NCBI GenBank assembly: GCA_017437125.1
Contig: JAFSBV010000002.1
Location: 1 to 64,000, forward strand
Direction: 5' to 3'
DNA: 64,000 bases
Source of the DNA: Bacteroidales bacterium
Lineage (GTDB): Bacteria > Bacteroidota > Bacteroidia > Bacteroidales > UBA932
Position numbers and translations under genes: made by a program. Shown piece by piece: positions 1-64,000 of the stretch (positions are counted from its first letter, which is position 1; every line of letters starts with the position of its first letter). Below the pieces are notes generated by a model that saw only the letters and a list, made by a program, of their open reading frames with translations, searched no databases and had not been told where the DNA came from.

Positions 1-208
1 AGAATGAGCTGAGCTCGAACTGCTCACGTGACTTCTTGTTTACGAAAGTCTAGCGGTTGACAGTGAAGATCTTCTTGTGAGTAGGGAGAGGAATAGGTCC
101 GTTCACGCGAGCACCTTTAGCAGATACTGTCTCAACGATCTTCTTTGCTGACTTGTCAACAAGCATGTGATCGAATGATTTGAGTTTAATTCTAATTATC
201 TGGCTCAT
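1..208 (-). CDS. rpsJ: 30S ribosomal protein S10, 3' end outside window, internal TAG
   Basis: S10 is part of the 30S head and, with NusB, of antitermination complexes. The visible reading starts at the ATG complementary to 206-208 ([20 protein letters not shown]) and follows S10 through the [16 protein letters not shown] stretch. Codon 53 (bases 50-52) is then TAG where S10 proteins have a conserved Ser, after which [13 protein letters not shown] continues in the same frame. About 69 of roughly 101 codons are in the window. It lies 29 bp after fusA in the usual str/S10 order. The family call is secure. The stop is either a base error in the assembly or a real mutation. Confidence 0.85.
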
Positions 209-237
209 ATCAAAATTCGTTGAATTCAGTTAAACAA

Positions 238-2349
238 TTATTCGTCATCCTCAGCCTTGTAGCCACTCTTCTCGATAACCTCCTTAGCGAGTCCTGCTGG
301 AACCTCAGCATAATGGTCGAATGTCATTGTGCTTGTTGCACGACCTGAAGAGATTGTACGGAGGATAGTCACGTAACCGAACTGCTCTGCAAGCGGAACG
401 TATGCCTTTACGATACGTGCACCGAGAGTCGAGTCCATTGCGTTGATCTGTCCGCGACGGCGGTTGAGGTCACCCACGATGTCTCCCATGTAATCTTCCG
501 GAGTAACAACCTCAAGGCTCATGATAGGCTCGAGGAGAACCGGCTTAGCCTTAGGGCATGCGTGACGGAATGCGAGACGTGCTGCGAGCTCGAATGAAAG
601 CTGGTCAGAGTCAACCGGGTGGAATGAACCATCCTTGAGAGTTACCTTAAGTGATGGAACCTCGTAACCTGCGAGTACACCGTTTGACATTGCTGACTTG
701 AAGCCCTTCTCTACAGATGGGATGAATTCCTTAGGAACGTTACCACCCTTGACCTCGTCGATGAACTGAAGGCCGTTAACACCCTCGTCAGCTGGTCCGA
801 TCTCAACGATGATATCAGCGAACTTACCACGTCCACCAGTCTGCTTCTTGAATACCTCACGATGCTGAACTGTCTGAGTGATAGCCTCTTTGTAGTTAAC
901 CTGTGGTGCACCCTGGTTGATGTCAACGCCGAACTCGCGACGGAGACGGTCAACGATGATGTCGAGGTGGAGCTCACCCATACCGCTGATGACTGTCTGA
1001 CCTGTGTCATGGTCTGTCTTCACTGTGAATGTAGGGTCCTCCTCAGCAAGCTTAGCAAGTGCGATTCCGAGTTTGTCAAGATCCTTCTGGGTCTTAGGCT
1101 CAACTGCAAGTCCGATTACCGGATCAGGGAACTCCATAGACTCGAGGGTGATAGGAGCCTGCTCGAAGCAGATTGTATCACCAGTACGAAGATCCTTGAA
1201 ACCTACAGCTGCACAGATATCACCAGCCTCGACGAACTCGATAGGGTTCTGCTTGTTTGAGTGCATCTGGAAGAGACGTGAAACACGCTCCTTCTTGCCT
1301 GTACGTGTATTGAGTACATATGAACCGGCATCAAGCTTTCCTGAATATGCTCTCATGAATGCGAGACGACCAACGAATGGGTCTGTAGCAATCTTGAATA
1401 CGAGAGCTGCGAAAGGCTCCTTGACGCTTGGCTGGCGTACTTCCTCATCACCTGTGTTAGGGTTTGTACCCTTTACAGCACCCTTGTCGAGTGGTGATGG
1501 AAGGTAACGCATTACAGCGTTAAGAAGGAACTGAACGCCCTTGTTCTTGAATGAAGAACCACAGCATGCAGGAACGATGGCCATATCGATTGTAGCCTTG
1601 CGGAGAGCTGCGATAACCTCCTCCTCAGAGATTGAGTCAGGATCGTCGAAGAACTTCTCCATAAGAGTCTCGTCATACTCGGCAGCAGCCTCAACGAGCT
1701 TCTCCCTCCAAGCGTTAGCCTCATCCACATACTTCTCAGGAATGTCTGTGATCTGATAGTTCACAAGTGCATCCGAGTTGTGGTCATAAATCATCGCCTT
1801 CATAGCAACGAGGTCGATGATACCGTCAAACTTGTCCTCTGCACCGATAGGGATACAGATAGGAACTGCACGGGCACCAAGCTTCTCCTTCATCTCATCG
1901 ATTACAGCGAAGAAGTCAGCACCTACACGGTCCATCTTGTTGACATAAGCGATCTTTGGAACGCCATACTTGTCAGCCTGGCGCCATACAGTCTCAGACT
2001 GTGGCTGTACACGTCCTACCGCACAGAAGGTAGCGACTGTGCCATCGAGCACACGGAGTGAACGCTCCACCTCAACGGTGAAGTCAACGTGGCCCGGAGT
2101 GTCGATAAGGTTGATCTGATATGTGTCCCCGTTATAGTTCCAGAATGCAGTTGTTGCAGCGGATGTGATTGTGATACCGCGCTCCTGCTCCTGAACCATC
2201 CAGTCCATAGTGGCACCACCTTCATGAACCTCACCCAGCTTGTGTGTCTTACCTGTATAATAGAGGATTCGCTCTGAAGTAGTGGTCTTACCGGCATCAA
2301 TGTGAGCCATGATACCGATGTTTCTTGTAAATTTAAGATCTCTTGCCAT
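238..2349 (-). CDS. fusA: translation elongation factor G
   Basis: EF-G is the GTPase that moves tRNAs and mRNA on the ribosome after peptide bond formation and helps RRF recycle ribosomes. The 703-residue protein has the normal bacterial length. The G1 motif AHIDAGKTT is near residue 15, followed by RGITI, DTPGH and NKMD, then domains II to V ending in the usual Glu/Asp-rich tail. It sits 21 bp downstream of rpsG in the rpsL-rpsG-fusA-rpsJ order, so it should be co-transcribed from the promoter in front of rpsL. No unusual residues were noticed. Confidence 0.98.
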
Positions 2350-2370
2350 TGTCCGTCTGGTCTAGGGGGA

Positions 2371-2847
2371 TTAGAATCTGAAGTGTGCAAATGCCTTGTT
2401 GGCCTCTGCCATTCTGTGCATGTCTTCCTTTCTCTTGAATGCTGCACCTTCGCAGTTGTATGCGGCGATGATCTCAGCACAAAGTTTTTCTGCCATTGTG
2501 TGGCCTGAACGCTTACGTGCGAAATTGATCATGTTCTTCATTGAGAGAGAGATCTTTCTTTCAGGACGCACCTCCATTGGCACCTGGAAGTTAGCTCCAC
2601 CGATACGACGTGACTTAACCTCAACCTGAGGAGTTACGTTCTCGAGGGCCTTCCTCCAAATATCTAGAGGAGCCTTGTCAGAATCTTTCATCTTCTCGCC
2701 TACCATGTCAATGGCATCGTAAAAAATAGAATACGCGATACTCTTCTTTCCATCCAGCATAAGGTTGTTCACGAAACGTGTTACATTTACATCGTGAAAC
2801 TTTGGATCAGGAAGTAGAATCCTCTTCTTAGGCTTCGTTTTTCTCAT
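2371..2847 (-). CDS. rpsG: 30S ribosomal protein S7
   Basis: S7 nucleates assembly of the 3' major domain of 16S rRNA and contacts the E-site tRNA. The product is 158 residues, the usual length, with the S7 pattern: a basic N-terminus, [14 protein letters not shown], and the [17 protein letters not shown] loop around residue 80. It lies 35 bp after rpsL and 21 bp before fusA on the same strand. In many bacteria S7 represses its own operon by binding the leader. No such site can be identified here by eye. Confidence 0.97.
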
Positions 2848-2882
2848 TTTTTGAAAAATTAAGGTGATGAATTAATTAAAAA

Positions 2883-3266
2883 TTACTTCTTAGATTTCTT
2901 TGGCCTCTTGGTACCGTAGAGAGAACGTGACTGTGTTCTTCCATCGACACCTGCAGTATCCAAAGCTCCTCTAAGGATGTGGTAACGCACACCCGGAAGG
3001 TCCTTTACACGACCACCGCGAACGAGCACGATTGAGTGCTCCTGGAGGTTGTGGCCCTCGCCAGGTATGTATGCATTGACCTCCTTTGAGTTAGTAAGAC
3101 GTACACGGGCAACCTTACGCATTGCTGAGTTAGGCTTCTTAGGTGTAGTTGTGTACACACGTACGCATACGCCTCTTCTCTGAGGACAAGCATCCAACGC
3201 GCGAGATTTGCTCTTCTCGACGATAACCTCGCGTCCTTTGCGAACTAATTGTTGAATTGTAGGCAT
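2883..3266 (-). CDS. rpsL: 30S ribosomal protein S12
   Basis: S12 sits at the decoding centre and controls accuracy. The 127-residue protein carries [15 protein letters not shown] and [13 protein letters not shown], with Lys at both positions where classical streptomycin-resistance substitutions occur, so it is of the sensitive type by sequence. First gene of the translation operon; a -7/-33 promoter lies about 50-85 bp upstream of its ATG. Confidence 0.98.
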
Positions 3267-3318
3267 AAATGTTTGTAAATCTTTAATTTATGTATATTAC
3301 CCCGTATTTTGGGGGCTG

Positions 3319-3352
3319 CAAATATACGAATAATTTTTTATTTATCAACAAA
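3319..3352 (-). promoter_or_regulatory. promoter of the rpsL-rpsG-fusA-rpsJ operon
   Basis: On the minus strand TATATTTG (3319-3326) matches the Bacteroidota -7 consensus TAnnTTTG. TTTGTTG (3346-3352) lies 19 bp upstream as a -33 element. This would start transcription near 3312 and leave a leader of about 45 nt before rpsL. Confidence 0.75.
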
Positions 3353-3461
3353 AATATTGAAATTCAGTGCATTGGATTGTTGATAACCACCATCTTTCCA
3401 TACAGACCGTGTCCTTTCCATCATCTCGACCGGGCAGAGCAGGTGGAAAGATTCCCAGCCA

Positions 3462-3540
3462 TCGTCCGACAGTTATTTGTGTGTTTTTCTGTCGGAAAGT
3501 CCCCAAAACACTGCTAAACAATCCTAAAACAGGACCGTCC
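3462..3540. repeat. left hairpin repeat of the RAYT-like unit
   Basis: Contains CGTCCGACA (3463-3471) and TGTCGG (3490-3495), which can pair across an 18-nt loop, then CCCC-AAAACACT (3501-3512) and ACCGTCC (3534-3540). The same ordered blocks recur after the transposase gene at 4639-4722 in the same orientation. A further GTCGGACG at 3564-3571 is complementary to the first block and can form a longer alternative stem. Read as an end or REP-like site recognised by the encoded Y1 protein. Confidence 0.7.
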
Positions 3541-3707
3541 ATCATGTATTTCAGTCCTTTGATGTCGGACGACCTAAAGTCCAGCTTTTTCATGAAGAAA
3601 ACATCACGAGATACGAGAATCTTTTATAGATTTGTGATGATTTCATGACATTTCAAGAGAGATGCGGCGAATGACAGAAGAGAAGGAACGTGTAAAAGAT
3701 ATAATGT

Positions 3708-4628
3708 ATGAAAAGAACTTACCATCTATGCCTTTCGGCTGGAGACGAGGCCTTGTTCAGAGACCTCGAAGACTATAACAGAGGATTCAATTGTTTTGCA
3801 CTGGCTCTTTACAAGACAGACAGCACTGGTCTTGTTGAATCATTCATGTCCACACATGCACACAAATTGGTACAGACTCATGACCCCAAAGGATTAATGT
3901 TCAATTTCCGAAATCCGTATGCCAAATATTTCAACAACAAGTACGGACGATCGGGCAGACTTGGGGAAGACATTCATTTCACATTAGAGGTGGTAGGACA
4001 TCATCACACCATTGCTGCTGCCAGTTATGTATTAAGAAATGCATTGCATCACGGAGTCGCACCACTTCCATATGCATATCCACACTGTTCTGCAAACGCC
4101 ATATTCAGAAAAGAACTGGGAAAGTTCCATAAAGAAGCACTTCTGCCTATCAGATCATACTCCAGATTTCTCGGCAGATATGCCGGATATCCTGACAGCT
4201 ACAAGATGACGGCAAGTGGAGTATTCACACGCGAAAGCGTGCTGGACATACCTCAAATGGAGTCACTGTACGGAACTCCACGTGCATTTAACTACTATAT
4301 GAGCAGAAAATCTTCTGAAGAATGGGAGGCCGAGCAGCAAAAAGATGCCAATGGACTGCCACCGATAAACATTCACAATATTGAACGTGGAGTCAACATG
4401 CACGAAGATACCAGAATGATCATCTTTGAAAACGGGAAATCCGACTATCGGAAGATTTCGGATATCGAGCTATGCACGGAACTGGACAATCTCGCAAGAA
4501 CCAGATACGACAGAAAATCCGTATATCAGCTGAGCATAAAGGAAAAGCAAGGTATTGCAGAACATCTTTACCGTGTCCGTCACCTGAGTGAGTCCCAGAT
4601 TCGGCGATGTCTGGTTCTTCCGAAATAA
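3708..4628 (+). CDS. Y1 (HUH) transposase-like protein, RAYT-type
   Basis: Probable single-strand DNA nuclease of the Y1/TnpA-REP superfamily. Residues 46-56 (FMSTHAHKLVQ) give the HxH pair H50/H52 in the setting of the RAYT 'MPNHVHLLV' motif. KYFNNKYGRSGRL (74-85) matches the conserved 'YFNRRYGRSGHL' block. SYVLRNALHHG (106-116) matches the RAYT 'YIHLNPVRAG' block and supplies the candidate catalytic Y107. The last 40 residues (SIKEKQGIAEHLY to the end) look like a small DNA-binding helical domain. At 306 residues it is longer than IS200 TnpA (about 150) and classical RAYTs (about 165-220). It is flanked on both sides by matching hairpins and lies in AT-richer DNA between conserved genes, consistent with a transferred unit. 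No partner gene such as TnpB is present. The family call is by motif reading, not by search. Confidence 0.72.
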   Translation: MKRTYHLCLSAGDEALFRDLEDYNRGFNCFALALYKTDSTGLVESFMSTHAHKLVQTHDPKGLMFNFRNPYAKYFNNKYGRSGRLGEDIHFTLEVVGHHHTIAAASYVLRNALHHGVAPLPYAYPHCSANAIFRKELGKFHKEALLPIRSYSRFLGRYAGYPDSYKMTASGVFTRESVLDIPQMESLYGTPRAFNYYMSRKSSEEWEAEQQKDANGLPPINIHNIERGVNMHEDTRMIIFENGKSDYRKISDIELCTELDNLARTRYDRKSVYQLSIKEKQGIAEHLYRVRHLSESQIRRCLVLPK

Positions 4629-4638
4629 GAAACAATGG

Positions 4639-4722
4639 TCGTCCGACATTTAATTGGCAGAAAGAATGTCGGACGCCCCCTAAAACACTAGTCTAACGTA
4701 CGAAACCAGCACCGTCCGACAA
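4639..4722. repeat. right hairpin repeat of the RAYT-like unit
   Basis: CGTCCGACA (4640-4648) pairs with TGTCGGACG (4667-4675): a 9-bp perfect stem with an 18-nt loop. CCCC, AAAACACT (4682-4689) and ACCGTCCGACA (4711-4721) follow. Block order, spacing and orientation match 3462-3540, only 10 bp after the transposase stop codon. Confidence 0.72.
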
Positions 4723-5137
4723 CATTACAAGCAATTTAACGATTGACGATACTACACCATATATAATCCAAATGTATCCGGTATTGACTTTGACAATCCT
4801 TCACGAAGTTTCTCTACGAATATAGACCCTTTGAATCCGACAATTTAAACTCATACATAACATTGTACTCCATAGCATGTTTCAGACTGTTAACGTCTTT
4901 ATCGTTTCTTTTACACAAGTTGTAACCTGCCCTGACAAGTTAAAGAATCGTGCAGCAAGGCAACGCGGCTGGCAAATACGCCAGCCAGCTATTTAGAGGA
5001 AGCTCAGCCCAGGTGTTGCTCCGTCTGCTCTGTGCAACGAGTCAAAAATAAATAGAAGTTAAACCGTTCAACAAAAGGGTCGCACATCATTTTGAAGTGT
5101 TTGCACAACAAAGAAAGGAAATTCATGGAATATTTTG
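4723..5137. other. gene-free spacer with one strong hairpin
   Basis: No convincing gene is seen. The strand-symmetric hairpin GGCTGGC-AAATAC-GCCAGCC (4967-4986) has a perfect 7-bp stem but no T-tract on either side. Short minus-strand reading stretches at about 4760-4940 suggest a decayed coding remnant interrupted by stops and a frameshift, of unknown identity. Confidence 0.4.
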
Positions 5138-5145
5138 TATATTTG
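5138..5145 (+). promoter_or_regulatory. -7 element before the alkyltransferase-like gene
   Basis: TATATTTG fits TAnnTTTG exactly and lies 77 bp before the ATG at 5223. No clear -33 partner was identified, so this rests on one element. Confidence 0.45.
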
Positions 5146-5222
5146 GGAGTTGTAAGACTACAAGGAAGAAACAAGTGAGACGGTAAAAGAGAGAAAAGAG
5201 AACATTCATCATCAGCTATATT

Positions 5223-5846
5223 ATGGAAACCGACCGGAAATGGGTCATCGTCCGCATAGACGGAAAGATAGCCGCCATATCGACAGATTACAGGATGCTG
5301 GCAGAGATCAGTGCCAGAATCGCCAGCGAGGGACAAGGCAAGAAAGCCGGAAAAGACCGGAAAAGCCCGCTTTATGACAAGATCACGGCCGAAACAGTGC
5401 CGTTCGGACAGGTCTGGGACCTTCGCAGCAAGATCGCATGGGACGACTTCATCCTTTTCGGAACAGATTTTCAGAAGAAGGTATGGCGGAAGCTGTGGGA
5501 ACTCACACATGGCGGTCTTTCCGACACCTCACAGGAAACGGAAGAGGACATGAAGCTCATATGCTACAGCGACTTTGCCGGACTATGCGAGAACAAGGCC
5601 GGAGTACGTGCTGTAGCCCACGCGATAGGTCTGAACCCTATATCCGTCATAATCCCGTGCCATCTGGTCATCCCGAAGGAGTCCATCGACAAGATCAACG
5701 AAATAAAAAGAAAGGCAGAAGCCACCATATTCAAGGGTGATGACCTCTGCCTGAAAAGCATTCTTGATGACAGTTCCATCGATTTCGGCGAATATGCCCT
5801 CGGAAAGAAGCTTAAACGCGAACTTATCAAGATGGAACACGCCTAA
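5223..5846 (+). CDS. O6-alkylguanine-DNA alkyltransferase-like protein, variant
   Basis: Such proteins transfer the alkyl group of O6-alkylguanine to an active-site Cys in one suicidal turnover. Residues 80-94 (GTDFQKKVWRKLWEL) match the family 'GT.FQ..VW..L' start of the DNA-binding domain. R129 in VRAVAHAIGLNPIS is the arginine-finger position. P145-C146-H147 form the active site. Two oddities: the Arg that normally follows (PCHR) is Leu148, and about 40 extra residues separate the active site from the FGEYALGKKLKRELIKME end, which normally follows after about 10. The N-terminal 60 residues are unlike Ada or Ogt. It may still repair DNA, or may be an alkyltransferase-like binder despite keeping Cys. 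Its stop overlaps that of the convergent GH29 gene. Confidence 0.72.
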   Translation: METDRKWVIVRIDGKIAAISTDYRMLAEISARIASEGQGKKAGKDRKSPLYDKITAETVPFGQVWDLRSKIAWDDFILFGTDFQKKVWRKLWELTHGGLSDTSQETEEDMKLICYSDFAGLCENKAGVRAVAHAIGLNPISVIIPCHLVIPKESIDKINEIKRKAEATIFKGDDLCLKSILDDSSIDFGEYALGKKLKRELIKMEHA

Positions 5847-7153
5847 TCCTTCAGCTGTACTTCTATTATATAATCCACATCAGCCGGAGTCTTTTCCAGT
5901 TCCACAGTCAGTCTGCCGTCAGACTGTCTGTATTTCAGTGACGCACCGTCAGCCATGGCCTTTACGGACTTCACCTTCGCATCCAGAGGAAGCACTACCG
6001 AACCGACGCCTTCCAAAGGCTCGATGAGGTGCATATATATGACATTGCCTTTCCTTGTGGTGACTCCCCAGCTCTGCTCAGGAATGCCGGATGCATCTGT
6101 TCCATACACCGACTCACCGTACCTGCCCATCCATTCACCGATACCGCTCAGACGCTCGACAGCCGCAGCAGGCAGGTTTCCGTCCGGCTGAGGGCCGACA
6201 TTAAGAAGAAGGTTGGATCCCTTCGAGGCTGCTCTTACGATAAGACGCACAAGTTCTTCTACTGATTTGTAATTCTGATCCTCAACCTTGTAGCCCCACA
6301 TTCCGTTCATAGTCTGGCACATCTCCAGAGGAAGCGCACTTACGGTCTGTTCAGCCGCCCATCCTGTCGTGTTTTCACCTGGAAGATCTCTTTCGAACAT
6401 CTGGAAATCCTCACCCTCAAACGGAGTGAGATGATGGTTGTTTCCGATGAGACATGAAGGATCTATGGCATGGATATGAGAATATATCTCGTCCAGACGC
6501 CAGTCGAAAGGTTGAGGGTCGCTATCGTGATCCCAAAGACCGTCGAACCATATGGCTCCGATGTCTCCGTAATTTGTAAGAAGCTCCGTAAGCTGGGACT
6601 TCATGAAGGCAATATAACTGTCATAATCCTGAGAGTCTCCCTTACGGCCCGTATTGAGTCCGGTACGTCCCACAGGATAGTCCTCGCGGGTCCAGTCAAG
6701 AAGAGAATAATAGAAATGAAGGGCTATGCCTTCTTCACGGCAGGCCTCCGCCAGTTCGGCGACTATATCCCTTCTAAAAGGCGAAGCATCGATGATGTCA
6801 TAATCCGAGACCTTGGTATCGAACATGGAAAATCCGTCATGGTGGCGGGTCGTGAAACATATGTATTTAGCCCCGGACGCCTTGATGGCTTTCACCCATT
6901 CACGGGCATCGAACGAGGCAGGATAGAAGCCTCCCGCCGCCTTCGCATATTCCTGAGCATCAACACCTTTATTCATATACCACTCACCCTGGGCGAACAT
7001 GCTGTATATTCCCCAATGGATGAAAACACCGAACCTGCTGTCGGCAAATGCCTCACGAGCCTCCAGATTGTCCTGAGACGGAACATATCCCTGCGCGGAC
7101 GACGCGACAGATACGACGGCTGTCAGAACTGCCGCCAAAAGAATTCTTTTCAT
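5843..7153 (-). CDS. alpha-L-fucosidase, GH29, secreted
   Basis: Retaining exo-enzyme that releases alpha-linked L-fucose from glycans. A signal peptide (about residues 1-20, ending SSAQ) sends it to the periplasm or outside. The GH29 barrel begins with FGVFIHWGIYS (41-51), continues with KYICFTTRHHDGFSMFD (about 96-112), and has the nucleophile Asp204 in AIWFDGLWD. LLLNVGPQPDG is the family's late barrel signature. The C-terminal ~90 residues form a beta-sandwich-like tail. Third gene of a tight operon (SIMPL protein, plug protein, GH29; gaps of 4 and 12 bp). Acid/base residue not assigned. The exact linkage preference cannot be told from sequence. Confidence 0.93.
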   Translation of the reverse strand: MKRILLAAVLTAVVSVASSAQGYVPSQDNLEAREAFADSRFGVFIHWGIYSMFAQGEWYMNKGVDAQEYAKAAGGFYPASFDAREWVKAIKASGAKYICFTTRHHDGFSMFDTKVSDYDIIDASPFRRDIVAELAEACREEGIALHFYYSLLDWTREDYPVGRTGLNTGRKGDSQDYDSYIAFMKSQLTELLTNYGDIGAIWFDGLWDHDSDPQPFDWRLDEIYSHIHAIDPSCLIGNNHHLTPFEGEDFQMFERDLPGENTTGWAAEQTVSALPLEMCQTMNGMWGYKVEDQNYKSVEELVRLIVRAASKGSNLLLNVGPQPDGNLPAAAVERLSGIGEWMGRYGESVYGTDASGIPEQSWGVTTRKGNVIYMHLIEPLEGVGSVVLPLDAKVKSVKAMADGASLKYRQSDGRLTVELEKTPADVDYIIEVQLKD

Positions 7154-7165
7154 AGGAATACGAAA

Positions 7166-7696
7166 TTATTGCTTCTTGGTTGTAATCAATATCACTCCAT
7201 TACCGCCCTGCGTACCATAGATGGCTGCCGAAGAAGCATCCTTCAGCACCTCGACATGATCCACATCGCTCGGATTGAGATAGGAAATATCATCCACCGT
7301 CATACCGTCCACCACGAAAAGAGGATCGGTATTTCCATATATGGTATTGGTACTCCTTATGACATACTTATATCCGTTGCCAGTCTTGGTGACGGTGAGT
7401 CCGGGAACCCTTCCCATGAGGAACTCTCCCATATCGGTGTAGCTGCTTGCGGATTTCTCAGTAAGGCTGACCTTTGAAACAGACGAAGTAACCAGTTTTC
7501 TCCTGACCTTGCCATATCCCAGGTCCACAAGTTCCTCCTCGGCAGCGATCCTTCTGAGGGAATCACGGATCGCAGCCTCTATCTTACGTGCCTCTTTCTT
7601 CGCACGGCGCTCGGCCTTCTTGTCCTGTGCGTCGGCGGCAAAAGGGATCAGAAGCAGCATGAAAGCCGCTACAAAAGCTTTAAACGATCTATTCAT
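7166..7696 (-). CDS. stand-alone TonB-dependent receptor plug-domain protein
   Basis: 176 residues: signal peptide (1-23, ending ADAQ), a highly charged helical stretch (26-56, Lys/Arg/Glu-rich, coiled-coil-like), then DLGYGKVRRKLVTSSVSKV, which resembles the start of SusC plugs, and a plug fold ending with VEVLKDASSAAIYGTQGGNG and VILITTKK. These are the plug motifs of SusC/RagA receptors, yet the beta-barrel of 600 or more residues is absent and a stop follows directly. It is not a decayed receptor by appearance, since the frame is clean and it is embedded in an operon with 4-bp and 12-bp gaps. It probably sits in the periplasm. The role is unknown; it could interact with TonB, with barrels, or with the neighbouring SIMPL protein. 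Confidence 0.75.
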   Translation of the reverse strand: MNRSFKAFVAAFMLLLIPFAADAQDKKAERRAKKEARKIEAAIRDSLRRIAAEEELVDLGYGKVRRKLVTSSVSKVSLTEKSASSYTDMGEFLMGRVPGLTVTKTGNGYKYVIRSTNTIYGNTDPLFVVDGMTVDDISYLNPSDVDHVEVLKDASSAAIYGTQGGNGVILITTKKQ

Positions 7697-7700
7697 ATGA

Positions 7701-8405
7701 TTAGTTTTTCAGATAATAGGTGACATATGTGACGACACGCACCTTCTTTATATAAGGAGTGTTGCTGTCGCGGTTTTCTATGCTGAACGTGCCCTGGTTG
7801 GCTGTCTTTATCTTTCCGAGCCTGCTGTCAGAATCCTTCGCGAACTTTTCTGCAGCCTCACGGGCATTCTTCGTGGCCTCCTCGATCATTTCAGGCTTGA
7901 TTCCGTTGAGACCTTCATATTTGAACTCAACCGGATTCTCCCAGCTGTTGCCTCCGGTCACAATCCCCTTCTTCAAAAGATCCGACTGCTTCGACATGAG
8001 TTCGAGAACGACATCCACCTTATCAGTACATACAGTCACGACATTTGTCGCGATATAACGGAAAGCCCTGTCATTGCTTCCGTATTCGTTCGCATACTTA
8101 TCGGAAATCTGAGGAACGGAAATCGTGATTTCAGATGCGGTTATACCTCCTGACTTGAGGAACGACATTATTGTAGCATTATTGCGGTCCGTCTGGTCAT
8201 ATATGGACTGAATATCGTCAGCCATGACCTTATATACCACAGGCCATATGACCTTGTCGGCCATCACTTCCTTTTCGCACAATCCCTTCACATTGACCGT
8301 ACGGTCATACGAACGGAACTTATCGACCGATTTCGGAAACATGAGTCCGAGTACCACCAGTCCGGCCATGATGAACAGGCCGCTGAAGAATCTACCTTTA
8401 TCCAT
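7701..8405 (-). CDS. SIMPL (DUF541) domain protein, membrane-anchored
   Basis: 234 residues with one N-terminal membrane segment (about 7-24) that probably anchors it facing the periplasm. The rest follows the SIMPL/DUF541 pattern: VNVKGLCEKEVMADKVIWPV, then alternating strands and helices with SVPQISDKYANEYG and a late EATKNAREAAEKFAKDSDSRLGKI helix. Function of the family is poorly defined; proteins with this fold occur in envelopes and can form large oligomers. First gene of the operon with the plug protein and GH29, starting 80 bp from the divergent GH43. A near-consensus -7 box (TATATTTA, minus strand, 8434-8441) lies upstream. Confidence 0.8.
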   Translation of the reverse strand: MDKGRFFSGLFIMAGLVVLGLMFPKSVDKFRSYDRTVNVKGLCEKEVMADKVIWPVVYKVMADDIQSIYDQTDRNNATIMSFLKSGGITASEITISVPQISDKYANEYGSNDRAFRYIATNVVTVCTDKVDVVLELMSKQSDLLKKGIVTGGNSWENPVEFKYEGLNGIKPEMIEEATKNAREAAEKFAKDSDSRLGKIKTANQGTFSIENRDSNTPYIKKVRVVTYVTYYLKN

Positions 8406-8454
8406 AACTTATGTTTTTAATGAATATGCGCCATAAATATAGCAAAAATCACAC

Positions 8455-8462
8455 TATATTTG
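8455..8462 (+). promoter_or_regulatory. -7 element of the GH43 gene
   Basis: TATATTTG, exact TAnnTTTG match, 23 bp before the ATG at 8486. It lies inside a longer possible reading frame that begins at 8411, which argues that the true start is 8486. Confidence 0.65.
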
Positions 8463-8485
8463 CGGAAACACTACCATTTATTTTC

Positions 8486-10348
8486 ATGAAGACTCCGAAT
8501 GCAGCATTTGCAGCCATCATCTGTGCTGTCTCGACTATAAGTTCATATGCCCAGCAACCGTCTGAAAGCTGGAATCCCGACAAGGGAACACATTATGTAA
8601 ACCCTGTCCTCAACGCAGACTACTCCGATCCGGACGTATGCCGTGTGGGCAACGACTTCTACATGACATCTTCGTCTTTCGCATGTTTCCCGGGACTTCA
8701 GATCCTGCATTCCACCGACCTGGTCAACTGGGAGATCATCGGAGCAGCGCTTACGGACTACCCTGGACCGGACTGGTCGGACGAACGCCCCTGGGAGACT
8801 CTGAGCCAGCAGCTTGACAAACCTTATGATGATGTTCCCGACAGTCATGCATGGAGAACAGTGCCTCAGCATGGAAACGGCGTGTGGGCTCCGGCAATAA
8901 GATATCACGAGGGAGAGTTCTACATCTATTGCGGTGATCCCGACAGAGGTATATTCATGGTAAAGACCGATGACCCTCGCGGACGCTGGGAGGATCCCGT
9001 ATGGGTAGTGAAGGCAAAAGGATATATAGACCCATGTCCGTTCTGGGATGAAGACGGCAAGGCATATCTGTCTCACGGATGCGCAGGAAGCCGTGCCGGC
9101 ATCAAGAGCGTGCTTTTCGTGGCGCCTATGTCTCCTGACGGAACACGCCTTCTCGGACCGAGCCGCATAGTCTATGACGGACATGAGACACAGCCAACGA
9201 TCGAAGGCACCAAATTCTACAAGCGTGACGGATACTATTATATATTCTCGCCGGCAGGAGGAGTGCCGACAGGCTGGCAGGTCGTTCTACGTTCTTCGAG
9301 CCCATGGGGTCCATATGAGGAAAAGGTGGTCATGGCAGAAGGCAGGTCAGGCGTGAACGGACCTCATCAGGGAGCATGGATCGACACCCCGGCAGGAGAA
9401 CATTGGTTCATGCATTTCCAGGACAAGGACGCATATGGACGAGTGGTTCATCTCCAGCCTATGGAGTGGACATCAGACGGATGGCCGGTCATCGGTCTTG
9501 ACAAGGACGGCGACGGAGTGGGAGAGCCTGTCATGAAGCACCGAAAGCCTGCATTGACATCGTCAGGAGTGTTCCAGCCGGCCGAAAGCGACGAATTCGA
9601 CAGCACGGAGCTCGGTCTTCAGTGGCAATGGCACGGGATTCCGTCTCCTTATTGGTACTATCTGAATCCGGCTGCCCGCGAGGACGGAACCAACGGAATG
9701 GGCGCACTCAGGTTATATTCCGTCGATCAGGCTGAAGGATGGAAGAATCTTGGAGACTCCCCTAACCTGCTTCTGCAGAAGACACCGGCAGACTCCTTCA
9801 CAGCTACAGCAAAAGTCCGCTTCGTACCGAATCCTCAGCTGAAGGAAAAGGGCGAATCATGCGGTCTCGTGCTTATGGGACAGGACTATGCTGCAATAAA
9901 GATGGTTGACACCAAGGACGGCATTGTGCTGCAGTACGTGGAATGCAAGAACGCATTGAAGGGGTCGGAGGAAAACGTATTATGCGAAATGCCGCTGATT
10001 TCAGAGCCACTTCCGACGCCATATTCGAATATATATATGTCCACATCAGTTCCTCCTGTCGCTCCTGTATCATATGAAATGGCAGAGGCATACCTCCGTC
10101 TGAAGGTCATGCCACGCGAACGCAAAGGTGACGTTCCCGAACTGACCGCCACATTCTGGTACAGTCCCGACGGTAAGAAATGGACTCAGCTCCAGCCTTC
10201 CGGAAACGGTTCCGGCAAGTCCGGATATGCATTCACCGCACGACCAGGCAAATGGATCGGAGCGAAATTCGGATTCTTCTGCAATCGACTGGCGTCAAAG
10301 AACGACAGCGGATGGATGGAAATTGACTGGATAAAGGTGACGAAATAG
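8486..10348 (+). CDS. GH43 family glycoside hydrolase with C-terminal beta-sandwich, secreted
   Basis: Inverting enzyme of the arabinofuranosidase/xylosidase group. Start chosen at MKTPNAAF because a signal peptide (1-22, ending SYAQ) begins there and the promoter lies between it and the upstream in-frame ATG. The GH43 five-blade propeller covers about 35-370: Asp48 in YSDPDVCRVG (general base), Asp182 in GYIDPCPFWDEDG (pKa modulator), Glu240 in PTIEGTKFYKRDGYYY (acid). From about 400 a concanavalin-like C-terminal domain follows, as in two-domain GH43 xylosidases. Total 620 residues. Transcribed alone, divergent from the SIMPL-plug-GH29 operon. The substrate (xylan or arabinan side chains) is not decidable here. 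Confidence 0.9.
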   Translation: MKTPNAAFAAIICAVSTISSYAQQPSESWNPDKGTHYVNPVLNADYSDPDVCRVGNDFYMTSSSFACFPGLQILHSTDLVNWEIIGAALTDYPGPDWSDERPWETLSQQLDKPYDDVPDSHAWRTVPQHGNGVWAPAIRYHEGEFYIYCGDPDRGIFMVKTDDPRGRWEDPVWVVKAKGYIDPCPFWDEDGKAYLSHGCAGSRAGIKSVLFVAPMSPDGTRLLGPSRIVYDGHETQPTIEGTKFYKRDGYYYIFSPAGGVPTGWQVVLRSSSPWGPYEEKVVMAEGRSGVNGPHQGAWIDTPAGEHWFMHFQDKDAYGRVVHLQPMEWTSDGWPVIGLDKDGDGVGEPVMKHRKPALTSSGVFQPAESDEFDSTELGLQWQWHGIPSPYWYYLNPAAREDGTNGMGALRLYSVDQAEGWKNLGDSPNLLLQKTPADSFTATAKVRFVPNPQLKEKGESCGLVLMGQDYAAIKMVDTKDGIVLQYVECKNALKGSEENVLCEMPLISEPLPTPYSNIYMSTSVPPVAPVSYEMAEAYLRLKVMPRERKGDVPELTATFWYSPDGKKWTQLQPSGNGSGKSGYAFTARPGKWIGAKFGFFCNRLASKNDSGWMEIDWIKVTK

Positions 10349-10420
10349 GCTTTCCGAACCACAAAACGGGGCAAAAAAAAACAGATTTTTGAAGAAAATT
10401 TAAAATTTTTATCAAAAAAG

Positions 10421-10451
10421 TTTGGAAGTTTAAAAAATCTGCGTACCTTTG
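10421..10451 (+). promoter_or_regulatory. promoter of tRNA-Gly
   Basis: TTTG (10421-10424) as -33 and TACCTTTG (10444-10451) as -7, separated by 19 bp, in an A/T-rich stretch 30 bp before the tRNA. Exact match to the Bacteroidota consensus. Confidence 0.8.
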
Positions 10452-10480
10452 CAATCCCAAACGAAAAGAATGGGTCAAAC

Positions 10481-10556
10481 GCGGAAATAGCTCAGTTGGT
10501 AGAGCATAACCTTGCCAAGGTTAGGGTCGCGAGTTCGAGTCTCGTTTTCCGCTCCA
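10481..10556 (+). tRNA. tRNA-Gly (anticodon GCC)
   Basis: Seven-base acceptor stem GCGGAAA pairs with TTTCCGC, followed by discriminator T and encoded CCA (10554-10556). The D arm (GCTCAGTTGGTAGAGC), the anticodon arm AACCTTGCCAAGGTT with GCC at 10514-10516, and the T arm with GTTCGAGTC are all intact. It reads GGC and GGU glycine codons. A strong terminator follows at once. Confidence 0.97.
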
Positions 10557-10560
10557 AAAC

Positions 10561-10585
10561 AGGTCATCTTCGGATGACCTTTGTT
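10561..10585 (+). terminator. terminator after tRNA-Gly
   Basis: Perfect 8-bp stem AGGTCATC/GATGACCT closed by a TTCG tetraloop, followed by TTGTT, 4 nt after the CCA end. Confidence 0.8.
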
Positions 10586-10683
10586 ATGAGAAATAACCAG
10601 ACGTGGTACAATTATATGCAGGTCGTCCTTTACTAAGGTCGGCTTTTTTCTTTTATACCACACCAAGAAGGATGTCTGATAAC

Positions 10684-10759
10684 GGAATTCCCCCCTGATG
10701 CAACGAAAGAAGCACTTCCTTTCTTATCCGCTTCTCAAACTGCATCAGGGGGGAATTCC
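10684..10759. repeat. long intergenic palindrome
   Basis: Arms GGAATTCCCCCCTGATGCA (10684-10702) and TGCATCAGGGGGGAATTCC (10741-10759) pair perfectly over 19 bp around a 38-nt loop. It lies just beyond the GH20 stop codon, so it may end that transcript, but there is no T-tract on either side. The stem is far longer than a normal terminator. Confidence 0.8.
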
Positions 10760-10780
10760 CGTCTATAGATCAGTTATCTG

Positions 10781-12841
10781 TTACTTCCTTTTGCGATAAT
10801 CTATCTGCATTTCTTCGTAATATGGCATTTCATGCGATACGACAGTGCTGTAATATCTGTCAAGATCCGACATGAATGCAGGGTCGTCGGCCTTCGTAGT
10901 GCCTTCCCATGAAGGGCTGGCGTTCCATGCTCTTTCGAATATTCCGCAGACCTTCGGGAATATGTAGCTGGTGACATGGTCGAAGTTCCTTATGGTCTCG
11001 GTCCAGAGCTGTGCCTGAACTCCGACAATGTTTTCCTTTGCTTTCAGAGGGGTCTTTCCTTCCGGAAGGTCAGCAATATCACGCATCTGCCCCCTGTCGT
11101 CCCATCTTACCGAACGATATACGTCATAAGGCAGGAGTGAGAAGCTGCGGCGCTCGTCCACAAAACCGCCCCATGAGAGTCCGCGCTCGGTCTTGTCCGG
11201 CGTATATGCAAAGTCCACATATGTATTGGTCATGTTCGAAAGGATGGCCGGAACACCGTCGTTTGCATATTTATAAGGATATTCCTCCTGTCCTGAACCG
11301 GTGTGCCAGAAATTGATGGAATAAAGGTTCTTCTTGAGTCTTTCATAAACATGATCCTCGAGATCCATCACAAGTTCCTGCCAGCCGGCAAGCTTCACGC
11401 CTCTCGCTTCGGCAATATCAAGTACGTTCTCGATATAATATGACTTCATGAGCTCGATATTGTCCCATCCCCTCTCCTTCATTATCTTCTGGCATGAAGG
11501 CGAACCGATCCATGCTCCATGAGGCACTTCATCTCCTCCTACATGGATTGCAGGAAGAGGAACACCAGCTTCCTTGTGATATGCTATCAGCTCATCAAAC
11601 ACGACCTCGATGAACCTGTATGTAGAAGGAAGTGCCACATTGAGGGCATTGTCCCTGTAATACTGTATGGAGAGATATACCGACTCGTCCTCAGGCTCGC
11701 TGAGAAGATACGAATCGTCTCCTGTACGCCTTGCATACGCCTCCATCGACTTGATGGCAGCTCTTGAATGGCCCGGAGTATCGAATTCCGGAATGACCTG
11801 TATGCGGCGCTCCCAGGCATATTTCAATATCTCTATATAATCCTCCTTGGTCAGATAGCCGTTGGCTGTCGAAGTCATGTCGTACGGATTGACACGGCCG
11901 TTATATGAAGGCATAAGATATTCTGTCTCAACATATTCACCCCTCTCATTCCTCTCAGGAAAAGCATGATGCGCTCCGTATGTGGTGAGGTCCGGGAACT
12001 TATCTATCTCAAGTCTCCAGCCCTCGTCATCTCCGAAATGGAGGTGGAAGATGCTGACCTTGTAATGTGCAAGAAGGTCTATGAGCTTAAGGATATTGTC
12101 CTTTGAGGTGAAGTTTCTTGAGATGTCGAGCATCAGACCGCGATATGCGAGATCCGGCCAGTCTTCGATCACCATGTTCGGAAGTTCGTTTCCGCCAGCA
12201 TTGCGTCTGAGGTTGTCGAGAGTGACCTCGGCATAGAATGCTCCGTCCTCGTCTGCAGCCTCCACCTTGCACTCTCCGTCAATGGTGATTCTGTACCATC
12301 CCGGTCTTTCAGAGCTGACATAAGTTACCTGAGGCATCGCATTCACAACAGTCACTCCCTCAGACGGCTCCACCTTCTTGAGAGAAGGAATCATATCCCA
12401 TATATTTGTTTCCACCTGATTATAAGGGAAATCCGGGATCCTTTCCGCAGGAAGGAACACATATTCCGCATCCAGTTCGATGACCTTTCCGTCATGCTCC
12501 AAAGAGAAGCCCTCAGGAGCCCAGCTGTGACGCTGGAGCGGGCTGTCGGTATAACGGACAACGAGGTCTTTGCCTTCATGCTCATACGGAGTCATGGCGT
12601 ACCAGCATCCATGATGCAATGCGATCTCGCCCTCGGTTCCCTCAACGGTTCCGGCAGATATGTGGTTAGATGAAAGCCATATCTTCCAGTCTGTGCCTTC
12701 AGGGGCATTCACAACGGTAAGAGTATGGACAGCCTTGCCTGTAGCGGGATCAGTTTCACCCTCAGTCCAGATCACACGAGCATCTTCGGCACATCCGGCC
12801 AGAAACAGCAAGCCGGTAAGAACAAACAGTATCTTTTTCAT
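10781..12841 (-). CDS. beta-N-acetylhexosaminidase, GH20, lipoprotein
   Basis: Retaining exo-enzyme that uses substrate-assisted catalysis to release terminal GlcNAc or GalNAc. The start was taken at MKKILFVLTG, which gives a lipoprotein signal with lipobox LAGC and Cys17; an upstream ATG in the same frame would bury it. N-terminal beta domain about 30-225 (GH20b-like), catalytic barrel from GLMLDISRNFTSKDNI (235-250) through the H-F-G-D-D-E-G-W strand (268-275) to the catalytic pair Asp437-Glu438 in HVGGDEVPHGAW. 686 residues. Ordinary length. Monocistronic between the palindrome and pheS. Probably on the surface or periplasmic side of the outer membrane, acting on host or fungal-type glycans. 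Confidence 0.93.
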   Translation of the reverse strand: MKKILFVLTGLLFLAGCAEDARVIWTEGETDPATGKAVHTLTVVNAPEGTDWKIWLSSNHISAGTVEGTEGEIALHHGCWYAMTPYEHEGKDLVVRYTDSPLQRHSWAPEGFSLEHDGKVIELDAEYVFLPAERIPDFPYNQVETNIWDMIPSLKKVEPSEGVTVVNAMPQVTYVSSERPGWYRITIDGECKVEAADEDGAFYAEVTLDNLRRNAGGNELPNMVIEDWPDLAYRGLMLDISRNFTSKDNILKLIDLLAHYKVSIFHLHFGDDEGWRLEIDKFPDLTTYGAHHAFPERNERGEYVETEYLMPSYNGRVNPYDMTSTANGYLTKEDYIEILKYAWERRIQVIPEFDTPGHSRAAIKSMEAYARRTGDDSYLLSEPEDESVYLSIQYYRDNALNVALPSTYRFIEVVFDELIAYHKEAGVPLPAIHVGGDEVPHGAWIGSPSCQKIMKERGWDNIELMKSYYIENVLDIAEARGVKLAGWQELVMDLEDHVYERLKKNLYSINFWHTGSGQEEYPYKYANDGVPAILSNMTNTYVDFAYTPDKTERGLSWGGFVDERRSFSLLPYDVYRSVRWDDRGQMRDIADLPEGKTPLKAKENIVGVQAQLWTETIRNFDHVTSYIFPKVCGIFERAWNASPSWEGTTKADDPAFMSDLDRYYSTVVSHEMPYYEEMQIDYRKRK

Positions 12842-12895
12842 AGTCACGTATTTATACAATGCAGGCACAGAGTATCCCCTGTGCCTGTATGAATG

Positions 12896-13921
12896 TTAAA
12901 GTGATGTTTCGAATTCCTTCAGGAAGCGGAGGTCGTTCTCGAAGTAGTTGCGGAGGTCGCGTACCTGCCACTTGAGCATCGCGATTCGCTCGACACCCAT
13001 ACCGAAAGCGAAGCCGCTGTACTTCTTGCTGTCAATTCCCGAAGCCTCAAGGACGTTAGGGTCAACCATTCCGCAGCCCATGATCTCGAGCCAGCCTGTT
13101 CCCTTGCAGACGTTGCAGCCCTTTCCGCCGCAGATGTTGCAGCTCACGTCTATCTCAGCAGACGGTTCTGTGAACGGGAAGTATGACGGACGCATACGGA
13201 TCTGGGTCTGCGCTCCGAACATTTCACGTGCGAAGAGGAGGATAGCCTGCTTCATGTCCGCGAATGTCACGTTCTCGTCGATGTAGAGTCCCTCGACCTG
13301 ATGGAAGATGCAGTGCGCACGTGCAGAGATGGCCTCGTTACGGAACACTCGTCCAGGGCATACGATTCGGATAGGAAGAGGCATCTTCTCCATTGCGCGC
13401 ACCTGTACCGATGATGTGTGGGTACGGAGGAGGACCGGATTGTCGCTGTCGCTGATGAAGAATGTGTCCTGCATTTCGCGGGCAGGGTGCTCTGGAGGGA
13501 AGTTCAAAGCCTCGAATACATGCCAGTCGTCTTCCACCTCAGGACCTTCGGCAACATCATAACCGAATTTGCGGAATATGCTTACGATCTCTTCTCTTGC
13601 TATGGACACCGGATGACGCGATCCGAGCTGTACCGGATCACCAGGCATTGTATAGTCAAATGACGGAGCGCCTGTCGCAGGAGACTCTGCAGCGGCTTCC
13701 TTAAGCTCTTCTATCTTTGCAGCAGCTGTATTCTTGAGTACATTCAGCTTCTGTCCGAATTCTCTCTTGAGTTCCGGTGCCACTGTCCTGAATTCTTCAA
13801 ACAGGGCTGTGATCTCACCTTTCTTTCCAAGAAGACGCACACGCGCTTCCTCGATTTCCTGTTCTGTCTTGCATGACAGAGCAGCAACTTCGGCCATCAG
13901 GGCCTCGATTCTTTCTTTCAT
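12896..13921 (-). CDS. pheS: phenylalanine-tRNA ligase alpha subunit
   Basis: Catalytic subunit of the (alpha-beta)2 enzyme that charges tRNA-Phe. 341 residues, typical length. N-terminal coiled coil (1-85), then GSRHPVSIAREEIVSIF, motif 2 in CPGRVFRNEAISARAHCIFHQVEG, the Cys-rich CNICGGKGCNVCKGTGW insert seen in many bacterial PheS, and motif 3 with GFAFGMGVERIAML. pheT is not adjacent, as is usual in Bacteroidota. It is preceded by an unusual leader with two tandem hairpins (13941-14021). Confidence 0.97.
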   Translation of the reverse strand: MKERIEALMAEVAALSCKTEQEIEEARVRLLGKKGEITALFEEFRTVAPELKREFGQKLNVLKNTAAAKIEELKEAAAESPATGAPSFDYTMPGDPVQLGSRHPVSIAREEIVSIFRKFGYDVAEGPEVEDDWHVFEALNFPPEHPAREMQDTFFISDSDNPVLLRTHTSSVQVRAMEKMPLPIRIVCPGRVFRNEAISARAHCIFHQVEGLYIDENVTFADMKQAILLFAREMFGAQTQIRMRPSYFPFTEPSAEIDVSCNICGGKGCNVCKGTGWLEIMGCGMVDPNVLEASGIDSKKYSGFAFGMGVERIAMLKWQVRDLRNYFENDLRFLKEFETSL

Positions 13922-13940
13922 ATATCGTTATTTACTTTAT

Positions 13941-14021
13941 CATCCGTAATTCGGGGCTTTTTACGGACAAAGGCCCCTGTTTTTACACCTTCATCCGTAA
14001 AATGAGCTTTTTTACGGACAA
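13941..14021 (-). promoter_or_regulatory. pheS leader with two tandem hairpins and an alternative stem
   Basis: On the minus strand the leader holds two copies, 51 bp apart, of GTCCGTAAAA...TTACGGATGA: stems CCGTAAAA/TTTTACGG (13995-14002 with 14010-14017) and CCGTAA/TTACGG (13944-13949 with 13961-13966). Between them GGGGC and GCCCC (13973-13977 and 13953-13957) can pair instead, which would break the pheS-proximal hairpin. This mutually exclusive pairing looks like an attenuator or ligand-sensing leader. No T-box core was recognised. Confidence 0.55.
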
Positions 14022-14026
14022 GATTG

Positions 14027-14034
14027 CAAAGATA
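14027..14034 (-). promoter_or_regulatory. -7 element of pheS
   Basis: TATCTTTG on the minus strand, exact TAnnTTTG match, placing the start near 14020, at the edge of the first leader hairpin. It directly abuts the stop codon of the nitroreductase gene. Confidence 0.65.
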
Positions 14035-14035
14035 A

Positions 14036-14527
14036 CTATTTTTCAGTCGATTCTTCTACCGGATATCCGATAGCGATGACGCAATATGGGCGGATGCCCT
14101 CCTTCAGTCCGAGAAGTCCGCGTACATAATCCTCCGCCTTCGCCCCGTCAGGCTCTGCCTTGAGACGCGGACGGCCGTTGCAATGTACCCAGCAGCTCAC
14201 AAGATCCATCGCAGTGACTGCAAGCTGTACGAATGTGGCTGAAATGGCGCAATTGTCAACCCAGAGATCTGTCTTGGTGTCATCTCCAAGCACGACAATG
14301 GCAGCCTGCGCTCCGGAAAGGAGGCCTGAACCATAATCACGCATAAGTGCAAGAGCATCAAGGGTATCCCTGTCCTCTACAATCATGAATGCAGAACTGT
14401 GGCTGTTCCTCGAAGAAGGTGCAGTCTCAGCGACTCTTACAATTGCATCAAGAATCTCTCTTTCCACAGGCTTGTCAGAATATTTCCTGACACTGTGTCT
14501 TTTCTCTATTACTTCCAAAAAATCCAT
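14036..14527 (-). CDS. nitroreductase family flavoprotein
   Basis: Small FMN-dependent NAD(P)H oxidoreductase of the nitroreductase superfamily; physiological substrate unknown. Start set at MDFLEVIEKRHSVRKYSDKPV, the standard family N-terminus; an in-frame ATG 186 bp upstream would translate part of the preceding gene in the wrong frame. 163 residues, with RHSVRKY and ETAPSSRNSHSSAFMIVED for FMN binding, and IRPYCVIAIGYPVEE at the end. It follows the small secreted protein by 34 bp and is probably in one transcript with it. Confidence 0.9.
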   Translation of the reverse strand: MDFLEVIEKRHSVRKYSDKPVEREILDAIVRVAETAPSSRNSHSSAFMIVEDRDTLDALALMRDYGSGLLSGAQAAIVVLGDDTKTDLWVDNCAISATFVQLAVTAMDLVSCWVHCNGRPRLKAEPDGAKAEDYVRGLLGLKEGIRPYCVIAIGYPVEESTEK

Positions 14528-14561
14528 TTCTCTTGTTTTAAGTCCCTCGACGGGATGAAGT

Positions 14562-14966
14562 TTATCTGCCTCCGGCTTTCTGCTTACGCTTGTCGCGGGC
14601 CTTCTGCGCCTTTGCCGCACCGCTCTTCTGATATGCAGTCCACTGCTTGTCATTGAATATCGTCCTGTATGTGGAATCGATATGTTCGAGCCATTTGTCC
14701 TGGACTGTGACATACATCGAGCTGTTTGAAACCTTCGAGGCTCTGAGCTTCTCTATTTCACTCATCATTGCAGGAAGGTCGTGCTTCAAGGTCGAATCGA
14801 CATAGAAAAGCTGCCAGTCTTCCAGCTCAAGTATCCTCTGGAGTCTGTCAGCCTCCAATTCAGCCTGCTCATAAACATCCGGTTTCTCCGGCTGCTGCTG
14901 TGCAGAAACCTTCAGACAGGCAAAAAGCAACAGGAAAGCGACCGCTGCATATGCTTTCAATTTCAT
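14562..14966 (-). CDS. small secreted protein of unknown function
   Basis: 134 residues with a signal peptide (1-22, ending VSAQ), then a mostly helical acidic body (QAELEADRLQRILELEDWQ, YVDSTLKHD) and a very basic Lys/Arg/Ala-rich tail (KSGAAKAQKARDKRKQKAG). Similar short proteins occur in Bacteroidota beside nitroreductase genes, but no function is known to me. Probably periplasmic and able to bind an anionic partner through the tail (inference). Confidence 0.75.
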   Translation of the reverse strand: MKLKAYAAVAFLLLFACLKVSAQQQPEKPDVYEQAELEADRLQRILELEDWQLFYVDSTLKHDLPAMMSEIEKLRASKVSNSSMYVTVQDKWLEHIDSTYRTIFNDKQWTAYQKSGAAKAQKARDKRKQKAGGR

Positions 14967-14984
14967 ATCTATCGAAAAATTTTA

Positions 14985-14992
14985 TAGTTTTG
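14985..14992 (+). promoter_or_regulatory. -7 element of the C69 peptidase operon
   Basis: TAGTTTTG matches TAnnTTTG. It lies 75 bp before the ATG at 15068 and would serve the C69 peptidase and the GH43 gene behind it. Confidence 0.55.
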
Positions 14993-15067
14993 CATTGATA
15001 TGCGTCAGAAAGATGCCGGCGCATGAAAAATCGAGACAAAAATAATTAATAATAACCAAAGTACAAA

Positions 15068-16828
15068 ATGAGAAGATTTACAACAGCCATCATCCTTTTC
15101 GCGGCGGCAGCGTTCCTTGCCGGCGTTGACAGCGACGCCTGCACAAACGTCCTCGTGACAAAGGGAGCCAGCACCGACGGATCGAACATGATCTCGTATG
15201 CTGCGGATTCGCACCAGCTTTACGGAGAACTCTATTATGCCCCTGCAGGCATCTGGAACGCAGGTGACATGCGTCAGATAAACGAATGGGACACCGGAAA
15301 GTATCTTGGAATGATCCCTCAGGCGGCAAGGACATATCAGAGAGTGGGCAACATGAACGAGCATCAGCTCATCATCGCCGAAACCACATACGGAGGACGT
15401 CCCGAGCTTGAAGACCCTAAGGGAATCATGGACTATGGTTCTCTCATCTATGTCGCTCTCGAAAGGGCAAAGACCGCACGTGAGGCAATCAAGGTGATCG
15501 TTGACCTTGCAAACACTTACGGATATTACTCAAGCGGAGAGTCATTCTCGATCGCAGACACAGAGGAAGTATGGGTAATGGACCTTATCGGAAAAGGTGC
15601 TGACAACAAGGGTATCGTATGGGTGGCAAGACGTGTTCCGGACGGATACATCTGCGCACATGCAAACCAGGCCCGCATCAGCACATTCCCGCTCAATGAC
15701 CCTGAGAACTGTCTTTATGCACCTGACGTGATCACTTTCGCACGCGAGAAGGGCTATTTCAGCGGCAAGGACGAAGAGTTCAGCTTCTGCGATGCATACG
15801 CACCGCTCGACTTCAGCGGCATGAGAGGCTGCGAGGCACGTGCATGGTCTGCATTCAACATTCTCTGCGACGGAAAGTTCACATTCGAGGATGAAAACGG
15901 AAACGTTGTCACCAAGGACGCATATGACTATATCGATTACGCTATGGGATGGGACAAGAGCAAGAGATTCCCTCTCTTCGTAAAGCCTTCACGCAAGATC
16001 AGCGTAAAGAACGTGGCTGACGTGATGCGCGACCATTATGAAGGAACCCCTATGGACATGACAGCAGACATCGGAGCTGGCGGAAACGCCCTTCCATACC
16101 GCTGGAGACCTATGGGATTCGAATATGAAGGAAAGGAATATGTCAACGAAAGAGCAATCGCGACACAGCAGACAGGCTTCTGGTTCGTAGGTCAGTCACG
16201 CGGATGGCTTCCTGACGAGATCGGAGGAGTAAACTGGTTCGGATGCGACGATGCAGCGACATCATACCTCACTCCTATCTATACATGCACCACAGAGGTT
16301 CCTGAAAGCTTCCGTGTAGGCAACGGAAACATGATCACCTATTCTCCGACATCGGCTTTCTGGATGACGAATCGCGTGGCGAACGCATGCTACAAGGCAT
16401 ATGACATCATGTTCCCTACAATCGACGCCGAGATCGACGCATGGGAGACATCGATGGCAGAGGCTGTTGCAAAGGCTGACGAAGAAGCTCTCAAGCTCTA
16501 CAACGCCGCTCAGGAAAAGCCTAAGAAGAAGATCCGCAGGAATGACAAGGCACGCAAGACCGTCGATCCATATGCTGACGTACGCAGCTATCTTACAGCA
16601 TTCTCCGTTGACAATGCACAGAAGATATTCGACAAGTGGGTGGCTCTCGAGCAGCTCCTTCTCGTGAAGTTCATCGACGGTAACGTGAAGGCTCAGAACG
16701 AGGACGGCAGCTTCGTGACAAACGAGCACACCGACTGCATACCTGCCAAGATCACCCAGCCGGGCTACACCGACAAATGGAAGGAGATCGTAGCCAAGGA
16801 TCACGGCAAGACTATCGAAGTAAGATAG
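15068..16828 (+). CDS. dipeptidase, peptidase family C69
   Basis: N-terminal-nucleophile hydrolase cleaving dipeptides. After signal-peptide removal the mature chain would start at or near Cys25 (SDACTNVLVTKGASTDGS), the catalytic N-terminal Cys of the family. EHQLIIAETTYGGRPELEDPKG and GYYSSGESFSIADTEEVWVMD are typical C69 stretches. 586 residues, normal for the Bacteroidota members. A Lys-rich segment (EKPKKKIRRNDKARK, about 479-493) is a local insertion. Followed after 37 bp by a GH43 gene in the same direction. Probably periplasmic peptide scavenging. Confidence 0.9.
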   Translation: MRRFTTAIILFAAAAFLAGVDSDACTNVLVTKGASTDGSNMISYAADSHQLYGELYYAPAGIWNAGDMRQINEWDTGKYLGMIPQAARTYQRVGNMNEHQLIIAETTYGGRPELEDPKGIMDYGSLIYVALERAKTAREAIKVIVDLANTYGYYSSGESFSIADTEEVWVMDLIGKGADNKGIVWVARRVPDGYICAHANQARISTFPLNDPENCLYAPDVITFAREKGYFSGKDEEFSFCDAYAPLDFSGMRGCEARAWSAFNILCDGKFTFEDENGNVVTKDAYDYIDYAMGWDKSKRFPLFVKPSRKISVKNVADVMRDHYEGTPMDMTADIGAGGNALPYRWRPMGFEYEGKEYVNERAIATQQTGFWFVGQSRGWLPDEIGGVNWFGCDDAATSYLTPIYTCTTEVPESFRVGNGNMITYSPTSAFWMTNRVANACYKAYDIMFPTIDAEIDAWETSMAEAVAKADEEALKLYNAAQEKPKKKIRRNDKARKTVDPYADVRSYLTAFSVDNAQKIFDKWVALEQLLLVKFIDGNVKAQNEDGSFVTNEHTDCIPAKITQPGYTDKWKEIVAKDHGKTIEVR

Positions 16829-16865
16829 ACTCACAGATAAATAACCGCATAAAACACTGGAACGT

Positions 16866-17831
16866 ATGATCAGAAAAGCATCGATTGCAGCTATGCTGCT
16901 CTGCTGCACCCTGGGCTGCCGTGCCCAGGAGCAGCTTCCTCAATACAAGGCCGAAGGCAATCCTATCTTCACTCACAAATTCACATGCGACCCAGCCGCC
17001 ATGGTTGACGGAAAGACTCTGTGGCTCTTTACAGGACAGGATGTGGCGGGAAACCAGACAGGCTATCACCTCACGGACTGGTGTGCATTCTCTACAACTG
17101 ACATGGAGACATGGACAGAGCATCCGACCCCGCTCAAGAGCACGGATTTCTCCTGGAACGTGACAAACGACGCATGGGCGGCTCATGTGGCCGAGCGTAA
17201 CGGCAAGTATTATTACTACATCAGCACAAGCGGAGCGGGAATAGGCGTTGCAGTCAGCGACCGTCCTGAGGGACCTTACAAGGATGCCCTCGGCAAGCCT
17301 CTTCTCACCAAGGACGACTGCGAGGGAGCAGACCATGGATGGGTATGCATCGACCCTGCCGTATTCATCGATGATGACGGACAGGCATATATATTCTGGG
17401 GCAACAGATACTGCTACTACGCCAAGCTCAAGGAGAACATGATCGAGATCGAAGGAGAGATCACAAAACTCGAATTCGACGAGCGATGGCCATTCACAGA
17501 GGCTGCCTGGGTCCACAAGGCCAACGGCAAGTATTACCTAACATATGCATGCGGATGGCCTGAGAAGATGGCATATGCCATGGCTGACAGCATCCACGGC
17601 CCTTGGGAGTTCAAGGGACTGGTGTCGGAATGCGCTGGAAACTGCAACACCACACACCCTTCGATCGTGGAATTCAAGGGCAGGACATACATGTTCACAC
17701 ACAACGGAACCCTTCCTGAAGGAACAAGCTACAGCCGCTCCGTAACAGTGGAGGAAGTGATATACAATGAGGACGGAACAATGCAGAAATGTGACGTCAC
17801 TACCAAAGGTATCAACGGCAAGGGATGGTAA
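16866..17831 (+). CDS. GH43 family glycoside hydrolase, single domain, exported
   Basis: 321 residues, little more than the five-blade propeller. Signal peptide about 1-20 (TLGCRAQ; Cys18 is a possible but weak lipobox). Catalytic residues: Asp42 in FTCDPAAMV, Asp163 in VCIDPAVFIDDDGQAYIFWG, Glu212 in FTEAAWVHKANGKYYLTY. The short form without a C-terminal sandwich resembles arabinanase or exo-arabinosidase/galactosidase-type GH43 members; the specificity is open. It shares direction with the C69 gene and ends 52 bp before the receptor gene, which has its own promoter. Confidence 0.88.
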   Translation: MIRKASIAAMLLCCTLGCRAQEQLPQYKAEGNPIFTHKFTCDPAAMVDGKTLWLFTGQDVAGNQTGYHLTDWCAFSTTDMETWTEHPTPLKSTDFSWNVTNDAWAAHVAERNGKYYYYISTSGAGIGVAVSDRPEGPYKDALGKPLLTKDDCEGADHGWVCIDPAVFIDDDGQAYIFWGNRYCYYAKLKENMIEIEGEITKLEFDERWPFTEAAWVHKANGKYYLTYACGWPEKMAYAMADSIHGPWEFKGLVSECAGNCNTTHPSIVEFKGRTYMFTHNGTLPEGTSYSRSVTVEEVIYNEDGTMQKCDVTTKGINGKGW

Positions 17832-17871
17832 AATACCTATAAATGGTTATATCCGTACTGACGAAAATGTG

Positions 17872-17879
17872 TAACTTTG
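17872..17879 (+). promoter_or_regulatory. -7 element of the TonB receptor operon
   Basis: TAACTTTG matches TAnnTTTG and ends only 4 bp before the GTG start codon, implying a leaderless or nearly leaderless transcript. Confidence 0.6.
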
Positions 17880-17883
17880 CAGT

Positions 17884-20745
17884 GTGAATAAGTTACTCAT
17901 ATACCTTTTGACATTGACAGTTGCACTGACTGCGCATCTGCCGGAAGCCCTTTCAAACGGACTCCCGGCAGATGTCGTATCTGAAAGGGGGCGGGAGATT
18001 TCAGGCAAGGTCGTCGAAGCCGGAACCGGTGTTCCTGTAATAGGTGCGGTAATCAGACTTGGAGATGACTACCTTTGGACGACCTCCGATCTTGACGGAC
18101 TTTTTGCCTTCGACAAGGTCCAGAAAGGAAGCTATGTCCTTGAAGTTTCATGCCTGGGATATGTGACGGCATATGTCGAGATCAACGCAGACAGGAACAT
18201 AGAAGGCATTACGATAACGCTGCATGAGAACTCCCTGGCTCTGGACGAGGTGGTCGTGACGGCACAGAGGGCAAAGGACGGACTGGGTACATCTCACAAC
18301 CTGGGACGTGATGCCCTGAATCATCTCCAGCTTTCCAACATGACCGACGTGGCGGCCCTGCTTCCGGGAGGAAAGACAGTGAATCCTGACCTGACTGCCG
18401 AGAATCAGTTCTCTCTCCGCGAAGGAGGATCCGACCTCGGAAATTCGGCATTCGGAACAGCTGTCGAGATAGACGGAGTAAGAATCGGCAACAATGCATC
18501 CTTCAGGGAAATGGGAGGAGTCGATACCAGGAATGTAGCGGTAGAGAATATCGAATCCATAGAAGTCATCACCGGTGTACCTTCTGCCGAATATGGAGAC
18601 CTCAATAGCGGAATGGTCAAGATAAACACCCGCAAGGGACGTACACCAGTCAATGTGACCTTCTCCGTCAACCCGAGGACATATCAGGCTTCCGTTTCAA
18701 AAGGCATTGACCTTCAGGAAGATAACGGAGTACTCAACTTGAGTGCGGAATGGGCGAGAGCTGTAAAGAAGCTCATATCGCCATATGAGTCATACACGAG
18801 AACAGGAATAACCCTCGGATACAGCAACACATTCGCAAAGGTTCTCCGCTTCGAGGCTGGATTTACCGGAAACATAGGAGGAATGAACTCCAAGGACGAT
18901 CCTGACGTATTCACAGGTCAGTTCGAAAAGGAACGTGACAATGTTTTCCGCGGCAACACCTCCCTTACCTGGCTGCTCAACAGATTATGGGTCACAAATC
19001 TGAAGCTGGACGCCTCCTTAAACTTCAATGACAATCTGTATCATTTCCATAAATACGAATCATACGCCTCAAACCAGCCGGCAGTGCATTCCGAGCTCGA
19101 GGGATATTATCTCGCGGACAGGCTTCCGCTGACTTATTTCTCGGATCAGGTGATCGATTCGAAGGAACTGGACTTCGCCGCCTCTCTGAAATACAACTGG
19201 CATAAGAGATGGGATGAGACGAAGAGCTCCCTGAAGGCCGGACTGCAATGGAAGGCGAACGGAAATGTCGGTGAGGGAGAATATTACATGGATCCGTCTC
19301 TTGCCGCTGACGGATACAGACCGAGACCATACTCGCAATACCCTTTCATGCATAACCTTTCCATTTATGCAGAAGAGCACCTTACGGTTCCCGTAGCTTC
19401 GACCAGGCTTGAAGTCACGGCAGGTCTCCGACTTGAAAATGTGTTCATAAAGAACTCCCTTTACAGCAACAAGACCACTCTCTCGCCAAGATTCAATGCG
19501 AAATGGGAACTGGCCGAAGGATTCGCGATACGAGGAGGCTGGGGAATCACGGAGAAGCTTCCGTCATATCATATCCTCTATCCAAAGCAGGAGTACCGCG
19601 ACATACAGACATTCGGATTTTCGCACGGCGAAGAAACAAGCTATATCTATTATACTCAGCCATATACGGTGATATACAATCCTGAGCTCAAGTGGCAGAG
19701 GAACAGGAATTCCGAGGTCGGAATAGACGCATCATTCAGAGGAATGAAGATATCTCTGGTGGGATTCCGCAACGTGACCAAAGGTCCATACAACCTCATC
19801 AACGTTTATGAACCTTATTCATATGACATCCTTACCAGACCGGATGGCTTCACCATGCCTTCGGATCCTCTGATAAAGGTTGACAGCCAGACAGGAATGC
19901 TATATGTCCGTGGAGACGGCAATGATTACTGGACTCCTATGGATGTCAAGGTTACAGACCGTACATTCGCAAAGTCAACCAAGCAGAACAACGGAGCTGA
20001 TGTAAAGAGATCGGGAGCCGAACTTGTGATGGAATTCCCTGAAATCAGTCAGATCCGCACCACATTCCGTCTCGATGCATCCTACACTCATACGAAGTAC
20101 CTCAACGAGCAGCTTGCATCATATTATCAGAACGGATGGTCACATACATATCTTCCGGACCGTTCATACCAGTATGTCGGAATATATGCCAACGGAGGCA
20201 GCAACAGTCATGTTGCCAACGGCAAGATAACCCATAATCTCGATGCCAACCTGACAGCTATCACACATATCCCTCAGGCCCGCATCATCATCACATGCCG
20301 ACTCGAGATGTCCCTGCTCAGACGCAGCCGCAATCTGTCCGTATATGACGGAAAGACATATGCATTCACGGTCAGCGAGACCGGCAAGACCCCTACAGGA
20401 AAAGACCCGATGGCAGGAAATTCCTACACTGCGGTCTATCCGGTGTCATATATGGATCTTGACGGAAACATACATCCTTTCACCGAGGCCGAGGCCGCAG
20501 ATCCGGCATTCGCGAACCTGATATTGAAGTCTGCTAATGCATATACCTTCGCTCAGGACGGCTACGGCCCGTATATGTCGGCGAACCTGAGCATTACGAA
20601 AGAGATCGGAGACCACGTGTCACTCTCTTTCTTTGCCAACAACTTCACCAATTCAAGACCATATGTACAGTCAATGGCGACAGGAGTCGGGGCTATTTTC
20701 ACCCCTGCCTTCTACTATGGCCTTACATGCAGATTGAAATTTTAA
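17884..20745 (+). CDS. TonB-dependent outer-membrane receptor with N-terminal carboxypeptidase-like domain
   Basis: Active transporter gated through TonB. GTG start chosen because the signal peptide (NKLLIYLLTLTVALTAHLPE) begins directly there. Residues about 36-115 form the CarboxypepD_reg-like domain (ISGKVVEAGTGVPVIGAVI, VLEVSCLGYVTAYVEI). The plug follows (LALDEVVVTAQRAKDG, IESIEVITGVPSAEYGDLNS, 'G.VKINTRKG'). The rest is the barrel, ending in a C-terminal aromatic strand (YYGLTCRLKF). At 953 residues and with no SusD next to it, it is not a SusC of the starch type. It leads an operon with a DUF4876-like lipoprotein, a DUF6850-like barrel and a fimbrillin/FISUMP protein. The substrate is unknown. 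Confidence 0.93.
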   Translation: MNKLLIYLLTLTVALTAHLPEALSNGLPADVVSERGREISGKVVEAGTGVPVIGAVIRLGDDYLWTTSDLDGLFAFDKVQKGSYVLEVSCLGYVTAYVEINADRNIEGITITLHENSLALDEVVVTAQRAKDGLGTSHNLGRDALNHLQLSNMTDVAALLPGGKTVNPDLTAENQFSLREGGSDLGNSAFGTAVEIDGVRIGNNASFREMGGVDTRNVAVENIESIEVITGVPSAEYGDLNSGMVKINTRKGRTPVNVTFSVNPRTYQASVSKGIDLQEDNGVLNLSAEWARAVKKLISPYESYTRTGITLGYSNTFAKVLRFEAGFTGNIGGMNSKDDPDVFTGQFEKERDNVFRGNTSLTWLLNRLWVTNLKLDASLNFNDNLYHFHKYESYASNQPAVHSELEGYYLADRLPLTYFSDQVIDSKELDFAASLKYNWHKRWDETKSSLKAGLQWKANGNVGEGEYYMDPSLAADGYRPRPYSQYPFMHNLSIYAEEHLTVPVASTRLEVTAGLRLENVFIKNSLYSNKTTLSPRFNAKWELAEGFAIRGGWGITEKLPSYHILYPKQEYRDIQTFGFSHGEETSYIYYTQPYTVIYNPELKWQRNRNSEVGIDASFRGMKISLVGFRNVTKGPYNLINVYEPYSYDILTRPDGFTMPSDPLIKVDSQTGMLYVRGDGNDYWTPMDVKVTDRTFAKSTKQNNGADVKRSGAELVMEFPEISQIRTTFRLDASYTHTKYLNEQLASYYQNGWSHTYLPDRSYQYVGIYANGGSNSHVANGKITHNLDANLTAITHIPQARIIITCRLEMSLLRRSRNLSVYDGKTYAFTVSETGKTPTGKDPMAGNSYTAVYPVSYMDLDGNIHPFTEAEAADPAFANLILKSANAYTFAQDGYGPYMSANLSITKEIGDHVSLSFFANNFTNSRPYVQSMATGVGAIFTPAFYYGLTCRLKF

Positions 20746-20748
20746 CTA

Positions 20749-20781
20749 TGTCATCCTGAGCGGAGCGAAGGATCTTTACAT
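20749..20781. repeat. dispersed short palindromic repeat, copy 1
   Basis: TGTCATCCTGAGCGGAGCGA and onward to GGATCTTTACAT; the arms ATCCT/AGGAT pair around a GAGCGGAGC core. The same element occurs at 35771-35805 and 59931-59965 in the other orientation. Here it fills the 41-bp gap between two operon genes. Confidence 0.75.
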
Positions 20782-20786
20782 AAGAA

Positions 20787-22010
20787 ATGAAAAGAGTTTT
20801 CTACATATTGACCCTCATCCTTGCGGTATCATGCACGGAGGTCAGGAATGACAACCCGTATGAAGACGGGCTGAACCTCCTGAGCATCAGCGCAATATAC
20901 CCTGAAGGAGCGGATGGTTTCACGAAAGAGGGACTCACTGCCGTGGTCGAGGAGATAAACACCGGCAGCAGATATTCCCGGATGTCCGATGCATCCGGAT
21001 GCGTGAGCTTCAGCCTTCCTGACGGACTTTACCGCATAAACATGAGGGGAAGATCCGGTTCCGACGTATTCAACGGAGCCGCTGACAAGGTCGTGCTTTC
21101 AGGAAAGGACATGACACTGAATCTGCCTCTCACATATTCGAGAGCAGGATCCATAGTCATCAAGGAACTTTACTGCGGAGGATGCAAGATGCTTCCTCAG
21201 GAGGGCGATTATCAGGGTGACCAGTATTTCATCCTCCACAACAACGACTATCAGGTGCAATATCTTGACAGCTTGTGCTTCGGAACGCTTTCTCCGAACA
21301 ACGCGACAGGTTCGAACCCTTGGGTGTCCAAGGATCCGGCAACAGGCGAAACGATATTCCCGGACTTTCTTCCTGTGATCCAGGCCGTATGGCAGTTCCC
21401 TGGTGACGGTGACGATTTCCCTCTGCAGCCGGGTGAGGACGCGGTGGTATGTCTCAGAGGAGCCATAGATCACACCATCCAGTATCCGCTTTCCGTGAAT
21501 CTGAACAAACCTGACTATTTCGTCTGCTACAACATCACATATTTCTGGAACACGAAATATCATCCTGCACCTGGAGACCTGATTTCCGACGACAGGATAA
21601 TCGACGTCGTGATCAAGACCGGACAGGCCAACGCATATACCATGTCCATCAGTTCCCCTACTCTTGTGGTATGGAAGCCGGAAGGCATGACAATGCATGA
21701 GTTTGTAAGCATTACGGACAATGTGATTCCTGTGCCTGGCAGCAGCATAGACAACGTGGTGAAGGTTCCGTTCGAGTGGGTATATGACGCCGTAGAGGTC
21801 TTTGACGGACGCTCTGCAAACAATTCGAAGAGGCTTCCTCCTGCAATCGATGCAGGCTACGTGATGCAGACAGACACCTACCTCGGTCGCAGCCTGATGA
21901 GGAATGTCGATGAAGCGGCTACTGCCGTATCAGGATACGAAGTACTCGCCGACACGAACAACTCCCTGAACGATTTTTATGAATCCGAAAAACAGTCACT
22001 CCATGAATAA
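20787..22010 (+). CDS. DUF4876-like surface lipoprotein
   Basis: 407 residues with lipobox AVSC and Cys16. Residues about 30-110 resemble an immunoglobulin-like or carboxypeptidase-regulatory beta domain (GLTAVVEEINTGSRY, CVSFSLPDGLYRINMRG). The core contains IVIKELYCGGCKMLP, DQYFILHNNDYQVQYLDSLC and PDYFVCYN, which I recognise as the DUF4876 pattern seen beside TonB receptors in Bacteroidota. Its function is not known; a surface-exposed binding role with the receptor is likely by position. The end overlaps the next gene. Confidence 0.75.
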   Translation: MKRVFYILTLILAVSCTEVRNDNPYEDGLNLLSISAIYPEGADGFTKEGLTAVVEEINTGSRYSRMSDASGCVSFSLPDGLYRINMRGRSGSDVFNGAADKVVLSGKDMTLNLPLTYSRAGSIVIKELYCGGCKMLPQEGDYQGDQYFILHNNDYQVQYLDSLCFGTLSPNNATGSNPWVSKDPATGETIFPDFLPVIQAVWQFPGDGDDFPLQPGEDAVVCLRGAIDHTIQYPLSVNLNKPDYFVCYNITYFWNTKYHPAPGDLISDDRIIDVVIKTGQANAYTMSISSPTLVVWKPEGMTMHEFVSITDNVIPVPGSSIDNVVKVPFEWVYDAVEVFDGRSANNSKRLPPAIDAGYVMQTDTYLGRSLMRNVDEAATAVSGYEVLADTNNSLNDFYESEKQSLHE

Positions 22011-23505
22011 GGCAGGATACATACTTGTTCTGAGCCTCCTCTGTTGTCTGACTGTTCAGGCCCAGACTTACGAGAAGGTGTTCAGAAACAATTTCTGGAA
22101 CAGCTCGGACAATGTCACAGGCATACGTCAGGACACTGTTTCACGTTCATTCGCCGAGGCATATGCCACATATGAGGGCGGAGGATTCCGTGACACATGG
22201 CAGGCTCCGGAAGGCTGGAGCGCCGGAGCTGTCACAGCCAGCATCAGGCATATGGAGAAGATATCCCTTGCCGGATCTTTCTCTTTCGAGCAGACAGAAG
22301 GATATGACATGTGCGGATCCATGTTCATAAAACCTGGATTCTATCCTGTTGACGTGCTTGAATTCACTCCGGGACGCAAGACCCTCCAGACATATGCATT
22401 CGACGGAGGCATTTCATACGATCTGTCAGCTGCCTGGAGGATAGGTGCAAAGATGGACTTCGAATCAGCGAACATGGCCAAGAGGAAGGACCTGAGGCAT
22501 GGCAACTGGAGGCTTGACATGAAGGTCAGCCCGGGATTCATGTACCATAATGACGATTTTGCCATCGGTGCCAGCTATATATTCAGAAAGACAGGCGAAA
22601 CCATCGAGGCCGAGCAGCTGGGAACCTCAGAATCATCATATTATGCCTTCCTGGACAAGGGAATGATGTATGGTATATATTCAGTCTGGAGCGGAAGCGG
22701 CCTGCATCTTCACGAGGCAGGAGTCATGGCGCTGCCAGTGAAAGATTTCAGCAACGGAGCTGCTCTTCAGATGCAGTACAAGGGGCTTTTCGCCGAGGTT
22801 GAATATCTGAGGACTTCAGGCGTCATAGGCGAAAAGGAATATATATGGTTCCGTTTTCCGGGAAACGAGGCTTCGGCTTCCCTTGGCTACAGGCATCAGA
22901 CTGACCGTGCCACACATTTCGCAAGAGTGGAGTTGGAAACGAAGAATCTGGGACTGGACGAAAGCATTCTGGAGAAGGTCTCTGAAAACGGTGTCACAAC
23001 TGTCTATAACCATGGAAGCAACCGCATCCTGGCATCGGAACACTGGTCGCTGTCTCCTGAATATGAATTTGTTTCAGATCTCATGGACATAAGGGCATGG
23101 GCAGATATGGAACATACCGGCAGACTGTCTTCGCAGATGTATCCTTATGCATATCATCAGTCAATCATGACATGGAAGGCAGGAATCGATATGGCAGTTC
23201 GTGCAGGAGGATTTGAAATCGAGGCCGAGGCTTCATATGGAGAAGGGAAAGTGTCGGAAACAGAAAAGACCGTCAGCGGAAACACAGGAGTGCTGACATC
23301 TCCGTTCAGGCTTCAGGAATGGTATGAACGTCAGATGGAATTCCAGACCGCATCACGAATAAATGCCGGAGTATCACTAAGATACAACTTCCTGAACGGA
23401 ATATATCTCAAGGCCGGAGGAGCATGGGCACATGGATTCGGACTGATACATATGGCAGGAGCTGACCGTTTTTCCGCCACATTCAGAATAGGATATGAAT
23501 TTTAA
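22003..23505 (+). CDS. DUF6850-like outer-membrane beta-barrel protein
   Basis: About 500 residues. The start at 22003 is preferred because a signal peptide (NKAGYILVLSLLCCLTVQAQ) follows directly; it gives an ATGAATAA overlap with the upstream stop. An in-frame ATG at 21979 would add eight residues. The body alternates aromatic and polar residues as in a barrel (FGLIHMAGADRFSATFRIGY) and ends in Phe, the usual outer-membrane insertion signal. The pattern and neighbourhood fit DUF6850. No role is known; it may be a second channel or an assembly partner for the receptor. Confidence 0.72.
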   Translation: MNKAGYILVLSLLCCLTVQAQTYEKVFRNNFWNSSDNVTGIRQDTVSRSFAEAYATYEGGGFRDTWQAPEGWSAGAVTASIRHMEKISLAGSFSFEQTEGYDMCGSMFIKPGFYPVDVLEFTPGRKTLQTYAFDGGISYDLSAAWRIGAKMDFESANMAKRKDLRHGNWRLDMKVSPGFMYHNDDFAIGASYIFRKTGETIEAEQLGTSESSYYAFLDKGMMYGIYSVWSGSGLHLHEAGVMALPVKDFSNGAALQMQYKGLFAEVEYLRTSGVIGEKEYIWFRFPGNEASASLGYRHQTDRATHFARVELETKNLGLDESILEKVSENGVTTVYNHGSNRILASEHWSLSPEYEFVSDLMDIRAWADMEHTGRLSSQMYPYAYHQSIMTWKAGIDMAVRAGGFEIEAEASYGEGKVSETEKTVSGNTGVLTSPFRLQEWYERQMEFQTASRINAGVSLRYNFLNGIYLKAGGAWAHGFGLIHMAGADRFSATFRIGYEF

Positions 23506-23517
23506 AAACACAATACT

Positions 23518-25104
23518 ATGAAACGTTACTTTTCGATCGCGCTCGCAGCGCTTGCAATCGCAGCCTGCCAGAAACCTGATGCTCCGGAGATCATCCGTCC
23601 GGAAACAGCACCAGGAAAGATTCAGGTAGAACCTGTCATTACCAAAGCCACAGAAGTGAACTTCGAGAACGGCGACATGATAGGTCTGACATTGACAAAG
23701 GTCAACGATACTCAGAGCTATGCCGCAAATGAGTGTCTTACATTTGACGGTGATCTGTTCTCAGGAGAACTGATGTGGTATGCCGATGCCTATTCCGAGG
23801 CTGACGTCTTTGCATATTATCCATATTCTGAAGAAGGTACGCCTGAGGTTTATTCCGTTTTCGAGGATCAGACAGACGGTATCGGACAGGCCGACTTCAT
23901 GGCTGCATCAAAGAAGGGTGTCCTCCCTACTCCGAATGCCGTCACAATGGTCTTCAAGCATATGATGACCAAGATTGTAGTGAATATCGAAAATCTTTCC
24001 GGATCTGAAATCGAGACTGTAAGGATTCTCGGTGGTGATGCAATATGCGGGCTTGACCTTCTGAATCTCGCCATCCTCCCTTACACAGGCGAAGCTCCTG
24101 CAATCGTGTCTGAGGTCACCGCTTATGAAGATGTTGCAGGTGAAGTATGGAAGGCTATCATCATTCCTCAGACAGTCGCACTGGAGGTGGAAGTGAACCT
24201 TTCTAACGGAAAGAAGATCACCCAGCCGCTTGCCGAGATGACCCTCAAGTCAGGAGGACAGTATTCCATCAATGCACGTCTTGTCCAGGACAATATGATA
24301 GTAAGCGCTTCCGGCGAAATCGAGAACTGGACTGACGAGGGTGAAATCGATTTCGAGGGCGAAAGCAGCTCTGAAGATACCCCTGTCGATTTTACAGAAT
24401 ATGAGGGTTACTTCGTATATGACGGAGTGGAATATAAGACAGCAGAGCTCGCTGACGGCAACATATGGATGGCAGAGAACCTCCGTTTCATCCCACGCGG
24501 AAAGACCGTTTCAAGCGATCCTGCAGCCGATGCGGGCATCTGGTATCCTGCCGCAAACGCAGAAAAGACTGCTGATCCTGCACTCGTGGAGAGCCTCGGA
24601 CTTCTTTATGATGCAGCTACAGCATTCGGAGTTTCTTCAATTACAGCAGCAAACGCAGATTCATTCGAAGGGACTCAAGGTATCTGCCCTCCGGGCTGGC
24701 ACATCCCTACCGTTACCGAGATGACCGGTCTCGTAGGCCACAGTTCTAACAGCGACCTGATCAATACGGAAGCACCATATTATGATGCCACCATCAAGGG
24801 TGCAAGCATCGCAGCTCTTGCTGAAGCAGGATGGCCTTGGCAGTTCGCAAGCTGCAGAAACAAGGCAGGTACAAGCTCAAACGGCGCATACCTGGTGACC
24901 AGCTACAACGGCATTTACGGAGTCATGTCATACCTCATTGGTTCGTCATTGCATCAGGTCACTACAAATGACGACGGCAGTCTCAAGAATATCCAGTACC
25001 ATTACCTCATGCCGCTTTACAACGCGTCGAACGAGAAGGTTTCTGTGGCATACGGCAACTTCCTCGCAGGAGCATCCCTCCGCTGCGTGAAGGACGCCGA
25101 GTAA
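23518..25104 (+). CDS. fimbrillin-like lipoprotein with C-terminal FISUMP domain
   Basis: 528 residues, lipobox AIAAC with Cys17. Residues about 30-275 look like the fimbrillin A/Mfa-like fold (LFSGELMWYADAYSEADVFA, TMVFKHMMTKIVVNIENL). After an acidic linker (ENWTDEGEIDFEGESSSED) comes a FISUMP domain, about 310-528, with NIWMAENLRF, LYDAATAF, GICPPGWHIPTVTEM and the closing LRCVKDAE. FISUMP domains are surface modules first noted in Fibrobacter. Last gene of the receptor operon, 12 bp after the barrel gene; probably a surface-displayed adhesin or subunit. Terminated by the palindrome at 25124. Confidence 0.82.
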   Translation: MKRYFSIALAALAIAACQKPDAPEIIRPETAPGKIQVEPVITKATEVNFENGDMIGLTLTKVNDTQSYAANECLTFDGDLFSGELMWYADAYSEADVFAYYPYSEEGTPEVYSVFEDQTDGIGQADFMAASKKGVLPTPNAVTMVFKHMMTKIVVNIENLSGSEIETVRILGGDAICGLDLLNLAILPYTGEAPAIVSEVTAYEDVAGEVWKAIIIPQTVALEVEVNLSNGKKITQPLAEMTLKSGGQYSINARLVQDNMIVSASGEIENWTDEGEIDFEGESSSEDTPVDFTEYEGYFVYDGVEYKTAELADGNIWMAENLRFIPRGKTVSSDPAADAGIWYPAANAEKTADPALVESLGLLYDAATAFGVSSITAANADSFEGTQGICPPGWHIPTVTEMTGLVGHSSNSDLINTEAPYYDATIKGASIAALAEAGWPWQFASCRNKAGTSSNGAYLVTSYNGIYGVMSYLIGSSLHQVTTNDDGSLKNIQYHYLMPLYNASNEKVSVAYGNFLAGASLRCVKDAE

Positions 25105-25123
25105 CATAATCATACAAGACTTA

Positions 25124-25183
25124 CTCCACCCCACCGTGACATGAGAAGCATTTTCCTGCTTCAGGTATCACGGTGGGGTGGAG
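25124..25183. repeat. palindromic element, left copy, bounding higBA
   Basis: 16-bp perfect stem CTCCACCCCACCGTGA (25124-25139) with its complement (25168-25183) around a 28-nt loop, which itself can fold through GAAGCA/TGCTTC. TTGTTT follows the stem, so it can terminate the operon upstream. The copy at 26040-26099 is its reverse complement. Confidence 0.88.
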
Positions 25184-25350
25184 TTGTTTGTGACAAAAAC
25201 CGAATTATTGGGACGAAAATCCCGACTTATAAAAAAAAGTATTTCTTTATTTTTAACAGATTGCCTGTTATTCTTCTGACTTTTGCCAATAACAGACATA
25301 TCAGAACAAGTTATCTAAAATATAATTTTGTTATTTATAAAATAATGCAA

Positions 25351-25358
25351 TAATTTTG
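25351..25358 (+). promoter_or_regulatory. -7 element of higBA
   Basis: TAATTTTG matches TAnnTTTG and ends 4 bp before the higB ATG, so the transcript would have almost no leader. A second TAATTTTG lies at 25323-25330 and would give a leader of about 27 nt. HigA probably binds around here (inference). Confidence 0.55.
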
Positions 25359-25362
25359 TGTC

Positions 25363-25656
25363 ATGAGAATAATATCTGTCAATAAACTGAAGGACTATTG
25401 GGACAGGCATCCGGAAACAAGGATTCCGTTGAGCGAGTGGTACGTGAAGGTAGGGAAAGCACAGTGGAAATCATTCAGCGACATGAAAAGAGATTTCAAT
25501 TCAGTTGATTATGTCGGTAATCAAAGATATGTATTCAACATTAAAGGAAACAGTCACAGACTGGTGGTTGCCGTCAAATTCACACCCCAGCTGGTGTATA
25601 TAAGGTTTGTAGGCACGCATAATGAATATGACAGGATTGATGTAAAAACCATCTGA
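25363..25656 (+). CDS. higB: HigB-type toxin, mRNA interferase
   Basis: 97 residues matching the HigB_toxin family: the N-terminal helix with RIISVNKLKDYWDRHPE, WYVKVGKAQWKSFSDMKRDF, the core YVFNIKGNSHRLVVAVKF and the C-terminal YIRFVGTHNEYDRID. These are ribosome-dependent mRNA endonucleases whose basic residues cleave codons in the A site. Toxin before antitoxin with a 2-bp gap is the usual higBA order. It lies in AT-rich DNA between two inverted palindromes, which suggests acquisition as a cassette. Confidence 0.92.
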   Translation: MRIISVNKLKDYWDRHPETRIPLSEWYVKVGKAQWKSFSDMKRDFNSVDYVGNQRYVFNIKGNSHRLVVAVKFTPQLVYIRFVGTHNEYDRIDVKTI

Positions 25657-25658
25657 TT

Positions 25659-26021
25659 ATGGCAAAGATCAAGAATAAAGAAACTTATGAGGCGATAATG
25701 AAGAGAATCGATGATCTGTTCGACAGCACGGATGAAAACACTTCTCCAGAAGATTCCAGGCTGCTGGAACTCGATTTATTGTCCGAGCTTGTGGAAGAAT
25801 ACGAAAAGGAGGCATTCCCTATAGAGACCCCATCGCTTGCATCTGTCATCCAATACAGAATGCACGAAATGAAACTGTCTCAGAAGGATCTTGCTGCAAT
25901 TCTTGGCATGACAGCACCACGTCTTTGCGAAATACTCAACGGAAAAAAAGAACCGACTTTTCAGCAAGCAAAGCAGATCGCAGCAAAGCTCAGTATAGAT
26001 GCTGATATAATACTGGCATAA
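25659..26021 (+). CDS. higA: HigA-type antitoxin with XRE helix-turn-helix
   Basis: 120 residues. The C-terminal half is a Cro/C1-type DNA-binding domain (MKLSQKDLAAILGMTAPRLC followed by EILNGKKEPTFQQAKQIAAKL). The acidic N-terminal half (DDLFDSTDENTSPEDSRLLE and onward) should wrap the toxin. It neutralises HigB and represses the operon. Terminated by the right-hand palindrome. Confidence 0.92.
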   Translation: MAKIKNKETYEAIMKRIDDLFDSTDENTSPEDSRLLELDLLSELVEEYEKEAFPIETPSLASVIQYRMHEMKLSQKDLAAILGMTAPRLCEILNGKKEPTFQQAKQIAAKLSIDADIILA

Positions 26022-26039
26022 CACCTCCGTCTCAGACTG

Positions 26040-26099
26040 ATCCACCCCACCGTGATACCTGAAGCAGGAAAATGCTTCTCATGTCACGGAGGGGTGGAG
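26040..26099. repeat. palindromic element, right copy, inverted
   Basis: CCACCCCACCGTGA (26042-26055) pairs with TCACGGAGGGGTGG, one mismatch at 26090. The 28-nt loop (26056-26083) is the exact reverse complement of the loop at 25140-25167. TTGTTT follows the stem here too, so the flank has the same orientation while the loop is inverted. Confidence 0.88.
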
Positions 26100-26168
26100 T
26101 TGTTTAAGCCATTAAAAATGATTATCTTCGTGCCAAATGTGCAAATTTGAAATAACACAATAAATATC

Positions 26169-28184
26169 ATGGCAAAAAGATCAACAATAATCAGAAACTG
26201 GCCTAAATATCTCCTCCAGTGGGGAGTGCTTATCGCCTTGATTGTCTTCATTACAGGAATAATTCCTTCGGAAGAGGCGGTGGATCCTGAGGCATATTGC
26301 CCGATGGGCGGTCTTCAGGCTCTTGCGACCTATCTTGCGAACAACAGCCTTCCATGCAGCATGTCGTCACTTCAGGTGATGATGGGTATAGCCCTCGTTG
26401 CTGCAGTCGTGCTTTTCAGCAAGCTCTTCTGTGCATATATCTGTCCGCTCGGAACAGTGCAGGACCTTATCGTGAAGGCACGCAATGCGATGCATATCAA
26501 GAGCATCAAGGTACGTAACGGTTCGGCAGCAGACAAGGTTCTGCGCATCGTGAAGTACGCACTCGTGTTCTGGATATTCTACATGACCGTCAATGCGAGC
26601 GAGCTCTTCTGCAAGAATCTTGATCCTTACTATGCGGTAGCCACCGGCTTCAAGGGAGAGATAACTCTCTGGATGTCAATCGTATCCATATGTCTTGTGG
26701 TGGTCGGAAGCTTCCTTATCGACATGTTCTGGTGCCGCTATCTCTGTCCGCTCGGAGCGATATCCAACTCGCTCAAGTTCTGGATATGGATCGGTGTCCT
26801 CTTCGGAATATATTATGCAGCAAATGCTCTCGGAGCAGGAATCCCATGGGCAGCTCTCCTTGGTGCGTTCTGCATCCTCGGATATATCCTGGAGGCCTTC
26901 CACGCAAAGCCAAAGTTCCAGATCCTTCATGTGACCAAGGACGACGGACTCTGCAACAACTGCGGACTCTGTGTGAAGAAATGTCCATATCACATCGACG
27001 TGAAGTCCGTTCACAGCGGAAAGGTAGCCCATGTTGACTGCACCCTCTGCGGAGAATGTGTGGCGGCATGTTCGACAAAGGCCCTCAACATCGGCATATG
27101 CAAACCGACCAGAAGCAGGATATGGAACCTTGTTCCTGCAGTCCTGACCGTAGGACTCATAGCATTCGGAATGTGGGCCGGCGGAAAGATCGAGCTTCCT
27201 ACAATCGACATGAAATGGGGAATCGAGACTGTGGCTGAAGACGGCACGGTGACTCAGCTCGTTGATCCGGATGCCCTCCAGACCACTTCCATCGAGGGGC
27301 TCCGCTCAGTAAAGTGCTACGGAAGCTCAATGACATTCAAAGCAAAACTTGAGAAGGTTCCGGGCGTACATGGAGTAAAGACCTATGTCAAGAGACATTC
27401 TGCAGACATCCTTTACGACCCTGCCAAGACAAATCCTGACAAGATCCAGGAGGCTATCTATGTCCCTTCGAAATTCAGGGTTGCGACACCTGACCACACC
27501 GCTGTTCCCGAACTCAAGATCGTCACCATCAGGACAGAAGGAATGTACGACAAGATGGACATCAATTATCTCGGTATGCAGATGCGTCTGACAGGCAAGA
27601 AGATATATGGTCTTGAGACCGAATTCGCATGTCCTCTCATAGTACGTGTATATATGGATCCTGCCGAGGAACTCGATGAGGACTGGTTCGAGGAAATCGT
27701 GGAGAAGGAAGTGCTTGCAATGCCTGTTCACGGAGGCGGAACCAACGATATCGAGCTGAACTACAAGTTCGAGGATTATGAAGGCGAGACCGGACGCATC
27801 AGTACGGAGCAGTTCGTAAGGAACATGTTCTCTCCGTTCAGCGTGCAGTGGAAGAGCCGCATAGAGGCAGCCGAGGGCAAGCAGCAGTATGTATATGAGA
27901 TAGTTGACAAGAACTACGAGAAGCCTATCATCCTGCGCAACATGCCGTTCCTGAGCAACCATCTTTCGAGATTCGATGGCGTGATCGGAGTATATCTTGA
28001 TCTCAACAAGGATCTCCAGCCGGCTATCCGGATCAGATATGCCGATCCTATGACGGAGGCTAAGCTCTGGGAGCTCATGACTATGGAGACATGGACCATC
28101 ACCTACAATAAGGATGATGTGCGTGAGGAGGGAGCGAAGATCAGTTTCAAGACTCCGGGAGTGTCATATGAATACAATGGTTAA
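26169..28184 (+). CDS. membrane polyferredoxin (NapH/CcoG-like) with degenerate HMA-like domain
   Basis: Predicted inner-membrane electron-transfer protein of 671 residues. The membrane part has several hydrophobic spans and the paired motifs CAYICPLG (C88, C92) and CRYLCPLG (C189, C193) of NapH-type proteins. Two [4Fe-4S] sites follow: C262/C265/C268/C272 and C291/C294/C297/C301. After one more span (about 318-336) a soluble part begins whose first segment, about 370-425, follows a heavy-metal-associated pattern (LEKVPGVHGVKTYV, ADILYDP, IQEAIY) but has only one Cys where the metal-binding CxxC should be. Family members assist redox or metal handling; the partner here is unknown. It stands alone between the HigBA cassette and a palindrome. 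Confidence 0.82.
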   Translation: MAKRSTIIRNWPKYLLQWGVLIALIVFITGIIPSEEAVDPEAYCPMGGLQALATYLANNSLPCSMSSLQVMMGIALVAAVVLFSKLFCAYICPLGTVQDLIVKARNAMHIKSIKVRNGSAADKVLRIVKYALVFWIFYMTVNASELFCKNLDPYYAVATGFKGEITLWMSIVSICLVVVGSFLIDMFWCRYLCPLGAISNSLKFWIWIGVLFGIYYAANALGAGIPWAALLGAFCILGYILEAFHAKPKFQILHVTKDDGLCNNCGLCVKKCPYHIDVKSVHSGKVAHVDCTLCGECVAACSTKALNIGICKPTRSRIWNLVPAVLTVGLIAFGMWAGGKIELPTIDMKWGIETVAEDGTVTQLVDPDALQTTSIEGLRSVKCYGSSMTFKAKLEKVPGVHGVKTYVKRHSADILYDPAKTNPDKIQEAIYVPSKFRVATPDHTAVPELKIVTIRTEGMYDKMDINYLGMQMRLTGKKIYGLETEFACPLIVRVYMDPAEELDEDWFEEIVEKEVLAMPVHGGGTNDIELNYKFEDYEGETGRISTEQFVRNMFSPFSVQWKSRIEAAEGKQQYVYEIVDKNYEKPIILRNMPFLSNHLSRFDGVIGVYLDLNKDLQPAIRIRYADPMTEAKLWELMTMETWTITYNKDDVREEGAKISFKTPGVSYEYNG

Positions 28185-28291
28185 AAGATAATCAAGGTCT
28201 GAAAACTAAATCCCTCCCACTCCTGCGGAGCGGGCCCCTCCCGTTCACAAGGCCACGGGCGGCCATGGTTTTCAGACCTTGATTACCTTTT
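28181..28291. repeat. large palindrome with GC-rich loop
   Basis: Left arm 28181-28206 and right arm 28266-28291 pair over about 25 bp with one internal mismatch (core AATCAAGGTCTGAAAAC). The 60-nt loop is GC-rich and contains CTGCGGAGCGGGC, a core also found at 30847. The left arm overlaps the stop codon of the upstream gene; it may be a terminator and a REP-like repeat at once. Confidence 0.8.
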
Positions 28292-28318
28292 AGCAGCAAC
28301 AAATAATTTGTGACAGAT

Positions 28319-30559
28319 ATGAATAATTTCAAGAAACTGATGCTTTTTGCTCTGACGGCATTGCTGGGAAACTTCAGTGCAAAGGCGGATGAGGGTATGT
28401 GGATGATACATGCGATTGATGCGGCGTTGGAGAAGAAGATGCAGGAAAGGGGTCTGGAGTTGTCTGCAGGCGAGATATATAATGCAGATGCACCGGGAGC
28501 CGCTGTTGCGGATGCTGTCGTCTCTATGGAATTCGGATGTACCGGAAGCATCATTTCTGACAACGGTCTTCTCATCACAAACCACCATTGCGCATACGGT
28601 GATGTCCATAAGCTCAGCACTCCTGACCACAACTACCTTGAAGAGGGTTTCTGGGCAATGCGTTCCGACGAGGAAGTGAACATAAAGGGCAAGAAAGTAT
28701 ATTTCCTGAAAAAAGTTCTGGATGTGACTGACGAAGTCAATCAGATGAAGGCCGGAGCGGATATGGAAGGAAAGCCTATGGGAATGAGGAAGCTCAGCTA
28801 CCAGCTGGAGACCAAGTACAGCAATGAGACAGGCCTGGAAGCATGGCTGGCTTCTATGTGGGACGGTTCGAAGTACTATATGGCACTTTATGAGGTATAT
28901 GGCGATATACGTCTCGTTGCCGCTCCTCCTGTGTCTTCTGCAGCATTCGGCGGAGATATTGACAATTGGGAATGGCCTCAGCATAAATGCGATTTCGCCA
29001 TGTACCGCGTCTATACTGCTCCTGACGGATCACCAGCAGGATATTCGAAGGACAATGTGCCGATGAAGCCGAAGGCAAAGCTGAACATATCCCTTGACGG
29101 TTACAAGGCCGGTGACTACACAATGATCATAGGATATCCGGGAAGTACCAACCGCTACAGCAATTCATATGAGGTGAATTTCTATGAAACCCTCAGACAT
29201 CCGATCTGTAACACGCTTAGAGGCAAGCAGATGGAGATCATAAAGGGATGGATGGACAGGGATCCGGAGATACGTCTGAAATATTCCGATTATTTCTTTT
29301 CGCTCAGCAACGTGCAGGAGCTGTACAGCGGTGAGGTGGACTGCCTCGGAAGATTCGATGTGGTTGAGAAGAAAGAGGTCATAGAAAAGGAGCTTCAGGA
29401 ATGGATCGAAGCTTCCCCTGAAAGAAAGGAACGCTGGGGCAACCTTCTCAATGATCTCAAGACCAAGTATCTGGCTGTGGAAACTCCGGAGAGAAACATC
29501 AACTTCTATCGTGAGACTGTTGTCCGTGGAACAAGGGTGTCAAGGATCTGCTCGAAGCTCAATTCATTCCGTACTACAGTGATGACCAGTCAGGGCATGA
29601 CTCCGAAGAAGCTTTTTGAGCTGAAGGACGGTCCGGATCCGGCTGAGACAGAATTCAGCAGGACATTCACGTTCCGTGGAAAGGATTACGGCAAGCAGAT
29701 CGATGCCATGCTCAAGGAATATGAGGGAATCGACCTCAGGGTGGAAAAGGATCTCTTCCATTATGCTGTCGGACAGTTCTATGAAAACGTGGAGAAGGCA
29801 TTCTGGGGAGAGTATCACAAGGAAATATTCGAAAAGAACGGAGGCGACTGCGAGAAGATCGCTGCAGAGGTCTGGAACAATAGCTTCATGGCTGATACAG
29901 AGCGCTTTGACAGGTTCATTTCAGAGGAGCACACACTTGACGACTATCTCGGAGATCCGTTGTTCCGCTTCCTTCAGGAGGTGAGGATAACCGTATTCAA
30001 TGATGCTACATCTGCAGCTGAGGGCGAAGTGAGCAGGACTACGTTGAACAAGGAATATACCCATGCCCTTTATCAGATGAGATTGGACAAGGGCATCGTA
30101 CAATATCCTGATGCGAATTCCACAATGCGTATCACCTATGGTACAGTCGGTGGCTATGAGCCATATGACGGCGTCATCTGTGACTGGAAGACCACTCCGG
30201 CAGGAATCCTTGAGAAATACAATCCGTATGACTACGATTTCAAACTCAGCGACAGGCAGTATCTCCTTTACCGCAAAGGTGACTGGGGAAAATGGGGTTT
30301 CGGATCAGACAGCTCCCTCATGTACGTCAACTTCCTGACTGACAACGATATAACCGGAGGAAACTCAGGAAGTCCGGTTCTCAACTCCCGTGGTGAACTC
30401 ATTGGTCTTGCCTTCGACGGCAACAAGGAATCGCTCTCAAGCGATGTATGGTGCGAGAACGGATACAACAAGTGTGTCTGCGTTGACATCAGATTCGTCC
30501 TCTGGACTCTTGACCGCTATGCCGGAATGACCCGCATCATCGAAGAACTGGGGTTATAA
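28319..30559 (+). CDS. S46 family dipeptidyl-peptidase, DPP7-like
   Basis: Periplasmic serine exopeptidase releasing N-terminal dipeptides. Start at MNNFKKLMLF, with signal peptide to about residue 23; a GTG nine bases upstream is less likely. Triad: His90 in ITNHHCAYG, Asp225 in HKCDFAMYR, Ser683 in GGNSGSPV. Eighteen residues after the Ser lies Gly701 (AFDGNKE). In the S46 family Gly here goes with hydrophobic P1 preference (DPP7) and Arg with acidic P1 (DPP11), so DPP7 is favoured. 746 residues, normal length. Monocistronic, with its own terminator. Confidence 0.92.
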   Translation: MNNFKKLMLFALTALLGNFSAKADEGMWMIHAIDAALEKKMQERGLELSAGEIYNADAPGAAVADAVVSMEFGCTGSIISDNGLLITNHHCAYGDVHKLSTPDHNYLEEGFWAMRSDEEVNIKGKKVYFLKKVLDVTDEVNQMKAGADMEGKPMGMRKLSYQLETKYSNETGLEAWLASMWDGSKYYMALYEVYGDIRLVAAPPVSSAAFGGDIDNWEWPQHKCDFAMYRVYTAPDGSPAGYSKDNVPMKPKAKLNISLDGYKAGDYTMIIGYPGSTNRYSNSYEVNFYETLRHPICNTLRGKQMEIIKGWMDRDPEIRLKYSDYFFSLSNVQELYSGEVDCLGRFDVVEKKEVIEKELQEWIEASPERKERWGNLLNDLKTKYLAVETPERNINFYRETVVRGTRVSRICSKLNSFRTTVMTSQGMTPKKLFELKDGPDPAETEFSRTFTFRGKDYGKQIDAMLKEYEGIDLRVEKDLFHYAVGQFYENVEKAFWGEYHKEIFEKNGGDCEKIAAEVWNNSFMADTERFDRFISEEHTLDDYLGDPLFRFLQEVRITVFNDATSAAEGEVSRTTLNKEYTHALYQMRLDKGIVQYPDANSTMRITYGTVGGYEPYDGVICDWKTTPAGILEKYNPYDYDFKLSDRQYLLYRKGDWGKWGFGSDSSLMYVNFLTDNDITGGNSGSPVLNSRGELIGLAFDGNKESLSSDVWCENGYNKCVCVDIRFVLWTLDRYAGMTRIIEELGL

Positions 30560-30588
30560 GTACCGGGTCATAATAGTTGGTATATACA

Positions 30589-30630
30589 AAATGCGAGGAA
30601 AGCCGATTACGTTTTCCTCGCATTTGTTTT
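30589..30630 (+). terminator. terminator of the S46 peptidase gene
   Basis: 13-bp perfect stem AAATGCGAGGAAA (30589-30601) with TTTCCTCGCATTT (30613-30625), an 11-nt loop and a following GTTTT, 29 bp after the stop codon. Confidence 0.85.
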
Positions 30631-30636
30631 AAGATT

Positions 30637-30752
30637 TGTCGCGAAGCGGACGTCAGCCCTCCCAGATCCGCTTCGTGGTCTGAAAACAGGACAATCAGTG
30701 CATTTGCTTGCAGCGAGGCGGACGTAAGACCTCTCAGAACGGCTTCGCGACA
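30637..30752. repeat. palindromic repeat block
   Basis: Outer arms TGTCGCGAAGC (30637-30647) and GCTTCGCGACA (30742-30752). Inside, GCGGACGTCAG and GCGGACGTAAG recur as two direct sub-repeats about 73 bp apart. No gene is seen in the whole 30560-30989 spacer. Confidence 0.7.
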
Positions 30753-30800
30753 CGAATGATGACAGATCACGAATGATGACAGATCACGAATGACGACAGA
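30751..30800. repeat. 17-bp tandem repeat, about 2.9 copies
   Basis: Unit CACGAATGATGACAGAT at 30751-30767 and 30768-30784, and a third at 30785-30800 with one change. No spacers, so not a CRISPR array. Confidence 0.85.
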
Positions 30801-30803
30801 ACA

Positions 30804-30878
30804 CACCAATCCCCGGATAGGAGCGAGCGAAGCATATCCCCATGCTTCTGCGGAGCGAGCTCCATCCGGGGATTGGTG
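30804..30878. repeat. palindrome with nested hairpin
   Basis: CACCAATCCCCGGAT (30804-30818) pairs perfectly with ATCCGGGGATTGGTG (30864-30878). The interior folds again through GAAGCAT/ATGCTTC and carries GAGCGAGCGAAGCATAT and CTGCGGAGCGAGC cores. Confidence 0.8.
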
Positions 30879-30937
30879 CTTATGGGGACAGCCAGACACA
30901 ACATATGGGCACAGCATATGAGACAGCATATGGAAAA

Positions 30938-30970
30938 CCCGCTCTGCCGTTATCTCAACTGCAGAGCGGG
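30938..30970 (-). terminator. terminator of the mannan operon (GH94 end)
   Basis: 10-bp stem CCCGCTCTGC/GCAGAGCGGG with a 13-nt loop; on the minus strand TTTTCC follows. 20 bp after the GH94 stop. Confidence 0.8.
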
Positions 30971-30989
30971 CTATTTTCAATATTTATGT

Positions 30990-33461
30990 TTAACCTAAAG
31001 TAACTGTCACTTCATGTGTGCCAGGGGTGCATGGAATGATGCAGCCGTCGATCTTCCGGCCGTCCATCAGAATCTCTCGAACACCCTTGCAGACACCGTC
31101 CGGATTCTTTACCGTGATTTCGTACAATGAACCACGGAAGCGGCGTCTTACCGTATATTCCTTCCACTGAGAACTGATGCACGGATCAATCTCAAGGCCG
31201 TTGTATGCCGGCTTGATGCCGAGAATGAACTGAGTAATGGCATACCAGTTCCATGCAGCAGTACCGGTGAGCCAGCTGTTCTTGGCCTCGCCCGGCTTCG
31301 CCGCATCCTTTCCTGCAATCATCTGCGAATATACATATGGCTCTACCTTGTGGAGAGCGCTGTTCTCTTCGGTATATGACGGGCATATCTTGCGGAAATA
31401 ATCCCAGGCATAATCACCGCGTCCGAGAACGGTCTCACCGATGATCACCCATGGATTGTTGTGGCAGAATATGCCGGCATTCTCCTTATATCCCGCAGGA
31501 TATGACGATATTTCTCCATATTCGACGTAATACTTCGTGAATGCAGGATTATTCAGCACAATGCCGTGCTCGCAGTCAAGACGTTCCTTCACCGAATCAA
31601 GGGCCTTCTGCACCATGCCTTCCTCAAGACCTATTCCGGCCATCGTGCACCATCCCTGAGACTCTATGAATATCTGTCCTTCCTCGTTCTCCTTAGATCC
31701 GACCTTGTGTCCGAAATAGTCATATGCACGGAGATACCACTCGCCATCCCAGCCATGCTTCTTGACAGCCTCGACCATGTCATCGATGAACTTCTGCGCT
31801 CTTTCAGCCTCTTCCGCAAGTCCTCTTTCCCTGCAGAGTTCGACATAGTCGCGTCCGCAGACCACGAAGAGTCCTGCTATCATAAGTGACTCTGCCTTAG
31901 AGCCTTCCGTCTTGTTCTCAGTGGTCTGGAAAGACTCGTTCGGATCCCATGAGAAGCAGTTCAGATTGAGACAGTCATTCCAGTCCGCACGTCCGATCAG
32001 AGGAAGCATGTGAGGGCCGAGATTGTTCACGACATGGTCAAAAGAGATACGGAGATGCTCCATAAGAGAAACCTCCGATCCCGGCTCATTGTCGAACGGT
32101 ACAGGCTCATCGAGTATGCTGAAGTCGCCTGTCTCCTTGATGTATGTAACTGTTCCGAAGATAAGCCACATTGGATCATCATTGAATCCGCCTCCGATAT
32201 CGTTGTTTCCGCGTTTCGTAAGCGGCTGATACTGATGATAGCAGCCTCCGTCAGGGAACTGGGTCGAAGCGATGTCGATGATCCTCTCTCTCGCGCGCTC
32301 AGGTATCTGATGCACGAAGCCTACAAGGTCCTGATTCGAGTCACGGAAGCCCATTCCACGGCCGATTCCGCTCTCGAAGAACGAAGCTGAACGGGACATG
32401 TTGAACGTAACCATGCACTGGTATTGGTTCCAGATATTGACCATCCTGTCGAGCTTTTCCTCAGGGCTCTTTACAGAATATATGTCAAGGAGGGCATCCC
32501 AATATGCCTTAAGTTCTGAAAATGCAGCATCCACCTTCGTGGTCGTATCGAATGCGTTAATCATCTTCCTCGCTTTCTCCTTGTTGATTATCGGCGAACT
32601 TCCGCTGTGCTTCAAGCCAGGTTCCGCCTCGGTCACGAACTTCTCTTCCTGCGCATTTTCCACATATCCGAGAAGGAAGATGAAATCCTTGCTCTCCCCT
32701 GCCTCAAGCTCGACTTCGATATAGTGCGAAGCGATCGGACTCCATCCGTGAGCAATACTGTTTCCAGCCACTCCGGCCATGACATTCTGAGGATCACGGA
32801 ACTCATTGTAAAGACCGATGAACGTCTCCCTGTCGGTATCGAAACCGTCAACCGGGGCATTCACGTTGTAGAACGCATAGTGATTGCGGCGCTCCTTATA
32901 TTCCGTCTTGTGATATATCGTCGAACCGTCGATCTCAACCTCTCCGGTAGAGAAGTTTCGCTGGAAATTCTCCATGTCCGTAGCCGCATTCCAGAGGCAC
33001 CATTCAGCGAATGAATAGAGCTTGAAGCTTTTCTTTGCACCTGATGTATTGCGGAGCGTCATCTTCTGAACCTCACCCCATGTATGCAGAGGGACGAAGA
33101 AGAGTACGCTGGCCTCGATGCCGTCCTTCGCACCGGTAATGCGGGTATAGCTCATTCCATGGCGGCACTCATAGAAGTCAAGCGGAGTCTTGCAAGGCTT
33201 CCAGCCCGGCGACCATACGCTGCCGTTGTCATTGATATAGAAATATCTTCCTCCATTGTCCATAGGCACACCGTTGTAGCGGTAGCGGGTGATCCTGCGG
33301 AACTTGGCATCCTTGTAGAATGAATATCCACCGGCAGTATTGGATATCAATGAGAAGAAATCCTCGTTTCCAAGGTAGTTTATCCATGGCCACGGGGTCG
33401 CTGGATCGGTAATCACATATTCTCTGTTGTGATCGTCAAAATATCCGAATGTCTTTTTCAT
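30990..33461 (-). CDS. cellobiose phosphorylase, GH94
   Basis: Converts cellobiose and phosphate to alpha-glucose-1-phosphate and glucose. Start at [19 protein letters not shown]; an ATG 27 bp upstream is in frame but unlike the family. 823 residues, the normal cellobiose phosphorylase length. [40 protein letters not shown] and [13 protein letters not shown] are the family hallmarks, the last containing the general-acid Asp. No signal peptide, so cytoplasmic. Last gene of the mannan operon, 105 bp after GH36 with a hairpin in the gap. It would handle Glc-Glc units released from glucomannan. Confidence 0.93.
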
Positions 33462-33513
33462 ATTAAGAAACAGTGGAACATAAACCACTATAATTCAACA
33501 GTTTACACATATT

Positions 33514-33542
33514 CCCTGCTGTCAGATGACAGCAGGGTTTTT
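33514..33542. terminator. hairpin between GH36 and GH94, T-tract on the plus strand
   Basis: CCCTGCTGTC (33514-33523) pairs with GACAGCAGGG (33528-33537) over 10 bp with an AGAT loop. The TTTTT tract is on the plus strand, the side without a gene, so for the operon it is a stem without U-tract; it may stabilise RNA ends or block antisense transcription. Confidence 0.6.
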
Positions 33543-33566
33543 CCATAACTCGCTGATTATCAGCGA

Positions 33567-35759
33567 CTAATCCTCCACCAAGTAAAGCACACGGCTGCTC
33601 CAGTCGTCCTGCTTGTGGTAGTCAACCTTGTGCTTGAGAGGAATCTCCAAGCCGTTCTCCATGAGGAACTTACCTGTAAAAGAAAGGCCTTCATATGGAA
33701 GCGGTTCGTTATCTATGCGGTTCAGCTCACGGATCTTGTATGACTTCTCCGGATCAAGACCTGCCATCTTCACGCGTGGGAGATGATCATCATAGAATGT
33801 CTCGGTTTTCCACCAGTAGAATACGGCTTCCGACTTCTCAGGCGAGACATACATCATCGAAGCCATGTTGTGACCGTCATATGGAGAAACAAGGCGATAG
33901 ATGTCACCGAGCTGCACTACAGGACGGATCTCTTTATATTCTGCAATCGCCTTGCGGCAGAGATCCCTCTCCTCCTGAGTCATGTTGCGAGGCTGGATCT
34001 CCATTCCGAGGCGTCCGCTCATTGCCACGTCGATACGGTATTTCAACGAAGTCGTACGGAATACGGTATGATTCGGAGTGGCGCTGATGTGCGAAGCCAT
34101 TGCGATTGCAGGGAAGAAATATGATGTTCCCCATTGCATATATACACGCTGAAGCGCGTCAGTGTTGTCGCTCACCCAGAATTCGTCGAACCAAGGAAGG
34201 ACTCCCCAGTTGGCACGTCCGCCGCCTGAAGCACATGCCTGGATGGTCACATCAGGATATTTCGCGCGGATCCTGTCACAGACAGCAGCAAAGCCACGGT
34301 GATATTCGATATAGAGATGGCTCTGCTTGTCTTCCGGAAGATACTGAGAACCGTGGTTGGATATAGGCATGTTTGCATCCCACTTGATGTAGTCGATCTT
34401 AGGGTTCTCGGTCATGAGGTCATCCACGATGCTGAATACGAAATCCTGAACTTCAGGATTGCCGAGGTCAAGAACGAGCTGAGTGCCTCCACGTCCCTTT
34501 ACAACTTCACGCTCCGGAGCTTTGATGACCCATTCAGGATGAGCATCGTAAAGCTCGCTGACGCTGTTGGTCATCTCCGGCTCGATCCAGATACCGAAGT
34601 TGATACCATGAGCATCCGCACGTTCCACAAGCCAGCCGATGCCGTTAGGAAGCTTGTTCTTGTCGACCTTCCAGTCTCCGAGGGCGCAATTGTCGGTAAG
34701 ACGAGGGTACTTCTCACCGAACCATCCGTCATCCATGACGAACAGCTCACCGCCCATATATGCGATATCAGCCATCATCTGATCCATGCCAGGCTCGTTG
34801 ATGTCGAAGTAAACGCCTTCCCAGCTGTTGAGCAGAATCTTGCGGAGCTTGTCACCATGAGCGAGCTTGTACTTGCGGCCCCACTTGTGGAAGTTGCGAC
34901 TTGCTCCGCTGAGACCCTCATCAGAGAATGTAAGAGCAAGTTCAGGAGTCTTGAATACCTCCTTTGAAGCAAGCTTGTAAGCTGAATTATCAGGATTGAT
35001 ACCTGCGTAGAACTCATGATAATCGGTATCTTTCGTATCTATACGAAGTTCATAATTGCCACTGTAGCAGAGAGCTGCACCGATTACGCGACCTGCATTC
35101 TCCTGAGGCTTTCCGTCAAGCGAGAACATGACCTCCGCATGATCCGTATGGGAGTTGCGGGCTCCGTCCTTGTTCTTGATGACCCTCATTCCGCGCTCGA
35201 CAGGCTCCTGTACCAGAAGTCCTTCATTAGCCCATGTTCCGTGAAGATGGTTTATCCATACATCACCGACGCGGATAGGAAGATATCCCGAATCGAACCT
35301 TGTCAATGTCACAGGCTTCTTCTCGCGATTCTCGATCTCCGTCCATGTCTCGATCATGTCAACGTCCTGATAAGCACGGTAGCATACGGTCACATAGAAC
35401 GGATATACGGTATCCTTCAATCTGATCTTTGTAACCTTCGCAGTCGGCTCTTCACTCTGACTTACAGACTCGATCCTCATCACAGTGGACATATTGCCGT
35501 CACTGTGGGTCACTCCTAAAGAAGCCTCCGAGGCACACCAGAAGCCATATGCCGGATATGCATTATGGTTCGGAACACCGGCAGCCTCAAGATTGGCCAG
35601 ATCAGCATCCGAAAGCTTTTCACCGAAATACTGAATCTGCAGTTCACTTCCCTGATCTGCCTTCAATATCATTTCAATGTTCGGGGTCGAAACCCTTACC
35701 TGTGCGGCTACCACAACCGATGCCGCAAGCACCAGGGCAATAGATAGAATTCTTTTCAT
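33567..35759 (-). CDS. alpha-galactosidase, GH36, periplasmic
   Basis: Removes alpha-1,6-galactose from galactomannan or galactoglucomannan oligosaccharides. Signal peptide 1-19 (SVVVAAQ). 730 residues with an N-terminal beta-supersandwich and a catalytic barrel: ELFVMDDGWFG, FGIWIEPEMTN, the nucleophile Asp in DYIKWDANMP and the acid/base Asp in WVSDNTDALQR. Placed between the GPH transporter and GH94, as expected for trimming of side chains in the periplasm before uptake. Confidence 0.95.
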   Translation of the reverse strand: MKRILSIALVLAASVVVAAQVRVSTPNIEMILKADQGSELQIQYFGEKLSDADLANLEAAGVPNHNAYPAYGFWCASEASLGVTHSDGNMSTVMRIESVSQSEEPTAKVTKIRLKDTVYPFYVTVCYRAYQDVDMIETWTEIENREKKPVTLTRFDSGYLPIRVGDVWINHLHGTWANEGLLVQEPVERGMRVIKNKDGARNSHTDHAEVMFSLDGKPQENAGRVIGAALCYSGNYELRIDTKDTDYHEFYAGINPDNSAYKLASKEVFKTPELALTFSDEGLSGASRNFHKWGRKYKLAHGDKLRKILLNSWEGVYFDINEPGMDQMMADIAYMGGELFVMDDGWFGEKYPRLTDNCALGDWKVDKNKLPNGIGWLVERADAHGINFGIWIEPEMTNSVSELYDAHPEWVIKAPEREVVKGRGGTQLVLDLGNPEVQDFVFSIVDDLMTENPKIDYIKWDANMPISNHGSQYLPEDKQSHLYIEYHRGFAAVCDRIRAKYPDVTIQACASGGGRANWGVLPWFDEFWVSDNTDALQRVYMQWGTSYFFPAIAMASHISATPNHTVFRTTSLKYRIDVAMSGRLGMEIQPRNMTQEERDLCRKAIAEYKEIRPVVQLGDIYRLVSPYDGHNMASMMYVSPEKSEAVFYWWKTETFYDDHLPRVKMAGLDPEKSYKIRELNRIDNEPLPYEGLSFTGKFLMENGLEIPLKHKVDYHKQDDWSSRVLYLVED

Positions 35760-35770
35760 GATATTTTCCT

Positions 35771-35805
35771 ATGTTTAAAGATGCTTCACTTCGTTCAGCA
35801 TGACA
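35771..35805. repeat. dispersed short palindromic repeat, copy 2
   Basis: On the minus strand TGTCATGCTGAACGAAGTGA onward to GCATCTTTAAACAT, the same design as at 20749 and 59931, with compensating changes in the arms (ATGC/GCAT in place of ATCC/GGAT). It fills the gap between the transporter and GH36 genes. Confidence 0.75.
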
Positions 35806-35806
35806 A

Positions 35807-37210
35807 TCACACCTGCTGGTCACGTTTTGCAGCAAGTTCCGCCTGCACGCCTTCCATCTTCTTCTTTGTGAGAGGATAGAACCATACGACAAGGATAGAG
35901 AGGGCTGCAACAGCTGCAGGAACCCAGCTCATGAGGATACGGAGACCCATGATCGCTGTTTCTGTCTGGACTGCACCTGCAACAGTGCTGTAACCGAATG
36001 CAGCAAGCATCCACATCACAGCAGAGCCTCCGAATGCGCCGCCGAACTTCTGAGCCATCGATGCTGATGAGAAGATGAGGCCTGTAGAAGCCGTTCCGTC
36101 CTTGAGCTCGGAATAGTCCGCAACGTCTGCGTACATACTCCAGATCAGAGGTGAAATGACGCCTGTGAACACTGAAATGATGATCTGGAAGGCGAGCATT
36201 GCCCAATATCCGCCTGTAGTTGCAGGAAGGAAGAAGAAGGCGATGCTGAGACCGATGAGAGCGGCCATCGAAATCATATATGTACTCTTCTTGCCGAGGT
36301 TCTTCGACATAGGGACAGCAAGAACGACTCCGATCATATTGGAAATCTCACCTATTGAAAGGAAGATGCTGGCAGACACGAGGAATGCCCACTGCGGAGC
36401 CATATCGATGGTCTTCTGGATATAGTCTGCAAAGAAATATGCTGTTGTAGTACCACGTACGGTATTGAAGAGATTCGACGCCAAAGCCGCACCGATGAGG
36501 AGCCACCAAGGCTTGTTCTTTAGAAGAAGCTTGAGATCCTGACCGACTGATACCGTTGACTCGCTCTTCACATGTTCCTTTGTAAGGAGGAAACTGAGGA
36601 TGAAGAGGATGAAGCAGCATGAAGCGATAAGGATCATAGCCTTCTGCCATGCATCAGGACTTGTGGAAATGGCTGCAAGACCGCTTGCGCCTTCTGCAGC
36701 GACGCGACCCTTGTCGAACATGTTGCAGAGTGGTTCCCATGCGAAGAGGGCGATGAAGCTACCTCCATATGCAAAGAACATCCTGAATGACGAAAGAACG
36801 GACTTTTCATCGGAATCAGCTGTCATTACGTTCATCAGCGAACCATAAGGAACATTGATGCCGGTATATACGGTCATCATGAGGATATACGTAACATATG
36901 CCCACACCGTCTTGCCGTTCTCCGGAGTTGTGAAGAGAAGGATTCCGCATACAGCAAACGGAAGAGCGAAGAAGAGGAGGTACGGACGGTATTTGCCCCA
37001 GCGGGTCTTGGTTCGGTCTGCGATGATACCCATCATAGGATCCGAAACCGCATCCCAGATACGTGTCACGAGCATGAGGATACCGGCATCAGCAAGGCTG
37101 AGGCCGAAAACGTTCGAGTAGAAGAACGGAAGGAAGTACGAAAAGAGCTTCCAGAACATCGACGACGACATGTCACCGAATCCGTATCCTATTTTTTCAG
37201 ATAATTTCAT
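35807..37210 (-). CDS. GPH-family sugar:cation symporter (MFS)
   Basis: 467 residues, about twelve membrane spans. The N-terminus KLSEKIGYGFGDMSSSMFWK and DAVSDPMMGIIADRTKTRWG KYRPY region are the glycoside-pentoside-hexuronide signature. Inner-membrane uptake of mannobiose, mannosylglucose or cellobiose, coupled to Na+ or H+, is inferred from its place between GH130 and GH36; in Bacteroides fragilis a comparable transporter accompanies the mannobiose pathway genes. The substrate is not readable from sequence. Confidence 0.9.
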   Translation of the reverse strand: MKLSEKIGYGFGDMSSSMFWKLFSYFLPFFYSNVFGLSLADAGILMLVTRIWDAVSDPMMGIIADRTKTRWGKYRPYLLFFALPFAVCGILLFTTPENGKTVWAYVTYILMMTVYTGINVPYGSLMNVMTADSDEKSVLSSFRMFFAYGGSFIALFAWEPLCNMFDKGRVAAEGASGLAAISTSPDAWQKAMILIASCCFILFILSFLLTKEHVKSESTVSVGQDLKLLLKNKPWWLLIGAALASNLFNTVRGTTTAYFFADYIQKTIDMAPQWAFLVSASIFLSIGEISNMIGVVLAVPMSKNLGKKSTYMISMAALIGLSIAFFFLPATTGGYWAMLAFQIIISVFTGVISPLIWSMYADVADYSELKDGTASTGLIFSSASMAQKFGGAFGGSAVMWMLAAFGYSTVAGAVQTETAIMGLRILMSWVPAAVAALSILVVWFYPLTKKKMEGVQAELAAKRDQQV

Positions 37211-37279
37211 TGGTTATATTCAGTTATTGATGTTAGTGTTCATTGATATGCTTCGCTCGCTCACAGGATATGGCAGGTT

Positions 37280-38437
37280 CTATTTCAGATTCTTATCAAT
37301 CAAGCGGTTAAGACGCTTTACTGATTCTCCGGTGGTGAAAGCGTCAGGTTCAGTGTTCATGCAGTAGTCGATAAGGCGGTCAACAGTGGATGTAGCCACA
37401 TGCATACGGGTGTCGCTTGAAGCATAATATATGAACACCTTGCCGTCCTCGTCTGCTATCCATCCGTTGCTGAAGAGCACGTTCATGACGTCTCCGATAT
37501 ATTCCTCACCTTCCGGAACCATGAAGAATCCTGCCGGCTCGGCAATTACCTTTGAAGGATCCTCAAGAGAGGTCATATACATATACAGCACATAGCGGAG
37601 TCCTGAAGCACAGCCACGGACACCATGTGCGAGATGGAGCCAGCCACGGTCTGTCCTGATCGGATGCGGGCCTTCTCCGTTCTTGCATTCCTTGATCGTG
37701 TGATAGAAGCGATGATTGATTATCTTCTCGTCCTTTATCACGACATGTTCCATGCTGTCAACAAGGGCCCAGCCTATGCCTCCTCCGTTGCCGGCATCGA
37801 TGAAACCGTCCTGCGGACGTGTGTAGAGGGCATATTTGCCGTCAACGAATTCAGGATGAAGAACCACGTTACGCTGCTGGGAAGACGACTCCATGTCAGG
37901 AAGACGCTCCCAGTTCACAAGATCCTTCGTACGTGCGACTCCGGCTGCTGCAACTGCAGACGAGAGATCTCCCGGAGCTGCAGACGGATCCTTGCGCTCG
38001 ACGCAGAATATGCCATAAATCCATCCGTCCTCGTGGGCGGTAAGACGCATGTCATATACATTGGTTGCCGGTTCGCCATATTCAGGCATTGTGATCGGAC
38101 GGTCCCAGAAGCGGAAGTTGTCGATTCCGTTAGGGCTCTCCGCCACAGCGAAGAATGATTTTCTGTCCGCACCTTCTACACGTACGACAAGTACATATTT
38201 TCCGTTCCACTTGATGGCTCCGGAATTGAATGCGGCATGTATTCCGAAACGCTCCATAAGATATGGATTCGTCTCCTTGTTGAGATCATAGCGCCAGAAA
38301 AGAGGTGCATGATCACCTGTCAGAATCGGATTGGCATAGCGTTCATATACGCCGTTGCCTTCAATAGCGGTATTAGGTCTGGTTATGAGTGCCTCGTGCT
38401 GTGACTTCAGCCACTCGAGTCTTTCTTCGAAAGTCAT
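37280..38437 (-). CDS. 4-O-beta-D-mannosyl-D-glucose phosphorylase, GH130
   Basis: Phosphorolyses Man-beta-1,4-Glc to mannose-1-phosphate and glucose in the cytoplasm. 385 residues, no signal peptide. Family features: NGVYERYANPILTGDHAPLFW, the catalytic Asp129 in NVYDMRLTAHEDGWIYG, and GEGPHPIRTDRGWLHLAHGV for phosphate binding. Length and sequence feel fit GH130 subfamily 1 (mannosylglucose) rather than the mannooligosaccharide enzymes of subfamily 2. Its substrate is made by the epimerase at 56504. Eight bp downstream of GH26. Confidence 0.92.
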   Translation of the reverse strand: MTFEERLEWLKSQHEALITRPNTAIEGNGVYERYANPILTGDHAPLFWRYDLNKETNPYLMERFGIHAAFNSGAIKWNGKYVLVVRVEGADRKSFFAVAESPNGIDNFRFWDRPITMPEYGEPATNVYDMRLTAHEDGWIYGIFCVERKDPSAAPGDLSSAVAAAGVARTKDLVNWERLPDMESSSQQRNVVLHPEFVDGKYALYTRPQDGFIDAGNGGGIGWALVDSMEHVVIKDEKIINHRFYHTIKECKNGEGPHPIRTDRGWLHLAHGVRGCASGLRYVLYMYMTSLEDPSKVIAEPAGFFMVPEGEEYIGDVMNVLFSNGWIADEDGKVFIYYASSDTRMHVATSTVDRLIDYCMNTEPDAFTTGESVKRLNRLIDKNLK

Positions 38438-38444
38438 ATTGCGA

Positions 38445-39542
38445 TTATTTACAGAATACTATCTCATCAAGCTCCGAGAAGGCCTTGAAGTCATCTGCCG
38501 ACTCCTGGCCTGGGAATGGTGCGTAATAATGGTTAGGCTGATCACAGGCATTTCTCCATGTAAGTACATAAGATACAGGATAATCCTTTACTGCAGGATA
38601 GAGCACCTCTGTCCACCACTTAGGGTCTTTGAGGGTCTCATGACCTGTCTCGGTCACTGCCAGGATCTTTCCGTGCTCAGCAGCAAAGGCTGAAGCGATG
38701 TCAAGGGCATTCTTCATCGATGCCATATATCTGTCCTTGCTTCCTGAATGATAGCAGTCGAAGCCGACCATGTCAACGATCTCGTCGCCAGGATATCTCT
38801 CGCCATAAACATCAGCTGACGAAAGTTCGCCTGCACCTGGTGAATAAGACCACACGAGGTTGGTCATTCCTCTTTCATTGACCATATAGTCATAAGTCAT
38901 CTGCCAGAGAGCCTTGTACTGTTCTGTGGTGCAAAGCTTCTGTCCCCACCAGAACCAGCTTCCGGTATGCTCGTGCCAAGGTCTCCAGACAAGCGGAACC
39001 TGCTCACCGTCAGCGGTTTTGATTGATTCCATGAAATCGGCTGCGTTCTTGAGCCATCCCATGAAATATTCATGCTTCTCGCCTCCAGGAAGAATCGAAG
39101 CGACCACCTGGTCCGAAGTCACATCCCATGCATCGCCGCCTGTGAGCGGATTGCGAGGATGCCATGAGAATGTAACGATTCCGTCTCTCTCGTGATGAGC
39201 GACTGCAGAAGCGCGCATATTGTCGAAATCATTCTTGTCAAGATTGTGCGACCAGCCCATTTCGATGCCTCCGAGATCCATTCCATAGACTGCAGGATAT
39301 CTACCTGTCACGGCATATACATCCGACTGTGTGAAATCAGCCGCATCGTCTTCGAGCTTCCATGTGTGGCCGTACATGTAGGAATCCTGATGTCCGTACA
39401 TGATCTTGCCCTGCCCAACAAGGCCTTCAAGCTGGCTGATAAGAACGTCAGCAGGTGTCTGTGCTTCAGACTCTTTCGAGCCGCACGATGATAATGTGAC
39501 CGCAAGAGCGATCATAAGGATTGGTTTCAGTGTTGTTTTCAT
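38445..39542 (-). CDS. beta-1,4-mannanase, GH26, lipoprotein
   Basis: Endo- or mannobiose-releasing mannanase. Lipobox TLSSC, Cys20, so outer-membrane anchored. 365 residues, a single GH26 barrel: KIMYGHQDSYMYG (46-58), VTFSWHPRNP (123-132), acid/base Glu191 in WRPWHEHTGSWFWWG, nucleophile Glu298 in AVTETGHE. Related GH26 enzymes of Bacteroides pathways release mannobiose, the substrate for the epimerase-GH130 route (inference). 12 bp after the BACON-GH5 gene. Confidence 0.94.
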   Translation of the reverse strand: MKTTLKPILMIALAVTLSSCGSKESEAQTPADVLISQLEGLVGQGKIMYGHQDSYMYGHTWKLEDDAADFTQSDVYAVTGRYPAVYGMDLGGIEMGWSHNLDKNDFDNMRASAVAHHERDGIVTFSWHPRNPLTGGDAWDVTSDQVVASILPGGEKHEYFMGWLKNAADFMESIKTADGEQVPLVWRPWHEHTGSWFWWGQKLCTTEQYKALWQMTYDYMVNERGMTNLVWSYSPGAGELSSADVYGERYPGDEIVDMVGFDCYHSGSKDRYMASMKNALDIASAFAAEHGKILAVTETGHETLKDPKWWTEVLYPAVKDYPVSYVLTWRNACDQPNHYYAPFPGQESADDFKAFSELDEIVFCK

Positions 39543-39553
39543 ATTTTTACGGT

Positions 39554-41065
39554 TTATTGTTTCGGAGCATTATTGTAAACCTGTTCCAGTGTCAGGTCGT
39601 CGTCATATGATGTGATCAGCGCCTTTATTGCAGCCTCGGCCTCCGGCGAGCAATATTCGCCTGTTCCGTGGTCAATGAAGGCATGTCTTTCATTTCCATG
39701 TCCTTCCGCACCGTTATCCCATAGTATCGAAGGTACGCGATATGTCTTGGCAAGCTTCGCATAATACTTGAAATAATACTGCTGGAAGGCCTGCTCGCGG
39801 GCTGTGGCGCGGTTCACACAGCCGAATTCTCCCATATATACCGGAATACCCTTGGAAATGAAGTTGTTATATAATTTTTCAAATACCTTGCGAAGATCTG
39901 CTTCATTGTCTCCGGCCACCTTTTTCGATGAAGATGCCGTATGTCCCCACTCTGATTTCTTGGCAGGCAGGGTATAATCATACGGATCATAGCAATGAAC
40001 TGCCATCATCAGGCGGTCTTTTGCAGTGTCCTTAGGGAGTCTGAATGTTTCGACAGCTATATCGACATTGGTGCAATATGCAGGAATACCGAGAATTCTG
40101 TCAGCATTCTCACCTCCTGATGTACGAACTGCATCGACGAAGGCCTGATTCCATTCGTTCAGGCAATTGTATTGCTTTCCGCCATCCTTGCGGTTGTCTC
40201 CCCAGCCCCAGCCGCCGTCGTGTATCTCATTGAAAGCCTCGAAAATGAGGAACTTTCCCTTGTCCTTGAACCTGTCGGCAATCTGTCCCCACATTGCGCC
40301 CACCTGTTCAAGAATCTGCTTATGTACATCAGCATCAGTCGCCGCTGTCTTTACATCAAGCCAATGATTGCTGTCTGCACCGTCATGGTGCATGTTTATT
40401 ATGGCATTAAGGCCTGCAGCCTCGGCATATCCGACTACCTCTGCAATCCTGTCCAGCCACTTGTCGTCTATCTTATAGTCAGGAGCATCACCTATATGTC
40501 CCAGCCATGTCACAGGAATACGTACAGTCCTGAATCCGGCTGCCCGGATCTTGTCAAAGGCCGTCTGAGTCGCCTTCGGATTGCCCCATGCAGTCTCTCC
40601 CGACACACCGTTGTTATAGGCATCGAAATGGTTTCCGAGATTCCAGCCCATGCCGAGCCATTCTGAGGCATACGAAACAAGAGCACCTTCATGATCTATG
40701 TCTCCTGAAGGGAAACCGGCACCTGCGGCCTGAATGATATCGACTGATATCTTTTCTTCACCGGCAATAACCTCAACAGCCGACTGACGTTCTCTTGCAG
40801 AAGGATTCTTTTCTACATTCACGGTAACGACTGTCTTATAGTCCTTGTCCTTGATGCCTTTTGTCACAGTCATCCAGTTCTCTCCCGGAACCAGACGCAC
40901 CAGATCTGAAGCGGTTACTGTAAAACTCTTGTCTCCGCCTTCGGCAGGAAAATCAAGTGTCTGAGTATCAACAGACAGTTTTACAGTTTCCGCACCAACC
41001 GTATTGTCCGGCCCGCATCCAGTGGCCATCAGCAAAGCTGTGAGGATATAAAGTACGAGTTTCAT
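39554..41065 (-). CDS. BACON-GH5 endo-beta-glucanase/mannanase, lipoprotein
   Basis: 503 residues. Lipobox MATGC, Cys17. A BACON domain (about 28-113; VKLSVDTQTLDFPAEGGDKS ... NPSARERQSAVEV) acts as a spacer from the membrane. The GH5 barrel starts at GMGWNLGNHFDAY (138-150), with VRIPVTW (181-187), INMHHDG, acid/base Glu280 in FEAFNE and nucleophile Glu413 in YMGEFG. The layout resembles GH5_4, which cuts beta-1,4-glucans including xyloglucan and glucomannan, so it may open the glucosyl stretches that GH26 and GH5_7 leave. Subfamily by eye only. Confidence 0.88.
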   Translation of the reverse strand: MKLVLYILTALLMATGCGPDNTVGAETVKLSVDTQTLDFPAEGGDKSFTVTASDLVRLVPGENWMTVTKGIKDKDYKTVVTVNVEKNPSARERQSAVEVIAGEEKISVDIIQAAGAGFPSGDIDHEGALVSYASEWLGMGWNLGNHFDAYNNGVSGETAWGNPKATQTAFDKIRAAGFRTVRIPVTWLGHIGDAPDYKIDDKWLDRIAEVVGYAEAAGLNAIINMHHDGADSNHWLDVKTAATDADVHKQILEQVGAMWGQIADRFKDKGKFLIFEAFNEIHDGGWGWGDNRKDGGKQYNCLNEWNQAFVDAVRTSGGENADRILGIPAYCTNVDIAVETFRLPKDTAKDRLMMAVHCYDPYDYTLPAKKSEWGHTASSSKKVAGDNEADLRKVFEKLYNNFISKGIPVYMGEFGCVNRATAREQAFQQYYFKYYAKLAKTYRVPSILWDNGAEGHGNERHAFIDHGTGEYCSPEAEAAIKALITSYDDDLTLEQVYNNAPKQ

Positions 41066-41100
41066 AACTGTTCAAAAAAGCAAGATTTCAGAATAATGGC

Positions 41101-41130
41101 TCCCAAGGAGGCGGTCAGGCCTCCCTGGGA
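41101..41130. terminator. intra-operon hairpin between surface-binding protein and GH5
   Basis: TCCCAAGGAGGC (41101-41112) pairs with GCCTCCCTGGGA (41119-41130) with one mismatch and a 6-nt loop; no T-tract on the minus strand. It lies 10 bp past the surface-protein stop codon and could protect the abundant SusCD transcript end or reduce enzyme expression (inference). Confidence 0.55.
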
Positions 41131-41139
41131 AAATATGGA

Positions 41140-43029
41140 TTACATAAGCGTTACCTTCGTACACTTGATGTTATCACCGTTAAGGAGGAATGTACCGCCC
41201 CACCACTGCTGTGTAAGGGCAGTATCCAGCATTTCCTGAGTAAGCTCGAGGCCATACTTTCCACCATTAGCGGCAAGGTCATATGGTGTGAATTCTCCAC
41301 CGTTATCATTGCCTCCAGAGCAGATAGCTGCATATGTAGGTCCCCAGTGGCCTTCCACGATCTTCACCTGCCAAGACTCCTCGAGAGGTTCGAAGTAGAA
41401 GTAAATGGTCTGTCCTGCCTTTGCACCTGCATCAGCAAGCTCTACACCTGCATCTGAGAGGATATTAGGCTGATTGCCCCAGTCATCGGCAATTGCTTCG
41501 CCTTCCCAGAGAACAACTTCCTTAGGCTCGTCTCCGCCTCCTACCCAGACTTCTTCCTGAGTGTAGAGTTCAAGAGGTGTATAGCCGCTACCTGTAAGGA
41601 GGAGATGCTGAGTATCGATCACATCCTTGAGAGGATCACCGTCGAGATTGATCTCAATGTAGTATGTTCCGTCTCCGTTATCGATGATACGTTCGTCCCC
41701 GGCCATGATGTCAGCACCGGTCCAAGTAGTTGACCACCAACCATCTGTGATACGGAGCTGAGCAGCTGTAGCAGAGAATGACATGTAGAATGTACCGTTC
41801 TTGATGATGTCCCATGTCTCGGCAGGGAATGTAGCGATACACTCGTTCAAACCGTCATTACCTTCAAGACCGAAACGATATGTACCGCTCCAGCTGATCT
41901 CGCCGGCAGAACCGTCATTCTTCCAGAATACGTTCTTGACGATTTCCATATGTCCGCCGCCACCGACCCAGATTTCTTCTCTGAAGAAAATCTTGAGAGG
42001 TGTATAGCCGCCACCAGTGAAGAGGAGATGCTGCTGGTCAACAAGATCAACTACAGGGTCGCCTGCAAGAACGATTTCGATGGTATATGTACCGTCACCG
42101 TTATCGACGAATCTCTCATCACCGCTCTGGATGTTTCCTCCGCTCCAGTCGCCGCTCCACCAGCCGGTAGTGATCTTCATGTCGATCCAGTCACTTCCCT
42201 TGAACTGCATGTAGAATGTTCCTGTCTTCATCTTCTCCCATACATCAGCAGGGATAGTGGTGATACACTCGTTGTTGCCGTCTGTGCCTTCAAGACCGAA
42301 GCGATACTTGCCGCCCCATCCGGTCTCGCCGTTTCCGTCAGGATCAGGATTCTCCCAGATCACTGTTTCAACGATTTCCATATGTCCTCCGTCAGAAACC
42401 GGCTTGTAAGTAAGCATCGGCATAGTGAAAGTCTTGCCGTCAATGGTATATACCTTACCTTCGAATTCGCCTTCAAATACCTTCTTAGGCACTGTGAAGA
42501 TGATGGTGCTTGTACCCTTGCGGTTGAATACCTTATCCTCGATAATCGCAGGGTTGCCGTCTTCATCAAGCATTTCGATCTTGCTTACGAACTCAAGGTC
42601 AGTACCGTAGATTGTCATCTGTGTTCCGCCATCAACCACAACACCAGGCTCTGCAGAGTAACCTGAAATGACTGTGTTTCCAAGAGTGAGCGGAAGCGGA
42701 GACTCAGCATCACCTTCTGCAGTACGTACGATGATATGTCCACCTTCAGCTGCAATGCCTGCAGGTGCATTTACCCTGATCATGTCATTGCTGACGATCT
42801 GGAAATCTGTAACAGTGACGCCTTCAGGGAATACGATCTCAGTAGCATCGGAGAAGCCCGAACCGTTGATGGTCATAGGCTGTCCTGCAACTACCTTAGT
42901 CGGGAAGAACACCTTGATGTGTAATCCGACATCAGCAGATTGAAGTTCATCCTCAGAGAGACATCCTGTCAAAGTCATTCCGAAGAGAACTGTCAGAAAT
43001 ATTCCGAAAAATTTAAATATATTCTTCAT
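41140..43029 (-). CDS. surface glycan-binding lipoprotein with IPT/TIG domains and duplicated Trp-rich modules
   Basis: 629 residues in the SusE/F position after SusD. Lipobox LTGC, Cys23. Two IPT/TIG-like domains (about 36-116 and 119-210) form a stalk. Then two homologous modules, about 214-357 and 358-499, each with GGHMEIV, YRFGLEG, NECI, GTFYM, GWW, GDER, DNGDGTY.IEI, QHLL and GYTPL. A third, divergent part (about 503-629) has VVLWEGEAIADDWGNQ and QQWWGGTFLL. The conserved Trp pairs suggest sugar stacking. No known CBM family was recognised. Probably captures mannan or glucomannan for SusCD. Confidence 0.85.
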   Translation of the reverse strand: MKNIFKFFGIFLTVLFGMTLTGCLSEDELQSADVGLHIKVFFPTKVVAGQPMTINGSGFSDATEIVFPEGVTVTDFQIVSNDMIRVNAPAGIAAEGGHIIVRTAEGDAESPLPLTLGNTVISGYSAEPGVVVDGGTQMTIYGTDLEFVSKIEMLDEDGNPAIIEDKVFNRKGTSTIIFTVPKKVFEGEFEGKVYTIDGKTFTMPMLTYKPVSDGGHMEIVETVIWENPDPDGNGETGWGGKYRFGLEGTDGNNECITTIPADVWEKMKTGTFYMQFKGSDWIDMKITTGWWSGDWSGGNIQSGDERFVDNGDGTYTIEIVLAGDPVVDLVDQQHLLFTGGGYTPLKIFFREEIWVGGGGHMEIVKNVFWKNDGSAGEISWSGTYRFGLEGNDGLNECIATFPAETWDIIKNGTFYMSFSATAAQLRITDGWWSTTWTGADIMAGDERIIDNGDGTYYIEINLDGDPLKDVIDTQHLLLTGSGYTPLELYTQEEVWVGGGDEPKEVVLWEGEAIADDWGNQPNILSDAGVELADAGAKAGQTIYFYFEPLEESWQVKIVEGHWGPTYAAICSGGNDNGGEFTPYDLAANGGKYGLELTQEMLDTALTQQWWGGTFLLNGDNIKCTKVTLM

Positions 43030-43059
43030 AATTGAATTCCTTATAAATAGATGGGAATA

Positions 43060-44736
43060 CTACCAACCAGGATTCTGTTCGAGGTTAGGGTTCTTCTTTA
43101 TTTCACTCTGCGGGATAGGATAAAGATAATACTTATCATCCCACTGACGATTGACTGAAGATCTGGTGAGCTGCTTAGAAGCGCTGATGTTCGCAACCTG
43201 GATGGTCTTGAAATACTGTGCTCCCTTCTTCCAGCGGCGTACATCATAGAAGCGATGGTTCTCGAATGCAAGCTCCACGAGACGCTCACGCTCATAACGC
43301 TCAACCCATGCCTCACCGTCCTCAGTGAACTCAGGCATATTGATGTCAGAACGCTTGCGGAGTACGTTGATCGCCTCATTTGCAGTCATTCCATATGTTG
43401 CGTCATTTGCACTTCCGGTAGCATTGAACACTGCCTCGGCATAGTTGAGATAGAACTCTCCGAGACGGAAGATGATCCATGTATGACGGCGTGTAACCTG
43501 GTTATCGGCAGTTGTGACGCATGAACCGTCAACATACTTCTTCAGGTAATATCCTGTAGGAGTAGCACCATACTTAGGAGATGCGTTGAAGCCGCCCACG
43601 AATGTCTCGATAGGCTTCTTCTGCGAACCGTTGCTTGGCCACTCGTCACCGTTCTTTACTACTGTAAGGGCGAAACGTGGGTCAAGTCCCTCATAAGGAT
43701 TAACCGAATTGAGGTCGATGCTGCCAGGATAACGCTGAGCGAAAGTCTGGCCGTTGTCCTGATACTCATACTGGTCCACAAGGCTCTGTGTAGGGCAGTT
43801 TCCTGAAGAACCGTTCTCGACTCCGATAGGATAATGAGACATCTCGAAAGCGTTGCTTGCATTACGGCCGATACCGAAGATGAGTTCCTGATTGAAGAAT
43901 GCATCATGTCCCCAGAGAGAGCCATATGTGCTGAGCTTCAATCCCCATGCATCAGCATTGTCGATAATGAATTTGCAAGCCTCGGCAGCAGCTGCCCACT
44001 TAGCCTGGTCGTTTGTAGGGTTGAAGAGAGGAGATGCTGCATAGAGAAGTGTACGTGCCTTGAGAGCATATGCAGCTACACGTGTAGCACGACCGATCTC
44101 CGTACCTGCCTCCGTAGCATAGGTAACAGGAAGATGAGGAGCCACTTCGTCGATCTCGTCCACAATGAACTGTACGATCTCAGCTGCTGGCGTACGCTTG
44201 ATGCTGTTTGCCTGTGCATTTGTAAGAGTAGTTGTTACAAGCGGAACATCACCATAGGTTCTGAACAGTTCGAAATAGAAGTAAGCCCTGAGGAAACGAA
44301 GTTCATAAGGGAACATCTCCATCTGTCTGATCCAGTTGTCATAATTGGCATTATGCTCCCACTCAGAGATGTCTGTCTGATGGATCTTCTCAAGATACAT
44401 GCATGCTTCAGCGATTGCAGTATATGATTTGTTCCAGATGGTAGCGTTCGGGTTAGCCGGGCTCCATCCGCCATTGACATAATTATTTACAGCACCGCTC
44501 TCCAGCGCATACTGAGCCTCATCGGTGGCACCGGCAAGGAAGTATGGGCTGTTTGACTCGAACTCCTGAGTATATACCTGTGCATAAACATCGAATACCA
44601 GGTTTTTAATACCTTCTGCGTAGTATTCGTATGTCCATGCCTCATCACGTGTGTTTTCCTCAGTATAGTTGAGATCTGCACACGCTGTCGGAATAAGACA
44701 GGCGAGAATAAATAAACAGATTTTATCAAGTTTCAT
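43060..44736 (-). CDS. SusD/RagB-family glycan-binding lipoprotein, pair 2
   Basis: 558 residues with lipobox PTAC, Cys19. SusD features: an N-terminal helical TPR-like part (WNKSYTAIAEACMYLEKIHQ; ELRFLRAYFYFELFRTYGDVPL), a central region with RLGEFYLNYAEAVFNA, and the C-terminal FENHRFYDVRRWKK and NPNLEQNPGW end. It caps the SusC at 44751, 14 bp upstream, and binds the oligosaccharide as a lid. The sequence does not name the sugar; the operon suggests mannan. Confidence 0.96.
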   Translation of the reverse strand: MKLDKICLFILACLIPTACADLNYTEENTRDEAWTYEYYAEGIKNLVFDVYAQVYTQEFESNSPYFLAGATDEAQYALESGAVNNYVNGGWSPANPNATIWNKSYTAIAEACMYLEKIHQTDISEWEHNANYDNWIRQMEMFPYELRFLRAYFYFELFRTYGDVPLVTTTLTNAQANSIKRTPAAEIVQFIVDEIDEVAPHLPVTYATEAGTEIGRATRVAAYALKARTLLYAASPLFNPTNDQAKWAAAAEACKFIIDNADAWGLKLSTYGSLWGHDAFFNQELIFGIGRNASNAFEMSHYPIGVENGSSGNCPTQSLVDQYEYQDNGQTFAQRYPGSIDLNSVNPYEGLDPRFALTVVKNGDEWPSNGSQKKPIETFVGGFNASPKYGATPTGYYLKKYVDGSCVTTADNQVTRRHTWIIFRLGEFYLNYAEAVFNATGSANDATYGMTANEAINVLRKRSDINMPEFTEDGEAWVERYERERLVELAFENHRFYDVRRWKKGAQYFKTIQVANISASKQLTRSSVNRQWDDKYYLYPIPQSEIKKNPNLEQNPGW

Positions 44737-44750
44737 AATTCAATGCTTTA

Positions 44751-47531
44751 TTAGAATACTACAGAAAGGCCTAATGATACTGACTTCATGACAGGATAGC
44801 CTGTATTGAGGTTTTCAGCATCCATTGCAGGAATGTTGTCGAATGAAAGGAGATTCTGGCCCTGGACGAAAACCTTGGCATCAGAGATCTTCACCTTCTG
44901 AAGAAGAGATGCAGGAAGCTTGTAATAAACTTCGCAGTCACGCATCTTGAGCCATCTTACGTTGCGATACCAGAGAGTAGAGTTCTGTGCATTGTTGGCA
45001 ACGTTCGTTGTCGAAAGACGTGGATACAATGCATTGGCACCTGCTGTGTCGAAGCAATTGTCATAGTACTCCTGCGACATGTTCCTGTTGTCAGAGAGAG
45101 CACCCCAGACACCGTCAACATACTGGAGACTCTTGATCTGGTTGCCTGCACCCTGGAATACAGCATTGAATCCGAAACCCTTGTATTCAAGTCCGAGACT
45201 GAATGAGTAGTTGAGATTCGGGAATGCAGAACCGTATTCAAGAGCAACGTAGTCATTCTCGTTGATAACTCCGTCTTCGTTCACATCCTTATACTTGATG
45301 TCACCGACCTTCACCTGACCGAACTCCTGAAGAGGACTGTTGTCGATATCCTCCTGACTCTCGAAGAATCCGAGAGCTACAAGACCGCGGGCAGCATCTG
45401 CCGGAGTACCGATTACAGAAAGGTTAGGATAAGCAGGTGTCTCGATCCATTCAAGGATCTCGTTCTTTGCATATGTTACGAAACCTGTAGCGTTCAGGTT
45501 GAGACCGTTTGCAAATGTCTTTGCATAGCGGAGTCCCATTTCAGCACCGTAGCTTGCTACAACACCCTTGTCATCGTATGAAGACTGAATACCCACTACA
45601 GCCGAGTTCAATGAACCTGCGCTTACGAGGATATTGCGTCTCTGCTGATAGAATGCATCCACTACGAAATCGAGGCTGTTTGCAATCCTGATGTCAGTTC
45701 CGAGGTTTGCCTTATAAGCTGCCTCCTGTCTGAAATCAGTTGTAGGGAACTGTGTGAGGAATGCTCCCCAAGAGCTTGCGAAGTTCTGGCCATAGCAGAA
45801 TTCGCCGTGTGATCCGTTCCATACCTCAAGCCACAATCCGTTTGCAGGAACATAGTCAGTATGCTGAATACCTGCAGAAGCACGGAGCTTGCCGTAGAAT
45901 CCTGTTTCAGGATTGTTCGCATAGATCCATCCGAGAGCCAATGTAGGAGAGAACGCCCACTTTGCAGGATATGAACGGTTCGAACCGTTTGCCGCAAGCA
46001 CGAGGTCAGCCATGAACTTGTCAGCATGATCATAATGAGCTGCAAGGTTCCAGTTCTGGCGATACCATGTATTGCTCTGACCGTCACGAACCTCACTCTT
46101 CATATTATAATTAAGGTTAGCGGCGAGATTGTCACCGTTCCTGAACTGTGTTGCATATCTGAAGCCTGCGTTGAGAGTTCCTACACGCCACTGTGAATCT
46201 ACCCAGTGACTGAACACGAGCTTGTCCTCGACAGTACCCATGACAGCTTCCGCCATCTGGCCGTTTGCATCATAATAGTTCCATCCGTACTGATAGCCCT
46301 TTGTGCGGTTCTCGATAGTGTTGGAAGCATTGTCATATGATCCGCCTGCGTAGAACTTAAGTCCCTTTGCGATGAAATCAAGATCCTGCTCCAAAGTGAT
46401 GTCGGCCCATATCTGACGCTGGTGAGTCTTTGAGAAACCGGTTCCTGATGCCTTTGCAAGCAGGTTATAGTCTCCGTATGTCTGGCTTCCGCCCCATACA
46501 CCGCCCTGCGTCTTGATAGGGAATGCCAATGCAGGAACCTTGTAAAGATGCCACCATGCATCGTTTGAATTGATGTTAGGAACACCGTTTGTCTCCATGA
46601 AGATCGCAAGGATGTTGGTCTTCACTCTGGTTGTCTTGGTAACCTGGAAATCCACATTCGTACGGATATTAGCCTTAGAATACTTGAGCTGCGAGTTCCA
46701 GTCACCCTGGTCAGGATGAGCATAGAGTCCGCGTGCATCGGTATAATCAAGCTGAGAGTAGTACTGGACATTGTCTGTACCTCCGTACATAGAGACATAG
46801 GCATTTGTCTCGTTAGCTGTGTTCTTGAAGACCTCATCCTTCCAGTTCACGTTCGGATATACGAAAGGATCGCTTCCGTCAAGGAACTTCTGGAGTTCAG
46901 TCTCGCTGTACATAGGAGCATTGCCGTCGTTCACTCTCGCTGTATTGAGAGCATTGGCATAATCATATGCGCTTACCATAGGAGCGAAATTAGGATCGAA
47001 CTGGATCTTGCGTGAAGCACCGGCCTTGAAGTTGTAGCCGCTGCCTGAAGTTCCGCGCTTGGTCTTCACAAGAAGAGCACCGTTCACAGCCTCATGGCCA
47101 TAGAGAGCCACAGCTGCGGCATCCTTGAGAACTGTCACGCTCTCAACTTCTTCAACTGTAAGTCTGTCGATAGGACGTTCCACACCATCCACAAGGATAA
47201 GGATGTCACGTTCACCTGAAGTCTGGACTCCACGGATATTGAAGGAAGCACCTCTGCCCTCTTCACCCTTGAAGCCGGTATTCTGAACGGCTGTAAGACC
47301 GAGCAGCTTGCCATAAAGCGCATCAGAAAGGCTGATGGCGGAAGTTCTGGCGAGCTCCTCAGCGGTGATGGTATAAGTCGCCGCTGTAGTAAGGAATTCC
47401 GAGCTCTCTGTGCCATAGCCCAGGTCCACTGTCTGCGACTTCTTGTCGCCGAGTTCTATCTGGGCTTTAGCTGTCATAGGAGCCAAGCAGAATCCTAACA
47501 AGCTAAATATAAATATATTACGTAATTTCAT
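44751..47531 (-). CDS. SusC/RagA-family TonB-dependent transporter, pair 2, without N-terminal extension
   Basis: 926 residues. After the signal peptide (1-23, ending AKAQ) the chain goes almost directly into the plug (KKSQTVDLGYGTESSEFLTT, ISLSDALYGKLLGLTAVQ, DILILVDGVERPIDRLTVEE, GHEAVNGALLVKTKRG). The carboxypeptidase-regulatory-like domain that most SusC proteins, including the other one here, carry before the plug is absent. The barrel ends with SVSLGLSVVF. It forms a pair with the SusD downstream. The missing domain may alter docking or folding; the start codon is well supported by the signal peptide. Confidence 0.95.
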   Translation of the reverse strand: MKLRNIFIFSLLGFCLAPMTAKAQIELGDKKSQTVDLGYGTESSEFLTTAATYTITAEELARTSAISLSDALYGKLLGLTAVQNTGFKGEEGRGASFNIRGVQTSGERDILILVDGVERPIDRLTVEEVESVTVLKDAAAVALYGHEAVNGALLVKTKRGTSGSGYNFKAGASRKIQFDPNFAPMVSAYDYANALNTARVNDGNAPMYSETELQKFLDGSDPFVYPNVNWKDEVFKNTANETNAYVSMYGGTDNVQYYSQLDYTDARGLYAHPDQGDWNSQLKYSKANIRTNVDFQVTKTTRVKTNILAIFMETNGVPNINSNDAWWHLYKVPALAFPIKTQGGVWGGSQTYGDYNLLAKASGTGFSKTHQRQIWADITLEQDLDFIAKGLKFYAGGSYDNASNTIENRTKGYQYGWNYYDANGQMAEAVMGTVEDKLVFSHWVDSQWRVGTLNAGFRYATQFRNGDNLAANLNYNMKSEVRDGQSNTWYRQNWNLAAHYDHADKFMADLVLAANGSNRSYPAKWAFSPTLALGWIYANNPETGFYGKLRASAGIQHTDYVPANGLWLEVWNGSHGEFCYGQNFASSWGAFLTQFPTTDFRQEAAYKANLGTDIRIANSLDFVVDAFYQQRRNILVSAGSLNSAVVGIQSSYDDKGVVASYGAEMGLRYAKTFANGLNLNATGFVTYAKNEILEWIETPAYPNLSVIGTPADAARGLVALGFFESQEDIDNSPLQEFGQVKVGDIKYKDVNEDGVINENDYVALEYGSAFPNLNYSFSLGLEYKGFGFNAVFQGAGNQIKSLQYVDGVWGALSDNRNMSQEYYDNCFDTAGANALYPRLSTTNVANNAQNSTLWYRNVRWLKMRDCEVYYKLPASLLQKVKISDAKVFVQGQNLLSFDNIPAMDAENLNTGYPVMKSVSLGLSVVF

Positions 47532-47549
47532 AATAGTTATTTCTAATTG

Positions 47550-49586
47550 TTACCAACCAGGATTCTGTGTAAGTCCATAACCCTTCTGAATCTCGATACG
47601 TGAAACAGGGTCAAGATACCACTTGTTTGTCCAGTAGCCTTCATCCCACCAGCGACGTGCACCAACTGTGATGGCTGGCTTCTCATACTCGAACTTAGGC
47701 CAAGGAGTATTTGGATCCCAACGCTGGTCACCACCTGTCATACGGTTACCATTCTCATCGAGACGATATACTCTGATCTCGTGAAGAGTCTTGGTGAAGA
47801 GGTCCTGACGTTTGCGGCGTATCATGTCATAAACACGGTCACCGCACTCTGCTCCGATCTCACAGTTTCTTTCACGAAGAATCTCATTGATGAGGTTCTC
47901 CTTGTTGGTAGTAAGATTCAGTTCCGGATTCATCTGCTCGAGACGACCAAGACCTACGCGGCTACGTACCACATGGAGCTGATCAAGAGCACCCTGAAGG
48001 TTTCCGGTTTCAGCAAGAGCCTCTGCATAAATGAGATACATCTCGGCAAGACGTATATAAGATACGCCGATGAACTCGTCATCCATCTTTCCGCCTGAAT
48101 AGTCGAGGAGCCACTTGAACTTTCTGTAGTGTGTCGCTGCGTCTGCAGAGAGGTCACCGAAGTTACCTGCATCATTAGCCATTGCGCCATCTACCCATGT
48201 ATCGATATATTTGAAGCCATTGTAATCACCGACTACGCCTGATGGGAAATCCTTCCTTGGAACAGTGATAGTCTCATAAAGACGAGGGTCACGATCAGCG
48301 AAGATGTCGATTCCTTCAGGATTCTTTCCGGCACCATAGATATCTTCATATGGGAAGTTGGTACCGTCAGCCATACCGAAGCACTCCATAAGCTCGTTGG
48401 TAGGAACTGCTCCACCCTGACGGAGACAGTCGATGGCGAAGCCTCTCCAGCCCCAGCCCCAGCCGTTCTCAGTGATCTGTCCGTCAGAACCTGAACTTGA
48501 CATCCACTGTGTAGGATGTGCATCGAAGAGCTTCTCATGGTTGTTCGCATCATTGCGGTATCTGTAAGCTCTGCGGTAAGCCATACGGTAGCCACCCTCA
48601 TCCTGAGTAGCAGGCTGGATCAGCTGATAATAATTACCGTTAGCCGCATTGTCCTTGAAGAAATCTTCACAATACTGGAGACAGCGGTTCCAGAGTGTAG
48701 GATCCTTCTTTCCGAACCATACATGCTCGATATTTGTGAATTCAGTGACCTTGAGAGGAGAATAATCCATATAAGGCTCACTGCTGTTGAACAAAGGAGA
48801 AGCAGCAAACATCCATACCTTAGCGCGGAGAGCACGTGCAGATGCGCGTGTCAGACGACCTGACCACTGGCCCTGATCGGCATCAGGAAGATTCCAGATG
48901 AATCCTGGCTCCTCGATCGCGCATACGATAAGAGAGTCGATGAACTCGACTGTCTCCATTGCGGTAGCACGTCCGTCCTCGAAGTTCTCACCTACAGCGT
49001 AAGCCTTTCTTGCAAGGCAAAGACCTCCGAAGTTACGGAAAGCGTCGAAATAACGGCTTGCCATGATGGTATAAGCCTCACCACGGAGACGGCTCTTCTC
49101 ATCATCAGACATGTCAGGAACCCTGTCGATGTTCTCGATGATCTGCCAGCATTTACGTACTGTTTCATAGATGGATACGCGTCCGCCGGAATCAGAGTTG
49201 AGACCGCCGGTCTTGGTCGAATAAGAGAATTTACCCTGATAGTTACCGTTCTCGGTATCCTGGGCATCCTCGGTAAGCGCTCCCGGATAGTAGCTCTGGA
49301 TAGGGCCACCCCAGGTGCAGTAGCAGTGATAAGAGTCTGAAAGGGCGTCGATAGGCGCTCCGTTCATCATATTTCCGGAAGTATATGTGCAGTAGATCTG
49401 TCCGTATGCGCTCCAAAGGAAGTTACGTGTATATTCAGCACTCGAAAATACAGTATCTATATTGACATCCACTCCTGGAGCCTTCTCGAGAAAGGCATCT
49501 CCGACAGCGAGTTTCTCGACACATGAAGTGCTGAAGAATGCTGCACAAATACCCAGAACCAGTATATTATTCAATATCTTTTTCAT
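47550..49586 (-). CDS. SusD/RagB-family glycan-binding lipoprotein, pair 1
   Basis: 678 residues, long for SusD (about 500-600 usual). Lipobox STSC, Cys22. Family features: RLRGEAYTIMASRYFDAFRNF (about 165-185), RASARALRAKVWMFAASPLF, ISYIRLAEMYLIYAEALAET-like helix, NEILRERNCEIGAECGDRVY and the end YGLTQNPGW. It follows its SusC by 12 bp. Only distantly like the SusD of pair 2, so the two complexes probably take different oligosaccharides. Confidence 0.96.
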   Translation of the reverse strand: MKKILNNILVLGICAAFFSTSCVEKLAVGDAFLEKAPGVDVNIDTVFSSAEYTRNFLWSAYGQIYCTYTSGNMMNGAPIDALSDSYHCYCTWGGPIQSYYPGALTEDAQDTENGNYQGKFSYSTKTGGLNSDSGGRVSIYETVRKCWQIIENIDRVPDMSDDEKSRLRGEAYTIMASRYFDAFRNFGGLCLARKAYAVGENFEDGRATAMETVEFIDSLIVCAIEEPGFIWNLPDADQGQWSGRLTRASARALRAKVWMFAASPLFNSSEPYMDYSPLKVTEFTNIEHVWFGKKDPTLWNRCLQYCEDFFKDNAANGNYYQLIQPATQDEGGYRMAYRRAYRYRNDANNHEKLFDAHPTQWMSSSGSDGQITENGWGWGWRGFAIDCLRQGGAVPTNELMECFGMADGTNFPYEDIYGAGKNPEGIDIFADRDPRLYETITVPRKDFPSGVVGDYNGFKYIDTWVDGAMANDAGNFGDLSADAATHYRKFKWLLDYSGGKMDDEFIGVSYIRLAEMYLIYAEALAETGNLQGALDQLHVVRSRVGLGRLEQMNPELNLTTNKENLINEILRERNCEIGAECGDRVYDMIRRKRQDLFTKTLHEIRVYRLDENGNRMTGGDQRWDPNTPWPKFEYEKPAITVGARRWWDEGYWTNKWYLDPVSRIEIQKGYGLTQNPGW

Positions 49587-49598
49587 TTCGTATAGCGA

Positions 49599-52500
49599 TT
49601 AGAAGTTAAACTGTGCTCCGATGTTGAAGAGACGTGTCATCGGATAGCGCACACCATAGTCAAGTCCTGAACCTGGAGCTTCAGGGTCATTACCCTTGAA
49701 GTCCGCGAAAGTGAGAAGGTTGTTTCCGGAAGCATATACCCTTATATAATTAAAGAATGCATCCTTCTTCTTAGGAGTGATTGTATAACCAAGCTCGACA
49801 TTCTTGAGACGTACATACTTCGAATTGATCACCCAAGCCTGTGAATCACGGTTGTTGTGAACTCGGTTGGTGAATGAAATACGAGGCAGGATTGCATCCG
49901 GATTGTCCTCTGTCCATGAGTTGTCCGCAACCCACTGAGTGAGTGCTGAAGTGTTGGTAGAACCGAACTGGTCACGGAAATATCCGTTCAGCTGACGGCT
50001 TACATGGTCAGCACCGATCCAAAGCATTGTAAAGTCGAGACCCTTCCACTGGAAATTGAAGTTCACAGAATATGTGATCTCAGGGTTGTCAGTATAACCG
50101 AGAGGCTTCTGGTCGTTCTGGTCAACGATGCCGTCACCGTTCAGGTCAACATATACAGCATCACCATACTTGAGCTCGATGTTCTGGTTCGGCATCTCTG
50201 TGCCGTAAACCTCTTTATATCGCTCCTCTGTACCTGGCTGGTAGAACTCAAAGAGATCGTATCCGAAACGCTGTCCTACAGGAAGTCCTGTACGGCTCAG
50301 ATATTCATACATAGGCGGTACCTCGAGCATCTCGATGACCTTGTTTCTTGCAAATGCGAAGTTTGGTGAAATCGAATAACGGAAATCTCCGAACTTCTGC
50401 TCCCAGTTCAATGTGACCTCGACACCATGATTCTTCACGCGGCCCTCGTTCACATAGCTTGAAGGAAGAGAAGTCACTGCTGACAGAGTCGAAGCATTTG
50501 ACACGAGGATGTCCTTACGGTCCTCCCAGAAGACGTCAACATAAGCATGGAGCTTGTCCTGGAAGAATCCTGCATCCACACCGAGGTTGATCTTGGTAGC
50601 TGTTTCCCATGTAACGTTAGGGTTACCTGCCGTAAGCTCCTTGACAGCCTGAAGCCAGTTTCCGTTTGTACCGAAGTTGGTACCACGGTCCTGAGGGTTC
50701 ACTGTCATCGAACCTGTATAGAACTGCCATGCACCAGGGAGATAGAGGAAACGTGCGCCGTTAGTGCTGTCGTTACCTACGAGACCGTAAGATGCACGGA
50801 ACTTCAGGTAGCTTACAGTATTCTTTATTGGCTCCCACCACTTCTCCTGAGAAGGGATCCAACCCAATGATACTGAAGGGAAGAGACCGTAGCGGTGACC
50901 AGGAGCGAAGTTCTCTGAACCGTTGTAACCGATATTGAGGTCGAGGAGATACTTGGTGTCATAGTCATATGTCACACGGCCTACGAGACCGACATATCCC
51001 TTTGGAATAGACTGATAAAGGCTGTTGTCAGAGTCCCATGGATAGTAAGTCTTGCTCTGATTGTAGAGGAGGAGACCGCCAACATTGTGCTTGCCGAATC
51101 TGCGGGCATAGTTGAGACTTGCCTCGGCATACCAGTTACGGTTACCCCATTTTGCCTCGCTGTAAGGAATAGGCCATGTAACGTTTTCCTTACGGAGAAC
51201 TTCCTTTCCGCCTACAAGAGTAGCGACATATGTCACACCTGTACCATAACCGTTCTGACGGTTCTTGCGGGCTGTATATTCAGAGTTGTATGAACCTTTT
51301 ACCTTGAAATCGAGACCCTTTGTCAGGAAGCTGAGATCCAGCTTGTACTGAAGGTCGAAGTTGAGGACGTTTGTGCTCTCGTCAACATAACCGAGGTTAT
51401 AATAATTCGAGAGTGCCGAACGGTCGAATGGTCCTACGATGTTAGGGTCTGAAACTATATGACGTCCGTCTTCATCGATACCTGCTCCTGCATAAGGTGT
51501 AGCACCCTGGAGATAACGGAAGAGGAAGCCCTCTCCGCCACCCATTGTGGTACGGCCCTGCATACGTCCACCGAGAGTGATGGAAAGCTGGCTGTATTTC
51601 GAAACGTCGATATCGAGGTTAGCACGATAGTTAAGACGCTGATAATCAAATGTCTCGTTCTTATTGTTCGAGAAAGTCTTGAAGAGAGAGTTCTGGTTGA
51701 GGATACCGGCTGAAACGAAGTAGCGCACCTTCTCGGTACCGCCTGATACGTTCACGTTTGCCTGCTCCTGCCAGGCAGCGTCCTTCATTATATAATCGAT
51801 CCAGTCCATGCTTGGGAAGGTCTGAGGCATGTCTCCTGTACGGAAATGCTCCATGACCTCCTGGCTGAAACGGATACCGTGATCAGCATATGGAGTGTAA
51901 TCGGCAATGTTTACGGAACCTGGCCACTGGCTCATTGGAAGAGCATCGGTAATGGCTGTATAGTTCCACATCTGGCCATACTGGTATGAATCTGTGAAAT
52001 CGATGAACTTCGCGATGGTCTGCATTGCCGCGCTTGCAGATGCGGTTACCGATGCCTTACCTACCTCACCACGCTTTGTGGTAACGAGGATTACACCATT
52101 GGCACCACGCACACCGAATACGGCTGTTGCAGATGCGTCCTTGAGGACTGAGATACTTTCGATTTCGTTAGGGTCGAGCTGTGAGAACGGACGCTCCACA
52201 CCGTCAACCAACACGAGTGGCTCGGCACTGTTGAGGGATCCGACACCACGGATTCTGATGACCGGTTCATCGGCACCAGGCATACCGGAAGGCTGGACTG
52301 CAGAAACGCCAGGGAGGTTACCCTGAAGTGCATTCGCAACGTTTGCCACCGGCGATTTCATAAGTGTCTCACCACCTACGGCAGTGACAGCACCTGTAAT
52401 GGTCACCTTGTTCTGCTGACCATAAGCGATCACAACAGACTCGTCGATCAGTCTTGAGTCAGGCACCATGGTCACGTCAAGACGCTGGCCGGTAACCTGT

Positions 52501-52760
52501 ATCTGCTGTGTTACATAACCTACGCAAGAAAACTCGAGCGTAGCACCCTCGGGAACAGACAGAACATAGTTTCCGTCCAGGTCAGTGACTGTACCCTGTG
52601 TGGTTCCTTGTATTAACACACCGGCACCGATCAAGCCTTCCCCAAGTTCATCCAGAACCCTACCTTGCACGCGCAGGTTCTGAGCGAAAGAGTGTCCGGA
52701 CGGCAGGAGCAGAAGCGCCATGAGTCCGAACAGATGAATTAGCATTTTCCTTTTCATCAT
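49599..52760 (-). CDS. SusC/RagA-family TonB-dependent transporter, pair 1
   Basis: 1053 residues. Signal peptide 1-27 (GHSFAQ), carboxypeptidase-regulatory-like domain about 28-115 (LRVQGRVLDELGEGLIGAGV ... FSCVGYVTQQIQVTG), plug with VTAVGGETLMKSPVANVANA, VLVDGVERPFSQLDPNEIES and ISVLKDASATAVFGVRGANG, then a 22-strand-type barrel ending GAQFNF. It imports oligosaccharides with the SusD behind it. Transcribed after the GH5-CE7 gene with a 123-bp gap in which no promoter was recognised. Confidence 0.96.
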   Translation of the reverse strand: MMKRKMLIHLFGLMALLLLPSGHSFAQNLRVQGRVLDELGEGLIGAGVLIQGTTQGTVTDLDGNYVLSVPEGATLEFSCVGYVTQQIQVTGQRLDVTMVPDSRLIDESVVIAYGQQNKVTITGAVTAVGGETLMKSPVANVANALQGNLPGVSAVQPSGMPGADEPVIRIRGVGSLNSAEPLVLVDGVERPFSQLDPNEIESISVLKDASATAVFGVRGANGVILVTTKRGEVGKASVTASASAAMQTIAKFIDFTDSYQYGQMWNYTAITDALPMSQWPGSVNIADYTPYADHGIRFSQEVMEHFRTGDMPQTFPSMDWIDYIMKDAAWQEQANVNVSGGTEKVRYFVSAGILNQNSLFKTFSNNKNETFDYQRLNYRANLDIDVSKYSQLSITLGGRMQGRTTMGGGEGFLFRYLQGATPYAGAGIDEDGRHIVSDPNIVGPFDRSALSNYYNLGYVDESTNVLNFDLQYKLDLSFLTKGLDFKVKGSYNSEYTARKNRQNGYGTGVTYVATLVGGKEVLRKENVTWPIPYSEAKWGNRNWYAEASLNYARRFGKHNVGGLLLYNQSKTYYPWDSDNSLYQSIPKGYVGLVGRVTYDYDTKYLLDLNIGYNGSENFAPGHRYGLFPSVSLGWIPSQEKWWEPIKNTVSYLKFRASYGLVGNDSTNGARFLYLPGAWQFYTGSMTVNPQDRGTNFGTNGNWLQAVKELTAGNPNVTWETATKINLGVDAGFFQDKLHAYVDVFWEDRKDILVSNASTLSAVTSLPSSYVNEGRVKNHGVEVTLNWEQKFGDFRYSISPNFAFARNKVIEMLEVPPMYEYLSRTGLPVGQRFGYDLFEFYQPGTEERYKEVYGTEMPNQNIELKYGDAVYVDLNGDGIVDQNDQKPLGYTDNPEITYSVNFNFQWKGLDFTMLWIGADHVSRQLNGYFRDQFGSTNTSALTQWVADNSWTEDNPDAILPRISFTNRVHNNRDSQAWVINSKYVRLKNVELGYTITPKKKDAFFNYIRVYASGNNLLTFADFKGNDPEAPGSGLDYGVRYPMTRLFNIGAQFNF

Positions 52761-52883
52761 GATTAGGGTTAATTCAATTGTTATTAGTTAATTAGTGATT
52801 GTTTCAATTTTAATTGAAGTTTGTCCGGGAAAATACGGATTCTTAAGGCGGGGACTTTTTCATAGCATTCAAATTCAGGTTGT

Positions 52884-55382
52884 TTATAAATATGGTTCGA
52901 AGAATTTCTTCTTAACTTCACGCCATTCCGGAACCATCCACATGGCATGATCGCAATGAGGATAGCATATCCAGTGCTTTTCCGACTTCACATGGTTGAA
53001 TGATGCGAAGTTCGTATGAGGAGGGCACACAGGATCCTGAAGGCCGACAGACATATATACCGGGCACTCGATCCTGTCAGTGAAGTTCTTCACATCGAAA
53101 TAGCTGAGGGTCCTGTAAAGATCCTCGTCGCTGATTCCAAGTTCCTTCTGCTTCTCGAGAATCTCGTTGCCAGGCCATGATGCTACCTTGAAATAGTCAG
53201 GATAATCGCCAAGGAAAGGCACTGCAGGAGCAATTGCCTTGATCCTGTGGTCGAGAGATGCACTGATGAAAGAGAATGCTCCTCCCTGGCTTTCGCCTTC
53301 CGCAACAAGGCGGTCCTGATCAACCTTTTCGCGTGAGCATACGAAATCGACAGCTCTAACGACATCTGCGAATGCGCCTCTGTAATAATATGTTTCCTTG
53401 CTTTCAAGACCTTCTGCAACCCACTTCACGTGCTCTCCTTCAGGAGCATTCAGAGCCTGGCCGCGAACGCAAAGAGTGAACTCGATCAGGTCAGGATTAC
53501 CTGATGGATCCTGATAGTACAGATCGGAATTGTAACCCATATAATAGATCTTTGTAGCATACTTTCCAGGCTTTACAGGCTCGACATACACGCCGCTGAT
53601 ATTCTCGCCTCCGAATGACTTCATATCGACACGGTAAGCACGGCGGACATCATTAGAATGCTCCTTGAGAAGGGTGAGCTTGTATTCAGGCTTCACAGCA
53701 GCAAGCTCTGCGAGAGTCTGCTCCCAGAAAGCGTCGAAATCAGGCTGCTTGTCCTGAGGAGATGCTATAAGCTCGGGATTGATTCCTATGTTGGAACGGG
53801 TAAGTTCTCTCTTTTCTCCGTTCTCGTTCATGCTAACCACTGCATGATAGAATCCCGGAGCGAGATCAAGCTCGAATCCAAGCTCTGCAGCCCCGTCCTT
53901 GATTGTCACCTTCTTTGTGAAAGTTCCGACAGGCTCGCCGGCATCTGTGCTCAATGCAAGTTCTACATCGACGGTCTGATCCTCATGGGCCTTCATGCCC
54001 ACTTCCAGAACGTGCGGACCATCTCCTTCAAAGATGCCGCTATTATTATCTACTACTAACCAGGCTTTCGGTTTCAGGGCATTTTCAATGGCCTGAGAAG
54101 CCTCCTTGATGATTGCGACCGTCGATGCGTCACATGCATATACCGAATTGAGTCCCTGCTGCTCCTGCGCAGGATCTCCACAATAATCGTCACCAGGCTG
54201 CCAGTACAGATTGGTCTCCGACTGACCTGCAAGTCCTCCCCAGCCCCAGAAATTGAGACCTGCGAAAAGACCGCCTTCCTCTGCAGATTCCACTATACGT
54301 CCGAAAACATGTCTGTAGTACTTGTCACGCGAGGTGGTAGGAGTACCCTGGGCGAACTGGAAGCCGTCACGTGGGAAACCGAACTCCTCAAGCACTACAG
54401 GCTTGCCGTACTTTTCTGCAATCACGAGATGCTCGTCAATGTATTCGTCCGTATTGGCAATGGCTATAGGGAGTCTGGTGTCAAGAGTGTTCTCGCGCAC
54501 CCAGCTCCAGTTGTACGGCCATATGTGGATATTCAAGTAATCGATGTCCGGGCAGGAATGGATCTTCTCGAAGAGCTCAAGGTCACCCTCGCAGCCCCAT
54601 TTTCCCTCGCTTCCGGACGAAACCATGTGGTTAGGGTCGATGGACTTTATGAGCGACGCCGTAGTCCACATAAAATCAACGAATGCTGCCTGGCCTGTAG
54701 AATCGTTCCTGAAGCAACGAGGCTCGTTTCCGATCTGCCATGAGAAGATTGCAGGATCATCCTTGTAAGGCTTTCCGGTCACTGTGTTCGTACGGCTTAC
54801 GACATGTCTCACATGGTCATAGAACATTTCCTTTGCCTTTTCATTGGTCACGAACTGAGCGACATAATTGCAATATGCGGTGTAACCCACCTCTGCAGGG
54901 ATAAGGGCCTTGCCTGCACCGGCCCACTCGAGATACATTCCGTATCCGCCTGACCACTCCCATGAATTGTTGATGTAAAGAACCGCCTTCATGTTTCTTT
55001 CAGCCATTTCGGCAAGGAGATAATCGAGACCATGGAAGATGGTATCGTTATACACTCCTGGTTCTTTCTGAAGAGTCGGGCTGACGCGGGTAGGGATTCC
55101 GTCAGGGCCGTCACCACCTACAAGCACACGCAGATTGGTCATTCCCAATGCCTTGAGAGTGTCGAGTTCCGCTTCAAGACGTGCACGGTCACCGCCCACT
55201 CCCTCGCTTCCGAGGATGGCACCATACCAGAAATTTGTTCCGACAAAGTGTGAAGGATAGCCTTCACAAACGAATTTTCCGTCTTCCACCTTCACGAAAG
55301 ACGGTTTTTGAGCCTGACAAGAGCACAGCAGAACAGCTGCGGCAAGTGTCAGGATCGAGAGGATCCGAGTTATTTTCATCAA
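52884..55382 (-). CDS. bifunctional GH5 (subfamily 7-like) beta-mannanase / CE7-like acetyl esterase, lipoprotein
   Basis: 832 residues in two catalytic halves. Lipobox LCSC, Cys22. Residues about 28-440 are a GH5_7-type barrel: SHFVGTNFWYGAILGSEG, acid/base Glu220 in WQIGNEPRCF, nucleophile Glu333 in VLEEFGFPRDG. A beta linker (about 440-530) follows. Residues about 540-832 are an acetyl-xylan-esterase (AXE1/CE7) alpha/beta hydrolase: Ser698 in AEGESQGGAFS, Asp783 in SVGLQDPVCPP, His812 in YPHCDHAMW. All catalytic residues of both halves are present. Such a protein would deacetylate and cut acetylated mannan at the cell surface in one place. First enzyme gene after the AraC regulator, with its own promoter. 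Confidence 0.9.
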   Translation of the reverse strand: MMKITRILSILTLAAAVLLCSCQAQKPSFVKVEDGKFVCEGYPSHFVGTNFWYGAILGSEGVGGDRARLEAELDTLKALGMTNLRVLVGGDGPDGIPTRVSPTLQKEPGVYNDTIFHGLDYLLAEMAERNMKAVLYINNSWEWSGGYGMYLEWAGAGKALIPAEVGYTAYCNYVAQFVTNEKAKEMFYDHVRHVVSRTNTVTGKPYKDDPAIFSWQIGNEPRCFRNDSTGQAAFVDFMWTTASLIKSIDPNHMVSSGSEGKWGCEGDLELFEKIHSCPDIDYLNIHIWPYNWSWVRENTLDTRLPIAIANTDEYIDEHLVIAEKYGKPVVLEEFGFPRDGFQFAQGTPTTSRDKYYRHVFGRIVESAEEGGLFAGLNFWGWGGLAGQSETNLYWQPGDDYCGDPAQEQQGLNSVYACDASTVAIIKEASQAIENALKPKAWLVVDNNSGIFEGDGPHVLEVGMKAHEDQTVDVELALSTDAGEPVGTFTKKVTIKDGAAELGFELDLAPGFYHAVVSMNENGEKRELTRSNIGINPELIASPQDKQPDFDAFWEQTLAELAAVKPEYKLTLLKEHSNDVRRAYRVDMKSFGGENISGVYVEPVKPGKYATKIYYMGYNSDLYYQDPSGNPDLIEFTLCVRGQALNAPEGEHVKWVAEGLESKETYYYRGAFADVVRAVDFVCSREKVDQDRLVAEGESQGGAFSFISASLDHRIKAIAPAVPFLGDYPDYFKVASWPGNEILEKQKELGISDEDLYRTLSYFDVKNFTDRIECPVYMSVGLQDPVCPPHTNFASFNHVKSEKHWICYPHCDHAMWMVPEWREVKKKFFEPYL

Positions 55383-55411
55383 TTATAGCGCTATTAATTA
55401 TTATGATAACG

Positions 55412-55419
55412 CAAATTTA
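55412..55419 (-). promoter_or_regulatory. -7 element of the mannan operon
   Basis: TAAATTTG on the minus strand, exact TAnnTTTG match, 29 bp upstream of the GH5-CE7 ATG and inside the spacer after the AraC gene. Probably the inducible main promoter of the locus, activated by the AraC protein (inference). Confidence 0.6.
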
Positions 55420-55470
55420 CGATTTCACCGGAAGTCAAACAAATATATAATTATCTATTTCTGATACAAT

Positions 55471-56349
55471 TTAAACAATTACCTTGTTTTTCTTGAACAT
55501 CGCCCTGAAATCACGTGGAGTATAGTTCCTTTTTGCCTTGAACGTGCGGTTGAAGTTCGAGAGGTTGTTGAAGCCGCATTCATAGCATATTTCGGATATG
55601 TTCCTGGAAGAATCCACCAGCATACGGGCAGCGAATCCGAGACGTATGTCAACGATATAATCCGACAATGTACGGCCCGTCCTCTGACGGAAGAAACGGC
55701 TGAAAGCCACCGGGCTCATGCCTACGAGATCCGCCAGATCGGCAAGCTTCAACGGCTCGTTGTAATGGTCGTTTATATACTGCTTCACCTTCTGCACGCG
55801 ACGGCTTTCCGTACTGCGTTCCGTATGGGCGAAAGAGCTGGAGGCCAGGATCCTGGCTTCATCGGATACGGACAGTTCGTAGAGGATGTACATGAACTTG
55901 AGGAACTGCACGAAACGCTCTGATTCATTTGCGATTGTATCAAGAGTCGAATATACTTTCATTATCGACGGAAGAGAAAAGGCAAGACCATGATCCGCTC
56001 TTTTGAGCATTCTTCTTATGGAGGCGAACTGATTCTTGGAAAGGAGACCGTCACCGAAGATGTCTCCGGAAAACTGGATGGTTATTTCACGGATATCCTT
56101 CGATTTGCACCGGCCTTGTTCCCAGACATGTTCAAGATCCTCACCGCCGATCAGAACCAGCTCGTAATCCCCTATCTCCTCGACGCTGTCGCCCACTATC
56201 CTGCGGACTCCCTTTCCTCGTTCTATGAAGTTCAGTTCGAACTCCTTATGCTGGTGCAGCGGATATGTGAACTCTGTCTTGTGGCGCTCTACGATATAGA
56301 AGCAGTCCTTCTCGGAAAGACGGGTTATCTCTGTAAATACCTTGCTCAT
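55471..56349 (-). CDS. AraC-family transcriptional regulator
   Basis: 292 residues. The N-terminal cupin part (about 15-85: YPLHQHKEFELNFIERGKG, HVWEQG) should bind a sugar or sugar phosphate. The C-terminal 100 residues contain two helix-turn-helix units (LKLADLADLVGMSPVAFSRF; NISEICYECGFNNLSNFNRT) and the ending YTPRDFRAMF. No membrane segment, unlike hybrid two-component regulators often found with SusCD loci. It lies between the divergent promoters of the mannan operon and the epimerase gene, and likely switches both sides on when mannobiose-type signals reach the cytoplasm. Confidence 0.92.
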   Translation of the reverse strand: MSKVFTEITRLSEKDCFYIVERHKTEFTYPLHQHKEFELNFIERGKGVRRIVGDSVEEIGDYELVLIGGEDLEHVWEQGRCKSKDIREITIQFSGDIFGDGLLSKNQFASIRRMLKRADHGLAFSLPSIMKVYSTLDTIANESERFVQFLKFMYILYELSVSDEARILASSSFAHTERSTESRRVQKVKQYINDHYNEPLKLADLADLVGMSPVAFSRFFRQRTGRTLSDYIVDIRLGFAARMLVDSSRNISEICYECGFNNLSNFNRTFKAKRNYTPRDFRAMFKKNKVIV

Positions 56350-56374
56350 TTCTATAGTTTTATGTCTCTGCCTG

Positions 56375-56382
56375 CAAATATA
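56375..56382 (-). promoter_or_regulatory. -7 element of the AraC gene
   Basis: TATATTTG on the minus strand, exact match, 26 bp before the ATG. Confidence 0.6.
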
Positions 56383-56476
56383 TATTTTTCACGAAAACTG
56401 ATACTATTTTAACATATTATTTTCTTTTTATTTAATCATAATCGTCCTGCATGGCTGTCAAATCACTGAATTTCAC

Positions 56477-56484
56477 TATATTTG
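56477..56484 (+). promoter_or_regulatory. -7 element of the epimerase gene
   Basis: TATATTTG, exact match, 20 bp before the ATG at 56504, divergent from the AraC promoter about 100 bp away. Confidence 0.65.
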
Positions 56485-56503
56485 TGGAAACTGATGACAC
56501 ATC

Positions 56504-57718
56504 ATGGAAAAACCACAGAAAACCGCAGCGGAACTATTTGCTGCACAAGCACTTGCCACTCAAGTAAAGAAAGAGCTCACTGAAAACATACTCCCATATT
56601 GGATAAACAGAATGTGCCGTTCTGACGAAGGTTTCTTAGGAAGGATTGACGGAATGGAGAATCCTGATCCGTCGGCTCCTGTCGGAAACATTATGACAGC
56701 CCGCATGTTATGGACATTCGCATCAGCATACAGGCTCTTCAAGGACCAGGCATATCTTGATATGGCCTTGAAAGCCAAGAACTTCATAATCAGCAGGTTC
56801 TATGATCCGGAATACGGCGGAACCTATTGGTCGCTCAATCCAGACGGCAGCCCTCTCGACACCAAGAAGCAGATATATGCCATCGCCTTCACAATATATG
56901 GTCTGGCCGAACTTAACCGCGCCACTGGCGACGGACAGGCACTCGAATATGCGATAAAGCTTTTCAATTCTATCGAAGACCATAGTTTCGACAATGAAAA
57001 AGACGGATATTTCGAGGCTTTCACACGTACATGGGAGCCTATTGAGGACATGCGTCTCAGCGACAAGGATGCCAACGAGAGCAAGACCATGAACACACAT
57101 CTCCATGTGCTTGAGGCATATACATGCCTTTTCCGCGTCTGGAAGAACGGCCTTCTCGAAGAGCGTCTGCGCAATCTGATTCAGATTTTCGAGAACCGCA
57201 TACTCGGTCAAGACGGTCATCTGAAGCTCTTTTTCGATGATGACTGGAACTGCGGATATGACATCGTTTCATATGGACATGACATAGAGGCCTCATGGCT
57301 CATACATGAAGCGGCCCTTGTTCTCGGAGATGCAGATGTACTTTCACGCATCGAAGCACTTGTTCCGCATATCGCTGCTGCGGCAGGAGAAGGATTCACC
57401 CCTGAAGGAGGAATGATATACGAAAGGAACGGAGCTGACGGCCATATCGATGCAGACCGCCACTGGTGGGTGCAGGCCGAGACTGTCGTGGGCTATTTCA
57501 ACTTATGGGACCATTTAGGAAGTCAGGAAGGCCTCGAGAACGCCCTTGCATGCTGGGACTTCATCAAGGCATCGCTGATCGACAGGGAAAACGGCGAATG
57601 GCATTGGAGTCTCCGCGCCGACGGCACAGTGAATCGCGAGGACGACAAGGCCGGATTCTGGAAATGCCCGTACCACAACGGCCGCATGTGCATGGAAATC
57701 GTCGAACGCCTCAAGTAA
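56504..57718 (+). CDS. cellobiose 2-epimerase
   Basis: Epimerises the reducing-end sugar of beta-1,4 disaccharides at C2: mannobiose to mannosylglucose, cellobiose to glucosylmannose. 404 residues, an (alpha/alpha)6 barrel of the N-acylglucosamine epimerase group. His259 in VSYGHDIEASWLIHEA and His391 in FWKCPYHNGRMCMEIV fall where Ruminococcus albus enzyme has its two catalytic His, and NTHLHVLEAY (197-206) and HWWVQAETVVG are family blocks. No signal peptide, so cytoplasmic. Product feeds the GH130 phosphorylase on the other side of the regulator. Followed after 31 bp by GH43. Confidence 0.94.
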   Translation: MEKPQKTAAELFAAQALATQVKKELTENILPYWINRMCRSDEGFLGRIDGMENPDPSAPVGNIMTARMLWTFASAYRLFKDQAYLDMALKAKNFIISRFYDPEYGGTYWSLNPDGSPLDTKKQIYAIAFTIYGLAELNRATGDGQALEYAIKLFNSIEDHSFDNEKDGYFEAFTRTWEPIEDMRLSDKDANESKTMNTHLHVLEAYTCLFRVWKNGLLEERLRNLIQIFENRILGQDGHLKLFFDDDWNCGYDIVSYGHDIEASWLIHEAALVLGDADVLSRIEALVPHIAAAAGEGFTPEGGMIYERNGADGHIDADRHWWVQAETVVGYFNLWDHLGSQEGLENALACWDFIKASLIDRENGEWHWSLRADGTVNREDDKAGFWKCPYHNGRMCMEIVERLK

Positions 57719-57749
57719 ACACTAATAATCAATATTTTAAGTTACAACT

Positions 57750-59327
57750 ATGAAATCTCTCAGTACTATTCTTCTGTCTTTGGTTTTCTCTGTCAGCATG
57801 ATGGCTCAGGGATATACCAATCCTGTAGTGAAAGGATTCAGTCCGGATCCGAGCGTCTGCCGCGTAGGTGAAGATTATTATCTGGTAACCAGCAGTTTCC
57901 AGTATTTCCCTGGAGTTCCGATCTATCACAGCAAGGACCTCGTGAACTGGAAGCAGATAGGCCATGTGCTCACACGTGAGTCTCAGCTCCAGCTCGAAGG
58001 AGCAAACTCAAGCCAGGGCATCTATGCTCCTACCATCCGTCATCACAACGGCAAGTTCTATATGATCACGACAAACACTTCCAGCCTCGGAAACTTCATC
58101 GTCACAGCCGAAGATCCTGCAGGAGAATGGTCTGATCCTATTCCTGTCAAGATGGGAGGAATCGACCCATCACTCTTCTGGGATGAGGACGGAAAGTGCT
58201 GGTACACAGGCTCTACAGGCACAAGCGTGATGATCAGCCAGATCAATCCTGACACAGGCGAAATCCTCACCGAGCCTAAGATCGTGTGGAACGGTATGGG
58301 AGGACGCTATCCTGAGGCACCGCATATCTACAAGAAGGACGGTTGGTACTATCTCATGATCGCTGAAGGCGGTACTGAATTCGCTCATAGCGAGACCATA
58401 GCACGCAGCCGCAATGTCGAGGGACCATATGATCCGGCTCCGCATAATCCTATCCTGACCCATTTCACATCTGCTGCTCAGGGCAGCCCTATCCAGGGTG
58501 TCGGTCATGCTGACCTCGTGGAAGCTCATGACGGTTCCTGGTGGCTCGTATGCCTTGCATTCCGCGTGAATCACGGTCTGGTACACCTCCTCGGACGCGA
58601 GACATTCGTTGCTCCTGTACGTTGGGACAAGAACGCATGGCCTGTAGTGAACGGAAACGGTGAGATCGCTCTCAAGATGGATGTTCCAACCCTTCCTCTC
58701 CAGCCGTTCGAGGCTGAGCCTGCACGCAACGAATTCGACCAGCCGCTCGGCCCGAAGTGGTCATGGCTCCGCAAGCCGGTTACCGAAAGATATCAGGTTG
58801 CGAACGGAAAGCTCCGTATGTACGGCTCGGCTGAAGGTCTGAATGAGCTCAAGAATTCTCCTTCATTTGTCGGCTTCCGTCAGGAGGACTTCAATTTCCA
58901 GGCTGAGACATGCGTGGAGCTTGGCAAGGCAGGCAATGGCGACAAGGCCGGAATGACTGTCTATATGGACTATAACGGACATTATGACGTTTACATCCAG
59001 AAGAAGGGAGGTAAATGGGTGGTTGGAACGAATTATACCTTCGGTCCTGTGAACCATACTGAAGAGGTCGCAGTAAACAAAGGAAAGGTATGGCTCCGTC
59101 TCACCGGAAACCGTATGCAGTACCAGCTCTGGTACTCTACTGACGGCAAGGAGTTCAAGGAGGTCGGCAAGGCTGATGCACGTTTCATCAGCACCGAAAC
59201 CCTCGGCAACTTCACAGGTATCATGCTCGGTCTCTGGGCTCAGTCACCATCTCAGAAGGGCTACGCGGACTTCGACTATTTCGAGTACAAGGAAGTCGAG
59301 CCTCAGTGGCCTATGCGCAGAAGATAG
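57750..59327 (+). CDS. GH43 family beta-xylosidase/arabinofuranosidase-like enzyme, secreted
   Basis: 525 residues, signal peptide 1-20 (VSMMAQ). The propeller holds Asp33 in GFSPDPSVCRVGEDYY, Asp139 in GGIDPSLFWDEDG and Glu189 in RYPEAPHIYKKDGWYY; GVGHADLVEAHDGSWW is a metal-site His region. A C-terminal beta-sandwich (about 330-515) with LWAQSPSQKGYADFDYFEY follows, as in two-domain xylosidases. In one transcript with the epimerase. A xylosidase is not part of a mannan route, so it may trim mixed hemicelluloses, or the operon may be a patchwork. Confidence 0.92.
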   Translation: MKSLSTILLSLVFSVSMMAQGYTNPVVKGFSPDPSVCRVGEDYYLVTSSFQYFPGVPIYHSKDLVNWKQIGHVLTRESQLQLEGANSSQGIYAPTIRHHNGKFYMITTNTSSLGNFIVTAEDPAGEWSDPIPVKMGGIDPSLFWDEDGKCWYTGSTGTSVMISQINPDTGEILTEPKIVWNGMGGRYPEAPHIYKKDGWYYLMIAEGGTEFAHSETIARSRNVEGPYDPAPHNPILTHFTSAAQGSPIQGVGHADLVEAHDGSWWLVCLAFRVNHGLVHLLGRETFVAPVRWDKNAWPVVNGNGEIALKMDVPTLPLQPFEAEPARNEFDQPLGPKWSWLRKPVTERYQVANGKLRMYGSAEGLNELKNSPSFVGFRQEDFNFQAETCVELGKAGNGDKAGMTVYMDYNGHYDVYIQKKGGKWVVGTNYTFGPVNHTEEVAVNKGKVWLRLTGNRMQYQLWYSTDGKEFKEVGKADARFISTETLGNFTGIMLGLWAQSPSQKGYADFDYFEYKEVEPQWPMRRR

Positions 59328-59350
59328 TCACCGACTCTGTTCCATAAAAA

Positions 59351-59416
59351 TGACCCCTGCCACAACTCGAGAAGCAAAAAACAAAGGATATGCTTCTCTT
59401 CTCGTGGCAGGGATCA
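59351..59416. terminator. bidirectional terminator between GH43 and DUF4252 genes
   Basis: Outer arms TGACCCCTGCCAC (59351-59363) and GTGGCAGGGATCA (59404-59416) pair with one mismatch, and inner arms GAGAAGCA (59369-59376) and TGCTTCTC (59391-59398) pair fully. TTTTAT follows on the plus side, TTTTTATGG on the minus side. Confidence 0.8.
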
Positions 59417-59435
59417 TTTTATATGAACATATATA

Positions 59436-59924
59436 TTACATGCTCGATATGAGCTTATCGACGTCAGAACGGTTCATCGAGCCTTCCAGGCTGAAGAACA
59501 TTGTCTCTTCCTCATCGTTGATGATGCACACGAAGCTGCTGACAATCTTCTCGTTTCCCGAAGAATACATTCTTATCGTGCTGCCATCGTCCTTTACTTC
59601 CATAAGAAGTTCATAATCACCTTTATCCACCATGGTCGTGACTTCCTTATATAGTTCGGCCGACACAGCAGACTCCTTGCTTATGTTAAGCATATAAAAT
59701 CCTGTAAATGTGCGCACAAGCGGAGCCAGATCCATATTCTCCCCCTCAGCTGTCTCGACATTTATATCCGGCAGCTGACCCATGAGCTTGAACATGGCCG
59801 GTGATATATATACTGCCGAAACTCCTTCTGAATCAGAGTATTTGTTATACAATCTCTTTCCTTCCTGCGCATATGCTCCGATTGTGAAAAGGAGCATGAA
59901 TGCTATTGTCATTATCTTTTTCAT
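59436..59924 (-). CDS. DUF4252 family secreted protein, second copy
   Basis: 162 residues, start at MKKIMTIAFMLLFTIGAYAQ, a signal peptide. An upstream in-frame ATG at 59975 would translate the palindromic repeat and is rejected. The body has the DUF4252 pattern (EGVSAVYISPAMFKLMGQLP, DGSTIRMYSSGNEKIVSSFV, SLEGSMNRSDVDKL). Family function unknown; members in Bacteroidota often travel with ECF sigma factors. Last gene of the sigma operon, separated by the repeat at 59931. Confidence 0.82.
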   Translation of the reverse strand: MKKIMTIAFMLLFTIGAYAQEGKRLYNKYSDSEGVSAVYISPAMFKLMGQLPDINVETAEGENMDLAPLVRTFTGFYMLNISKESAVSAELYKEVTTMVDKGDYELLMEVKDDGSTIRMYSSGNEKIVSSFVCIINDEEETMFFSLEGSMNRSDVDKLISSM

Positions 59925-59930
59925 ATCCTG

Positions 59931-59965
59931 ATGTTTAAGATCCCTCGACTTCGCTCGGGATGACA
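59931..59965. repeat. dispersed short palindromic repeat, copy 3
   Basis: Minus strand: TGTCATCCCGAGCGAAGTCG onward to GGGATCTTAAACAT. Same design as the copies at 20749 and 35771, with compensated arms (ATCCC/GGGAT). Confidence 0.75.
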
Positions 59966-59967
59966 TA

Positions 59968-60363
59968 TTATTCAAAAATTGATGTTACCTTATCCATTGC
60001 TGCTTCGGACTCTTCTACCATTGCGAGGCCTCTCTGCATTCCGTCAGACACCCGGGCAAAGGCTTTTTCCAGTTCGGCATAAGCGAGATATGGGTCGTCG
60101 AAGGTATCCTTCGGCTCGTTCTGCCATCCTGCTGTTCCGAATCCGATACCTGCAAGAAGAACTGTAGCTGCTGCAATTGAAGCTATCCGCAAAGTCCTGA
60201 CTCGGCCAGCCTTCTGCGGCTCATCATCCGTAAGACGCTCCAATATCCCGACTTCGTCCTTCATATGTTCTGCGAAGCCCTCCGGAACCATGATGTTTTC
60301 GTCCATGGAAACAGCCTCCAGCTGCTCCAGACTCATATTTTCTATATCCTTTACCGACTTCAT
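59968..60363 (-). CDS. probable anti-sigma factor, single-pass membrane protein
   Basis: 131 residues: an acidic cytoplasmic N-terminal part (SLEQLEAVSMDENIMVPEGF), one membrane span (about 57-79, TLRIASIAAATVLLAGIGFG) and a short periplasmic tail. It overlaps the sigma gene by ATGA, the coupling expected for a sigma/anti-sigma pair. No zinc-binding HxxxCxxC motif of the ZAS type is visible. The call rests on topology and position. Confidence 0.6.
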   Translation of the reverse strand: MKSVKDIENMSLEQLEAVSMDENIMVPEGFAEHMKDEVGILERLTDDEPQKAGRVRTLRIASIAAATVLLAGIGFGTAGWQNEPKDTFDDPYLAYAELEKAFARVSDGMQRGLAMVEESEAAMDKVTSIFE

Positions 60364-60836
60364 AATCTTGACTTCAATGTTTTTCTTGCCTGTGATATCA
60401 GCACCCTGATATGGACTTGCGAAAGTCCTGTCCTACGCGAAATCTCTTCATATTCCAGTCCCTCTATCGCCCTCATTATCAGGACATCCCGCTGCTTTTG
60501 CGGAAGCTTTTCAATCTCGCCGATCAGATAACGGAGGGTGTCCCTGGATTCCGAACGGCTTTCCGGAGGAGTATCTTCCAGCGGTGGCGCTTTTTCCAAA
60601 GGCTCAGCCTTTCTTACATACCGTTTCCTGATCCTGTCCATGCAGATGTTCTTCAGAACTGATATTCCGTAAGCCACCGGATTCTTCACATCTCCGAGAC
60701 TGTCATGTATCTTCCATAGCTTCAGATACAGCTCCTGAACCGCATCCTCTGCATCTGATTCAGATTCAAGCAGATAGAATGCAACCTTATAGAACCGTTC
60801 CGCATGAGGAAGCCATATGTTGCTGAAATCATTCAT
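60360..60836 (-). CDS. ECF RNA polymerase sigma factor
   Basis: 158 residues. Region 2 (RFYKVAFYLLESESDAEDAV, QELYLKLWKI) and region 4 (LPQKQRDVLIMRAIEGLEYE and the helix-turn-helix EEISRRTGLSQVHIRVLISQ) are both clear; there is no sigma 1.1 or 3. It overlaps the DUF4252 gene before it by 8 bp and the anti-sigma gene after it by 4 bp, so all are translated from one message. Probably autoregulated through the site at 61390-61413. Confidence 0.93.
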   Translation of the reverse strand: MNDFSNIWLPHAERFYKVAFYLLESESDAEDAVQELYLKLWKIHDSLGDVKNPVAYGISVLKNICMDRIRKRYVRKAEPLEKAPPLEDTPPESRSESRDTLRYLIGEIEKLPQKQRDVLIMRAIEGLEYEEISRRTGLSQVHIRVLISQARKTLKSRL

Positions 60837-61341
60837 TTGCCATCTTCACGACATCTCCGAGATCTTCTGTCCTGATATTTCCGAAGAAACATACAAATGT
60901 ACAATCTTCCGGAATATGTATGATGACGTCACTGATCTTTTTTCCATCATCCGACAAAGTTCCGTATATATCGACGGAATCGCCTTCATCCTTGACTTCG
61001 ATCATTTTTTCCGCATCTTTCAGCAGCGCTGACATATCCTTGTTGAATGCACTTTTCCTTTCTGCAGATGCACCGGCATATTCCACTACAGCAAACTTAT
61101 GGATACCGTCCAGAATGTCAAGGGCCTCCCTGTCCTCCGGACAATCAGCAGCGGCATTAGCCATCAATTTCACCAGTCCCATAGGAAAACTGCCGAAGGA
61201 AATGATTTCGAAACCTTCACTGCCTTCATATTTCCTGATCAGATCAGCGATTCCGTCCTTATCCTTAGCGGCCGCTGCCTGACTGATTCCTGTTCCTGCC
61301 GTCATGACGACGAGCATGATGAATGTAATTAACTTCTTCAT
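60829..61341 (-). CDS. DUF4252 family secreted protein, first copy
   Basis: 170 residues, signal peptide 1-24 (GTGISQAAAA). SEGFEIISFGSFPMGLVKLM, HKFAVVEYAGASAE, DSVDIYGTLSDDGKKISDVI and DCTFVCFFGNI follow the DUF4252 pattern. First gene of the operon, ahead of its sigma factor. Only weakly similar to the second copy. A periplasmic or lipid-side signal or target of the sigma system is possible but unproven. Confidence 0.8.
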   Translation of the reverse strand: MKKLITFIMLVVMTAGTGISQAAAAKDKDGIADLIRKYEGSEGFEIISFGSFPMGLVKLMANAAADCPEDREALDILDGIHKFAVVEYAGASAERKSAFNKDMSALLKDAEKMIEVKDEGDSVDIYGTLSDDGKKISDVIIHIPEDCTFVCFFGNIRTEDLGDVVKMANE

Positions 61342-61389
61342 TGTCTTGTCCGTTTTAAGTTACACTTTTTTCGAGCGCTCACTTATATA

Positions 61390-61413
61390 GACGCACCAGC
61401 GGAAAATATGTTA
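61390..61413 (-). promoter_or_regulatory. putative ECF-type promoter of the sigma operon
   Basis: On the minus strand TAAC (61410-61413) and CGTC (61390-61393) are exactly 16 bp apart, the design of ECF promoters (AAC-type -35, CGTC-type -10). It would give a leader of about 40 nt. Suggests autoregulation. Confidence 0.5.
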
Positions 61414-61443
61414 ATAAAAAAAGCAAGGAGTGATATTTTATCA

Positions 61444-61451
61444 TATCTTTG
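61444..61451 (+). promoter_or_regulatory. -7 element of the GH115 gene
   Basis: TATCTTTG, exact TAnnTTTG match, 39 bp before the ATG at 61490. Confidence 0.6.
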
Positions 61452-61489
61452 CTTTTGAAATTCCTATAAACAGAATCCAAAACATGTGC

Positions 61490-64000
61490 ATGAAGAAATT
61501 CCTTATAATCATTCTCTGCCTCGGCATTCATCTGTCCATGGCAGCTCACGAAAACAGACCGGTCCCGGAAATATCATGTACCGTCAGAGAAGGCTGGTTC
61601 CCTTTGGTTTCAGGCAATGATGCGGCGGCAATATATACCGATATCGAAGATTTCAATGTAGCAGGCATAAGCGCAGGAATGCTTGCCGATGACATTGAGA
61701 GGGTAACAGGCATCCGGACGGAAGCCAAGGCTGTTTCCGGCCATAAGGATATTCCTGAAGGTGCAGCCGTAATAGCCGGAACATTGGGAAAGAGCAGACT
61801 GGCTGACTGGATTGTCAGGAAGAACGGGATATGCACAGACGGAATAGAAGGACAATGGGAATCCTTCATGATCCTTACCACGGAACATCCACGATATAAG
61901 ACTCCGCTTCTTGTAATCCTCGGAAGCGACCGTCGCGGAACTGCATACGGACTGACGACCTTGTGCGAAGCCATAGGAGTATCTCCTTGGTATTGGTGGG
62001 CAGACGTGCCGCCACACAGGAAGAAGGAGGTCTATATTGAACCCGGAACATTCAGGCAGGGAGAGCCGTCCGTGCAGTACAGGGGCATATTCATCAATGA
62101 CGAACGTTTCGGAGGATGGGCAAAATGGGCAGAGCAGACCTTCGACAAGGAAAGCGGCAAGGTCGGTCCCAAGACATATGAGAAGGTATTCGAACTCCTT
62201 CTTCGTCTGAAAGCCAATTACTTATGGCCGGCCATGCATAACGGAAGTGCAGCTTTCAACTCAGACCCGGAAAACGCCCGTCTGGCCGACGACTACGCCA
62301 TAGTCATGGGATCTTCGCATTGCGAACAGATGCTCCGCAACAACGAGGACGAATGGAAGAATGCAGGAATATACGGTGATTTCAACTATATCACCAACCG
62401 TCAGACCATGATCGATTACTGGGAAGAGAGGGTCCGCACCAACGGCGGTTATGAAAACACATATACCCTCGGACTCCGCGGAATCCACGACTATCCGATG
62501 GAAGGTGCGAGAACAACCGAAGAACGTGTCCGGCTCATGCAACAGGCTCTTGACGACCAGCGCGATATCCTGAGACGGAACATCGACAGGCCTGTGGAGG
62601 AAATCCCGCAGGTTCTCTGCACATACGAGGAAGTCCTGGAAGCCTATCATAACGGCCTGCAGGTACCTGAGGACGTGACTTTGCTGTGGTCTGACGACAA
62701 GCACGGATACTGCCGCAATCTCTCGAATCCGGCTGAAATGCAGCGTAAGGGTGGAGCAGGAATATATTACCATCTGTCATATCATGGAGATCCTGAAAGC
62801 TGGATATGGCTCAGTCCCCTCTCCCCTTCATTCATCTCGACAGAGCTGACCAAGGCATATGAATTCGGAGCCCGCAAGATATGGGTCTTCAATGTCGGTG
62901 ACATAAAGCCGGCCGAGAAGGAGATATCCTTTGCGATGGAGCTTGCATGGGACATCAAGAGATGGGAGCCCGCAAGAGCGCATGAATTCATCGGATACTG
63001 GGCTGCGAGGACATTCGGAGACGGATATTCACGGGAGATCGCTGAGATGATGGCAGAATATTACAAGTTGCAGGCAGGAGGAAAGGATTCCCATGTATGG
63101 TTTGTGAACTACACTTCGGAACAGGTGGAAGACAGGCTTTCGCAGTGGCGCAGACTGGCAGAAAGGGCTTCTTCATTTGCCACCGACATCCCTTCCGAGC
63201 AGAGGGATGCATATTTCGAGCTCATCGAATATCCTATATGCGGAGCGGCCATGCTCAATGAATATCAGATCGTTGCACGCAGAAGCATGGTTCGTGCTAC
63301 AATGTCGGACATAACAGGAGCACAGGAGGACGCAGAGATCGTAAGGCAAAGATTCGATGACCTCAACGCATGGACAAGCCGTTACAACGAAGAAATCCTT
63401 GACGGAAAATGGAGAAATTTCTTCAACTGGAGGCCTTACCATCAGTATTGGTCCGAGACTCTGGATGTGCCTTATTGTACTTCTGAGGTCACCGATATGG
63501 CCTTGCAGGCCCCTGCTCCACGTTTCATTTCTGTGGACGAAGCCATGTCCGGCTCAGGAGCCGTCATTCATTGCGAGGAGGACTGCGAGGTTCCGCTCTG
63601 GATGGAAGCCCTGTCCCCTGTTCGGAATTTCTCGAAGGCAGCTGAGGATAATGTCTTCTGCCATGTGACCGTGGGCCAGGACGATTTCGATGCCTCGGCC
63701 ACCCCGGTCAACAATATCTGGCATTCGCCACAGATCGGCCCGATGTGGAGCAAGGTCGGAACACTTCACCTGAAGAAAGGAGACAATATTCTGAATATAA
63801 CCGGGTTGAAACCGGAGGCACGTATCGACCGGATATGGGTCGGAGTATGGCCACCTTTCGAGGTTGAACCACGTCTGCGCATCGCTGCTCATGAATTCAA
63901 GTCAGGAAGGGACAGCAGCGAAGGCAGTATAACCAGGGTCAAGGGTCTGGGATATTCGGATGGCGTCATGGCATATCCTTTCGACATTCCTTCATACGAG
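61490..64000 (+). CDS. GH115 alpha-glucuronidase, 3' end outside window
   Basis: Inverting enzyme that removes (4-O-methyl-)glucuronic acid from internal and terminal xylose units of glucuronoxylan. 837 codons are visible with no stop. Start at MKKFLIIILCLGIHLSMAAH, a signal peptide; an ATG two codons earlier (61484) is possible. GH115 features: AVIAGTLGKSRLADW, SDRRGTAYGLTTLCEAIGVS, PWYWWADVPP, YRGIFINDERFGGWAKW, LLLRLKANYLWPAMHN and YYHLSYHGDPESWIWL. The enzyme is usually near 950-1000 residues, so most of it is here; the C-terminal beta domain is only begun. Together with the GH43 at 57750 it hints at a xylan locus beyond the edge. Confidence 0.93.
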   Translation, partial: MKKFLIIILCLGIHLSMAAHENRPVPEISCTVREGWFPLVSGNDAAAIYTDIEDFNVAGISAGMLADDIERVTGIRTEAKAVSGHKDIPEGAAVIAGTLGKSRLADWIVRKNGICTDGIEGQWESFMILTTEHPRYKTPLLVILGSDRRGTAYGLTTLCEAIGVSPWYWWADVPPHRKKEVYIEPGTFRQGEPSVQYRGIFINDERFGGWAKWAEQTFDKESGKVGPKTYEKVFELLLRLKANYLWPAMHNGSAAFNSDPENARLADDYAIVMGSSHCEQMLRNNEDEWKNAGIYGDFNYITNRQTMIDYWEERVRTNGGYENTYTLGLRGIHDYPMEGARTTEERVRLMQQALDDQRDILRRNIDRPVEEIPQVLCTYEEVLEAYHNGLQVPEDVTLLWSDDKHGYCRNLSNPAEMQRKGGAGIYYHLSYHGDPESWIWLSPLSPSFISTELTKAYEFGARKIWVFNVGDIKPAEKEISFAMELAWDIKRWEPARAHEFIGYWAARTFGDGYSREIAEMMAEYYKLQAGGKDSHVWFVNYTSEQVEDRLSQWRRLAERASSFATDIPSEQRDAYFELIEYPICGAAMLNEYQIVARRSMVRATMSDITGAQEDAEIVRQRFDDLNAWTSRYNEEILDGKWRNFFNWRPYHQYWSETLDVPYCTSEVTDMALQAPAPRFISVDEAMSGSGAVIHCEEDCEVPLWMEALSPVRNFSKAAEDNVFCHVTVGQDDFDASATPVNNIWHSPQIGPMWSKVGTLHLKKGDNILNITGLKPEARIDRIWVGVWPPFEVEPRLRIAAHEFKSGRDSSEGSITRVKGLGYSDGVMAYPFDIPSYE

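Follow-up and report, generated by a model that had tools for sequence, protein, structure and literature searches.

A toxin-antitoxin gene pair in the genome of a Bacteroidales bacterium lies between two palindromes that have nearly the same stems and exactly opposite centers. This arrangement raises the question of whether the palindromes are the ends of a mobile or invertible toxin-antitoxin module, as had been suggested from the sequence alone, or have come to surround the genes in some other way. In what follows, the window is the whole stretch of DNA that was analyzed (64,000 nt, positions 1 to 64,000 of contig JAFSBV010000002.1), and numbers preceded by G, C, and L denote genomes, contigs, and loci, respectively. 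The genes and palindromes at the locus are as follows:

23518 to 25104, + strand: FIM, a fimbrillin-like gene with a FISUMP (Fib_succ_major) domain, the outer left neighbor (PF13149, 116.9 bits; PF09603, 45.8 bits)
25123 to 25184, + strand: left palindrome, 18 nt past the FIM stop; predicted hairpin with a GTTGTTT tail on the + strand
25140 to 25167, + strand: center of the left palindrome, a short form of the family core (GAAGCA TTTTCC TGCTTC)
25363 to 25656, + strand: higB, toxin gene, 97 aa (PF09907 HigB_toxin, 109 bits, cut-off 27; PADLOC PD-Lambda-2_A, E value 1.3e-37)
25659 to 26021, + strand: higA, antitoxin gene, 120 aa, helix-turn-helix (PF01381 [HTH_3], 35.6 bits)
26041 to 26098, − strand: right palindrome, 19 nt past the higA stop, with the core reversed and a GTTGTTT tail on the + strand
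26056 to 26083, − strand: center of the right palindrome, the exact reverse complement of 25140 to 25167
26169 to 28184, + strand: FeS, a 4Fe-4S membrane protein gene, the outer right neighbor (NapH-like part, below the cut-off)

The higBA locus and its two palindromes

Judged by gene content, the pair is an ordinary HigBA, and the palindrome bracket appears to be its sole oddity. As in HigBA type II toxin-antitoxin systems generally, a HigB_toxin domain is combined with a helix-turn-helix antitoxin and the toxin gene comes first, with the antitoxin gene 2 nt downstream; the pair differs from such systems in its bracket, the genes themselves being nothing unusual. No NCBIfam match to higB was found at an E value of ≤0.001, and higA scored 21.8 bits against TIGR02607 (HigA), under the cut-off of 47.7. 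Close HigBA relatives (84 to 87% HigB identity) are located elsewhere, at L045 to L047, upstream of a tsaE-like gene. Two further relatives of the pair, at L015 (G053) and L107, have one like terminator hairpin on each side in direct orientation.

The two 28-nt loops match at 28 of 28 positions when one is reversed and at 14 of 28 in direct comparison. As the loop matches its own reverse complement at just 14 of 28 positions, the other 14 are informative, and each favors inversion of the center. By BLAST, the reversed right palindrome shares 98% identity with the left over 60 bp. These comparisons confirm both the perfect complementarity of the loops and the enclosure of higBA within a 60-bp inverted repeat that the sequence-only reading had reported. 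Viewed as an inverted repeat, the bracket has 72-nt arms with 92% identity and 834 nt between them, so that inverted repeats lie around a segment as they do at an inverton. The segment common to both copies begins 20 nt from the FIM stop, and the stems differ in two respects: one arm of the right copy has an A/T mismatch, and the two outermost left-side bases are not the same (AC versus GA). Past the stems, the flanks were compared over 12 positions per side. In direct orientation, the right side agrees at 9 of 12 positions, including 7 of 7 for GTTGTTT, and the left side agrees at 2 of 12 in register and, once shifted by one base (AGACT), at 7 of 12. In inverted orientation, one side agrees at 7 of 12 positions and the other at 2 of 12. 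The flanks agree better in direct than in inverted orientation, with the inverted match still continuing slightly on one side. The claim that the outer flanks agree directly therefore holds for the right side and overall, and on the left it depends on the one-base shift.

The genome is a 91%-complete draft in 99 contigs, and only these two copies of the window stem were found in it by BLAST; further copies enclosing other cargo, for which a search had been suggested, did not turn up in this draft. An exact-stem pattern matched 1 of 400 genomes of the genus, the one that carries the window. Neither the exact stem nor two exact core patterns occurred in viral contigs, and Rfam returned nothing at curated scores over positions 24900 to 26300.

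Predicted folds of the two hairpins with 45-nt flanks have energies of −49.6 and −42.6 kcal/mol. Both hairpins are stable and GC rich, lie 18 to 20 nt past stop codons, and carry the T-rich tail GTTGTTT, a position and shape that fit a putative role as terminators. A terminator scan flagged the right copy alone, and the left copy was probably missed because the scan allows loops of 3 to 8 nt. Elsewhere in the window, at positions 28182 to 28292, a long stem surrounds a 61-nt center.

The FeS gene had a match in 59 of the 400 genus genomes, and 30 FeS loci were examined, namely, the window and 29 others. FIM adjoins FeS with no higBA between them in 12 of the 29 relatives' loci, and HigB was absent within about 1.5 kb at all 29. 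The FIM-FeS gaps range from 7 to 669 nt: six of the 12 are only 7 to 15 nt long, four contain ordinary hairpins whose loops are short and whose stems are other ones, one of 62 nt has no hairpin, and one (G265) contains a pair of large palindromes that differ in their stems and have related centers. As the gaps of the relatives lack higBA, the pair is probably a newcomer in the gap between FIM and FeS. The search for empty sites that had been suggested as a check thus gave gaps without higBA. A model of the family core described below gave one clear match at the 29 loci, 5′ of FeS in G322 (L127, E value 5e-5), and the window stretch 5′ of FeS, AATGATTATCTTCGTGCCAAATGTGC, was found again in the relative L134. 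The G265 palindromes (L129, 3571 to 3653 and 4034 to 4122; CGTCTCGCGGAATAC...), with their related centers, perhaps represent a second core family of the same architecture. At L249 (G322, around position 2723), a FISUMP-like C-terminal remnant (compare FIM) on the strand opposite FeS ends just before a core hairpin.

A dispersed family of hairpins with a common core

The center GAAGCA...TGCTTC is common to other palindromes of the window, which have different stems and had not been noted in the sequence-only reading:

10684 to 10759, + strand: family member with another stem (GGAATTCCCCCCTGATGCA)
about 30804 to 30878, + strand: family member with another stem (CACCAATCCCCGGAT), long-core form
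59338 to 59429, − strand: family member with another stem (AAAATGACCCCTGCCAC), flanked by two convergent reading frames

In the genome as a whole, GAAGCA-gap-TGCTTC occurs at 28 sites, versus 7 for a reversed-pattern control. Two sequence models of the core (R1 and R2) were made from alignments of 17 and then 25 centers from this genome alone, the left window copy being one of the 25 sequences in the second. At an E value of ≤0.05, R2 matched 143 times, and the matches were spread over 18 of the 30 genus genomes searched. The richest genomes had 32, 27 (the genome of the window, largely by construction), 25, 19, and 11 matches; six of the 18 positive genomes had just one or two weak matches, and 12 of the 30 had none. 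The window copies are not among the 143 matches at this threshold, and the window cores scored 14.6 bits against R1 (E value 0.06). They were assigned to the family by their shared center ends, arm architecture, and position and not by score; their centers appear to be short-form, by score weak, members.

A set of 125 instances was drawn from 12 genomes, all of the same genus; it consists of 123 of the 143 R2 matches and the two window copies. The 20 R2 matches left out comprise three from the genome of the window (E values of 0.001 to 0.04), four tandem copies at G260:C64, three from G322 (one of them same-stem), one match in each of G416, G021, and G323, and, in six other genomes, seven matches that are either single or weak. 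A search of the literature by title and start of abstract, with most subscription journals outside its scope, found no paper describing this hairpin family. At the end of G000:C62 and the start of G000:C74 (L175 and L179), hairpins share one flank and arm and differ on the other side; they are near contig ends and possibly represent a single boundary of a repeat in the assembly.

The arms pair across the core in 118 of the 125 instances, compared with 17 of 427 control places, and the matched-arm score has a median of 17.5. When arms were swapped between members of the window's genome, the median was 5, with 70 of 650 combinations scoring at least 8. Fully private arms at each site were rejected as a description: this is mostly so, but 21 of 325 pairs among the 26 members of this genome (the window pair counted) have arms alike at a score of at least 9. 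The arms of the left window copy resemble those of G000:C55:34982 (score of 10.5). The family is therefore a conserved, asymmetric core of about 34 bp set in arms that are self-complementary and, for the most part, different at each site.

Copying of the arms from nearby DNA was likewise set aside as a rule. Exact matches of at least 11 nt to flanking DNA were found for 26 of 230 arms versus 37 of 426 controls and matches of at least 14 nt for 19 of 230 arms versus 8 of 426 controls; 16 of these 19 long matches are same-stem neighbors or the window pair, which leaves three. At L242 (G322) and at L243 and L244 (G416), several core hairpins within one region have one common stem (CAAAGCCTGCTGTGAGC), and the relative orientation of the gene blocks around them differs between G322 and G416, as if rearranged at the hairpins. 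No same-stem terminator lacking the core was found at 10 loci orthologous to 59338 to 59429, among which only G323 aligned closely on both sides; the G323 terminator at this site has a different stem. An arm of that terminator (L351) repeats 16 nt (GTTTGTGGCCGACCTG) that are present just upstream.

Placement could be read for the 121 instances with enough flank by means of a simple reading-frame caller, with no control. Sixty-two lie between convergent frames (median distance to either frame end, about 40 nt), 31 lie between tandem frames, 22 are inside a frame of at least 110 aa (some of these frames probably not being genes), and 6 have no called neighbor on one side. None of the 121 lies between divergent frames.

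Reversal, gain, and loss of the core

For a comparison of core direction between species, the elements were masked, their flanks were compared, and the direction of the core was then read. Among 78 orthologous cross-species pairs, the core runs in the same direction in 54 and is inverted in 24; where both flanks aligned, 29 pairs were the same and 10 inverted. Exclusion of the copies in same-stem clusters dropped 18 of the 78 pairs and left 43 of 60 the same and 17 of 60 inverted, with both orientations present at 9 of 25 sites. At four of these nine sites, an inverted pair has arms that align at a score of at least 12, so that one and the same element has most likely been reversed; at the other five, where no inverted pair has such arms, separate insertions are possible. 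In the cleanest flip (G021:C9:48185 versus G260:C39:80468), the arms are the same and the center is reversed. Most of the small arm differences between G000:C48 and G328:C4 are reversed along with the core, which would place the switch points in the outer stem. At G000:C43:122727 and its three partners, most of these pairs being aligned on one flank, the core is kept between unrelated arms (scores of 5.5 to 7.5).

Comparisons of homologous arms gave 366 unchanged arm pairs, 40 changed on both sides and paired, 16 changed on one side and paired, and 57 broken; for unrelated arms, the corresponding numbers were 353, 144, 65, and 259. With more broken than cochanged pairs in both sets, this is weak evidence for covariation. 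Since the core flips, a function bound to the RNA of one strand seems unlikely.

The sequence-only reading had explained the inverted loops by a flip of either the loop segment or the whole cassette. The first of these, reversal of the loop alone or of the whole hairpin, recurs at orthologous sites of the family and stands. The second was rejected, because recombination between inverted repeats flips the gene segment and leaves the repeats as they were, and a whole-cassette flip alone would not give inverted loops.

A whole palindrome present in G416 is absent from G322, whose surrounding sequence is 97 to 98% identical, and GGCA stands at both of its ends; the palindrome could have been inserted into G416 with duplication of a short target, as a MITE would be, or could have been deleted from G322 by slippage. 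The core also occurs within protein genes. In the genome of the window, it lies in an ABC-F ATPase gene (EttA/Uup-like, below the cut-offs for these), with the frame open, and in the ABC-F gene of G260 it is reversed and has other arms, the frame again being open. The motif used to compare the ABC-F proteins missed 7 of 28 loci; the core model was then run on all 30 loci and found the core in 2 of them, and the relatives without the core keep the frame. At the same point, G322 and G416 have an 8- to 9-bp inverted repeat with a loop of 11 or 9 nt and no core, which may be a preinsertion target or a scar left when the element was lost. Conserved protein genes contain cores with palindromic arms in open frames at L201 (714 to 2606, contig C43 of the window's genome), L290, L251, and L245, and in G260 open frames run through the core in the DNA polymerase III gamma/tau gene and in a TrmN-like gene with several tandem copies. 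At L321 (G024), a TTCTCGACTGCGCTCGAAATGACA-like repeat is found at the same ABC-F protein loop; such repeats are common between Bacteroidetes genes.

We tentatively suggest, as possible rather than probable, that the core may be an inherited unit of about 34 bp that resides in hairpin loops, enters terminators and tolerant protein loops, flips, and outlasts self-complementary arms that are rewritten around it. If so, genes such as higBA could also be captured by these hairpins as passengers.

Origin of the bracket and comparison with known systems

The observations to be explained are the bracket, the hairpin family, the recurrent flips between species, and the absence of higBA from the gap in relatives. 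In the reading that we consider probable, the window palindromes are two copies of one member of the dispersed, terminator-like hairpin family, which extends across the genus and lies mainly at the 3′ ends of genes; this member was duplicated around the incoming higBA, with the center of one copy flipped. An ordinary higBA module would have entered the FIM-FeS gap in this lineage, and a hairpin stretch of about 72 bp would have been duplicated in direct orientation on both sides of it, so that FIM and higBA would each end in one copy. The center of one copy would have been reversed, either later or simultaneously. The simplest cause of that reversal would be replication template switching between the palindrome arms, which keeps the arms matched. 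According to the accessible portions of two papers, template switching between inverted repeats gives arm homogenization and reversible spacer inversion (PMC8604942, PMC8794818), and matched arms and reversed spacers would be these two products. A break at an extruded hairpin might account for the duplication and the reversal in one step, if it left each end with a full palindrome, its center lying either way, and foreign DNA was then joined between the ends. We infer the order of these events, the mechanism of the duplication, the template switching, and the terminator function from the features described above. The reading in terms of duplication has to accommodate the short shared flank, the one-base shift on the left, the inverted match that extends past the stem on one side, and the weak core score of the window copies.

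Gene conversion, in which some other terminator that came with higBA or already lay beside it was overwritten by that of FIM with its center in reverse, is an unlikely source of the second copy. In its favor, same-stem copies near each other occur elsewhere (G416:C43, G416:C187, and G021:C23). Against it, the direct agreement at the locus extends slightly beyond the stem, and conversion limited to the stem would not require this.

A mobile or invertible toxin-antitoxin module with the palindromes as its ends, as originally proposed, is improbable on the evidence from other HigB loci and other family members. The inverted repeat around the pair speaks for such a module, whether taken as 60 bp at 98% or as 72-nt arms at 92%, and at L395 (G400) a Y1-transposase-like open reading frame (ORF) is likewise bracketed by two copies of one palindrome, unlike that of the window, whose loops are reversed (at about 1219 and 2550, reversed strand; CTACCCACGTGC...). 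Against it, the core model did not find the core in 80 other HigB loci (best E value, 0.11), and ends specific to toxin-antitoxin genes were rejected on this ground; an inverted repeat across the cassette (E value ≤1e-3) was present in 0 of 67 HigB loci with enough flank versus 2 of 370 control windows; the flanks agree better directly; and the bracket is the only one in the genome. Neither HigB nor HigA was found within about 1.3 kb on each side of the other 123 family instances. By these searches, the hairpin family is not tied to higBA, and its centers often flip at sites with no toxin gene close by. Nor is a gene bracketed by two like palindromes unique to higBA, another case besides L395 being a Y1-transposase-like gene between two similar palindromes at L382 (G258). 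Direct repeats across the cassette were detected in 5 of 67 HigB loci versus 7 of 370 controls (Fisher P = 0.024). One of the five, L107, has duplicated terminators, as does L015 outside the set; the other four are mixed, and no conclusion is based on this modest excess.

Little credence can be given to the view that the palindromes are REP-like ends, that a Y1 (REP-associated) transposase moved them, and that higBA traveled along as a passenger. ORFs matching PF01797 were found in 25 of 27 genus genomes (64 matches), two of them in the genome of the window and both weakly like REP_Tyr_transpos, below the cut-off. In the available text of PMC6006769, a Y1 subclass mostly in Bacteroidetes is described as having atypical flanking hairpins with copies elsewhere in the genome. 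Nevertheless, the core model gave one match, with an E value of 0.23, beside 22 distinct Y1 genes (25 loci) from among the 64 matches, and by eye the core counts do not track the Y1 counts. Furthermore, the GTAG/GTGG tetranucleotide at the hairpin foot that belongs to the REP/REPIN definition in that text is absent from the 5′ feet of both window palindromes on both strands, these two copies alone being considered.

It is very unlikely that a site-specific recombinase flips the cores. Bacteroidales have invertible promoters that are flipped by such an enzyme, and the flips between species are frequent; however, the arms mostly differ per site and so provide no common pair of flanking sites, and the ends of the flip between G000:C48 and G328:C4 fall in the outer stem. 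An active recombinase, for example, one reading the core itself, is conceivable. A palindrome collapsed or misjoined in metagenome assembly is hardly credible: the assembly is a draft made up of 99 contigs, but the window copies differ at stem positions, their unique flanks differ, and orthologous flips are seen in separate assemblies.

Among known systems, the pdif sites (XerC/XerD) of Acinetobacter plasmids are similar to the bracket in that toxin-antitoxin genes often lie between short imperfect palindromes. The XerC/XerD pdif site has an 11+6+11 layout, and the window loop happens to divide in the same way. Other family members do not have this layout, the spacing of the center varying in the family alignments, and a dif/pdif reading of the loop was therefore dropped; the chromosomal place and the lack of a link between the core and toxin-antitoxin genes are further differences. 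The hairpin family offers a plain explanation for gene modules whose palindromic ends seem to be mobile. SPRITE, BOX, and RUP of the pneumococcus are terminator-like dispersed repeats as well, a likeness drawn from part of a review's description and not from sequence. Rickettsia palindromic elements resemble the family in that they lie within the frames of conserved genes with the frame kept. They are characterized in the accessible part of PMC10969869 as elements of about 150 bp in ten families; in the family described here, mainly the center is shared, and the element is not conserved as a whole, as the median of 5 for swapped arms indicates.

REP/REPIN sequences with REP-associated tyrosine transposases share with the family their dispersed hairpins at gene ends, and Y1-like genes are present in the genus. 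The family differs in its conserved center and mostly private arms, in its copy number of at most a few tens per genome, and in having no copies beside the Y1 genes analyzed. Dispersed bacterial palindromes of the REP type are usually recognized by their conserved stems, and repeat finders that rely on whole-element similarity could miss a family with a conserved, flipping center and mostly private arms. A parallel in outcome is template-switch mutation, which also gives matched arms and a reversed center at a perfect palindrome and is reversible and recurrent. The published cases, as far as the consulted excerpts describe them, involve short spacers, with 2 to 5 substitutions in yeast genes and rRNA loops that are typically 4 nt and up to 7 to 8 nt; here, in contrast, centers of about 28 to 34 bp flip at many dispersed sites with a common center. 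The family is also a natural record of spacer inversion, with one center found in both orientations at orthologous sites in several species, so that genome comparisons could be used to measure how often hairpin centers flip and what makes them do so.
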